Assembly (NCBI GenBank): GCA_034620365.1
Contig: JAQGEQ010000258.1
Span: forward strand, 604,374-668,373
Direction: 5' to 3'
Length of the DNA: 64,000 nt
Origin: Pegea sp. RAD2-039
Lineage: Eukaryota > Chordata > Thaliacea > Salpida > Salpidae
This document shows positions 1 through 64,000 of this stretch, piece by piece. Positions within the stretch are counted from its first letter, which is position 1, and every line of letters begins with the position of its first letter. The position numbers and the translations under genes were made by a program. The notes under the pieces were generated by a model. It saw only the letters and a program-made list of their open reading frames with translations. It was not told where the DNA came from and made no database searches.

Positions 1-132
1 CTTGTTACTCAAAAAGAATATATGACTGTTTGGTTGCTGAACAAAGATTTGTCTTCCACTTTTTACTGATTCTAATTCGCTTTGTAAAATTTGTTGCAAG
101 TGAAGACTTTGTTTCTTTTGCAAGAGATCCAT
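1..132 (-). CDS. ASDURF: ASDURF-like prefoldin subunit, 5' part (runs off window)
   Basis: The frame opens at the ATG at 132-130, with an in-frame stop just upstream (138-136), and stays open to base 1, giving 44 residues. The reading has a heptad-like leucine/glutamine helix followed by a segment reading FVQQPNSHIFFLSNK. This closely resembles the conserved RxxYRQQxNSNIFFLADR core of ASDURF, the small prefoldin-like protein made from the upstream ORF of vertebrate ASNSD1. In mammals ASDURF belongs to the prefoldin-like module of the PAQosome (R2TP chaperone). The next gene upstream on the same strand is UXT, another subunit of that module. A good splice acceptor (GTTGCTTTTTAG, ending at 203) lies about 70 bp before the ATG. 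PDRG1 or a canonical beta-prefoldin are alternatives, but the NSxIFFL signature favours ASDURF. Whether ASNSD1 follows cannot be seen. Confidence 0.75.
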   Translation of the reverse strand, partial: MDLLQKKQSLHLQQILQSELESVKSGRQIFVQQPNSHIFFLSNK

Positions 133-202
133 TAGTCAACAATTGAAGACAGAATCACAAATGGTATACCAAAAAGTTATTATAAAAATATTTATATTAT
201 AA

Positions 203-280
203 CTAAAAAGCAACAAAACATTTTCAATAATCAAAAATACATTCACACTTTTCAAGAACTAATAGAAAATAGTTTTTATT
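203..280 (-). promoter_or_regulatory. UXT poly(A) signal and ASDURF 3' splice acceptor (candidate intercistronic region)
   Basis: On the minus strand an AATAAA hexamer (280-275) follows the UXT stop by about 110 bp. About 70 bp further on comes a pyrimidine-rich acceptor ending TTTTTAG at 203. No donor separates the two genes that I can recognise. A poly(A) signal followed closely by an unpaired acceptor is the usual layout between genes of a spliced-leader operon. It could equally be the end of UXT plus a 5' UTR intron of the next gene. Confidence 0.45.
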
Positions 281-388
281 CTTAAATTATTCTAACATTT
301 AATATACTTAATCATAAAAGTGAAAAAGAACTTGTCTTTGATACAAATTATTATCATAAGTAAAATATTGAAGTTTGTTTTAATAATT

Positions 389-826
389 CTACAAACTTTG
401 TAGTTCCTTGAGACCTTCATGAACTAACCTAATGTTAGCTTTTACAGAAGAAATCTTGTCAGATATCTCATCTGATTTGATATTCAAGGATTTTACTTTT
501 TTTTCAATAAATTTTAATGCTTCAGGATAAGTAAAGTTCAGAAAAAATCCAAACCCAATAGAAACAAAAATAGTTTTTGTTTCAGGAACTATCGCTTGTA
601 CATAAAAATTACAACCAAGATCAACTTGAGCTTTTATTACATCTTCATCCTTTTTCATCAAATTTTGAATAACAGATTTTAACTGAAGATGTTCAGCCAT
701 TTCTTCATACAATTGTTCTCTTACATTTAACAAACTATTCAAATCTCTTTTCAGCCTCTCATTAACAAACTCTTCATACTTTTTTACTTTATCATTTACC
801 AAGAGAGAATTATCAGATTCTGACAT
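389..826 (-). CDS. UXT: Prefoldin-like protein UXT
   Basis: Single-exon gene of 145 aa, about the size of human UXT (157 aa). UXT is an alpha-type prefoldin that works with URI1, PDRG1, PFDN2, PFDN6 and ASDURF in the PAQosome/R2TP co-chaperone and also acts as a transcription cofactor. The sequence shows the expected plan: an N-terminal helix (RYE-like KYEEFVNERLKRDL), the signature VDLGCNFYVQAIVPET at about 68-83, the second hairpin IFVSIGFGFFLNFTYPEAL, and a C-terminal coiled coil ending in GLKELQSL. These match the family closely. An acceptor-like ACTATTTTCAG lies 26 bp before the ATG, so the 5' end is either cis-spliced in the UTR or trans-spliced. The ASDURF-like gene follows 256 bp downstream on the same strand. 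Confidence 0.95.
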   Translation of the reverse strand: MSESDNSLLVNDKVKKYEEFVNERLKRDLNSLLNVREQLYEEMAEHLQLKSVIQNLMKKDEDVIKAQVDLGCNFYVQAIVPETKTIFVSIGFGFFLNFTYPEALKFIEKKVKSLNIKSDEISDKISSVKANIRLVHEGLKELQSL

Positions 827-848
827 TTCAATAACTTAAATAAATTGT

Positions 849-866
849 ATCTGAAAATAGTTCAAG
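849..866 (-). promoter_or_regulatory. 3' splice acceptor just upstream of UXT start
   Basis: The minus strand reads TTGAACTATTTTCAG followed by the leader ATACAATTTATTTAAG and the UXT ATG. A strong acceptor this close to a start codon means the mature 5' UTR is very short. It fits either a 5' UTR intron or spliced-leader addition; no matching donor was identified upstream. Confidence 0.5.
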
Positions 867-3037
867 TTTTATTATAGACTTATTTCAAGTAAAATATTAT
901 TATAGAAATATTATAGAAATAATTTGACAATATTTAGAAAACCATTTTGTACACTTACTGTTACTTCACTATTTAAAATAGTAATCATATAATTATAAAA
1001 GTTGTTATTTAATTGATAGACTTTTTTAAGTGAAGAAAGCTGTCAAAATCATTTTTAACTTTTACTAAGCTCAGTAATCAAACACACAGCACGAAACTTG
1101 TAAAAGGAATTATACTCAATAGTTTCAGCTAGGGGGAAACTATGAACTTACTATTAAAAAGCGGTATTTTCGGTTTGTAACTAGTTAGACTAAAATTTCT
1201 GCATTCTATTCGTCCTAAGGTCTTAAAAAGAACATTGAACATAATTTCTTTATTACTCAACATTTTTGCTTATAATTTTCGATAACTTTGAAAACAGAAA
1301 TGTCTTTTACTTAAGATTGTTTTGCATCTTCTTGATAAAATTAAGTGATTAAAAAGGTCCACAAACTCCTTCAGGAAAAAAAGTTTTAGGATTACTAAAA
1401 GCTCAAGAAAAACATAGTATAAGTCCAAGTTACTAGACATTAATGAAACTTTACCATTCACGGTGGAATCTATTACTAACGATCTAGTTGTAACGGCCAC
1501 ACTCTATCAAAACAGACTTCTCTTGGCCTATATGTCAAGAAAATTACAAAGATCATAGTTATAACACCGAATAGTGAAGAAAGAGGTTGCCAACTTTTTT
1601 TGGAAGCGAAATGATTTGCTGCCACAATAAATTTTTTTATGACGCACTCAAAAAAGTGAAGAATGACAAGATTGGTTGGAGAATGAAGCCGGCAACTTTA
1701 TTTCAAACCTTGCGGTATAAAAATGAAAGACCTACTGTTGAGTTATACCGATGACAAATTTTACTATTTAAAGTATTTACGTATTGTTTTTGATTTTAAT
1801 AAATTAAAAGATCAAAAGGTGATCATATATTACATTTGCCATCATACTATAGATAACATTTTATTTTCTAAGCTATATCAATTTTAAGAAGGTTTTATGA
1901 GCTTTGATATCTCAGTTACCAATAAAAAAAATATAAATATACAAGTAGTATTATTCAGTTTAGGTGGTTTGATTTTAAGAAATTTTCTTTCTTTTTTGAA
2001 ACGCTATATTTGTTAAACATTAACTTTCAAAACCCTTTAAGTCAACATGTCTATGTGTCACATAGCTAAGCAATGTTGTTGTAATAAATTGATGTATAAT
2101 AAATAATGTTAAAGGTTTGTAAAATGGTCTATTAAGTTTTAATTTTTATTGCAAATATTAAACTTTTACCTAAGATAAGTTTAGTTTATTTTTTAGTTAC
2201 TGCAAATGTTCTTTTAGCAATAGCACTTTACTTATTTTGTATTTTAAGAAGTACTTAGTTGTCTATATTAGTGACTCTCAAAATTTTTCGAGTTGGCGTT
2301 GTCAGTACTTCTAAAAAGTCAGAATTTTCTTATAGGTAAGATATTATAAATCAACCACTTATTAGTGATCACACAGTAGTCCTTAGTACCCAATCCTTAG
2401 TGCCCAGTCCTTACTGCCCAGTCCTTAGTGCCCATCTTAATATAGTTCTGAGTTCTTGCTAAATAAAGGGTAATGATGACTTAATCAGTTTAGGGGTTTT
2501 AACAAATTAATGATAAAATTATAATCTGTTTTGTTATAATCCAGTAGAAGCAGGTAAACCTTAATTACCATCAAAATAAAGTGATATAATTCTGAAATAA
2601 GATGGTTACGTTTGTTGTTTTTAGCTAAGGACTAAGTGAATCACCTGAATGATTCTTCTACTAAATCAGATTAATTCACTTGAGGTGCTTAAAAACTTTG
2701 CTGGTATAACATACTAAATTTCCGATCACCTACTGAGGATGGGGTAGCCCTTTGATAAAAAGAGGCTCCAATAAACATAGAGATTTCTGCTTTAGATATA
2801 TTCTGTCGATGAAGTGTTTTTTAATTTCTGTCAGGAACTGATTAGGTTTAAATAATCAATAAAAAACTAAACTATTAAATATTAAAGTTGTAAATACATA
2901 ATTAACCATCTAGGTTTAGTTTACTTCAAGGACGTTTTTTTGAAAACTCCTAAATAATCTTTAAGGACTCAGAGCTAAGTTTTAGAACCACTTATGTAAG
3001 CCATAGAGTTTTTAAACAAACTGTGATTTTGTTGTAG
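867..3037. other. Intergenic region between divergent UXT and PHYH-type genes
   Basis: AT-rich non-coding sequence separating divergently transcribed genes, so it should hold both promoters. It must also contain the 5' exon of the dioxygenase gene, because the first exon I can place begins with an acceptor at 3038 and has no in-frame ATG. A 14-bp minisatellite lies at 2379-2434. Open frames here (for example 1270-1500) have no recognisable protein features. Confidence 0.5.
2379..2434. repeat. 14-bp minisatellite, four copies
   Basis: Four head-to-tail copies of a 14-bp unit, consensus GTCCTTAGTGCCCA, with one or two substitutions per copy. It is noticeably richer in G+C than the surrounding DNA. 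Function unknown. Confidence 0.85.
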
Positions 3038-5043
3038 CTTGATGATATAAGTGATTGGAGTAATATAGATTCCGATACAGGATCACTTGGTGAAAAACAT
3101 AATTGGCGAAAAGGTTTTGGTGAATTTGAATTAAACGCTTCTCAAATAAGGGACTATTTTCAGTAAGCAAATGTTATCGTTGATAATTTATTAGTTACTT
3201 ATTGTAGCTTAAAATGTGTATTATCTCAAGAAATTTTCTTGTAAGATTATAACTTCTTAAACTAACATGTAAATTTCCCTGAAATGTTTTTCTATTAGTA
3301 ATTGAGAGCATATAAAAAGTTACATAATGGGTATTGAATGTAGGGTGATGGAGGTATTCTGAAAACCTCAACGGTAGAAAGGTCTTTAATAGTTTTAGTA
3401 TAAAATGAAAGAATATCCAAACAAAAGTACTCTTCTTCATAACATTTTTGACACACAGTTTTTACTAACAGAAATGGATTTTTAGGGCCAATTAGAGTTT
3501 TGTCCGAAGAAAGTTGTTTAAAACTGCTTGAAGATTATGAACTAATTATTGTAAGTAGTCTAGTTATTAAAGAAATGTATATACTTATTCTTGAGTAAAT
3601 GTAATTAATTAATTAAAATAGAAAACACTCAAAAGTGGAATAAATTTAGTTAAGAAAATAAGTTTTACGATATACGGTTAATAAAAAGTTGAAGAAAAGT
3701 AATAATTAAATAATTATATCTAACATTATATCTTAAATATAGGATAGTGGTAAAAATGAATTATATTATGAATACCACAAAAACCAAACTGGTGATACAA
3801 ATAATGTCCTGTTTCATGCACTTGGACATTGGAGAATAACTAGACGATTTCATGATTTAATTTTTCAACCATCAATTACAGTTTGTAAACTTGAAAAACT
3901 TAATAGTTGCTTACAAAATATAGTTTTAAGTAATAAAATATTTAAATGGAAATTCTTTTGATTGTTTCTTTCTGCTGATGAAAAAACATGTCATATGCAA
4001 ATGTATAAACACTAGTAATTAATAAAAGGTGAAATAAATCCATATTTCTGATTTATTCAAAAAGTCAAACTTTACTTTCCAAAACTTTATAGTCAAACTT
4101 ATTAATGACGAAATCACTATTTTGTATGGATTAGATACCAAGCTCTCAAATAATCAAACCAACAAGCGAAAACAAAGTTTCAGTTCGTTTATGGCACGAC
4201 CAATTATTTGCAAAACCTGCTCATTATGGCGGATGCGTAGCTTGGCACCAGGATTTCAGCTACTGGACAAGAACATCTCCAATGGAACATTTAACGGTTT
4301 TTATTACACATTGAAGCTAACTTTAAAAACCATTTCGAATAAATTTCATACTACTTGTCATTATGATTTTAATAGATGACTTTAAAATGGTATTTTTTTT
4401 CTCGATTACAAGATGTTGCTCTTGAAACAAACTATCGAAAATGGATGCATCCACTACATCCCCGGCTCGCATAAATGGACCAGACAAGGAAAGCCTCTTC
4501 CAGTGACAGACTTTAATTTTAAAGATATGGAATCTATAAAGGTTTTGCAAAAAAATGCTGAATGTATAATTTGAAAAAGTCACTTTTTTGAACTAACTTT
4601 AGAAAAGTTATTTTGTGAAATTATTTTAAGTTTGAATTCACCCAGTTTTAAACATTTAAATTTTGAAAGAAAATCTTAACTGATGAAGAGTTGAAAGAGT
4701 TTCGACCTGTAGCTTGTCAACTAAAACCAGGAGAAGCTGTTTTTCATCATCCACTAGCAGTACATGGATCGTACCCTAACAGGTTTTTATAAAAAGTCTT
4801 GATAACATTTTTATCATCAAAACTAATCTTTTAAAGTTGAGTCAGATTTATTTCAGTAAATTGTTTGTTTAAAGGTCAAACAAACCTCGTCGAGCTGCTG
4901 TAGTAAACTACATCGCAGATGGGGTCACGTCAAACACAAATGAGTTGCTATTAGACAACACAGAAATAATCTATCAAGGCCAGAAGCTACAAGGCAAGTT
5001 TTTTCCTAAAGTGTTTGATATTTCCTGGGTATCAAAGCACTGA
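3038..5043 (+). CDS. Phytanoyl-CoA dioxygenase (PhyH) family protein, 5' end not resolved
   Basis: Fe(II)/2-oxoglutarate-dependent oxygenase of the PhyH/PHYHD group. Exons read as 3038-3162, 3472-3550, 3743-3880, 4093-4123 (31-nt microexon), 4184-4296, 4413-4541, 4670-4782 and 4875-5043, totalling 897 nt (298 aa plus stop) and in phase throughout. Metal ligands are visible as HxD in AWHQDFSYW (exon 5) and the distal histidine in [11 protein letters not shown] (exon 7). The Arg expected to bind 2-oxoglutarate follows in [10 protein letters not shown]. Other family motifs are [42 protein letters not shown] and VNYIADG. Exon 3 uses a GTTTGT donor. The exon 5/6 junction is the weak point because neighbouring frames also show family-like residues. 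At least one upstream exon with the start codon is missing. The substrate cannot be predicted. An AATAAA lies at 5082. Confidence 0.9.
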
Positions 5044-5081
5044 TTAATTAAAGTAAAAAATTTATACAAAGAAAACCTTGT

Positions 5082-5087
5082 AATAAA
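5082..5087 (+). terminator. Poly(A) signal of the PhyH-type gene
   Basis: AATAAA on the coding strand about 40 bp after the TGA stop. Further AATAAA hexamers follow near 5193 and 5243, so the exact 3' end may vary. Confidence 0.45.
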
Positions 5088-6674
5088 TTGATATCTCAAA
5101 AAATATGAAAATAATTTTACAATTTGAAAAATAATCGAAATCGTAGCTGTTTGGTTGTAAAAATATAAAAGACAGAAAGTTATTTTTAAAAGAATAAACA
5201 AAATCAGCCAAGCATAAGGAGAACATTCTAATGGTTTTATCAATAAAAACTAGATTTTAGTTAAAAGTTGTTTATAAAATAGTTGCTGGAAACAGAAAAT
5301 TGTACTGCACTATAGATTTTAAATTGATAAAAATTTATTTCAAATATAATGGAAGCTATAGAAGAGAGGATTATTGAAGCAAGAAACTGAAAGTAATCAA
5401 TATTCAAGTGCTATTGAAGTGCTAGCAAGTTTTAGTAAAAGAAAATCTGCAAATTCTACAATCAACAAAACAACAATAGACATTTACATAAAATCTTGAA
5501 AACAAAAGCAAATGATTTGATTAACAACTATTCTACAAGTTTTATAAATCTAATTAGAAAAAGAAAAGAGTTATAAGCTGAAACTCAGTCAACGTTAGTT
5601 GATCAATCAGTCAAGGCTTCCATGTACATCGATCTTGAGAAGGTGAAAGAATTTGCGAAGAATTTGACCTTAAAGACCTGTTATGATGTTTCAATATTAA
5701 TAACCTTACATATTTTTGTCATAAACTAGATATCTTGCAAGTATTCTAAGAATAAAAGCAAGTACAATTATTTATGGTCATAAACTAGATATCTTGCAAG
5801 TTTACTTGGTTCTTTTATTAATTTATCAGTACAATTAACAAGCTATGGTTTCATATAAGCGTTAAAAGGTTTACTTGGTTCTTTTATTAATTTATCAGGT
5901 TAACAAGCTGCTTGCATAGAAACATAATTTCAGGTATTTCAATTTGACCCAGATATTCGATTAAATTTATCTTCAGGTTTTTATTTAATCAAAATTACTG
6001 AAATATATTTTAGTTCTATCCATGTGACGATAATAGAATCCAACAAAAAGTATTGAAACTTTTACTGAAATCTTTTTCAACTGTTATTACATAAATAATT
6101 TACAAGTTTGTTATTTACACATATTCATATTTCTGTCTTAATAAAGAATTTAGACCAAAATTTCTTACAAAACTATTTTTTAAAGCAAATGGAAACCACA
6201 GTATTTTAGTTGAATAATTTGAGCTTGCTCAAGATTAAATGTCAATTTCAATCAATAATTGTTGACGAGACATACTTTTAACAAACTGAACGCACAATTT
6301 CTCTAGAAAACTTACCAGTGCAAACATATTGAAAATTCTGTTAAATAAGTTAAAGAATAATGTTAAATGAAATAACAAAAACTAGAAAATCACAGGTTTT
6401 GAAGATTGTTTACCTGTTATAAGTAAAAATTATAGAAAAAAAAAGTTTGATAATAAAATCAAAATTAAATTATTTGAGTAACGAGTTTGCTTATTTTGTC
6501 TTTAAAACTTTGTTAAAACAAACATGTCATTTTAATCACATCAAGTTTCTCTTTACATTTCATATGAACAATTACTTTTGAAGTTTGTTAGTTGACTTTA
6601 AATCTGTGGTCTTATACAAGAACTTATGCAAACACTGTTAGAATAGTCTAAAAATCAAAACAATAAGACATTCT
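5088..6674. other. Intergenic region between convergent genes
   Basis: Contains the 3' ends of the PhyH-type gene (+) and the RITA1 homologue (-). No coding segment recognised. Two pairs of short direct repeats occur at 5719-5898. Confidence 0.5.
5719..5898. repeat. Overlapping short direct repeats
   Basis: A 24-bp string beginning TCATAAACTAGATATC occurs at 5719-5742 and 5778-5801. A 29-bp string beginning TTTACTTGGTTCTTTT occurs at 5801-5829 and 5870-5898. The second copy of the first repeat abuts the first copy of the second, as if two slippage or duplication events overlapped. Confidence 0.85.
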
Positions 6675-9349
6675 TTAAATGTTGTCTAAACTGCAAAAGT
6701 TTGAAGAAAATATTTTTAAATCTTTAATTAAGAGTTGAAATCACCTCAAAAGTTAAAAAAAGTTTATTTAAAAAAATCCTACCTAGCACTTGATGGTCTA
6801 TGAAATCGGTTACTTCTGGCAGAAGAAGGTCTGACTGGTCCATTACTTCTAGCAGAAATAGACAGACTTCTACCAGTTGCTGATAGAGCATCATCACCTG
6901 CATCACCTGATTCATTCTTACTTCGAGAGCTCATCAGTGAAGTGAAGTCACTCAGGCGTGCAAGACGAACGATTCTAGGCGAAGCAGCTGATAAAAGAAG
7001 ACTTAGATAATAGACAAAATTCTAATTAAAATAAAGAATTGGTTTAGAAAGTTTTTATCCAGTTATATGAGAAACATTCAAAGGAAATGTAAAAAGGAAA
7101 AATAACGATTAACAGAAAAATGAAACAATTACATTGATGTTTGTTTTGTAGAAACTTATGATGAAATAATTTGGATTTATTTAGCAACTGAAACACGAAA
7201 TACCTCTTTCAGAACTACGAGATGATCTGGGAGTGGTTAGAGGAGTGTTTGTAGCACTTGCTATCATCTTGTAAGCTTGTTTTGATTGATTTGCTAAACG
7301 AAGAGCGTTTGCTACAGTTTCAGTATGGACCACTCCAGTAAATTCCGTAGCTAAAACAAATTGATACTAACTTAAAGACCTTAAATTAACAGTTTAAAAA
7401 ATAATAAGCTTCTACATATACACGTTAAACCATTCAAAACATTACTTACAACTAATTGAAAGTTTAAAGAGTATAGAATATAACATATTACTGAAAAATA
7501 GCGAGCATAACGTACAAAATATTCTTTAATCTTTCTACTAATGTAAAAAATTTATCAATGTAAAGCTGAATAAATATTTTATGAAATAGAGAAAAAAAGA
7601 TTGCCAGCGTAACTAAAAGAGGTTCATTTGAAATTAGAACATAGCTAACTCTATAAACAAATATAAAATACATATTCTACTTATATATTATTTATTTAAG
7701 AGTTTAAACTAGTAAATAATCATTTACTTTTGACAATTTCTATGTTTACTAGCTATAAGAATTTTAAAATTTAATAATTGTACAAGTTTACAATATGCTA
7801 GTTCTAAACTGGTCAACTTATTATCATTTCTCATTATATCAATTTCTTAAGTAGTCTATAAACCAAACTTAGCATAAGTGACTTAAATAATTAAACTCTA
7901 AAAAACATAATTTAAATTTTATATTTAAATGATATACACCAATAAGTAATAAACTATTTAAAGTTAGATTAATCAAAACAGTTAATTTCTTAACCAGTAT
8001 TCCAAAAAAATATGACTGGTCAAATTAAAAACCATAAATAAAATATTTCTTATTTGTATGTATCAGACAATTATCTGAAGCATAAAATTAACAACAACAA
8101 TATCTGACACAAACAAGTTTAACTTACAATCACAAACTGGTACATGGTCTGTTTTTGACACAGTTGTTTCAAGATTTGATCCTACTCTTGAACGTATGAC
8201 AGGGATCATATTCAAATTGTCTGAGTCTAAATTGTTTGCAGCTTCTTCGTTTCTTTTTGAACTTTTATCATTTTTTAAAGTTTCTATGTTCTTGTAAAAA
8301 AACACTAATTGATTGTCGAGTATATAAATGTTGTAATTATTCTACCTTGACGTTTTTTTCATATGATTTTTGGTTTGTAAGAAGAAAAGATGATTTTCTA
8401 GAAGCTGTTGGTCTATTTCTATCCAATTTATCACTTGTCAAATAATTAGGATTATTCTTTTCTTTTAAACATCGATGCAACTTTATCTGCTTGTACGAGT
8501 CTTGTCTATTGTAAAATAATTGTTTTAACGACGACGACAGATATAGTAAAAACTAAACAACATACACAGAATTTCGTTGAAATATATTTTATGTTAAAGA
8601 ATAGAAACATTTTGAAGTCTCAAAATTAAATCATGCCTTTCGAAATCAAACAACAATTAATCTGCAATCAAATGACTTTTCCTGACCTGGTTTTCCGCAT
8701 TTGACTTAATGATTGAGATGTAGTTTTTGGGGATGACTCAACATTTCCTTCAGACTCATCTAAAAATCACAATTAAAATCAACAGATATCTAGTTAGCTA
8801 TCTTTAATTTTCTAATAAGCTAAACAATCTATTTAACAAAATCTTTAATTAATTTAGTTATGATATAATATATATTTCATTTTGGGTGATAAAAAGTATT
8901 TAAATTTAAAAAGTGAGCAGACTTATCAAAAGAGATGAATTTATCATCATTCTGATTTATTGAAAAGTTGAAATTTATAAAACTTATCAAAATGTCAAAA
9001 AAGCTAGAATAATTATCACAACAATTTAACAGCAACTTATAATTATTTAGTGGTTTAGGAAAGATTAGATTAATTAAAATTATCAAAACTTACTTTTGAG
9101 GTTATATGATGTCCATAGTAATGGGGCCCCTTTTGATGTTGGACCTATAGTCCACGGTGGATCCCAATCTGCATCTTGACTTTGACGTTTAGTTTCTACT
9201 TGCTGGAGGAACCTAGTTGGTGAACCAAACAATGTTTCATCTACATGAGATTTTGTTGCTTTTGTTCGATAAGAAAAGTTAGTTTTCTTAGGTGTAACAG
9301 AATGAACTTTTTTTCCAACTAAGCCTATTTTCCCATTACTTGTATACAT
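6675..9349 (-). CDS. RITA1: RITA1 homologue (RBPJ-interacting and tubulin-associated protein)
   Basis: Seven exons on the minus strand: 9349-9094, 8759-8687, 8505-8346, 8290-8128, 7350-7204, 6987-6783 and 6690-6675. They total 1020 nt, giving 339 aa plus stop, with every junction in phase; the last exon adds only five residues. Vertebrate RITA1 binds RBPJ and tubulin and exports RBPJ from the nucleus, damping Notch output. Exon 1 carries the family signature: YRTKATKSHVDETLFGSP (about 27-44), DWDPPW (61-66), and PLLWTSY (76-82), which corresponds to the ALLWTPP RBPJ-docking segment of human RITA1. The Pro after LLWT is replaced by Ser. The rest is Ser/Arg-rich and disordered, ending in repeated SxSARSN and RPSS motifs that suit microtubule binding. 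An acceptor (TTTTTATTCAG) lies about 45 bp before the ATG, and BBIP1 sits directly upstream. Identity rests on the N-terminal block. Confidence 0.82.
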
Positions 9350-9394
9350 TTTATTAAAGCAGAAAAACTGTATGAAGTAACCACAAATTTAACA

Positions 9395-9412
9395 CTGAAT
9401 AAAAAGATAAGC
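9395..9412 (-). promoter_or_regulatory. 3' splice acceptor between BBIP1 and RITA1
   Basis: The minus strand reads CTTATCTTTTTATTCAG, ending about 45 bp before the RITA1 start and about 80 bp after the BBIP1 stop codon. The gap is too short for an ordinary promoter plus terminator. An unpaired acceptor in it is what a spliced-leader operon would show. Confidence 0.5.
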
Positions 9413-9477
9413 ATCAACAACTTATCATTAACACATTTTAAAATTATTAATTTAGATTTTTAATTAAAAAATTACAA

Positions 9478-9672
9478 CTAATTGTCTTGGTCTTCTTCAG
9501 CTTTCATAGCTTCTTGAGCTTTTTTTTGAATTTTTTCTAGCTTTTCAAGAGTGATTGACTTTAATGGCATAATTTTAGGTTTACACAAAACCAAAGATGG
9601 CTTGTCTTCTCGATAAAGTTCCCCATTTTTAGGTAACACTTCTTTAAACTGTTTTGAACCCACTTCAGACAT
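9478..9672 (-). CDS. BBIP1: BBSome-interacting protein 1
   Basis: Intronless 64-aa protein. BBIP1 (BBIP10/BBS18) is the smallest BBSome subunit, needed for assembly of the complex that moves membrane cargo in cilia; it also affects cytoplasmic microtubule stability. The sequence matches the conserved core: FKEVLPKNGELY, then LVLCKPKIMPLKSITLEKLEK and the helical KKAQEAMKAEEDQ tail. Human BBIP1 shows the same order ([30 protein letters not shown], QAAQN). The ATG follows a short leader after possible acceptor AGs. RITA1 begins 128 bp downstream on the same strand. Length and motif order leave little doubt. Confidence 0.92.
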   Translation of the reverse strand: MSEVGSKQFKEVLPKNGELYREDKPSLVLCKPKIMPLKSITLEKLEKIQKKAQEAMKAEEDQDN

Positions 9673-10739
9673 TTTATAGTGAATGTAATTCTATCGTTTT
9701 ATCAACTTTCAAGAAAATCTTTTTAATAAATTATTATTTTTTTGTCTATCCAGTTTCTATTAGAATTTTAAAATTGACATATTTATTAACAAATAATTAG
9801 TAATCAAACAGATAAAATATTAAAGAATTATTTTAGTTTTCTATAAACAAAATAAACATAAATTGAAACTATTACAACAATTTCTGGTAAACATTAAAAT
9901 TGTTTCATTTATAGAATAACAAAATTAAAAAAAAAAGATAAAAAACTTTCAACTCAACAGTGCCTTAAAAATTACATAAATTAAAAAAATAAAATCTAAT
10001 AGTTGTAGATGACAGAAATTTTCGTATGACAAATTTGCAAGGTAGTTGATATTAAAGAAAAAAACTCAAAAATATACTTAGATTAATAGGCTAAATAGGA
10101 AAGTCAAAATACAAAAGAAGAAAATTGCTGCTAAGGCTTAGTTATAAAATGAGAACTTTTTGCTACACTTAATATTTTATCTATGTAAAACTGTAATTTC
10201 TGAAGCAAAAATGTTTAATTCTGTTAATTGTAAACATTCCAGCATTTATCGTTGCTGGGTTAATAGACCAAAAAAGTCTAACGACAATTTTTCAAACAGA
10301 TGCTGAATTTGCAATGGTAAATCATTCTTATATCGATATTACATATATGACTTACCTATATTAAAAATTAAAAAAATCTCAACAAATGACTTAAATATTA
10401 AAGTGTTTTCATATTTGTTTAGATTAACCAATTTTAATCTGAAAGTGTTTATCTGAGAAATGCTTATATTTTAATTTTTAAGATTTAATTATACTAATTA
10501 TTTAATTACAAAACATAAAATATTACGACTAGTAAATTAAAGGTTCATATAAAAATTAAGAGCTCCTAAAGTGATAAATCTTTTGGTAAGCTTTGTTATA
10601 AATATATCAAAAGTAAAGTTAAATCAGTCAAACTTTTGAACCAGTTCTGCAAATGTCATTTATGATTTGCTCTTAACAATGTTTATAAAGCTTTCTAATT
10701 TTTTGCTTGATTGTACTTTCTAAAATAAATTATTCTTAG

Positions 10740-11760
10740 AAATTATAAAATTTTATTTCGACTTCCACCCGCTCTTTCCACTATTGATCAACTATTCATA
10801 ATCAATGAGGACTAAGAGATTCAAGAAGCACGCTTGATAGATCACTGGGGATAAGAGCTGGAAAAAAGGGCACTTGAACTTCCGATCTTCCCAAGTGAGG
10901 ATGTCCTTGAAAACATTTTCCATTTTGACCAGGCCTTCATTGCTCTATTTTGAAAACAGTCAACAAGTCTGGGTAAAGTAACAGTTTTAGGGGCTAAAGC
11001 TGTCTAAAGAGTAAAGACCCTCTTCCGACGGCTTCAATTATTTAGCGGTTCCTGAACTCGAGGGCCTTAGCTGCTCCCCTTGAGCTCATCTTCTTAGTGG
11101 CAGCTGATATGTTTTTCTCCTCATGAACATGATGAGAAACAGACTGTCCATATCTCCAACCAGTTTCTACCTTCATTCACCGCCGTACTGTGTCCCTAGC
11201 ATCTTTTTATCAACAGTATACTTGTCATAGCCCAGGTACCTAAAACCTCTCCACTAATTTAAGAAATTTATCAGGAAGATCCACTAATGGGTCTTTCACT
11301 AGTTCTTGGAGTGGCATCAGTACTGTCAAAACTTGTGTTCAGATATTTCAAGTCTACGTTTTAAAAAAATGTTTTCTGAAAGTTATTACAACCCGGGTGG
11401 AAGAGAGGATAGGGGAAGCGGGACATCAAACGTTGTAGCACTGGAACTTTCTCCCATTCTTTTTGTCATTGAGTATGCAAATCTTTGGTAGACCAGCTCC
11501 CTACCACCCACAGTTCTTCAGTTTGTCGGAAACAAAAAAATGGTCTTTAACGAATAGTAGAGGAACTTGCGCAGAGACTTTTTTGGCTTAGGAAGATGGG
11601 TTTGTAAACGTATAAGGTCCATTAATTATGAGAGGAGAAGTTTGATATGATGTGCGAGCCACGATCGAAATATGAAATGGGTTACTACGATTCGAAATGA
11701 ATAGCTGGAGTTACCCTGTTAGAGCTATCATATTGAAACTAGATAGCCGACTGAATAATT
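10740..11760. mobile_element. Compositionally distinct segment, probable eroded mobile element
   Basis: This kilobase contains many GC-rich words (for example CTCGAGGGCCTTAGC and CCACCCACAG) against a very AT-rich background. Both strands give pieces of protein-like translation broken by many stops and frameshifts. I could not identify the family. Old transposon sequence, an exon of another gene, or a decayed transferred segment would all fit. Confidence 0.35.
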
Positions 11761-12512
11761 ACTGTGTTGTTAGTCGCCTTAATAATTCAAAAAAAGCTCG
11801 ACATAACGAGTGATTATAATTACATATATATAAAATATCCGTAACAAGATACAGCATATAAAATGGTGTACCTTATAATTCAAGTATATAAAATTCAGAA
11901 AGTATCCTAAAAGATCCTCTTTATTAGATTATTAAATTAAATCAACAAATGAACCAAACTTTGTTCTAAAGTAATTAGCTCAACAACAAATAATTTCAAA
12001 GGTAAGTTTTTTTGACCATAGAAAAACATATCAAAACTTGCAACTTTGTGACTCGTTAGAAAATAATGAATAAGACAATAATGATAAAGAATGAGACTTT
12101 TAACCCTGTTTAAAAGTACTTCTAAAAAGTTATCAGACAGTGATTAACTATCAAATAGTTAATTATTTTTAAATACTACATTAGTATTAAATAGCTCATA
12201 GAAGTCGTCGATGCATGGTAATAACAAGGTTTGAAGCAGTGATTTAAGTTATAAAAAGAAACTGATTATGATGTAGTAACTATTCTATACAATTGAATAA
12301 CAACAGTAGTTTTCTTTCGCTGACAGGTTTCGACTCTACGTAAAGTGAAGATTAATCATATTCTAGATCTCCCATAAGCAGAATCTTATAAGCATAGTAG
12401 TGTGCATTGAATTACCCGCTCTCACCAGATATGATGCTCCGTGGCATAGCACAGTGAACCAGGACAGTGACACCTTTTGCTTTCTATATTTCTAACTTAA
12501 TATATATTATTC

Positions 12513-12580
12513 GTGAGAATGTGTGTTAGCGGGAGGTACTCTCTTCAGGCACCCTTCTTCGCATTTATTGAAATGAGTAA
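12513..12580 (+). repeat. Dispersed repeat, copy 1
   Basis: About 65 bp beginning TGAGAATGTGTGTTAGCG and ending near CATTTATTG are repeated at 19103-19160 with only a few substitutions. It is probably the 3' end of a retrotransposon or SINE; the sequence just before it (12300-12510) may belong to the same element. Confidence 0.7.
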
Positions 12581-13816
12581 TTATACTTAGTTGGCGTCGA
12601 GGTCAACGAACTGCATATACTCAGTTTGGGTTTACTTAAATAGTCTTTGTTCCTCCCAAAGCAACCACAAGGGTATGGCACTATTTACCCATAGCGAGAG
12701 AAGACACTTTCTGCGCTTGATAGATGGTGAAATAGAAACTTTGACGAAGGTGTGGTCCGAATTCAAGCAAAAGAGATTAAGAACCAATTGAATTATCCAC
12801 TAGTCCATTTGGTCGCTTATTTTGTTATTACAATAAAAGTATATTAAAATTCAATCTATTTCATATTTCGTTGATATATATTCTAAAACTGAATGCAATT
12901 AGAAATTGTTGAGAAGAAAAAACTAGTTTTTCATATATATTTTATTTATTTTCATATAGAGGCAGTGAAAACAAATACTTTAACAAAATGATGGACAAAT
13001 TCTACTTTTTACTAGTTTGCTAAATAAGTCATTTTGTAGCTACCCCAAAATGATAAAACATTTATTATTTCTGAAATATTTGTAAATAACAATTATTTTA
13101 GTTTAAATACTAATTACTTCTACTTACTAATAAAAGTATTATAAGATATATACAATTTCTGTTAAGGTCTCAATGCTAACTATAAAATACTGAACTAAGT
13201 TAATCTAAGGCACTTGAAAAAATGACAAATTCTTCTACTTTTCGATTCTTTTATTTGTAGCTTATTAATAATTAGTAAAAAAAGCTGTTAAATTGGTAAA
13301 TATATTTTGTGGTTATTATTGCAAGAATTCATTTAGAAGAGTAATTAGTTGTACATTTGATTGAAAAACATTTCTTTGATACATAAAACTAATTTATGAA
13401 ATAAAGGGTTAAAGACATCAAATTAGAAATCACTAAAAATCTAAAGAGCAAGTGGCCGATTATTTGAAGCATTCAAAAACATTAGCTACCTTAAAAATTG
13501 AGTTGCATAAATATAAATCGATTGTCTGAGATGTAAGTTGTTACTAATAGCTAGATACAACATAATAAAGAGAAAATACTGCGGGCGTTTAACAATTTTA
13601 AGCAACTAGTTTATAAATTGAGACATTTTCTTTATATTTGAAATGAATAGAAAGAAAATTTCATCAAAACTTGTAGAGCTTCTATATAGCTACAGCTTGT
13701 AACTGATTTATCATACAAAAGTCATTAGATGACAAAATGAAAACTTTTGATTAGATGATTAGCACATCTTAAAGATCAACTGATTTGTGATTATCAACAA
13801 TTGTAGAAGCACTTTT

Positions 13817-16800
13817 TTAGTTTGAATAGATTCTAGTGACCTGCATAGGATTGGGATTGATACGCAAAGTGTTTTCATTATCAAAACTATTCATGTGATT
13901 ATTTGTAATTTCGTAATTAGAATTCCGCAATTGATTACTTGATTCAACTAGCCGCTGATTGCTCATTATTAATGTGCTTGATGTAAGTAGAATCCTTGAG
14001 TCAGATGTATAATCTGTTAAGCAAGGATACGTTGTGTCCGTAGATGAAGAAGATTCTGAGACTTGCTGATAAAAAATAAAATAATTTAATTACAAACGTA
14101 ATTAGATTTGTATAAAATACCGTTTTAGATTTATTGCATTTTGAATAAACCTCATTAGAATCTCCGCTCGACTTATTTATTTCAAACTTGAGTTCATGGG
14201 ATTCAGATTCAGGTTTTTTCTGCATTTCGATTCTACTTTGATGAGCTAGACGAGCTGCTTTAACAGGAGTGCTTTCTTTTGGCCTCGTTGGAATTTGTTC
14301 CTGAAATATATGGATCAATTGAAAAGAAAAAGTGAAAAGCATTTACAAACTTGGAATTGGTTGTGACGAGGAATGTATTTCAAAGGTATCCTTGTTTTTA
14401 GTGGGTTTCTATCAGCCAAAATGAATCTCAATTTACGAATTTTGTAAACACCACGTGGTAGTGAATGCACTGAATTCCCTTTTAAAGAAAATATGAATTT
14501 GTTGCATAATTTCAATATTCGAAAATTATTGAATAAAAGAAGCAAAAAAGTTTTGAGTGAATAACAATTTATACGATCTAAGATGAACAATGAAAAGTAA
14601 ATAATAAAAAGTAGCAAACAACCAGAAAAGTCAAGTTTGAAGAGATTTCGACAAGACTTGATAGATTCTGGAATTTCAACTAATTGATTATCTGCTAGAT
14701 AAAATTCTTCCAAAAACTTCCAAACGTTTAATTTCTTCGGTAGACTTTTAATCTACAAGAAACAAATTTGTTCATCAATTATGAACTTTTCTAAAATTCA
14801 ACCTCGTTGTTAGACAAATTTAAATTAATAATTTCTTCCAATTGTAGCATACCAACAGGAATTTCTTTTAAAAAGTTGTTTGACAAATCAAAATGTTTGA
14901 TCTGAAAAAAATGAGAAGAGATGAAAATAAAATAAGATTGAGAAGTTTTGCTCTGCAACTTTACATACTTTCTATCCATATTTATCTAAAGTAAATATAA
15001 AAAAGTAAACAAACCTTTGAAAGTTGCTTCAAATCGCACTCAATCTTCTGAATTTTGTTCGTTCCCAAATCTAATTTTTGTAATCCACTTATAGCTTGAT
15101 CTTTCTCAGTTTGCAGAGTGCAAACATTATTATGATTTACTAACAGTTCCTGAAATTCAAAATCATATAAACATATCGGAGATTAAAACTTTAGATAATT
15201 CAAAGAAAAATCAACTTAAGCGAATAAAATTCAATTCTTTTATTTAATGCATTGACAATTACATTTATTTTTAAAAGGTTCACAATTGAAATTAAAACTT
15301 TTTCAATGTTTTAAGATACAAAACAGTTTGAAATAACAAACTACTTTGCTTTTAAACGATCCCCATAACTAACAACATCTTAACTTTTATAAAAGACCTT
15401 CAAATTCTTCATAGAAAACAACATTGCTTCTACTTCTTCTAGTTTGTTATGAGAAACATCAAATTTCATCAGTGAAGGTAGTAGACAAAGGCTTTTCGGC
15501 ACACAAATAATACTAAAAACAATTTCCAAGTATTTTACTGACTGTAAGCTTTTAGAAATGAAAAGTTGTTACTTCAACCGACCTATTATGTGAAACGTCT
15601 AAATTTGTTAATTGTTTCCACCCTGGAATCGTGTTGGGAAGACTTTTCAGATTATTTCGGGAGATGTTGATATCTGAGATTGCTAGAAGTCTTCCACACC
15701 CTTGAGGTAACTTTCGGATTTTATTGTTTTCCAGATTCAAGAATTGCAACTGATGCAGACGACAGATAGCATCAGGAAGAATTTCAAGATTTGCAGAGGA
15801 GAGATCAAGACTCTTAATGAGACGCAACTCATTAAAGAGTTTTGGAGGAAGCCGTCCTGTAAACAATTCATTTATCAAATTTTGATTTTAACAACAAAGA
15901 TAAGGGAACAATTGATGTTTGAATAATAATCTTTTGTTAAAAAGATCAATATTGTTACATAAGTTTAATCCTATTCACTAATTCATGTTTGACAGTTGAG
16001 GTTGGAAACTGAAACAACTGGAAGTTGAGATTTGTACTTAAGAAGTATTCTATCACAACAATAATTACAATTTACGAAAACTAAAAACAAAATCATTGAT
16101 TGATAGATAAAGTGAAAATATTTACCTAACTTGATATGGTTTCCATTCAATTTAAAGTGTTTGATCTTTTTGGGCATTGAACTGTTTGTTTCAAACTTTG
16201 TAAAAGAATTTCCAGAAATGTCAACATAGTTTAATGATCTCAAGAAAACAAACGGTTCGGGTAAAGAATTAATAAAGTTGTTTTGAGCATTTAATGTTTG
16301 TAAATTGCAAAGACGGCGAATTGACTGGTCAAGTTTTTCAAGTTGATTTCCGCTAATATCAAATGAACTGATATTTCTGAAAATTTTATAAAATGTAAAT
16401 ACACAAGAAGCAGTGAGTTCAAAAATACAGAACAAATTCACAAAACACAATTTCAGTCAAGTCAGTTAGCTATTTGTAAGTTTTTTCAACATAAATTACC
16501 CACTTCATGTCACCGATTGATTTCGGTAATATCTTCAGATCATTATCAGACACTTTAAACTTTTCCACAGTTTTAAGTTCGCCAATATTTTCTGGCAGCG
16601 TTGCAATGCTGTTGCTAGAAAGATCAAAGTTTAAAAGAGAAGGTAAATCTGATATTTCATTTATGGATTCGATCCAATTGTGAGAGAAATTGGCTGTTTT
16701 TAAATTTGGCATTGAGGTGATTTGGGGTAGAACTTTAAATTGATTGTCTGAAAGGTCAGCACTCTATAAATATAGAAAGAAAATTCGTGAGTTAAATGAT

Positions 16801-19594
16801 TGGCATTTCTTCTATGATATAAATTTGAAATAAAGGAATATAATTATACAAAAAACTTCTTTCTTCTAATTTAAAGAATGTAATAAACAAAAATAATATC
16901 CTTAAAAATGTGGATATTTATAAAAACAGGATTTGTTTGATAAAGAATTTTAATCTCATGTTTGAGATGAGAAAACCAAAATATTTATATTTCAAGCAGT
17001 GATTAAGAATTAACATGTGATCTACGCTACCACAAAAAATTCATTCTCTAAAAAAATATTTGGAACTCTAATTGTTTAGATGTATAAAAATGTCAAAGTA
17101 CTTTAAATGCGTCATTAGAAGGGTTAGGGGTGGGTTTTGATAAAAAAGAAAGCTTTTATAATAAATTCAGGATCTACACCCAAGTTTATTTAAACAAAGA
17201 AAATTTCTTTTCTTTGAAAACTTTTTAAAACATGTATGACTTGAACAAGGTCAATTTTGTTTTGAAAGTTAGCTTTTTTGTTCAGAATTGTTATGGAAGC
17301 AGATATTTGGTCTGCGGTACGATTACTCAACAAACAAGAAATAAATCTTAGAAAATCAATAAATAAAAAAGTTATATAAGTTCCAAGATAATATTGATTT
17401 AGACAAATCATTGAGATTTGATTTACAAAAACTAAATTATTTTGACAAAATGATTTATCAAGTAATTTCTATAAAGTAACAAAATCGTTACGTTACAGTA
17501 TTATGTTTTTATAATAATTTGAATAACAGTCATGAGTTACATGACAGTATACATGGGAAGCATTACATTTTGATAAATTTGATTAAAAACAGTACAAAAG
17601 CTTTTTTAGGATGTCAGATTTCATAGAAGTTTTGCTACATGTTGTATCAAACAAAAATATGTATCTATGTTATTTGATTGAAAACATAAAACTACTTAAA
17701 AATCATCAAAAACACGTTTTTATCTAACTTGTAAGTTTTTAAGATGTTGGAACCCAGCGGGTACTTCAGCAATGTCATTTCCTGCACAGTCCAAAGAAAT
17801 TAATTGTTTGAGATTGAAGAGACCGTCAGGTAAAGCTTCAAGCTTGTTATTGCGTAAGTCTAAGATTCTTAAGTTGATAAGATCTTCCATGGACTCTGGA
17901 AGAGTTTCAAGAAGATTTTCACTTACAACAAGCGAAATAAGAACTTTAAGCTTGCCGATTGAATTTGGAATTACTGTAAGCCTGTTTCTGGCCAAATTTA
18001 GTGATTGAAGTCTAAAAATAAATCATTTTGTAAGAGTTGAAAGGGTTTATTTCATAATCTTTATTAAAATGTTTCTTAAATTAATTTCAGAAGTATTTAT
18101 AAAATGAAGTTAAAACATAAACTTTCGAAGTTTAACAAGCACAACTACAACCTACAGTACTTAATTATCAGTACAATATTTTAAAAGAAGAAAAATTAAA
18201 TTTACTTGTTCAAATATCCAATATTATTCGGTAACGATTTAATATAATTGTTTGATGCTTCAATGCAACAAATCGAATTAAATGAGGAGATTTTATGTGA
18301 AATCTTTGCAAATGGTTCAGGTAGTGAGCGCAAATAATTGTTGTTAAGAGTAATTACTTTCTTGATGTGATAAATAGTCTTTGGAACTTTACTGAAAATA
18401 GAAATAAACCAATTTTAAAAACTTTTTCAATTGTTTAAAGAATCGAAAAACTTAATTTCAACAAATTGTAATAATAATGAAATAGAAATTCGTAACAGTG
18501 TAAAAATTAGTTAAAATATTTTAAAGGTTATATTGAAGCAGTTGTAATCAATGCTTCTAGAATATCAATTTTAACAATTAAAGTGACATCAAATACTACT
18601 TCTTTATAAGCTTTTCAATGATAGTGTTTTTTTATTTGAAAAAATAATCAAAAATTACGTCATTCTGTTATTTGCTACGTTTATCATTATTATTGATGGT
18701 AACAATCCAATCTTTTGTGGCAAAGACTTGAGAAGATTATTTTCAGCATGTATTTGTTTCAAACTTTTGCAGCAATGTATATTTGATGGTAAGCTAATCA
18801 ACCGATTGCTTGTTAGATTGAGTTCTACTAATGAATGTAAATTAGTGAATGAATCTGGCAACTTAGAAATCCTATAAAAGAATAAAATTTGATAAAATGG
18901 TAATATTTGGCTACTATTGAACATTTAAAAGTTTTAAAATTAATAAAAAAGTTCATTCTGTTATATTCTAAAAAATAAAATTTATGAACACTAATAACTG
19001 TTTGTCAATATATAAGAAGCAAAAGAGCTTCCTTAAATAGATCTAATTTACACGTCAAATTACTGATCAAATTTACACTTTACACGTCAAATAGATCTAA
19101 TTTGTGAGAATGTGTGTTAGCGAGAGGTGCTCTCTTTAGGCACCCTCCTTCACATTTATTGTAATAAATAAATAAATAAATAAATAAATCAAAGTTATCT
19201 TTTTACACTTTTAAATAAATTATGAATATTGATTAATTAAAACTTACCTATTCTTAGAAAAATCAAGAATAGTTAGATTTATAAAATCACCAATCTCATC
19301 ATCAAGTACTTCTAATTTATTGTTAGAAGCTTCAATACCAATAAGGTAAGTGATACAATATTTGTAAACAAATTCATCTTCAAATAATTCAACAGGCAAA
19401 GAAGTTAAGTCAAGAAAATTAAGTTTTAACTTGAATTGACGGTTATGTAAGTATTCAATGGAGCCACCTATGCTTGTAACCAAATTTATTAAAATTTTTT
19501 TTGCTTCTTTGTTTTTTGCAGCAGGTGTTTTAATTAAACGGCGATATTGTTGATCAGCTAAAGAATACTTCTTTGTTGCTTTACGGAGTGGCAT
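13817..19594 (-). CDS. Large leucine-rich repeat protein (SHOC2/LRRC40-type repeats)
   Basis: Fourteen exons: 19594-19248, 18871-18659, 18391-18206, 18011-17729, 16763-16504, 16376-16126, 15856-15583, 15512-15398, 15149-15015, 14901-14803, 14752-14623, 14478-14351, 14300-14151 and 14065-13817. The sum is 2820 nt (939 aa plus stop), in phase at every junction. After a basic N-terminus (MPLRKATKKYSL) come about twenty-five tandem repeats of the LPxxIGxLxxLxxLDLSxNxL class, for example ALPDGLFNLKQLISLDC and LPKSIGDMKNISSFDISGNQL. A tail of roughly 150 Ser/Thr/Asn-rich residues with no repeats follows. There is no signal peptide or membrane span, so it is likely a cytosolic scaffold. The repeat class is that of SHOC2, LRRC40 and LRRD1, but the C-terminus matches none I know. 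Intron 1 contains a repeat insertion. Confidence 0.92.
19037..19098 (+). repeat. Short direct repeats flanking the 5' side of the intronic insertion
   Basis: ATAGATCTAATTT occurs at about 19037 and 19086, and TACACGTCAAAT occurs twice between them. The pattern lies immediately before repeat copy 2, so it may be an imperfect target-site duplication or part of the element's 5' end. Confidence 0.6.
19099..19190 (+). mobile_element. Dispersed repeat, copy 2, with (AATA)n tail
   Basis: Same sequence as the repeat at 12513 (TGAGAATGTGTGTTAGCG to CACATTTATTG), here running directly into an AATA microsatellite of about seven units. A simple-repeat tail on a short conserved 3' segment is typical of RTE/CR1-type non-LTR elements and their SINEs. 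It sits in intron 1 of the LRR gene, antisense to it. Confidence 0.65.
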
Positions 19595-22500
19595 CTTGAA
19601 ATTCAAAAACTAATTCTTAATTGTAAGCATTAAAAGTTAAATAACAAATAGACATGGCTAGAAAAAGATTTCAAGTTTAATTTAGTATAAATAAAATTTG
19701 TTTAAAAAAGATCATTACTTTATGACATCTGTTTTATACAACAAATAAAATCAATATTTTAGCCTAATCGATTCTTTTAAAGTAAGCCACTTAAAATCAT
19801 TAAAAAATTAACATTTTACCAAAACGGTAAATTTATTTGTGAGACAGTAAAAAGATTCTTAAAGTATATCTTCAACTGAGTTTTCTATTGTGTAGAAATT
19901 TTATTTTTTTTACAACAAATTTTCTCTGTTATTTAATTTAGATGATTAAAAAACGAAGAAAGAAAGAAAATAAAAATATATAATAACATTTTCTCAGTCT
20001 ACATTTTATAAATTTACTTTAGTAAAAAATTGATGAAAATTAATCTTGCTGTTTCATTCTATAAAAAAACTAAGACTGACATAAAACAAAAGTTAAACTT
20101 CACAATTTTCTTAAAAAAAACACAAGTTGTATTTAAACTTTATAAGTGACATGTAAGTTTTTAATTTTGAATATACAAAAATCTTTTTAAAGAAAAAAAA
20201 CCTTCCTTGAACAATTAAAGCGTTACATTAACACAATATTTATTTAATTTGAATAGAGCAACAACATCTGAGTTTAAGCACCAAGTTATTTACATTTTAA
20301 GAAATATTATAGGTTAAAACTGCTTACATATGAATGCGATAAGATGAGTTTTGAATTTTATAAGAACATTATGATTGAGAGAAAAAATATTATAGTATTA
20401 AAAACAGACTGAAAGAAAATATCGATGTTACAAAGCGAAATCTTTAATTGATACAATGTTTATTTTATTACACGTATTTCGTCAACTTTTTATTGTGAAA
20501 AACAAAACACGAAAAGGCTTATGTAACAACAATTACTTATAAAAATTATTAAATGTTCATTGTTCAACAACATCATATACGCATCTTTTCAAAGAGCACA
20601 TATACAAAGTTAACTTTTTTAAATAGGATTAAATACAATATCATCTATCTAACGATCTTTGAGTTAATGTTATATAATTTTATCATGATTTAAATTATCT
20701 ACAAAATTCAATTTATTCTTAAGGTTTTTTTTTGAAACATGACCTTTGCTTAATTCAGATAGATTAAAAAATAACATGTCTACTCTAAAATGAGACTAAC
20801 TATTAGTAAATTTTTACATGGTAAAGAATTTTGATTTTGTACTCTGGAAAAATAATTGTAAAGTATAACATATTTTCAGTTACGCACATTTGTAAGCAGA
20901 CGTTTTAATTTACAAGACATAAAAAACACGAAGATAGTAGCTTTTGGTAGATAAATAATGAAAATTAGCCGTAACATAATTAATGGTATAAGAAAATTAT
21001 ATCAAAAGTTTAATGAATTCATATTTATTGCTATTGATTCAAATACTTAACTAACAGTAAGGTAATGATTTTTTTAACTAGAACATCTTCTGCAAAAAGC
21101 CGTTTAGTTTATATATTTATCCCAATTATAGTTTTAACATTTTTCATATGAAAGATTTTACTTGTTATCGAAAAATAACAAATTGCATTACACATTTATT
21201 AAAAAAATAAACGATTTGATTGTACAAATTATTCTTAAAGTATTTCACTTTAAAATTTATCTTTTAATAACTTTGACAACTCTGCTATACTTTTGCTTAT
21301 AGTATACATTAAAAAGAGCTTTCAAGTTTAATTAAAACGTAGATACAACTTAAGAAGAAAAAAAAGTCAGAAAAAAATTGATTTAACAGTTTAGTAAACA
21401 GTTTAATCCGGCAATTTTATTAATAAACAATAAAAAACAATAATTTTTTTTATGAATTAATTTTTTATTTGATACATGGCTTGACATATGAACTTCTAAA
21501 AAGTCAGATGAAAGAGATTTTTTACCTGATTATTTTCAAATAGTTTTAGTTTTATTAATTCCTAAGATTTTTTTTCGTCTGGAGGTAACGTATTGTTGAA
21601 TATCTTCAATTATTTCAATTCTTATACACGCTTATGTAAACCACTAAAATAATTTAAAAGCATTTTGTATAAAAAAAAGTTTTGTGGGCTATCTCTAAGA
21701 AAAATCAAAAACTTGATATTGCCTTAAGGATATTAATACCAAATGTAAAAACTAATAAATACAAAATTTACCATCAAATCAGATAAGATTTATATTTTGA
21801 AAATAAATTAAATTTGGAAAACCATCTTATTCAAAAAATCTTCAATAATAAGCTTAAACAAAGGCAATAACAAAAACTGATATCATTTTATTACGTAAGC
21901 AGAATATGTACCTGATCAAACAAAATAAGAAGTCTGCTTTAAAGGACAAATGGATAAAACGATTTTTACAAATAAAGGTGTTTATTAAACATATTTACAA
22001 TTCTATTTTACTATATTTCAAATGTTAAAATTATATTGATAAATACTAAATAGATTTTATAAACAATTAAATGACAATAACTTGTAATGCAAAAACAACC
22101 AAAGTAAGCTAGTTTCAACGATATAGCTTAAGTTTCATATATATTTGAGAAATTCTGTGATAAAATTCATCTGCTTTAAGTTAAAGTATTTAAGGGTTGA
22201 ACTGAGCGATTTTTTGTATAAATTACACTAAAATCAAACCAATAAAAAAATCTAAAAAGTTGCTGTCATCTTTCAAGATATTTTACCAAATAATCTAAAA
22301 CTCCGAGCTATCCAACAAATAAATGAAGGCAACAAACTTTCTTTGCGTATTTCTTTCTACGACCTGAATAAACAATAAACCGCTTACTTGGCTTACCACA
22401 AAAAAAGCTTTTGAACTCTTTTTCTATAGTTACAATATTGCTTGCTTAGCAACGCGAAGAGAAACAGTAAAGAGAAACCTATTTTGCTGCTTTTAACTAT

Positions 22501-25500
22501 GGATTATATAAAACAGAAGCTCTTGTTACCAGTTTCGATTATTTACAAATAATTTACAAAAGTCCTTATTTTACAACCAAAATAAAATTTATTCACCATT
22601 ACCTCAAAAATTTGAAATATTAAAAAACAGTTTATTGTTTATTTAAATTATACCACAGTATTTTATAAAAAAATATGACAGCGATACATATAAAAAGTTT
22701 AGATAATAATACAACCTAAAAAATTGAAGTTAATCAGTACAACTCACGTTTTGATACTATCGACTGAGGGTATATGAAACATAGATGGCGCTAAGTTTAT
22801 AATACAAAATTTAAATATTTTTAAAAAGATAATCGAAATTTTTAATATATATAATTTTAATAAAACTAAAACTGAAATTTTATTAAAAGTAAAATTACCT
22901 AATAAAATGCAGTTTTACGATAAGTTAACATTTTCCAATTTAACATAACTTTATTAATTTCTATGTGATATGACATGAAACTTTAAAATTATGATCAAAT
23001 TTGTTGTTACAAATAGAAAACACATCTGAAATTATAGCTTTTAAAATATCTGTGAATATTTAGTTTTCTCATGCTTCTAGGTTGATACTAGCCTCAAGTG
23101 TACTGTATCAATTACAAAATAATTTTTAAATAAAATACAATTAGTTGATTTTCAATTTTAAAATGTCACTACAGTTTGATAAATGATGAAACTTATTTTT
23201 TAATCTTTCATTTAACAAACTTTAATTTATCCCAATTATTTAAATAAGAGGAAATTTTCATCACACTTCTAAAAAACTAACACAAATTTGCACCAACATA
23301 CCAAAAGCTTTTAATACCACCTACAGCTACTTATTTAAGCTTTTTTTTATTATCTAAAGTCTTTAATGATTACGTATAAATTTACTCATAAGTAAAAAAA
23401 GGTTAGCTTAATTATTTATATAATTTTACTTGCTGTTAAGTATTGGTTACTCATTTTTAAAACGCATTTCCAAACTTATGAAGTTATAAAAATTGTTCCT
23501 AAATTTTGTACCGTAGGTGCTTTAATTTTAAAGATGATGGCAAAACATTAAACCAGTATCAAAATAATATAAAGGTAAAAATCATCTCTTAATCAGAAGA
23601 GTAAGCCTAAAGAGCACTTATCTCAAGCTGGTTTTAATTTGTGTGACTAGCAGTTACTTTAGATAGATCGTGTACTGAACTTTTTTAGCTAACTTTTCAC
23701 TCGCTTGTTTTGAGCCTACTGTAAATTTGAGCTTCTGATTATAATTATATAAAAAAGACACGTTTATTTGAAAATACAAATATATATCTAATAGCTGAAC
23801 ATTTTCACCTGTTAACATAGATAACTGATTTATCACTGAAGAATGTCATTACCAATGTGACAAACGTTTTAGATTTGAAAGTTGAATTAAAAATTAAGAA
23901 AAAGTAGGATGCATTAGTTTTATTTACGAAAATATGAAATATAGTAATAGAAATCATATGATAAAACAAGCTTTATTTGAAGTTGAAAACATGCACATAA
24001 CATGATTATATATTCAGATAGTATATACATAGTATCCAAACTTGTTTACAGAAATATACTATCTTATGACATTAAAAAACAGACAACAATTTAAAACGGT
24101 CAACGTGATCTGTAGTAATCACTGTACAATTTTCTTGTTTCTAAAATAAGAAAAGTAGAAATACGAAAAAGTTGTTTAGCAATTTTCACAAAATAAACAA
24201 AATTAATGTTGTAAAAGTAACAAGATTAATTTACTCATAACAAGTAATAAAAGAGAGATTACGTTTTTGTTTATGATATTTAGAAATGGTTGTTTTAATA
24301 ATACAGTTACTTTATTAGAGCGAAATTTGTGTGTAAGATATTATATACATTAAACAAAAGTCATTCAAGTACTTGTTGAAAGCTTTAGGTGAATATACAT
24401 CTAATAAATATTATTATTAAAAGTATCATTTATAAAGCAGTTGCCAATTAAATATTAAGTTAATTGATTATACATTAAAACATTTTAAACTTGAATGTAC
24501 AGTAACAATTTTCCATAATTTTTGCAATAATTTTAAACCAGAAAAAAAGATTTTTATTATAAAGCAACAATTTATAAATATTTTGAAAAATTAAAAACAT
24601 TATGTGGTTGGAGAAAAACAGCTCTATAACATCAAAGCATGAAAAATTTAGTAAAAGATCATTTACTGGAAAGAAAACACAAAGTACTTGGTAAAATATT
24701 TACCAAGTGTCTATTGTTTAAAAAATATTGGAAACGTGAACGTTATCGAAGCAATTCTTTGATTTAAAAGCTATGGTGAGCCTGGACATATGATTTTAAC
24801 TTTCGGGTCATTTCTATTATTAAGAATATTTCTTTAATTTATACTTTGATCAATTAAATTATTCATACCAAGGCTATGAACACTACAATTTTTGAACGGT
24901 TTAGTTATTTCTTACTAATATATGTTTCAAATAATCTATGAGTTTCAAGATTTTTATTCTTTTATAAGATATTAGTTTTCCAAGAGCATATAGATGTATG
25001 TTCTTCATCAGCTTTTCTCATTCATAAAATGTTTTCAGTTCTTTTAATTAGTAATTTTATGTCAAATACAAACATAATAATAAAGGAACAAAAATAAATT
25101 CAAAACAAATTACAGCAAACAAATTATATTTCTATTAAGATTAAATCAAACTCAAAAAATTAGTCATATACATTAGTCAATGCTCATTTTCTAGAAAACA
25201 TTTTAGTTTTATGTTGACTTGTATTTAAAAGAATAAACTTCTCAAAGTTTATTATGAACAATCTTAGATTCAGTATTAATAAGAATATCATTTAGAGCTT
25301 ATTATAATAATAATAGATAATTTAGATTGGATATTAAAAATGATGATTAATAATAAAAACGTCTTCATCATAAATACATTTACATTTATCTAAAAATTAG
25401 AATTTCAAGCAAAAAATATTTCAATTATTTCAATAAAGTTGGTGTAACAAAGTCTTCGAAGTAATACCATCAGTTGCTTCAATAAATGCAGCAATAATTT

Positions 25501-26037
25501 CTCAAATATAAATTATTTTATCTCTTAATGTTTCTCTTGTTAAATTGCAATGAATTTCTAAAAATTAATAATTAGTCGAAAACAACTTTCAATTCTTTTT
25601 AGTAAGAGTGATTATTAAGTTAATAGAACATTTTCGAGAATTTGTTTAAATTTTTTCATTTAGATAATTACTCCATTAGAATATGATCTTACAAAACTCA
25701 TGTCAAGTATAATTAACATTCTTTTATCAAAATGATGGAAACGATTTCTGGTATAGTTCTTTTTATAAACTTATTTTCAACCTTTTGAAACAAAACAGTA
25801 TCATCAGTAACATTTTTTTCGAAGATAACAAAAACTTTGTTAAGATTCAAGCTAATAAATATTTTTACAAAAATGATTTCTTTGCAATCTTTAATAAACT
25901 TTAAAAAATAAAAACTTAAAATAAATAGGATTTTTATAAAAACTTCAACAAGGTTCAAACTCAGCAAATAATTGAAGACATTGAAGTTGCAAACAAACAC
26001 TCACATTCTTCATAAATACCTTTAACATTTTTCTATT
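19595..26037. other. Intergenic region upstream of the LRR gene
   Basis: About 6.4 kb of AT-rich sequence between the LRR gene start and the semaphorin 3' end, both on the minus strand. It should contain the LRR promoter and the semaphorin 3' UTR. Reading both strands I found no protein-like exon, RNA gene or recognisable repeat. The open frames at 23654-23836 and 25713-26000 are low-complexity and unsupported. Confidence 0.5.
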
Positions 26038-29000
26038 TCAATTTTGGTGGAATTTTGTTTCACTTAGTGGATAAAGATCTGATGTTAAGAATGTTGGCCG
26101 AACTTGAAAGGATTTTGATCGCATAGCTGGTTTAGGTGGAATTTTGGGTTTAATTTTAGGACCTCTATTATCAGAAAAACTTTTATAACGACTGACGCCC
26201 ATCCTGGGTCTTGCCGGAGGAATTTTATTTAATGAATTACTGTTAGACAGAGCAACATTATCTCCAAGACTTTCTAAATTGTTGATTAGATTTTCAGATT
26301 GTATAACCCCATTATTATTGCTATTATTGTTGAAACTGTTTGGAGAAATCAATGTTTCTCCTTGTAAATTTTTCTTTTTAGGTGGTAATTTAGGTAAAAG
26401 CTCTTTGCTTGGAAAACTTTTTTCTTCAGCTGAGATTGAATTTGATGTTTCTGAAAAAAAAAGGTATTATCCTGATGTTGTCAAAACTCACTTAAATAAC
26501 AACATATGTAGAATGACATTAAAGGTATTTCTACCTATGACTGTGCTTTGTATGTAGAAAGTACTTCTTTTGAATTACAAACTGATAATTAATTATTATT
26601 TACTTATCAACGTTTCAAAGTGATTAGTTCAAACTTACTTAGTTGACGTCTATATTAGGCTAATTAAGCATTAACTTAAAATTCAGATCTTGTAATACGG
26701 ATATGCTCTTACAAAAAACCCTGTTTAAAAGTGTTGCATAGACACTCTTGATTAAACATGGAGGAAAATAAGATTTAAGTTCTAAAGAAAATCATGTAAG
26801 ATCAATCATAAATCAATATCACCTTGCTCTTTGGTTGTTTCTATTACATCATTTGTGTAATCAGATGTCGTATTTTGGTTCTCCTTTCTTAAAAAACGCA
26901 TATTTTTGTTAAGATAAAAGTTTACTTATTCTAAAGTATATCGTAGTGTTTTTATTTAGTTTTATTCCACAAGAGATCATTGCACAACAAATACTTTAAT
27001 CATATTATGACACGTATTTCATAAATCTTTCATGCTTATTATGTTGAATAGCTAATGATACACGTTTTTTAATTTAAAAATTAACTGTTAACCAGTTTTA
27101 CTCTTACTTATACAGTTACAAATTTAAATGATACTCTTAAAAACAACTAGTTAAAACGTTTTTATCTATATATCAATTTTTCTAATAAGTGACTAAAACA
27201 AAATGAGGATTTGAACACATCGACTTAAACAAGTAAATTGCCATAAATGAATATGTTTCGTTAAGAATAATGAAGAATAGTTTGATAAAAATACGTCTAC
27301 TCATAGTACCGATAAAATAGTTTAAAAAGTCTGACTTTCTAAGAATGGTACCTTACTTAAAATGAATTGTGATAAAAAAACCTTTAATTGATGTTTAATA
27401 GTTTATAGACATATTTTTTATAATCGATATTGATGAGAAAAGTACCTGTCTTCATCGGTCATGCATGGATGAAGATCAACAACCACAGAATTTTTATTGA
27501 TTGTAACAATAGCTGCAAGCAAAAGAATTGTATAATTTAAACAGTTTTTAGCTTTTATAGCAAAAAGTGATAAGCGACTAAACATTTTGTAGCTTCATTA
27601 GATTACTAAACCAACAATCTTAAAATAAATTTATGTCATTAAACTTACTACTCCTGAATTTCCTGTTATCTTGGTCTTAACTGAAAGTTAAATTAAAAAA
27701 TCGACAAACCTTTTTCCTTAATGCTGGATTGTTTTGATAATACATCTTCAGACTCATCTTTTGTTTTTAAACTCTAAGCATTACAAATAAATAAAATATA
27801 GAAAGGATATACACAGCTAATTTTTCATAAGGTTACATTTCTATTAGTAAAGATTTTGATTATTATTATTTTCTCCTTGTAAAACTCATAACAGTTTTTT
27901 AAACTTAAAATGATTTTAATGACTTTTAATGATTTCTTTAAATGACTTCAAAATTGAATTTTATAGATTTTCACCTGGTACAGAAGTTTCTGTTCGTCAC
28001 CATCTTCATGAAATTGAAGAACATTATCTTCAAACCGAATATTTTTTATACTTTTATTTGAAAGATCGGTAAAGTCATCTTTAGCACTAAAAAGTTACAA
28101 ATGCTTTATTATATATCAGCCAGATAAAGATTATTTTTAAAACGCAACGGTAAGGCTTTTAACAGATTGATAATTTTCTTAATGAATAATTGAAAGGTTT
28201 ATTGCAAGCTAAAAGCTTTTACTTTGATCTTACTACAACTCTTGCAAGTTTAGATAAATTTGATAAACGTTAAGAGTTTAAAACTACAGTTTAACTTATA
28301 TAAATTTTTTGGATAAAGTTAAGATTTACTTTAGTTTTTTATTTCTTCTGTCCATTCCTTTTTTAATTTAAAGTATTATCAATTTTGTTTATGATCTTTA
28401 GTTTAATTTATAAATTAATTTGTAATTTTGTTTAAGTATTTTAATTAAACAACTTACAGAAAAAATCATTATTTAGTATAAACCTTAACTTTAACTAAAA
28501 GTATAAATTATTATTTCACATCAAGTTTAAACATGTAACAAGATTAAATATAAAACTTGCCTATCTGGCAAAATCACTGAAAGAAACTCTTGGATAACTT
28601 TGTTAAAATAAATTGATTAAATTTATTAGATTTTATTTTAATGTAAGCTGATATTATTTACTGTAATAAAAAGGCTATTTAAGAATTTCTTTGATATTAG
28701 AGAAAGTTAGAGTAGGGTTTTGAGTTTATAGCATCTTATGTTATGGCTTTAATAAAACATTTAAGTTAGAGTATTTTTATTTCTTATTAAATTGTGATTA
28801 TCTTTAAAAGCTATTTTCAGATAAGCTATGGTTTGCTATATGTAGAATAATGTTAATAGTACTGGTAACAATTAAATAAGAAGTAGCTATATCAAAGTGA
28901 CTGCACAATATAAGCAAATTCATATAAGTTAAACTTACACTGAATATGATACATTTTTTCTTTGAACTTTTTTGTAGTAACAAAAGTAAACCAAAACAGT

Positions 29001-32000
29001 GAATAATATTCCACCAAAAAATGCTGCTACTGTAGCTATTAGTATCAAGTTAACGCCAGCACTATATGCTTCTGTAGAAGGCATGTCACCTAAAATAACA
29101 TACTTTCACATTTAAATGTATACAAAAAAGCGATAAAAATAGTTTGATGGTAATTTGTTGGGTTTTATATCTTTATTTGTTTTTGAAGTATGCTTTAAAT
29201 GTGAAAAAAATTAATTAAATTTTTTCATAAGAATTGATCCATATAGATTTTATTCTTGTCAAACTTAAACATAAATCATTTTCTGGTGAGCCGTTAATCA
29301 CAGCTTTTTTGTTCATGGCATCAGTGTATTCTCAGTAGCATATTAAAACATAATTTCCATTTATATCGCTTTTATATCCCTTAAAATCATAAGATTTATC
29401 AATTTTTCTTTATATGTCTAAATAAAGTACAAAGACTGATTTATGCTTTATTACTACAATAAAAGAAATGATTGAGGTTAAGATTTTAATTATATTTTAT
29501 TGGTTTTATTTAATAAAGTTAATAAGGTTTTATTTACTTGTAGTTAAATTTAAACTATTTCATCTAAAGGCAATTCCTTATTACAATAACAATAAGCACA
29601 ACTCTATGATATTTATAAATTGATAATTTTAAATCAAAACATTTATATTACCGTTTATAATTATAAAATACATATTTAGGACATGCTTTTATTTTAGGCT
29701 TTCATACAAACATAAATTTAACCAAATAATATTACATAACTAAAATCGATTTTTTTATGAGTTAGTTTTTAAAGCCATCTGTCATTTATACTGTTTTTAC
29801 ATTCTAATCCTTCTTGTATATACATTATAATGATGCATTTATCGTGTTATTACACAATCAGTTATATATATCTAGAAATAATTTACTTTCAATCTTATTT
29901 TTAAACTTATAGATTCTAAATAAAAAGTTTTAAATTGATTTAACTACTAAGAAAAGCTAAAAAACCGTAAGTCTGAAAAAATCTTTAAAAATAAGTAATT
30001 TGTTGTTAATCTAAAAACAGCAAACTTGTCAACGTACTAGAAATATATCTATTTTTACACATTGATAATTTGCTGATTATTTTAATGCTTATATCAAACA
30101 TGTTAAATTCAGATTCTCCTTCGAACTAATTCAAAACAGTTCCGGGACTCATTTATACTTAAAGCGAAAAAGAGCTTTCTATTTGAAGAAAAACCTGCCT
30201 GCAGTTGAAGATGTTAAATTGCTTACAATTTCAACTAAATAAGTAAAGTGGCTTCATTTTGTTGTTGAAAGAACCGAAAAGAAAATTTTCTTTACAGCAA
30301 GTAGATGCACAATTATGGAAATGTATTTATCTGTAAAATACTGAACTCGTAAGGTTTCTCACGTAGCTGCAAACTGTACCTTGGGACTGCAAATTAGACT
30401 TTAGTTTGAACTTTTCAAAAAACAACAAACAGCTATCATCGTATATCTTAAATATTTTATTCAGAAAACACATCCTTATGTAAGCAGCTAAAAATGCTTA
30501 AGCTAAATCAATAACATCAGATAATAAAATAACATAAAATCTGATGTGAGAACTGAACTTACTTGCTTCATTTATAGTCAACTGTTTGGTGTATGAAGCA
30601 GCTATTTGCAAATTATTTATTTTTTGTATTAGATTGAAGCATATTTGCAAAAATATTTTCTAAATACATGAAAGTTTATCATGAAAATATTTATAGCCAA
30701 TAGAAACATTTAGAAAATAACAAAATGGTATTGAAGCATTATTGTTAAGCAGATGAAGAGAAAAAAACATACATAGCAAATCAACAAAAACAAAATAAAT
30801 AGCGAAAATAGTGAAATACATAGATAGACACTACTACCAAATTAGCTTGAAATTATGAAAAGAAACAAAAAGAAAATATTGATTTCTTTGAAAAAGTCAA
30901 CTTTTGAAGTAACCCTCTCAACCCTTGATCGCTTTGCGAGGCAGTAAAGGACAACTATAGCAAGCTTGGAAAGTGTATGAGGTAGGCTCAGGGTTAGAAA
31001 GAGCATCAAGAATAAAATTTATCATTACCTCGGATTAATATTATTCTTGTAATTGATCTTTTTTGCAGCCATTTCTTTAATGTGAGTCAAAGAAAAAATT
31101 ATGGAAGAACATTTATGTAACAAAGAGCGAACGATAAAATGCCTTTTGCGTATCACAGTGTTAATTTAGTTAATTCATTTCTACTTCTTCCACAAAAAAT
31201 TTCATTAAAGACTAACTTGGTACTACATCGAGTTAATTTACTTCTGTGTATTGATGTTCAGGATTTGTTAGAAAATAATGATTGCCTTTTGATTAATTTT
31301 GCAATTAAACATTTTGAATAGTTTGAAATTATCTTAAAAAGAAGTTAAACAATTTTTCAGTAAAGAACATATAATAGCTTCGTAGTTGTAAGATGATCAT
31401 ATAGAAAAAGAATATAAAAAGAAAAAAAAATTGAAGATTTATTGTTATAAGCAAAGTATTGTAGTTCTAAAAGCGTTGGTACTATCTAAGAATTGAAATA
31501 ATCGTGTAAATAATGTGATTATAAAATTCTTCATTTCAAAATTAAAGCACTTTTTTCAATTAGCATTGTAAGCAAGAAAAAAATCCCGATTAAAAGATTT
31601 AGAAACTTTTTTTGTGAATGGTTTATATAAGTCATGCAAATAATTTAATAATACTTTTCCATTAAAAGTAGGACAATAATTGTTATAGATTAAGGAGTAC
31701 TGTAAAAATCTAGATAGATTGTATGATTTTCTGTTTATTCTGATTTTCTTCTGAAAATCACTCTCATAACAGTATTAGCTATATTTTCAATTTATATGTT
31801 TCACTTGAGTGGTCAAATTTACTCTATGAAAATAAGCCCCCTACTTATAAAAGAACTAAGAAAAATATTTGAGTTAGATGATCAGAATTTCTCAGTGTTG
31901 AAGTCAATTTCAATTTGAAAAGTTGTAAGGTAGACGTTTATTTAACTTTGGTGGATATATGTGAAATGGATAGAAATCAGATTTGGCTTAGTTGCAACTT

Positions 32001-35000
32001 TGTTGGGCATAAAGAACTTTGAATAAATAAAAGAGTCATAATAGGTGAAATTAAGAAATCGCTTCTTGCAAGAATGTTCACACAAAAAACCGTTAGACCT
32101 TGAAGCTTGGTTTCTCTTCTTTCCATTTAAGCACCAGGTTTACATAAAAATTCATATGCTGTTACACTAAGTAAATCTCTTTTAAATGGTTTTGGCATAA
32201 AATTTTATTTTTGCTTTTTTTCTGCCTTCATATTTCTGAATTTCAAATGGCATATGATAATCAACAACAATTTGAGCAGTACTTTTTTTGAGCTGCCTGT
32301 TTGGAGAATCAACATTAGTTCTAATTGTTCTTTGAAGTATATCATCAGCTCCTTTAACTACACAATTTTCCTGAAAAAAGGTCTCTACTTCAGCTTGTGA
32401 TACAAATTTCAAAGTATTTGGAGACAAGAGTTGATCATCTTGACCACTCAAAGTGTTTCTTTGGCGAGTACGGTCAACAAGATCTGACCATTTTATCGAG
32501 CGTAATCGAAACCAATCAGTACAGTAGAAATTTTCATACTTTTTAGCTTTTACTGAATTCCGTCTTGCATGGTTCACTGATTCTAGTGAAAAACTGCTTC
32601 TTCGTTTTCTTTCTTCTGTGCAGCTACCTTTTGATCTCTTGGTAATTGCTATAAATGTTCGATCAAGAATACCATTTAAAAATTGCTGTACGCTTGTATT
32701 TACAGCTTTACTTTTTCTACTACGGTTTGATAGTTTATAGCCAAATGTAATCGTAATTTCTTCATCCACAGGATTATAAACCATTTCAAACTGACAGCAT
32801 CGTTTGTTTACCCTTAGCTCAAACAACCTTCGAATAATTTTTGAATTTGCTCCTTTGACATGAACAATTTTCTTAAACGGTTCATTACAGCCTTCGTTTG
32901 ATTTACTGTATAAGCGAAAAAAAGATTTCACATCCGTCAATGAGTCGTATACGCATCGTGTTTTCTTACAACTGTTAGTTCCGTTGCATTTAAACTCAGA
33001 ACACAAATTTATACTTTCTGATGATGGTGTGTCATTACATCTTACACCACTATACTCGTCTTTCATCAGTTCTTTCAAACGTAACCATAGCGATGGTGCT
33101 AAAGGCGTCGTAAACTGAGCTTTTTTAGTGCAATACTTTTTACTGTTGATACAAACTGAATCAGTCTCTTCTTTATAAACCATTTTTTCTAAAGCGATTT
33201 TGTGCCATGAGTCTCTATGGTGAAGTATCAAAGGGAGCACATGAGTGAGCCCTTTTACGGTAGTATGGTATGGCAACTCTCGATGACTTTTATAATTTGC
33301 AATTACTACTGTTGCAGTGTCATTTAAAGCTCTTTTCAACTCTGCTAAGCATTGTTTCTTTTCGTCTAAGCTGAACACCCCACGGTCTAAATTATTTTTC
33401 AGCTCAGGTCCGAGATTATCCATAAAATTAGCAATCATTGATGCAGGTGATGCTTCTGTAAGGAAAAAACACAAAGAATAAAAATGCAAAATCAGCAGTG
33501 ACTTTGTGAAATGCTTAAACATCACCCTTCGGTTGAGAATTTTCAAAATGAAATTTTGTAAAACATTTATTCTAGTTAACAGTAGCAGTAGCAGCCATGG
33601 TAAAGTCGAACGCAAAAGTTGTTAGTGGTGTGCAAATATTTAAGATTAGATGAATTTGTAAATGTGATGTTAAAAATAAATGAGAAAAGTAAAAAGAGAG
33701 GTAAGAGCATAGTGACTATGATTTTACTCATGCATGCTTTGAATATTATCTCAATTGATTAATGATAGCTTTTTTCTAAATGCTCATCTTTTTTTATAAA
33801 TTTTCTATATAAATGAACAGAATGAACAAATTGATTTTTATGAGCTGTTAGGACTTTGTATCGATCTCTTGCACAATCTACATCCCTGTAGATTTTAAGA
33901 ATTCTTTTTCAATCATACTGACTCCACCTTTTCATTCTGAGCTATGTAAATCAAAACATATTCTAAACGTGAAGGTAAACCTTGAAAAATCAATAGATCT
34001 GTATCATATACTTGCTAAGGCAACTATTGTGGGTCATTAGACTAAAATGATAATAAAACCTAAAATACAATTTCACGTGCAAAAATATTTGCAAAAATTC
34101 AAATAAATAAACTTTAAAAATTACAGAAAAAAAAACAAAAAAATGAAACTCATTCTGATAAGTAATTGCATGAAATCTTTTAACTCACACTATGCCCTTT
34201 TTTACAGTAATCTATCGGTTTTAATCAGAAACATTTCACTTTTTTACTAATTCTTGTCAATCTTTAAACGTTTCAGACATTAAACAATTAATTTTCATAA
34301 CAACGCTTTAGTAGTATTCTTTTTTTTGTAAAAAAATTCCTGAATTTCTTTAGATAGATGACGTTTTAATCAAATTAAATATTGCTTACCAGCTTATTAT
34401 ATAGTAACTTTATAAGTAAATAAAATAACTACAACTCTAACATTTCAATAAAACTTCAAATACAATGTAAGTTTGGGTTTTACTTTATAGTTGGCTAATC
34501 TATTAACCAATAAAGCAAGTTAAAGAACTTGACAAAAGGTTATTATTACAAACCTTTGAATAAATGAATAATCTAGTAAATTATAATAGAATAAACGTTA
34601 TGGGTATCCATATTATTATGAGTAAGATCTTTTATTAGATGTAACCAATTTACTTTTCTATAAGATTCTTAGTTTCATTTATTATCATGCATCAAACTCA
34701 TGGAAACTATAACATCTTATTATATATAAATCTATAAAAATACATATTTCAATAGATATAACTAGTTAATAAAATTATATACACATTATTATTATTCAAT
34801 TTCAAAAAAGATATAACTTTTTGGATTATTTTCCTTTTATTTTGATAGACTTTTTCAGTATCATCAAAACTGTATATCTAAATTAAATTTTTAATAAACT
34901 TAGGATTTAAGTATTTTATGCATGCTTAAAATTTCTTTCAAATTAAATGTTTATTAAAAAAAAATTGCTGATAATGTAATAGATATGTTAAAACTGAACA

Positions 35001-38000
35001 AAAAGCTTCAAACCATGCAAGTCTACCATAGCTGCTAACCGCAAATTTATCTAATAAACATATAATTATTATAAAAATTATTTCCCCCAATTTTCTATCT
35101 TCTAATTTAATAATATAATTTAACAAGTAATTAAAATGGCTCATTTCAAATCTAAATTAACAAATTCTATTTAACTTGCTTACAACAAACATTTAATATC
35201 TATCAACTTATTTAGACACATTACCGTATAAGCTCTTCAAGTATCTAAATCACAAAAACACTATCATTGAAAGTAGATAACTCACCAATCGCTGTTTTAT
35301 TTTTTCGTTTTTTGGTTTCAGCAACTAATACATTTGTTAAATTTTGTACAGGTCCTAATCTTTCTCTGTTGATTACAGTAAATATGAGATTGCAATTTAG
35401 TATTATAAAGAAACTCAAAAAATTATAATAGTTTAGCTACTACATACTTAGATTGAATTTTTAATTCTCATAAGACTAACCGGTTTTCAAAAGTTCTTTC
35501 AATACAGCTTCTACCATCAAATCCACATTCTGGGTCTCCCTGACAAATTCTATAATTTTCATTTTTTTTGTTAAATCATTAATTTAATAACAAAAATGGT
35601 ATTACGTTTCGTTGTAGTGCTGTAAGCAAGAGGCTAACGGAACAAACAGAACACGCTTTGCGAAGCCCACAAGAAGATGAACTTTTTGAGATTGTCTTCT
35701 TTGTGGAATAAACAGTTTTTTTACAGAGTTTATGCCAGGCTCGGACTCATCAACTTTATCTACATCCACCAGTTGAATCTCTTCCATCAACAACGCTTTT
35801 TTATTCTATTAAAAATTGATTACTTAATTCAAACCGGCTAAAGTGAAAAAGTTTAAACAAATTAAGTTTACCTTTCTTGGTTTAACTCGTAAAACACTTC
35901 CTGATTCTGTCCCTAGAAAGATCATCAGCTCATTCATATCCCCCGCATTAGAATCAATCAAAATTTCAGTAGTTTTTATACTAAGAAATAAGATATTCAT
36001 TATAAAGTTGATCAAATATTGCTAATCTTTTATACAGTTATAAACACTTATACAAGATGTTCTTGATGTAAAGTTTGTTTGTTTTTGTTGGCTACTTACT
36101 TTGGCTCTGTCACATAAATTGCTCCATCATATAATGGCGTGACAGCATCATACATTCGGAAATTAGTTGAAGCAAAGTCAATATAAGCTTGAAGAGATCC
36201 ATTTCTATAGACACTACAAAAGAGCTTTTTAAAAATCAATACTAAAAATGATATATTAACGAAATATATTAGATATGTTAGCAAAAAGTATTCAATTACC
36301 ATCTTCCAAGTCTCCCAAGGTTTTCATCTGGGGCGGGTATAGGTTTTGCCCAAAAAATTGAAATGTCTCCTTCCTTATATTCGATTGAAAGAAAATCTTT
36401 GTTTTCAAAAAGTGAAATAATGCTGTCGCTCATGCTATACATACAAACAGCTGAAGATAATAATCCCATTTCTTCCCATTCCCTGACAATTTAATGAAAA
36501 ATAGATTGATACAAAAGAAATATAGTTGAAATATTGAGATTAAACACATTAGATAATATAATTAAAGCGTATTAAAGATTAGCAATAAAACTATAGCTTT
36601 TGTAAATTATAATTTTCCAAAAAAGATGAAAAATAACATTGATTTACTTAGGAGTGGTAAAAGTAGCAAATATAACATCAGTTGGCTCTTGTCCTGGTTT
36701 CAAAACTACACTAATCACGTCTGATACTGCAGTGAGAACATTATACTCAATCTAAAACCTTTGTCTTGCTTAACATTGCAGTAAAGTCGTGCTTTTAGAA
36801 ATGTCCTCCATTTGTTATCATAATTATCATTCTTGCAAACCTGTGCTACTTGTGAGTTTATTTCCTGCAACAGATTTTTAATTATTACTTTGAATATTTT
36901 TGCTGAATAAGATATTTGGTTTATAAAAGTAAACTGTACCTGATTTGATGGTTTTTCAGCTTCCATGTTTGTAGTTGTTTCCGTAAAAAACAAATATACT
37001 TTTTCTTTATACTCAAGCATCTTCAAAAAATTGGGTTCTGTGAAATCAAAATATCGAAATAAATCTCAACAACGCACTAAAGTAGTTTTCTAAAAGAATC
37101 TAAACTTTACTAAATTCCTTCTAACGATAAACAGCTTATATGATGTTATTTGTTGAAGATACTTTTATGAAATTTAGTTGATTTTATTAATAGAAGTTGT
37201 TAGATGTAGAGAAGAGGTTTAAGACTACCCAAAAAAGCCTACAAACTGTTAATCATAAATGCAGTAAGATTAAAAACATAGAAAATATAGAAATAAGTTC
37301 CAAGTTTTTTATAATTGCTCAAAAAAGTTTACATTGAATAAGATAACACTAAAACAAAATTTAGTTTTAATTAAAAAAATTATGATGTTAGAATTAGATT
37401 TTATTTTTTGTATCATCAACATACCTGTAAAACAATCTGCTTGAGTTTTTAGAAAATTATTTGCCCTGACAAGTAGTGGGTTGTTTCCTAAGTAGCTGTA
37501 AGCATAGAATGCTCCGTACATAGTCGAAGAGCTACTACCTGAAAGATGTTTTTTAATTACTTGCATATTTAAGAGAATCGATTCAATTACTTTTGGACAA
37601 TCAAAATAGGTAATTAGTTTTTGAAGGATTTAAACAAGAAATCGTTTTCTTTTAGTCGACATACTTGCTTTTAAAATTAAGACTACTGGAGCGTTAACAA
37701 TTTTCACATGAGAAAAATTAAAAACTGTTCAAAGAAAAATTTTTGTGGTGAAATACAGTACATAGAAAACTCCACAAAATTAGTGAACCATTTGAAGTCA
37801 TCTTAATCTTTAAAAACCGGAATATTAAGCCTTTTAAAGAAATTCAGTTTTACCAAGTTCTTAGTTACTTCATATTCTTTTTGTAGAATTATAAAAAAAG
37901 TGAAAACTAATAAAAATTATCTTTAAGGCCACCACGGTTTAGAGGCCATAATTAGTCAAACAATTTTGTACACTACTTAGAGAATTTTATCGTTTTTCTA

Positions 38001-41000
38001 TATCTTAAACACCTTGTTGCCATTATTATTGGTAGATACGGAACATTTTCTATTCTTAAGATGATTAATTTAAAAACATTTTTCATTTCTAATCAAAAAT
38101 TACCATCGTCAACTTTTAAAAGTAGGCTGTTTCTCTTTGAAGTAGAAGGGCAAGCATTGCAAAGTTCTTCTGCACTATAGTAGGAGTTTTCTGTAGGATT
38201 TGTTTGATTAAATTGTTCTCTCTGAAACGTTAAAAAATAGTTTAATTCAAAGTGACTAAGATCTTCCGCAAATTCTTTTAATACCATCTTAGTTTTTCTT
38301 AAAATTTGCTTAATTAGAGCGATTTTTCTTAAATAATTTGGCTCTGGTCATTTGAAATTAATTAATTAATTGATAGGTTTTAATTATATTGCACATTCCC
38401 AAATCGACTAATTTACGAGGTGAAATAATTGCAGCAAATTAGCTACATAGTTAGTTAATAAACTTAAAATAGCTTTTATTATACATTTTACTGTAGATGC
38501 TACAATAGAAAATCAAAATATTTAGAGCTCATTTAATTTTAAAATACTTTTTAAATTAAAAGAAAATTGTAGATAACAACAGAGATAACTATAAAACTGT
38601 TATCTTTTAACTACCTGTACTATCTTTTTAATAAATTAATTCTTAAATCTGTTCTAAAGTAGATAATTAATGAACAAAGTAAGGCAAGTCAGCAGCAGTA
38701 GCTTAGCTCTTAGAACTTGATATGTTTAAAAAAATTCTCATTGAATAGTTGCTTGGTTGTAAATAGGATTCTGTGAGAAACTGACTGTGATTTAAAAACA
38801 TCTCATACATACTATCTTAATTTGATTTCTACCTATTTACAAAACAACACATAGAAATTAATGATATTTTTTTCAACTAATAAAAAACTTAAAGTAAACT
38901 TCAAAAACATCATTTTAAAACCTTTTTATTTATTTAAATTAGAATTTTAGATATAATCAGGGAGAATCTATTTTAAGAGTTAAAGTGTTTACAGAGCTGT
39001 CTACTAATAGCTTTGTTTATTGATTTTTTAATTTTTGTGAGAAACTCCCAAGATAATTTGCAAAGGCAGCATTATAAGGGTAGATGACTTTACAAATAAA
39101 CCCTTAGAAATAAAGTTTAATAATTCACTTAAAGGTGCAGCATTTTAATTTGCTTTGCCTAAAATTTTTCAAATTTGTGAAATACCTTTTATATCCTTAT
39201 ATGAATAGTAAGTTTAAGCCTAACTTTTAAGAAAACAGCCCTAACTCCTGAAGTTTGTTAAAATATTCATCAGTGTTAAAAATTTAATAAAAATTACTCT
39301 AAGAAAATGAAAGTTTCGGGAAAATTTCTCAATACTTCGCTTAATTAAGCGACTTGGCTTTACTCTTGTGACTACGTAATCAAACATTTATGCAAACTAG
39401 AATTACAACTTTCGGTAAGGTATATATAAATCGATAAAATACCGTGTAATAACGACATTTAGGGCTGATTGAGTTTGTTCCACACACTTTCAGCTTCGTA
39501 TTGTTTAGCAAATGAGCATTTAGTATGTAGTTGTGGCAATAAATCTGAAAAATTTTCAATCAAAGATATCTCGATATTAGATTGAATAGATTACATAAAA
39601 AAAATAGATAAAAGTATTAATATCTAGAAATAAATGTGAAGTATAGCTTATTACATAACTAATCTATGAAAGTTTACTAGGTTCAAATAAATTTGCTAAA
39701 TTTGCTAAGTGATAAAGTTTTATTGACAGCTTTAATTTTCAAAAGTCCTTACTTCTTCACGAATAGATCCTAAGCATTGAGCTCTTTCTGAATTAGTTGG
39801 AACAGAATGTAACCTTTCTGTGAAATACACATTGGGAGTGGAAGCATACGGATCGATCATGTAGACATTATTTCTGTAAAAATTAAACTTTGTTTATCAT
39901 TTGAACTTTATACCAGATTTTTATATAAGATTTTATAACTTACATAAACATGTGTATTAGAATCAACCACTCATAACAAATAATGTTTATTAAATAAAAG
40001 CGTTTTACTGACAAATATATGTCTTAGCAAAGTTATAGGTTTATTTGAATAAATAAACAATTTACTTGATAAAAGAATTTCATTTCAGAAATATACTAAG
40101 AAAATTTAATAGTTGAAAATAAAAAGTTTTTATTTAATAGTTCTATATTCCAATCGTGTTAGTTATAGGAAATAAACTTGAGTCTTAAAAATTCAAAGAT
40201 TCATTTTGGTATGATCACACATAAGTAAATTTCTTATTGAGCACATTTTACATGTTTGCAGACTGTTTATGATTAGTTAGTTTAATCGTTTCATATATTA
40301 GGTCAGTTATTTTTTCGCCAAAATTAAATGTTTCAATTTGAATTTTTTGACTTGTTTGATAGATCAATAAGTTTCTATAATCTATAATATATACAATAGT
40401 TTCTAAAGTAAATAATGAACGGTATAATAGTTTTTGATCTGTTAAAATTAAATAAATTAGGCAACCTATGCCTTTAAATAATTTTGTGGGAAGTCTTTAA
40501 GCCAGTTGCCTAAAGATAAACTGTTTTATAACCTTTGTAACCGTTTACTCGTAGATAACTACTGACTGTAAAGTTTGTAGAAATTGTAATAAAATCAAAC
40601 GTTTTTTTGACCTATCTCCACATGCGATCAACCAATCACTTTGATCTTACTGTTTAGGAAATGAACTATGGGAGAAGTCGCAGAGAAACAGTATAATAAG
40701 TTAAAACGTTACAAGCTGTCACTAAGCAACTGATAATAACAGATATTAAAAGTTAGGAGAGAAAGCTAATCTAGTTTTTTAGTTTGATCATATAGCTCTT
40801 ATACATTTTGAAAGAATATAAAATTTTATACAAGTTTAAATCATAAGTTCTCAACAATTATTTTTCATGTTAAACGCATATCATATAACTATAAGAAATT
40901 GTAAAAACTTTTAGAAGAAAAGGTTTTATTCCAAATTTTTTGTCTTCAGGCTGAACTGTCATATGTAAAATGTTACGTAAGATAAAAAGGTTATATTTGA

Positions 41001-43779
41001 GTAAATGCTTGATTTATCTACTTAAATCTGGAAATTGTATTACAAGCTCCCGCGTAACCTTCATAAGTAGAGCCCTACAATGCGAGTATACTAAAACACT
41101 ATCGAACATTCCTTAAAAATGTTTTCTTCAAGGGGTTAGCTTTACTGCTATTTATATTACAATAAATTTTATAAAGTAAAGCTAAAAAAGACTTTTAGAA
41201 AAAGTCAAATATTATAACTGTTGAAAGTAGACTAAAGTACAGATAAAAAGTTTATTAAAGCTTTCCAGCCTACAAATATTTATTGGGTTTTATACTTTTT
41301 ATAGCTTGTCATCAACAAGGTTATAAATCATGTGAAATAAAAAGAAAATTTTTTAATAAGAATATGACCCGTTTAAATCAGCTTATCGATTTATAATTGG
41401 AGGTTTACAGAAGAAGTGAAAAATCACGGATATTCTCAAAATATTGATCACAACTTTAATCTATAAATTAGCAAGAAAATAAGGATTTAAAAAACATCGT
41501 AGGAAAATTTTCTTGGCTAAAATAGTTTAGCTATTTGTAAAGTTACAATAGCACATGCACCCAGAAAAACGCTGAGGTTATCGCTCGACTGGTTTCTTTG
41601 AAGTGTTTTTTCAGTGCTCTGTAGGTTGTCGGAGTTGTGAACAAACCAATACTTGAAATAAGGATAAAGTTTAACTCAGTATATACTTGCTTTAATCCTT
41701 TGTAGAAAACACGTGTATAACATTACAATCGCATATATAAACCGTAAAGTTTTTTGTTTTTGTGTTCGAGTTTAGTTAAACATTTCTAAAGCAATCTATA
41801 TCAGGTGATGTTTACACTGTTACGTCTAATCTGAAAAAAACAAACTGCGTATGTAGTTGTCATTAGCATAAAGACTTTTTTAAGAGTGGACAGACCTTAT
41901 GGTGAAGTTTGTTTTTCAGAAGACTGCTGGTCTTATAATATCAATGTTTATTTTATGTAAACTTATATTTAAATTTCAAATGTCTTAGTTTAAGAAGAAA
42001 ATTATTGTTTTATGAATAAATTAAAACTTATTAAAAAAGTAGAACATGCCAAGAAAGACTTCATGATATTTGCAAATTATATCTAAAATCAAATGTTCTA
42101 TTAGCAACCAAAAGCTAATATTTATAAATACTCAAAATTTAAAGGGAAAAGTTGGCAACTTTTTTAACTTTCGAAAATATTTTCAAACTATAGAAAAAAA
42201 ATAAATATTAGCTTTTCTAATATCATCAAATAAGTTTTACTAAAAAGTAGTAATCCCTTAGAAAATTAAAACTTAATCCAAATTCCTTCATAATCAACAT
42301 CAATTGAAATTAACAAATAGATAAAAGTGAAGATTAAGCTTAAACGTTTCCAGCATTTTTTCTGACTATTGGCGTTGTATTTTACTATAAAGTATCTAGA
42401 TAAATCGCAAAACCAGCTTCAGTTTTAGAATAAATATTAAAGGTAAAAAAAATAATTTTGAATTTAGTTTAGTTAAAACTTTGTTTAGTTTTTTATATAC
42501 AAAATAACTAAGCATAAAGAATGTATTATTTCAACAGTTGGTAATCATCGATGATAAATATTTAGTGGATTTTTCAAGAATTTGTATCTTTTAATTAAAT
42601 GACTGATAAAATCATCTACTATGAACGACAGTTTACTGTTCGTGATATGTTCTTATAACTGATAATTTACAGATTTTAACACATGATAATCAACACATTG
42701 TACTTTAGTTCTTGGTCAAATATTTGATAAAGTATAGTCATTCTGAACTACGTTAATCAGTTTAACCCAGTTTAACCAAGAAGTTAGAACCTTTCGTGCG
42801 GTTCTGAATTAGAAAAATGTAGAGCAAATTAAAGAAGGCATGTAATTAGATTTAAAATAATTTTTGAAATTTGCAAATAAATGTTACATAGGATTAATTT
42901 AAAAATCGGAAATTGTGTTACAAACAGATTATAGAGTAACTTCAATCAAAAAATTTCTGATGTATATTTCATTCAATAATTTTTTAATGGAAAAAAACTT
43001 TGAAATCGTATATGCAACAGTAACTAATACTGTTTTCATCATAAATATCTTGATCTATAAGAGCACACATTTATATTTTGCTCGAACATCTTGCAATTAT
43101 CACAAAGGTATAAGTATTAATTTAGGCAAATAATTAAAGTAAATTTTTGATTTAAAGCAACAACTAATGATTTTAGAAGTTAGAAAAAAGATTCATGTAA
43201 AAAGACTTGCAAGCATATAGTGAAAAATAACAACATATGATATATATGATCTATCAATACTGACCTCCCTAGGACCAGCAAAACATCAGTATCATTTCCC
43301 CATTTTTTAAGATATTTGAAGTCACGAAAGTAAAAATCATCAAAATTTTCGTCGGACTCAACACCTAAGTCACGAATATTTTTAGACCCCAATCCTTGAA
43401 ATAATTTAGCATTGAGGTAACCTTAAAAATAACGGTTAAGATTAATTTCTAGTAATAATTGAAGATCAAGTTAAGTACAAAGTATTTTAAACAACTGCTT
43501 ACCCTGTGTTTTAAGCAGAGGAGATCTTTCATTAAGAATGTCTCTACCTTTTCCACTGCACAAATCTACAGTACAAATCAAAAAAACCAGCAAACAGTAC
43601 CATGTCTTCTTTGTATGAACATTTCTTTTACTACAAATTTCTGATTTTGTATGAAGCTTATTAAAGCCAGTAGTAAAGCATGATTTTCTAAAATCATTTT
43701 GGTTTAGGAAAACTTGACAATGCTCTTTAGATGAGCATATAGAATGCTGATAAAATTCTAAATATTCATCCAAAATCAT
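26038..43779 (-). CDS. Transmembrane semaphorin (sema-PSI-TM, class 1/6-like)
   Basis: Twenty exons: 43779-43503, 43421-43265, 39873-39753, 39544-39443, 38221-38104, 37538-37425, 37037-36940, 36864-36648, 36482-36300, 36213-36100, 35980-35872, 35805-35606, 35549-35481, 35365-35286, 29089-28939, 28086-27975, 27773-27710, 27512-27446, 26887-26823, 26450-26038; about 940 aa. Semaphorins are plexin ligands or receptors guiding axons and cells. Sema-domain motifs: LLVLGRNNVYMID, YCHNYI, LKVCGTNSISPKC, PNFLKMLEYKEKVYLFF, VCKNDNYDNKWRTFLKARL and SSAVCMYSM. A PSI domain follows (CQGDPECGFDGRSC), then a short stalk, one span (LILIATVAAFFGGILFTVLV) and a roughly 280-aa cytoplasmic tail with SH3-type motifs (KLPPKKK, IPPARPR, PKIPPKPAMR). 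There is no Ig domain. All junctions are in phase except inside exon 8, where one base seems missing near 36765. The mapped start puts the hydrophobic signal at residues 60-73, so the true start may differ. Confidence 0.94.
32182..33522 (-). CDS. Secreted cysteine-rich protein nested in the semaphorin intron, function unknown
   Basis: Single open frame of 446 aa inside the 6.2-kb semaphorin intron 14, on the same strand. The ATG at 33522 gives a clear signal peptide (MFKHFTKSLLILHFYSLCFF, cleavage near LTEA-SPA). The mature part has 14 cysteines (residues 58, 124, 131, 162, 174, 179, 185, 190, 212, 242, 243, 301, 334, 387) and NxS/T sites at 67, 163, 180, 266 and 275. A furin-type site RKRR-S at 305-309 separates a larger N-terminal half from a basic C-terminal part. 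No family recognised; the CC pair in NKRCCQF and the furin site suggest a processed extracellular ligand or matrix protein. The signal-peptide codons contain a perfect acceptor (TTTTTTCCTTACAG), so the frame could also be entered by splicing from semaphorin exon 14. Confidence 0.72.
   Translation of the reverse strand: MFKHFTKSLLILHFYSLCFFLTEASPASMIANFMDNLGPELKNNLDRGVFSLDEKKQCLAELKRALNDTATVVIANYKSHRELPYHTTVKGLTHVLPLILHHRDSWHKIALEKMVYKEETDSVCINSKKYCTKKAQFTTPLAPSLWLRLKELMKDEYSGVRCNDTPSSESINLCSEFKCNGTNSCKKTRCVYDSLTDVKSFFRLYSKSNEGCNEPFKKIVHVKGANSKIIRRLFELRVNKRCCQFEMVYNPVDEEITITFGYKLSNRSRKSKAVNTSVQQFLNGILDRTFIAITKRSKGSCTEERKRRSSFSLESVNHARRNSVKAKKYENFYCTDWFRLRSIKWSDLVDRTRQRNTLSGQDDQLLSPNTLKFVSQAEVETFFQENCVVKGADDILQRTIRTNVDSPNRQLKKSTAQIVVDYHMPFEIQKYEGRKKAKIKFYAKTI
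33455..33470 (-). promoter_or_regulatory. 3' splice acceptor inside the nested ORF, in phase with the semaphorin
   Basis: The minus strand reads TGTTTTTTCCTTACAG followed by AAGCATCACC. Semaphorin exon 14 ends in phase 1 (a single G left over), and joining to this acceptor restores the frame as EASPASM. The polypyrimidine tract doubles as codons for the CFFL of the signal peptide. Confidence 0.4.
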
Positions 43780-46700
43780 CCTGTGGAAAACGTTTATGAT
43801 AATTTACAATTTTTGAAATCTAAGATATTTGCATTTCTTGTATCAGCCTTAACATCTAAAGGTAACTAACACCTTTATAAAAGTTTAGAAAAAGATGAGG
43901 TTAAATCGACTGTAATTATTCATATCTTAAGCTTAAGAATGCCAAAGTTCTTCCTTATATTAGTAGTTTAATTTAAATTGATGGTTTTAAATAAAACATT
44001 TAGTTAAAAGAAGTTGAAAAAAGACTACAAAAAATAAACAAAACGATAAAACCCCTGAAACTAAACATGAACAAATATTTGTTTATTTATGAAAATACTG
44101 TGACTATAAACTCAATTCAGCAGATAAACCGTGATGGTTAGTGACTTTACTAGCATAAAAAACTTTAACATTTTAGAAATGTTGCTAGGTATTTAACTTG
44201 CGTAACATCAACACTCAATGAAACCAAGAAAAAAAATTCAAATGTTCTTGTAATGGTTTAAAAAAGTCCAGTTTTATTCTCCTGGTAGAAAGGACACGTG
44301 CCCATTTGATTCTTATGAGAAAAGCAAAATGATTAACTTTTGATCGTTCAGAATTATTTGAAAATACTTTTTTTCATTGCAAATCAAATAGGTACAACTG
44401 CTACAAGCTGTCTGGCGTGGGAAATTTAACTCTTTGTAAAATTCCTAATCTTAAGTCCTTAAGTACAAAATTATGGGGAACTTTATACTAATCTATTTCA
44501 TTTTTATCTTACAACAGTAAGTCTTATGTAGTTGTAAAACCTTTAGCAAAATTAAACATCCTCTATGATACACCAAGCACAATTCATTAGAAAATCAAAT
44601 ATATAAATTCATTTTAAAGAGAATGTTGAATGGCGTATCTATCTATGCAAATATATGTAAATGTAGAATCAGTAAAGATAGAGAAACTTTGAAATAAATA
44701 GATTCTTAATAGAATAATCTAAATTAATGATTTAAGTCTATTAATAAAACAAGAATTAATTTACAGATAATATTTTCTTGTTAATATCATTCATTGCTAA
44801 TACTGCTACTACTGTTAAAAAGTATTTTGTTATCAGTAGTAGAAACTATTAGCTATGTTGATGTACATATCTTTTACAGATTGTATGTCTGAAAAAAACA
44901 GCAGAATACAAGTAAAAGCAAGTAAATTGAGTCTATCATGTTTTAAGTTTTCAAGTAAAACTTTTTGTATCTATTTTATTGATAAATTTAAGGTTCCTCT
45001 GCCTTTACTAACTCCACTTCTACATAATACATACATAGATACGTCAGTCAACATTCACGTTAAAATGACGTAAATTCCCACGCTTATTTCGAACGCTTGC
45101 ACTTACAAAGCAAAGAGGAAACATCACGTAGAAGCTGAATAGCATTGCTCTCAACAACTTCCAAAGTAAAACTTTTTAACACAGCAAAATTAAAATAAGT
45201 TAACATTATTTGTGGCAGAAAGTTAAATGAAAAAAATTCATCACAAAATTTGGTGGCAAAATTAAAAACCTTGAGAAAATTGAATACTTTCTCCTAGTGG
45301 TTTTAGTCAATTAATTGATTTAATCGTTTCTCTTGACGAATGTGGCTGCATAACATACGTCTTGATAATGGAAAAAAACGTCAGTGTCTTGCAGAATTGA
45401 CAAGTAATACGAAAAAATTGTTACGTCAACAGCCAGGTGCATAAGATGCTATAGGAAGTTATACATTAGCAACACACTACTGTTTCTGAAGAAATACAAA
45501 CAAAATCTTTTGAGGCTAATTGCTCGCAGGAGAAGGTTGGAAGAGAAATTCTGTCTGCAACTCTCATACAACTGTACTCATAATGTATTTATAGTGTCAA
45601 AAATCACATTATATTAGCTAATTGACAAAAATTGATTATAAACGTTTAAGGCTGATGTAAAACATTTTCACAAAATTTATTCAATTATTCCTAAAGTATT
45701 TTAATCCAACTATTTTGTCTTGTGTACTGATTATTCTACTTTTGGCAGAAATATCTTGTAAAAGCACTTTTGCTTTTCATACAAATTGGTGTTTAAGTAT
45801 CCAGTCTCGTATTTGAATTAATTATACTTTGCTGTACTGAATAAATATATATAGTTAAAAAAATTAAGAATTCAATTATGTTTACAGAGTTAAAAAATAT
45901 TTTACGATTTATGAAGTGATGATCAATCGATAAGAAATTTGTGTATTTTTACAATAAAACTTTACTTATTGTTACATGCTTATGGATACTTGAATTTGAC
46001 AATAATTGGCAGATAAAAACTATATATTAACTATATACTCCTTAATTGTTATAAAGTCAGCCCTGTTTAATAAAAACACTTGTTGGTTTATTCATATTCG
46101 GAATTTTTTCGAAATTAAAGCATTGAATTTAAACATTAATCATGAGACTTTAAAATGCTTTAGGTGTTTGTATCAGCTAGAGGGTTTCTCCTATCTCAAG
46201 TTAGATGAAATCATAGAAATAATCAAAATAACGTTGAAATATATTAAATAGTCAATAAAGAAGATACAAAAACTGTTCAGCCTAAACTAGCTTCTACTTA
46301 ATGTACTCTTTCTTAATACATTCTTAATTTTTATCTGCGATGTTACCATATAAGAAATTAAAACTAATTCATGGTCAGGGAAATTTTAAAATAATTCAAT
46401 TGAAAAAAACAGTAGCTAAACATGCAAGTACCTGTTTCAATTATTTGGTATTTGAAATCGTTAAAACAAAAGTACATTAAAACATAACCAAGAGCCTAAT
46501 GGGTTGTTTATATAAGTTTACAATGAACATCACTATTCTATAGAAAAATGTTATCAAAGTAAACTGTTATAAATATTCTATAGAACCATTTAATTACGCG
46601 TACTATAAAAATTAGACTTAGACAATATTTACATTTAAATAGTAAGAATTAAATAATACCATCTGGTTATTATTATATCAGTAATCTTTATACATTAAAA

Positions 46701-49700
46701 TCTTAGTTTTTATTGAACACTTAAAATTCGAACTTATGGGATTACTAGTATATTGTAAAAAAGAATTACAAATTACAACAGTTTATTTGAATTCTAAAAC
46801 CAAAGGGGACAGCTTACAGTAAGTAAATATCTTTGAATTACAGTAAAATAATTAGTTGCGTTAAATTCATTCTTTTTGAATAAATTTATCCATTTAATGT
46901 TGATAAATCATCAAACTGAAATGTTAGGACCGCTATGCCCTGTTCATACTATACAATAAAAATTATATCAATTTTAGCTTTAACATGTAAGACTGTACTG
47001 ATGTAATACCCCAGACGTTTGTGTGACATATTTATCCAAGAGAGGTTTTTTGTTTCTTTAAGTTACTGAAACTCTTGAATAATTAATGCAAAAAAACATT
47101 GTATTGTCTCATTCAGAGTTATTTTCATAAATCCTGAAACCCTTTGAAAAAAGTATTAGGCTGATATGATTTGTATTTTATACGGTTAACAGATATTAAT
47201 TACTTGAGTTAGTTACAATCAATAAAAAGATAATGTTAATTTTAGTATGTATAACTAATTGTTAGATTAAATATATCTTTTTATATTTTAAGCTGCATCA
47301 TAGAGATACTTTTGAAATAGCTATAAATTTGGCAATCACACCAAATACAGCAATTAGTAGCAAACAGATGAGCTTAAAAATGGTTTTAATTTATTCAATA
47401 AAATAATTTGATTAAATTACTTACTATAAAAAACTTCATAGCTTATTACAACCTATACTAAGAGTTTGGGCTGGAAAACATAAAACACGTTTTGTGATTA
47501 CATGCTTGCCTTCAGGCATTTCTACTGTGTTCTAATTTCAAGAATGGAAGCTATTTATTTTGTTGTAGTGAATATATTTGTATTCAAATACGCTAAACTC
47601 TTTTTGACGTTAAAACTTCAATCATACTACTAACAACTTTGCTAAAATTGATATATCTTTAAGCTTTTAAATCTAGATGCAAAAGAAGCAACTGAACTAG
47701 ATTATGAAAACAATTATTGTTTTTATACAACATTTAGAACGTGCTTCAAAACAAAATAAAATCAAGAATTTTTCAATTGCCACGTTCTAACAAAGAATCA
47801 CAATTATGTTATATCTTTTCGATGTTTTCTTCTAGCATCAATTAAAATTCATACATATATATTCTTTAGAAATATGTTCACAGATATAAACAACCTTTTC
47901 ACAATTCTTTGTTTTTTTCAAATTGGTTTAACTTTATCTCAACTCATTGATAAAGTTCAACAGTTTTGATAACAAAGAAGTTGTTGTTTTAACGCTTCAA
48001 ATGTCTTTTACACAACTCAAAACTTTGCTGATAAGTTTTAAAAATTTATAAAACAAGTTCCTTATTTCAAATAACTGTTGTACAACTGAGCAAAAAATCA
48101 TTTTTATTAAAACTTACTCTGAAATACCTACTTACTGGCTATATGACTATAGCCTTACTTTTTAGCAAATTAAGCATTTACATCACAGCTACTTATGGTA
48201 GCTTCTCTGGGGATCTCCCTAGGTATGAATTTTTTCTATGTCTGCCTTCTAAATAAATTATTAACTAACGATAACATCTTATCTACTAAAAACTTTGTCA
48301 GCATTTTAACTGCTTTTTACTTTGTGCATTTCTTAATTTTTCACTAGTCTTAACAATACTAAAGTTAATCATTTACCAGCAAATATCACTATTACCTTGT
48401 TAAAAGATTTTGCTGAGTTAACTAAAACTTGGTTTTTTACGGCTACATCATGTAACTGATAAAACTATTGACAATAAAGTTTTGACATAAAACAGTTAAA
48501 GCACTAAGCTAGTACAATTATAACCTGAAAGACATTTTCTAGCTTGCTCAGACCACCAGTATGAGCTGTCTCATGTATTCAGACAGCAAGTTTCACCCTT
48601 TGCGTACTTAAAAGAAAAAAGATATTAGACTTATAAAAAGAATATTTGCATGCTTTTTTCTAGGTTTTATCACTTTATTTTTCCAAGAAGCTGTTTCCTG
48701 ATATGCTGTTCTTGTTTGAAATAAAACTTATTTTGTACAAAGTTCAATAATTTCAGCCCCTAACTAAAATTTGCGTCATATGTTACTTGCATTAAAATAA
48801 ATTGTTCTAAAAATTCTTGAAAACATTTTATTGCTTTTACTTGTGTAAATTTGCTTGAACAACTTAAAAAAAAGCAAACCTATCTGCATACAAGCATACA
48901 TATCTATTGAACAATAAAAAAACATTAAGAATAATTATATACTATAGAAGTATGCTTCGCCTACAATTGCCAACAGTTGTGATCAGAATGAACTTGAGCT
49001 GAAAAGGACGTTTCGCTTCAGTGATTTTACTTAGGAGAATAAGCTTTTAGCTAATAGTGCCTATCTGTACAAAACTATAAGATCTTCTAACAATCAGTAA
49101 AAAGTTAGATTGTAATATTGTTGTAACTAGCTATAGTATTGAAAGCTTGTATAGAAACTGTTTATACAAAATTTATTTTCACATTTTATTAGTAAACAAC
49201 AGCAAAAATGTTTACTTATGGAACAGTGTCAATATTTGTATGCTAAAAGCTTACTTTTAGTTTAAAATTGAATTTACAATTTCAGTCAGAGACAATTAGA
49301 CTTCTTAAATGTTTTTTGATGTTTAAACCGGCTTAAAGTATTGCAAACAAGTACAGCAATTGAAAAACAAAATTTGTTGAAAATTTCAAGTTGAGTTTTT
49401 AATCATCTTATATATTATTAATAGTTTTGAATTTTTTTCTTCAAAACTAGGAAGAACAAGTCAGACTCACAGTTACTAAAATATTTTATTTGTTGCTTGC
49501 ACGTTTTTGTAGTACAATTCATGTAATAAATCTTTCAACTTTAAAATCTTTTATGAATGCCTGTTTTGTGTCATTAGATTGTAAACCGATCTTTGTTGAG
49601 ATTTTCCTATTTTATTAAGCTTAAAAGGACATTAGACAAAATACTTTGCTACATTTAACATCAATTTTACTTTCATTAAGCGATAAGGTTTTTATTTAAA

Positions 49701-51240
49701 CTTAGAGAAAAACCTGGGAATAATCAACTTGTTTTTCTCCAAAAAAGAATTCAGAACTGAAGTTAGCGGTAATATAAAATGTAATTGTAAAGTTGTATTA
49801 AATAAATCTAATTATTTAATGTAGAACTATCTAGAGAAATTACTTTTTATAGAAAATATAGCCTGTTGTTTCTTATACAAGGTACATTTTATTGTAAATA
49901 AGCATTAAAATCTTTGAAAGTGAACTAGAGCAATATCATTAAACTTACATAGATAAACTATTAATCATTCTAAAGCAGAAAGTTTTGAGTATTTACCACT
50001 TTGTTACTATAACTGTTACAATATCTTGATTTAACAAACCAGTCTAACAATCTGATATTTGATTAACTGATGCATTTTTAGAAATACATTACTTATACTT
50101 AGTTTAAACAACATTTTTGAATAAATTTGTTTTTTGTTTGCTTTATCTTAGATGTATTTTTATAGCTATCTGCCCTTACTGCCCAATATTAAATTAAATA
50201 TAGTGGTTAGTGCAGGTTAGAAACTTATATATACGTATGTGTGTCTTGGAACTATCACATCTCATATTTCATGTTGGCAAACATTATTTATTCAAATTGG
50301 GCATGAAAAGTTTAACTAAAGGGTCTATTCAAGTTAAAATTTATCTCATTAAAATATTTTATAAGAATCGTGTTTTAAAAACAACATTATTCGGCAAATA
50401 GTTTAATTCTAAACCGAGAAAATATTTCAAGAAGCTTCCAGCGGCAGTAATGAAAACTATTGATAAGATAGATTTATGATTTAAATCAAAACTAGTTCTA
50501 GATTAATTAAAATAGACAAAATTGTAAGCAAAACAGTAGTAATGACAGTTTGAAAGCCACCAGAAATACTTGATAATCTTTTTGAAATGCCTATAAAAAT
50601 AACAAAAGTTTACATAACTCATTTTTAATTATCGTAAAAATAATTGTAAGCTTAAAAAGAAAAGATATAAACTGTGTATCTAGAAGCGTGATAATAGGTT
50701 TAATGTATGTTGTAAGCGAAACAAAATAAAACAAATATTTAAAAAAAGACTAGTTTGATAGATTTAGCAGCTTGATTGCTTCTCAAACATCAAAATTAAA
50801 CTGAGAAAAACTTGTAGCATGGATAAGTTTTAGTATTGGTGGATGAAGTTACTCATGAATCATCTGATTGTAGAAGGGTTCGGCAAAACACCTACATTTA
50901 AAGTAGAGTGGACCTTTTTGAATACCTCACTAAATAAAAATAATGTTACTGGTTTAATCAGTAGTTCTAAACCTTTTTGTTTTATATCTTCTTTATCTAT
51001 TTTAAATCTATGCATTCTTTTCCACTTTCTAGCATAACCGAAATTCGAGTTCCTACTAAAGAATCAGGAAATAAATGTAAGTATAGTAATGAAATCTGTT
51101 ATAAATAATTAAGTTGAAAATATAGAAATGAAAAGATGTAACACCTGGCATTTCAGTAGTCCCCAAAGCATATAGTAGTGAGCAAATACATAGAATGTTA
51201 ATGATATAAAAAAGAGAAAAAGCAGTACAGTTTAGAAATG
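43780..51240. other. Gene-poor region upstream of the semaphorin
   Basis: About 7.5 kb. The first part should contain the semaphorin promoter and any further 5' exon. Open frames such as 44855-45073, 46006-46251 and 50210-50401 have ordinary random composition and no motif. No RNA gene or repeat array seen. Confidence 0.5.
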
Positions 51241-51244
51241 ACAA

Positions 51245-52165
51245 TATTATAATGGTTCAACTTCTGCTTGAACAACACTAGTGATTCAAACATGACAATG
51301 TCTGATGGCAGCTGGTTCCAAGTACTAATTGTGCAGTATGATAAAAACATGCTCTGATTAACGTACCAGATGATATGGACTTATTAAAGTGTAATGTTTG
51401 TCGTCTGAGTTGATATAACTTGAGGGAATGGCTAATGGAAAAGAAAGCATCAAATTGAAGGTCAACTAAATTGTGGATAATTTAAAAAATAAGAATTGTA
51501 TATAATAGCTAATACTTCCAAAGTATCTAAATTGAAGAGACTGAGACGATGTCTATAACTATCATATTTAATATTAGGTTTCCTGCATACCAATCTTGTA
51601 AATTTTGCCTGAACAGATTCGAATTCTTTGATATCACCAACTTGATATGGCATCCATGCACTAACGCTGTATTCAAGAATTGGACGTACGTACAATTTGA
51701 AAAGATTGATAAGGAACTATGGATCTTTAGAATTAAAGATCTTTATAATAAAGTAGTCAGGGTTGATAGACTTTACAAAGATATTGGAAACATAATTGTG
51801 TCATTTAAAGTCAGATGATAGGGTAATGCCAAGGTCTAGGACCGAAGATATTCGTTGAATAATAAATCCATTGATGAAATATTGGTTTAAGGAATTTGCA
51901 GCTGGTTACGGGAAAAAGTTATGAATTCAGGCTTTGTGGGCTGGATTCTGAGCTGCCAGCTCATAGACCAGTTTTCTGTAGTGTGTAGAGAAGTTTGAAG
52001 TTTTGAAAGATTGCAAGATAATAGCTCGATTTCATCTGCATACACAAACACACTGACATCATCTACAGCTACTAGTCTTCTGATGAGGTCTTCAATGAAA
52101 ACTAAAAAGAGAAAGGGGACCCAGAACGAAACTCTGAGGAACACCACTGGTGACTTGACTAGGAG
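51245..52165 (-). mobile_element. CR1/jockey-type LINE, 3' part of reverse transcriptase, disrupted
   Basis: The minus strand encodes the C-terminal half of a non-LTR reverse transcriptase in at least three frames. Reading down: TSGVPQ...VLGP...FLVFIEDL, then FVYADEIELL (the catalytic YADD box, here YADE), ENWSMSWQLRIQPTKPEFI, LGITLSSDFK, YVRPILEYSVSAWMPY, and near 51300 a WNQLPSDIV-like motif typical of CR1/jockey C-termini. Stops and frame changes show it is dead. The 5' end is lost, as is usual for LINE insertions. Confidence 0.85.
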
Positions 52166-53350
52166 TAGATAAAGAATAAATTTTAGACTAATTTTAGGAA
52201 TATAAAATTATATTCTGTTTGAGGCAAAAATTCATTTTAAGATTTTGTCTCCTACAGACTTACTAAATTTGGATGAACTGATGCAAAAATAAATCATCCT
52301 TGCTTTACGTTAGACACAAAATAAATTAAGCAATGATTTTTTCAATTTTATGATATACCTATCAAAGAAATACTTACCATTCTATAATGAAAAAAGTAAC
52401 TTTTATTCAACCCAAAATTAATTACTATTCTTAAGTTTACAAACCTTTTACACTATGGTTTGCTCTGAATAATCGGTTTTATGATTAAATACATGTTTGG
52501 AACAAACTGTCATTTTATAAGTAGTTAGAATCTAGTTTCAAGTTTGTGATTTAATTTATACTTGAATGATATTTTGGTTTTTAATTTGCTGATAGTAAAA
52601 AATAACTAAGTTTTAAGATCGAATCTAAGGCGTTGTAACGATTTTACAAGTTTATATTTTAAACTCTTTATAGGATAATTATATTGCATCATCTTAACTT
52701 AATGTTTGCTCAGAATAAAATAATAAAACAACTTTTAGATTAATGTTTTATATTTAAATTATTCAACAATATGGAAAGAATAGTGCTAGTATTTTTTGTA
52801 ATAAGCTGCTTTGAAATTAAACTTTTTAAAATATTTGAAATTATTTCATAATCAATGAAAATCAATTAATGAATAGTTTGAATGTTAGTATTCAACTTCC
52901 GTTACACGTTATCTTTTTAACTTAATAAAAATCGAATCTTAATGAAAGTCATTTAAATCCGAAACAACTTTATGATTCAAAAATTTGTTCCATTAAAAAA
53001 TCTTTCCAACTGAAAGGGTATTAAAACTCCGCTCTTCATTAAACGGCTGTTGAATGAAAAGCATCTCTTATACAAAAAGTATAAAGTAGAAAATTCCTTT
53101 AGAGCAAAGTATAAGGTTAAGTGTAAGGAATATAAAACTAAAGCATGAGAAAATAAAGTTTGTAACAACGGTCCATTACGTAAATTCTATAAATTTGTTA
53201 AAAAACTTTGATTTTATTTCACAAGGGAAGGAATAAATTTAACAAATTTACAAATTAAAAAAAAGTCATCTTGATAAAACTGAAACCTAAGATTTTAAAG
53301 GGTCTTCACCGAAGTAAAACAACTCTAAAAATATAATTCTTAAAACGAAG
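52166..53350. other. Spacer between two LINE remnants
   Basis: AT-rich sequence with no recognisable coding or repeat content. Confidence 0.4.
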
Positions 53351-53359
53351 AAATCAAAT

Positions 53360-54905
53360 TTTATGAATGATTTTGTTATCACTTATTTTGACATTTTCAC
53401 TGCCGTCCAAAATATCAAAAATAAACGAGCTCTTACACCTAAAAAACTTCCATCTTATTTTGTTAAGAGCTCTATATTTTCTACAATACGGCCTGTACTA
53501 CATGCCTTTATTTTATCATTATTCTTCCGTTTTTACATTTTCTTGGTATATAAAAAAAATAAATAAAAATCAGCCAATTAATTGTGAAGAATTGTTTTGA
53601 GAGTTTTTCTATCTCCACCAGCAGCTATGTTTCTTAGCAAATAATTTAGCTACTAATATTGTCTAAGCACACTCTAACAAAGATTCAGTTTCACATCTCA
53701 TTTTAGTAAGAACCCAAAAAACAATTTAATATTAACCCTACACTTATCTCATGGATCATTAATTTTTTTAAAGATATACAATACTAAATGATCATCAATA
53801 ACTCTGTTTCAAGTTTTCTTTGGGTCTCCAGCGGTGCACCCGTGGCAGAATTATTGGCCACCTTCTCTTCATTCACCTTATCAATATTGCAGACTGTTTT
53901 TCAATTCTAAAGAACTCTGGAAATTTAATGGTTTTGCCAAAGATGCTAAAACTTTTAGTATTAAATCAGTTGCTCTTCAATCTTCTTTGGAGTCTACTAA
54001 ATTATGGCTTTAGCCAAGGTAACTCAAGCTTGTTACCGACCAATGTTTTCACATGTCAATAAATAAACTTTTAAACTTTAAACCAACATTATCTGATTTT
54101 TATGCGAACAATAATAACAATTTTCAATCTAAACTCATCTTCATCTCTCAAGATTTAAAATGATTTCATCACGTAAATTGTTTGTTCAGAATTGTTTCAT
54201 CTACTTTATAATTCTCAAACCTTTTAAAACCAGAAATCTTTAGGCCCTCTTAAAACTTTTCACCGCATAATTCTGTCCAAAGTTAGAGTCTTTTGTATGG
54301 AGTCCTCACCTTAAAAACGATATTATAAGGCTTGAATCCAATGAAAGATTATTTAATAGAAAAGCTTTACTTGGATGGACATACTCTTTTAACGATGCAA
54401 GGACCGTCTCTATAAGCTTAATTTTAAATCTCTGCATTATCCCCTCCCTGACCTTGTACTACTAATTAAAAACATTAATGGTTTCTTTGATATTAAATTC
54501 AAAAATTTCCTTAAAGATTGCAATTTTCTATACATCTTCAAAAGTTTATGAATCAAAATTAATCCAATCAACTTGAATTTTTTTTCGACGTTATCACTAC
54601 ATCTAAATCTATTATCTTTTTTAGAATTAAAGATATTACTAGAGTAATTTAACTAACAAATGAGTTATAATGCTGCCAGTGTCTTCATTTTTCTCACATA
54701 TTTTATTATTTTTTACCTAGAACTTGTATTTAACTACGCCTCTGCAGCATTCTTGTTCTATTTTTTACACTTGATATATTAAAATGTGATACTTAAGACT
54801 TTTCATTGTCTTTTCATTGTTCATACTTTGTCGTGTTCGCTATTCGAGGTGCACAATGTGTAACTTGCAGCTATATGTTGAATAAAATAAATCAATAAAT
54901 TTATT
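53360..54905 (+). mobile_element. Strongly decayed non-LTR retrotransposon
   Basis: The plus strand holds pieces of a different, older reverse transcriptase: AVQNIKNKRALTPKKLPSYF (the family's SPGPDGIP-like finger region) near 53403; SWIINFFKDIQ and INNSVSSFLWVSSGAPV near 53750-53850; and PKLESFVWSPHLKNDIIRLE near 54285, followed by the LGW-type tail. There are many stops and frameshifts. The element ends near ATAAATCAATAAAT at about 54880-54905, consistent with a short simple-repeat 3' tail. Orientation is opposite to the LINE at 51.2-52.2 kb. Confidence 0.72.
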
Positions 54906-57900
54906 AATAAATCAAATAGTTTTATTTAATATTCAATTCTTCAGTTGAGATTTTGCTTAAGTTGATTTATTTTTAAATCAAAGTGTTTAAAGTGTATCAA
55001 AATATGTAATACATTTTACAATATCTGAATGCATAATAAAAACAAGAATGTAAGTTGAAAAATGAGATTTTAGAAATAGTCTGCTGAAATACTTACCAGA
55101 AACAAGATACAAATCTTCTTGTCAAAATTCATTGAATTATCGACAAAATTAAAAAACTATTGAAAATTATATATGGAATTTTTAGAATTTTAAAGACTTT
55201 AAAATGTTAAACAAATTTTTAGGAGCAAATAATAGTTTACTTTTACAATATCCTTTTTTACATTTGAATGTGAAATTAAAAAAAAATAGTATTACGGATG
55301 TATCCTTGAAGCTTATCAAAATAATACTTGAACAATTATAGAGAAAAGATAATAATCTAACTCTACATTATTTCTATCATAAAAAGAAATCATTCTAAGA
55401 CCAGATTATAAAATAAACATAATTGATTAATTATTAAGTAATTACTTATTGGTCAAATAATCATTATGTGTTGATTTTTAATATAACATACTTTTTCAAC
55501 ATTAGCTTTTTATAACTCAAAATCTACTATAATTCAAGTTTGTTGTGTTAGTTAAAAGAGTGAAAGAATGAGAAGTTTACTGATGAAGTACGATAATAGT
55601 AAGATAATATCTCCATACAATAAAATCCCCGTTACGAATTAATACTGCTGATATTCAATTGCTTATAAATATCAGTTTGAATATTAATGATGTACAGGAA
55701 AGTAAGTATGTGTTATTCTTACCCAATAACTTCTAATAGAAACTCTTACTATTGAATTAATGTCTGCATCATGGTGAAATGATTACATGCTTTCTATGCA
55801 AATTTATTCAGATAAATTATTGGCCATCAAAAATAGTTGTAAATTGTTTTAAAATATTGGAATATAATAACTGTTCTAATAGTACACTAGCCCACATCTT
55901 CTTTATCTTCTTTATCTAAGCTTGAAACTTTGAAAAGTTTCAAACATACTTCGGACAAGTAAAACACTGAAGTGGTGTATTAAGTAAAATTAATCAGGCT
56001 TGCTGATAAATTATGTTCCACAAAGTATACTATCACTACTGTTTGTTATCAAGCAATAGTTTAAAAAAGTAATTAGTTGATTGGTGAAAATAAATTTAAA
56101 CTAAAATTGTTTGGATAGAATCTCAATTAAAACCTAATAGAACTCTCACAAATGCTTTTACAATCCGTCTTATTTTATAAGACCATATGTAAGTAGCGAA
56201 CCAAAAGGTAAATTTTGGTCCAAATATTTAAAAAAAATTATCATATCAAAATGATTTAGATAAAAAAGTTAAGTTTTGATTTACTTCCTAGATCATTATA
56301 GTATTTTGTGTCATTTTATGTATTCTTCGTCATATAAGTAATTGTATAAGCTAGAAATTACTTTGTTTCCAGATTCTCTAAATCTTTAATATTTACATTT
56401 GAATTTTATTTGATATTCTAAGTAACCCACATTATATGTGGCGCCTGCTCTGATAAAAGTCAATAACATTAATGTTCAATCATCAAACCCAAGTTTTGTA
56501 TTTTTCCTAAAGTCTATTTAGTTAAAAATGTTCAATACATCACAATGAAGTTTCGAACCTTAGTGACAAGAACTCTTTCTAGTCTCCAAATACATTAGAT
56601 TATCTTTGCTAGACAAGCACAATGTGGTTATGCAGGTATATTTATTTCTTTGTTAGTTTGTAAGTTTGCAGAGAAGTACAAGATTTACACTGACTTTGGA
56701 AAATTTCAGTTGAAAAAACAGTTTTATTTTTGATTATATCTTTTTACATTAAAAGTAACTTGAAAATTATATTTAGTTAAACGGTTTTTCAAAGTCTTAT
56801 TAATGTTTGATACTATCTTCAACAGTTTGTAAAATACTTAAGTTTTTTTTTAACTAGTTATTGTAACAAGCTGAATTTTAAAGAAAATTGTATCATTATA
56901 GGTTTGTTTTAACTTAGTTATAGTCTGTAAGTCTAATATGAGCAGAGTTATTATGGCTACACTAATACATTGTTGAATATTCTAATTTTTAACCAAATAC
57001 TTTTATGAAAATCAGTTTTAGATGAGCTATTTGCTGGTTTTGAAACAGCTGTAAGTTTTTGGTGTTTTATCGTTGAGACTTATGCTTTTTTATTGTGGGT
57101 AATTATACCAACTGAGTTATTAGTACGTGAATAAGAATAAAATAAATGCTGGAACATATTTAAGTAGGTTATGTTTTTGGATAGTTAGTGCCTTACTAAA
57201 ACTGCTAGTTTTTTTAAAATTTATTTTTAAGCAAAGGGTTATTCAGTAATATTGACGCACTTTAATTTATTTCAGTGACCAACGTAAGTAGAACTCACCT
57301 GTAGAATATCTTAAAAATTAATCTATAGAAAAATAGATTATTTGATTAATCTTAATACTTAAGCTAAATATTCATCCCAAATGATAGAGTTTTAAGTGTA
57401 TCATAACATCAAGTTAAAGTAAACACTAAAATATTTTTAAAAACTAAAAAGAATAGGTTGAAAATAGTAAGTCTGAATTCCAGGTATATCAAAGGATAAT
57501 TTTCTCAACACTTTGAAGAACTACTTTTATGTATGCTTGAAAAGTATTAAATAAAAAGACCGTTAAAGTCAGATACGACTTACATTCACTGAAAAATCAC
57601 AGAAAAATGTTATCTTAGCTCACAAAAGCAGCCTTACATTTAAAAAGTATAGAATTAAGATTATTTTCTCAAAAGAATCCTGTATATTGGAGAAAATATG
57701 GTTAAGATATAGCACTTTTTCACCGCTGGAAGTTTTACTCAGCAAATAAAAGTAAAATAAGTTTGAAGACTAAATCAATTCCTCAATTTATCTCGCTTCA
57801 AGCTAAATGAACAAACGATAACAAGTCAAAGTTTAAGTTGAAGATTCTATTTTTCAAATCAAATTGTATATAACTAAGTCAATTTCTATTTTCAAACTTT

Positions 57901-60217
57901 AAGATCATTGTAGTTTTTGTGTTGCAATGTTATAAACTTAAATCTAAAAAATTTCTGTTTTTTACATTTTATTATTTTAAATATTGTTTCATATTTACTT
58001 TAACGTAAATCAAAGCATTGTGAGATAGATTTATTCAGATTATAGATGCTAGATATGTGGATTATTTATGACAGTTCAGAGTTACCGCTTTTTTTTGTTT
58101 GAGAATTGAAAGAAATTCAAAAAATAAATCGTTTTTAGTTGTATATTTTAAATCTGTAGATATTCAAATAATAGCAAGCCGTTACTTGAAACTCTTTGAT
58201 TTTTTCCTACTTGTTTGAATGTTATTTACTGTTTAGTTTATTTTGATAACATGACAGCATATTTACAAAGAAGTTTTTAAAAATTTGTATAGCTTCAAGT
58301 TATTACTGCAAAAAAGTTATTACTTAATCTATACTAACAGAAATTTTTTTTTGAAAAATCATTTATAAGGTACAGATAAAAATTTTGCCAGCAAAAATTT
58401 CATCATGTTTAAGAAAACAAGTTGAACAAACTGCAAAGAAAAATCAGGACAAAAACAGTTTACTGATGTATTTGTTCCATTCACCTTTAAAACTTATAAG
58501 TTATGATCGATTGATTAGTTAGAAAGATACTTTCAAGACTTGATTTACTTGAACTAGCATTTGTAGTCTCCGGTATCATCCTTGTGTGAAGCAATTTGTG
58601 AGGCTCTTTTTCACTTTGATCAGCACATACTACTCTTTTATTGTTTCAACCATCTAATAAAAAATCGCTTTGTTCCTGTTTCTATGAACGGAATGACAAG
58701 CCCTACGATTTTATGAAAGTTTTTTGTTAAGTTTATTTTTAAAGTATTTCTTACAAAATAGCAAACAACTTGCAGCTGACACTTTTACTTTATTCTGATG
58801 GTGAGCTTTATAGAGGTTTATTTAGTTTATGGCCAAACCTTTGTGAACAAAATCAATACCTGAAAAATCTCCTAAAATTGAATCTTTTAAATGAGCGTTT
58901 TGTAACAAGAAATTATTCAAAACTTGATCAAGTAAAAAATAGGTTTATATTTGTTTATTTATATTCTCTTATTAGTTTCAATTAACTGAAAGATTTTTAT
59001 TTAATTGACAAATAATTTAAAACTAAACCTAATGAGTTTTATATCATTATAAAAAGTAATACCCTTGGATTTCTTATAAGGGTGTTGTTTTAAACTAAGT
59101 TATATTATCGTAATAGCTGACAATAATTTGATAAATTTCAGTTAATCGTGATAGTTAAGTTCATACTTTATTTTTTATGCTAATTTTTGCCACCTTTTCT
59201 ATTAGAATATAACCGCTTAAGACATAATGATGTAGTTTTTAAAATAAAAATAATACAAAAGCAATACACAATCGATTATATGTCTGTTATAAACATAAAT
59301 CAGTATTATTTCTGAAAACTATTGCAACTAAACACTCACTCTAATTCAATTCTATTCTACTCCAGCATCTATGCACATAATAAACAATAAATAAAAAAAA
59401 TTAACAACCTCTGTTTGCTCTTAAGTTAGACAAAACCCAAATTAAACATAATAAATTTTGTGAACACGATAGATTTTATTTGTTAACATAATTTATTACG
59501 TATGAAAAATCTTAGAACATTTTTATACGAATGAGTCATAATTGAGGATTGATTTTAATAGAGTTTGAAAAAGCCGATAAAGTTATTACTGGAGAAACAT
59601 ATTCTTATATAGTTATCACGATTTTTAAAATTTCACTAAAAACTCTTTCTGTAAAAATTTAAATACTAACCTACCAAGAGCGAAATCTTTTTAGAAAAAT
59701 TATTTTTTCATCATTTGGAATTCAATTATTTGGAAGAGACAACTGTTTGTTCAATTAAATAAACATTATTACATTAAATAATTAAGTTTTCATTTTCTGT
59801 AGCGAAATATTTGTTAGCACTTCATAGTCAGGTGTAGTTTTGTCATAAATTAAGATAATAATTGTCAAATACTTATAAAGTCAAATTAATTGAACGAACT
59901 GGCTTGGTATTTTACATAACATTTTTAAGAGAAATATGTGAGACAAGTTGACAAATAGTGAAAGAAAAATTAGAGAATGTACAATAAGAGTAAAACTACT
60001 TTTGCTGATAGAAATGGTTTGACAAATCATGAATTTTGTAATATATGATGAATCGATAAATGAGTAAATATTTTTGAAGTTTTCGATAAAAAGAATTTTT
60101 CTGTTTGATAAATAAATTCTATAAAACAGTTTTAGGCAAGTTAGATTTTTTAATAAGAACTGAGTTTATTTGATAAATAAAAGTACAAAAGGAAATTTTA
60201 TTACAACAAGATCTAAT
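54906..60217. other. Gene-poor intergenic region
   Basis: About 5.3 kb with no supported gene, RNA or repeat on either strand. A 71-codon frame at 58770-58985 lacks any recognisable feature. Confidence 0.45.
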
Positions 60218-61062
60218 ACTTAATTAAAAACATAGTTTATCGATGAAAATATACAAGGGTATAAAGAAATTTGAATTCATGTTACTAGCAAAAAAATTCA
60301 AATCTTTCATCAAAGGTTTATAGGAGAATATCAGATATAAATTTCTATCAAGACTTTGTAAGACATTTAAACTAATTTAATAGTAATGTAATCAAAGATT
60401 AAATTGTTTTGATATTCATGATTATAAAGAGCTTGTTTTAAGATTATATTCATTTGTTTCAAGAATAGTTTCAAATTTTTGAAATAGAATCTTCTCATGC
60501 ATAACTCAGTGTTTAAATAAACTTTTGTTATTTATGAAAGAAAGTTAGTACCTGCTGACGTACAAGTGAAAATCATACAAATTAATTTTTTCTACAAAAA
60601 TATGATTTTTTTTACTTATGTTTATTTAGTTAAAAAGTCATAAGATATTCTAATAAAGTAGTTATGTTTTTTTAATTTGAGTATAAACAATTTATTTTAA
60701 ATAAAAGAAGAATTATTAAGTTAGCTTTACTAAGAAAAATAAATCAAAACAAAGACTGAAATATTTTTCAGTAAGAACATTTCGAAAGTTGTCAGTTTTA
60801 TTGAGTAAAAGAAAATGAAGTTTGAAGATGAAATAAAGCAAATACAGTAGAAGATAATAATTAATCCCCTAAAAGTAACTAATCAATCAAAAAGGAGACC
60901 TCTGATAAAACTTGAAAACAGTTGTATGCAAACAAATTGTAATTCATTTTATGAACAAAATACAATTAGATAATTAAAAATCTCACCTAAACAATTTTTA
61001 TCAAAATTAAAACTATCAAAACATTTCTTTAAAAGTCTAGCAAATGGTTTCCTTTATATTAA
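60218..61062 (+). repeat. Direct duplication, copy 1
   Basis: About 0.84 kb beginning near ATCGATGAAAATATACAAGG (60239) is repeated 1022 bp downstream with very few substitutions and single-base indels. Similarity fades near 61060. No long ORF lies within it. Confidence 0.95.
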
Positions 61063-61238
61063 GATAAGTCTTTGTACTGTTATAATCGAGTGTATCTACT
61101 CCTATTAATCTACAACAAATAATATTGCTAAAGAAACATCTTTTCATGCATAACAAAATCAATCAAGTTAAGAGTATACAGCATAAATTACTTTAAATTA
61201 TAGTTAGAGTTAAAGTGAAGAAGAAAGTTAATCACAAA

Positions 61239-62085
61239 CCTTTAATTAAGAACATATTTTATCGATGAAAATATACAAGGGTATAAAGAAATTTGAATTC
61301 ATGTTACTAGCAAAAAAATTCAAATCTTTCATCAAAGGTTTATAGGAGAATATCAGATATAAATTTCTATCAAGACTTTGTAAGACATTTAAACTAATTT
61401 AATAGTAATGTAATCAAAGATTAAATTGTTTTGATATTCATGATTATAAAGAGCTTGTTTTAAGATTATATTCATTTGTTTCAAGAATAGTTTCAAATTT
61501 TTGAAATAGAATCTTCTCATGCATAACTCAGTGTTTAGATAAACTTTTGTTATTTATGAAAGAAAGTTAGTACCTGCTGACGTACAAGTGAAAATCATAC
61601 AAATTAATTTTTTCTACAAAAATATCATTTTTTTTACTTATGTTTATTTAGTTAAAAAGTCATAAGATATTCTAATAAAGTAGTTATGTTTTTTAATTTG
61701 AGTATAAACAATTTATTTTAAATAAAAGAAGAAGTATTAAGTTAGCTTTACTAAGAAAAATAAATCAAAACAAAGACTGAAATATTTTTCAGTAAGAACA
61801 TTTCGAAAGTTGTCAGTTTTATTGAGTAAAAGAAAATGAAGTTTAAAGATGAAATAAAGCGAATACAGTAGAAGATAATAATTAATCCCCTAAAAGTAAC
61901 TAATCAATCATAAAGGGTAATTCTGATAAAACTTGAAAACAGTTGTATGCAAACAAATTGTAATTCATTTTATGAACAAAATTCAATTAGATAATTAAAA
62001 ATCTCACCTAAACAATTTTTATCAAAATACAACTATCAAAGACTTTACTTGAAGAGTCAAGCCAATGGTTTACTTTATAAATCAA
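61239..62085 (+). repeat. Direct duplication, copy 2, adjoining the mucin-like gene
   Basis: Second copy, starting near 61240 and fading near 62085, less than 200 bp before the mucin-like start codon. The spacer between copies (about 61063-61238) is unique. Where the copies begin to diverge, copy 2 reads GCCAATGGTTTACTTTATAA and copy 1 reads GCAAATGGTTTCCTTTATAT. The CCAAT and TATAA words are therefore intact only in the copy next to the gene. Confidence 0.95.
62060..62083 (+). promoter_or_regulatory. Candidate core promoter of the mucin-like gene
   Basis: A CCAAT word and a TTTATAAAT TATA-like box lie 195-220 bp before the ATG at the end of duplication copy 2. In such AT-rich DNA a TATA-like word is weak evidence; position and pairing with CCAAT are the only support. 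Confidence 0.3.
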
Positions 62086-62277
62086 TATTATTCGAGTCTA
62101 ACTTGTTCATTTTATCTAATATTATTATTTATTATTAAAATAAACATGAAAAAACAGCAAAATTTTACTAAAAATAAAAAATACAAGAAATAAATTATTA
62201 AAAACAAACTTCATGAGAGAATTTTCAGAAGTACATGAAGTATCTATAAATCAAGAAAGTATTTTGCAGATCACGAG

Positions 62278-64000
62278 ATGAAAACTACTATACTTAGTTT
62301 TCTAATACAATGTTTACTTTTACTAACTACAAACAATGGAAAAGCAGAAAAAAGCAACCATACAGAATTTGAAAGTAGAAACACAATAGAAAACAGAATA
62401 AACATATTATCAACAATATATCCAACAGAAACAACTCTCAAATCAAATATGATTGAAACAACAATCAAAACAAGTGAAACAACCGTTCCAATAAGTACAA
62501 CAAGAGTAGAAACAACAGTTGATGCTACTACAGCAAGCACTCTAGAATCTACAATTGATTTGATAACAACAGAACAAACTACAAGTGATTCTTCTACATC
62601 TGTTCCAATAAGTACAACAAGAGTAGAAACAACATTTGATGCTACTACAGCAAGCACTCTAGAATCTACAAGTGATTTGATAACAACAGAACAAACTACA
62701 AGTGATTCTTCTACAACTGTTCCAATAAGTACAACAAGAGTAGAAACAACAGTTGATGCTACTACAGCAAGCACTCTAGAATCTACAAGTGATTTGATAA
62801 CAACAGAAGAAACTACAAGTGATTCTTCTACAACTGTTCCAATAAGTACAACAAGAGTAGAAACAACAGTTGATGCTACTACAGCAAGCACTCTAGAATC
62901 TACAAGTGATTTGATAACAACAGAACAAACTACAAGTGATTCTTCTACAACTGTTCCAATAAGTACAACAAGAGTAGAAACAACAGTTGATGCTACTACA
63001 GCAAGCACTCTAGAATCTACAAGTGATTTGATAACAACAGAACAAACTACAAGTGATTCTTCTACAACTGTTCCAATAAGTACAACAAGAGTAGAAACAA
63101 CAGTTGATGCTACTACAGCAAGCACTCTAGAATCTACAAGTGATTTGATAACAACAGAACAAACTACAAGTGATTCTTCTACAACTGTTCCAATAAGTAC
63201 AACAAGAGTAGAAACAACAGTTGATGCTACTACAGCAAGCACTTTAGAATCTACAAGTGATTTGATAACAACAGAACAAACTACAAGTGATTCTTCTACA
63301 ACTGTTCCAATAAGTACAACAAGAGTAGAAACAACAGTTGATGCTACTACAGCAAGCACTCTAGAATCTACAAGTGATTTGATAACAACAGAACAAACTA
63401 CAAGTGATTCTTCTACAACTGTTCCAATAAGTACAACAAGAGTAGAAACAACAGTTGATACTACTACAGCAAGCACTCTAGAATCTACAAGTGATTTGAT
63501 AACAACAGAACAAACTACAAGTGATTCTTCTACAACTGTTCCAATAAGTACAACAAGAGTAGAAACAACAGTTGATACTACTACAGCAAGCACTCTAGAA
63601 TCTACAAGTGATTTGATAACAACAGAACAAACTACAAGTGATTCTTCTACAACTGTTCCAATAAGTACAACAAAAGTAAAAACAACAGTTGATGCTACTA
63701 CAGCAAGCACTCTAGAATCTACAAGTTATTTGATAACAACAGAACAAACTACAAGTGATTCTTCTACAACTGTTCCAATAAGTACAACAAGAGTAGAAAC
63801 AACAGTTGATGCTACTACAGCAAGCACTCTAGAATCTATAAGTGATTTGATAACAACAGAACAAACTACAAGTGATTCTTCTACAACTGTTCCAATAAGT
63901 ACAGCAAGAGTAGAAACAACAGTTGATGCTACTACAGCAAGCACTCTAGAATCTACAAGTGATTTGATAACAACAGAACAAACTACAAGTGATTCTTCTA
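62278..64000 (+). CDS. Secreted mucin-like Thr/Ser-rich repeat protein (3' end beyond window)
   Basis: Open from the ATG at 62278 to the window end (574 codons) with no intron. It starts with a signal peptide (MKTTILSFLIQCLLLLTTNN), then about 45 residues rich in Asn/Thr with an early NHT glycosylation site. From residue 70 it consists of 39-residue repeats containing VPISTTRVETTVDATTASTL and ESTSDLITTEQTTSDSSTT: 12 complete copies and part of a 13th. Thr and Ser make up about half of each unit and proline is spaced once per unit, as in O-glycosylated mucin or cuticle/glycocalyx proteins. The repeats differ by only a few bases, so they are recently expanded or homogenised. The antisense strand is also open through the array, but only the sense frame has a signal peptide. 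A C-terminal anchor or domain, if any, is outside the window. Confidence 0.88.
   Translation, partial: MKTTILSFLIQCLLLLTTNNGKAEKSNHTEFESRNTIENRINILSTIYPTETTLKSNMIETTIKTSETTVPISTTRVETTVDATTASTLESTIDLITTEQTTSDSSTSVPISTTRVETTFDATTASTLESTSDLITTEQTTSDSSTTVPISTTRVETTVDATTASTLESTSDLITTEETTSDSSTTVPISTTRVETTVDATTASTLESTSDLITTEQTTSDSSTTVPISTTRVETTVDATTASTLESTSDLITTEQTTSDSSTTVPISTTRVETTVDATTASTLESTSDLITTEQTTSDSSTTVPISTTRVETTVDATTASTLESTSDLITTEQTTSDSSTTVPISTTRVETTVDATTASTLESTSDLITTEQTTSDSSTTVPISTTRVETTVDTTTASTLESTSDLITTEQTTSDSSTTVPISTTRVETTVDTTTASTLESTSDLITTEQTTSDSSTTVPISTTKVKTTVDATTASTLESTSYLITTEQTTSDSSTTVPISTTRVETTVDATTASTLESISDLITTEQTTSDSSTTVPISTARVETTVDATTASTLESTSDLITTEQTTSDSS
62485..64000 (+). repeat. 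117-bp coding tandem repeat, about 13 copies
   Basis: Units begin with GTTCCAATAAGTACAACA at 62485 and every 117 bp after that (62602, 62719, 62836 and so on to 63889). Length is constant in all copies seen. Substitutions are rare, and some are shared by neighbouring copies (GATACT for GATGCT in the units starting 63421 and 63538), as expected from unequal crossing-over or gene conversion. Confidence 0.97.

Follow-up and report, generated by a model that had tools for sequence, protein, structure and literature searches.

A putative UXT-ASDURF-HLCS operon in a tunicate genome that contains the Ciona spliced leader

Three genes packed on one strand of a tunicate contig, those for the prefoldin-like subunits UXT and ASDURF followed by that for holocarboxylase synthetase (HLCS), probably constitute one operon resolved by spliced-leader trans-splicing, a reading to which we assign a probability of about 0.68. 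Transcription would start upstream of UXT and continue through ASDURF and HLCS, and the precursor would be cut where 3′-end formation at AATAAA is followed, at the next acceptor, by the coupled addition of a spliced leader. The expected products are separate capped mRNAs for UXT and ASDURF, and for HLCS as well unless it shares one mRNA with ASDURF. A single precursor probably carries UXT and ASDURF as distinct cistrons; HLCS would then be the third of them, or else the main ORF of an mRNA that has ASDURF as its uORF. In what follows, the window is the whole stretch of DNA that was analysed, 64 kb (64,000 nucleotides) in length; on the same contig, C34, ASDURF runs past its left edge and HLCS lies beyond that edge.

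UXT and ASDURF

UXT occupies 389..826 on the minus strand of the window as a complete single-exon coding sequence of 145 aa plus stop, and matches the Pfam Prefoldin profile (PF02996) at 57.1 bits (E 2.3e-15). Alignment to human sequences gives local scores of 321 for UXT (59 of 134 aligned residues identical) and 87 for PFDN5 (24 of 131 identical), the maxima among 500 shuffles each being 52 and 53. Judged by these alignments it is an alpha-type prefoldin nearer to UXT than to PFDN5, the comparison having taken in these two human sequences. No retrocopy of the UXT-ASDURF stretch was seen, window positions 1-900 having a single match in the genome.

ASDURF begins 256 nt beyond the UXT stop, its ATG and the first 44 of its 70 codons lying at 1..132 on the minus strand and the remainder left of the window at C34:604293-604373 (L003:920-1000), also on the minus strand. 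Taken alone, the 44-codon piece scores 22.6 bits against Pfam PF21975 (ASNSD1-SEP), under the cut-off of 27, and a PDB sequence search with it gave no match. Once followed leftward along the contig, the ORF comes to 70 aa with a TAA stop and scores 37.6 bits (E 2.4e-9), above that cut-off, with residues 10-62 aligned on profile positions 31-83 of 96. Alignment to human ASDURF scores 117 with 25 identities in 58 columns (shuffles at most 60); in the tunicate protein the N-terminal extension of the human one is largely missing, as is part of the C-terminus. An AlphaFold2 single-sequence model, too poor to compare with the beta-type prefoldin fold of two long helices and a connecting hairpin (mean pLDDT 65.6, pTM 0.33), has helices at 3-24, 36-50 and 52-64 and no strands.

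In a whole-genome profile search of the 105.7 Mb assembly, this locus is the sole PF21975 match above cut-off. The other match, on C3, was dismissed as due to chance: it scores 17.1 bits with an E of 0.46, has an internal stop and on reading is unlike ASDURF.

The first-pass annotation had taken the partial frame at 1-132 for ASDURF, adjacent to UXT on the same strand and 256 bp from it. The identification is confirmed by the complete ORF, and the adjacency by the two profile matches and their coordinates.

HLCS downstream of ASDURF

From the ASDURF stop to the next ATG, at C34:604267 and again on the minus strand, is one uninterrupted stretch of 25 nt, giving the minus-strand order UXT, 256 nt, ASDURF, 25 nt, HLCS. 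The HLCS model is a predicted one, with exon borders at GT-AG sites read from the sequence; its ten exons join in frame and encode 595 aa. The biotin/lipoate ligase domain profile PF03099 matches the joined model at 72.9 bits (cut-off 21), over profile positions 5-133 of 133, and one exon alone at 27.4 bits, and on its predicted sequence the gene is identified as holocarboxylase synthetase, a biotin-protein ligase. Two other profiles gave sub-threshold scores on single exons, BPL_N at 12.8 bits (cut-off 24.2) and BPL_C at 16.8 (cut-off 21), and neither was among the matches of the joined model at a threshold of E 0.01; DUF4159 on an HLCS exon, at 19.2 bits, is above the BPL_N score and under its own cut-off.

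It had been proposed that leftward extension of the contig would reveal either a prefoldin of about 90 aa or continuation towards ASNSD1. The frame does end, at 70 codons, and what follows is HLCS and not ASNSD1. Since ASDURF ends at 70 aa with HLCS starting 25 nt further on, it may be the middle one of three cistrons or an HLCS uORF, and not simply a cistron of its own, as the first-pass annotation had it; the part of that proposal that stands is the detachment from ASNSD1, which is on contig C10.

The latter reading is possible and short of probable. It takes ASDURF as a translated uORF on a dicistronic, spliced-leader-bearing HLCS mRNA, with HLCS being reached by reinitiation or leaky scanning, and it is compatible with an operon that includes UXT. 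The shortness of the uninterrupted 25 nt speaks for it, as does the quality of the intervening acceptor, a poor one with 4 of 12 pyrimidines, whose AG ends at window position -85, 20 nt short of the HLCS start codon. The poorness of this acceptor also weighs against the operon reading. There is also precedent in the same microprotein, the ASDURF-ASNSD1 transcript being named among characterised human bicistronic transcripts in PMC13303939. What tells against it is that an AATAAA followed by that AG, a stretch of 26 nt with both motifs counted in, is located exactly at the ASDURF-HLCS junction, as fits an abutting operon junction of the Ciona type. The fuller claim, that ASDURF is an HLCS uORF and that the same microprotein is carried on 5′ leaders of unrelated enzyme-family genes, ASNSD1 in vertebrates and HLCS here, is more tentative and on balance somewhat unlikely.

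Signals between and before the genes

In the gap between UXT and ASDURF, an AATAAA starting at 280 is followed by the acceptor ATTTTCTATTAG, with 9 of 12 pyrimidines and its AG ending at 259 (together 259..280, minus strand). The two are candidates for, and may be used as, the poly(A) signal of UXT and, directly behind it, the trans-splice acceptor of ASDURF. A stronger acceptor, GTTTTGTTGCTTTTTAG, is at 203..219 on the minus strand, with 10 of 12 pyrimidines; its AG ends at 203, and from there to the ASDURF ATG it is 70 nt. This site is a candidate alternative trans-splice acceptor for ASDURF, and 3.3% of the minus-strand YAGs in the window score equally high. Before UXT, an AATAAA starting at 873 precedes the acceptor CTATTTTCAG, whose AG ends at 851 (together 851..873, minus strand), and this acceptor, 24 nt before the UXT ATG, is a candidate for the site at which UXT would receive a spliced leader.

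The AATAAA-to-acceptor unit thus has a length of 23 nt before UXT and 22 nt before ASDURF. The 64 kb window has 15 such units on its minus strand, and given that number, the occurrence of one at each of the two starts, which were the starts inspected first, is suggestive. The base composition of the window is about 27% G+C, and AATAAA alone is frequent, at 2.6-3.4 per kb; the commonness of AATAAA and acceptor-type signals in AT-rich DNA counts against the operon reading. Also counted against it is the presence of the AATAAA-acceptor pair before UXT, upstream of which no gene was recognised among the frames examined, the Pfam search having left out the frames of 840-4000. Scans of the window for tRNAs and Rfam families found nothing.

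The poly(A) signal and the splice acceptor that had been noted earlier in the gap are present, at 280 and at 259 and 203 respectively. That the acceptor is unpaired, also noted earlier, is likely and not certain, seven donor-like GTR sites being found in the gap, for example at 307, where GTATAT follows TAA. These sites, and the capacity of AT-rich sequence to yield such signals by chance, favour a reading in which UXT and its neighbours are independent, with a promoter for ASDURF and HLCS inside the 256-nt gap and the acceptor either belonging to a 5′UTR intron or unused. Tight packing of genes, being typical of compact genomes, is in keeping with it. However, a gap of 256 nt leaves small space for a promoter, a spliced leader is evident across the genome (below), and the layout is of the tunicate operon type going by the account in PMC2760879, and we consider independence quite improbable.

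That account of Ciona gives 1,310 candidate operons with 2,909 genes, about one-fifth of genes being in operons, and describes same-strand genes less than 100 bp apart and usually abutting, with the 5′-most gene single-exon in 60% of operons (PMC2760879). The distance between the UXT and ASDURF transcripts would be 0-56 nt if their predicted ends are right, as against 256 nt from frame to frame, and so comes under 100 bp only if the 3′ end and the acceptor have been placed correctly. Because spliced-leader operons are ordinary in tunicates, an operon would explain the lone acceptor between UXT and ASDURF.

Elsewhere in the window, the minus strand at 9083-9690 has a further pair of neighbours. 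BBIP1 is a single-exon gene with a BBIP10 match of 93.8 bits, its ATG at 9672 and its stop at 9478. A RITA1-like frame (PF17066, 33 bits, cut-off 29) has its ATG 128 nt after BBIP1, with the acceptor-like CTTATCTTTTTATTCAG between, and the two make a second candidate operon on the evidence of spacing and signals. Visual, unscored inspection of the starts of another five genes suggested a close upstream acceptor in four, BBIP1 being less clear. The plus strand at 62239-64000 encodes a protein rich in Thr and Ser that looks secreted; it contains a tandem repeat (TTVDATTASTLESTSDLITTEQTTSDSSTTVPISTTRVE), near-perfect in its copies, which continues past the contig end.

The spliced leader in the genome

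The Ciona spliced leader is, in PMC7986045, a defined sequence 16 nt in length that derives from a highly repeated gene family. That exact 16-nt sequence, ATTCTATTTGAATAAG, followed by a splice donor, occurs in the present genome (105.7 Mb in 387 contigs searched) in a tandem array. At least 33 exact copies of leader plus GT are found at C4:1135044-1142219, spaced by about 199 bp or a multiple of it, and all ten leader copies in the three overlapping array loci examined continue with GTAAGT. Allowing up to two mismatches, leader plus GT occurs at 315 forward and 270 reverse sites; the reversed pattern has 37 and 40. On this leader match the animal is most likely a tunicate; flatworm, louse, mite and other small AT-rich genomes, entertained on size and base content, were set aside once the match was seen. 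At seven further loci (L025-L031) the leader is without the GTAAGT donor, and of the 585 leader-like sites a large number are copies of that type, scattered through the genome and not leader genes. No Ciona Sm motif was recognised after the donor in the 199-bp repeat unit, as read by eye in L033 and the C4 array.

When the leader without the donor requirement was searched for together with the 18 bases after it, the last of them not G, so that the main array is left out, there were 222 exact copies, the control giving 0. Among 100 of the 222 copies listed, 70 fall under three recurrent tails, one has the donor and 29 are other. In one place, C22:21505, leader directly abuts leader, and C18:114120 and C1:936439 are further examples of leader copies. 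From their sequences, the dispersed copies are possibly footprints of retroposed trans-spliced (retroelement) transcripts, generated in successive rounds. The recurrent tails and the leader-on-leader case would then be indirect evidence that the leader is really used. For the bdelloid spliced leader, a genome search with up to two mismatches had 0 matches, and a rotifer origin was rejected; no leader gene was recognised on reading the 5S rDNA spacer.

As to rDNA generally, the fuller 18S copy is at L018 (C27:4050-6100). A second kind, at L017 (C1:6130050-6132100), is 5′-truncated, divergent and joined to AT-rich satellite near a contig end; at the probe, C125 and C278 resemble this C1 type. 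A COX1 search of the assembly had no match at E 0.001.

ASNSD1 and the prefoldin family

Five exon matches to the asparagine synthase family are present in the genome, four on C4 and one on C10. The C4 gene we take, from its sequence, to be ASNS. The C10 gene has the first exon MCGIYCYILK and long exons with Asn_synthase scores of 24.9 and 24.7 bits (cut-off 21), and is presumably ASNSD1 by its likeness to the human protein. No ASDURF match was found on C10 in the whole-genome PF21975 search, and the arrangement in which an ASDURF frame precedes ASNSD1 is absent here. With ASNSD1 on a separate contig and no other ASDURF above cut-off, ASDURF is uncoupled from ASNSD1 in this genome; the two contigs, C34 (668 kb) and C10 (739 kb), are not chromosomes and distant linkage is possible.

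A shared transcription unit might keep two prefoldin-like subunits in step, making the proximity of UXT and ASDURF functional, and this would be compatible with the operon; we regard it as rather unlikely. The remaining prefoldin-family genes that were found are on contigs C236, C15, C10, C121 and C8 and not on C34, which tells against it. HLCS has, to our knowledge, no link to the PAQosome or prefoldin-like complex, and its place in the cluster tells against it too. In its favour, UXT and ASDURF are, with URI1 and PDRG1, subunits of one human prefoldin-like complex (PMC7370476 and PMC11009110), a complex also described in Arabidopsis (PMC10893143), and co-expression of the two could have selected value. 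However, where about a fifth of genes are in operons, as given for Ciona in the text of PMC2760879 cited above, chance pairs occur, and that UXT and ASDURF are neighbours in a tunicate operon says little about whether they are functionally paired.

Relation to known systems and implications

The tunicate spliced-leader operon is a known kind of gene cluster, of which UXT-ASDURF-HLCS is likely, by its sequence features, a further case. Tight same-strand genes, a single-exon first gene and an intergenic acceptor-like site are shared with the Ciona operons of PMC2760879, and the 16-nt leader is identical. The UXT-ASDURF coding gap, in contrast, is longish. The likeness to the mammalian ASDURF-ASNSD1 transcript is that an ASDURF ORF stands shortly upstream of an enzyme-family ORF on the same strand; the differences are that the downstream gene is HLCS, that UXT is upstream and that ASNSD1 is on another contig. 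ASDURF is also free of ASNSD1 in Arabidopsis, where it has its own locus identifier, AT1G49245 (PMC10893143), whereas here it is packed between two genes. No report of UXT-ASDURF linkage was found in titles and abstract starts of the open full-text literature, subscription papers and supplementary operon tables being outside that search.

Should the uORF reading be correct, short 5′ cistrons are perhaps re-paired freely as operon-like units form and dissolve, and UXT next door would be either left over from an earlier arrangement or kept there by selection. A true separation of ASDURF from ASNSD1 here, together with linkage to UXT, would mean that even among chordates the uORF arrangement of mammals is not general, and amphioxus, echinoderms and further tunicates would allow its origin to be dated; from the one tunicate genome examined, the vertebrate ASDURF-ASNSD1 arrangement may be either younger or lost here. 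For ASDURF itself, the value of the locus is that a genome of the vertebrate sister group has the gene apart from ASNSD1, with UXT and HLCS as its neighbours. Nature thereby provides an instance in which a likely single transcription unit encodes two subunits of the same chaperone complex.
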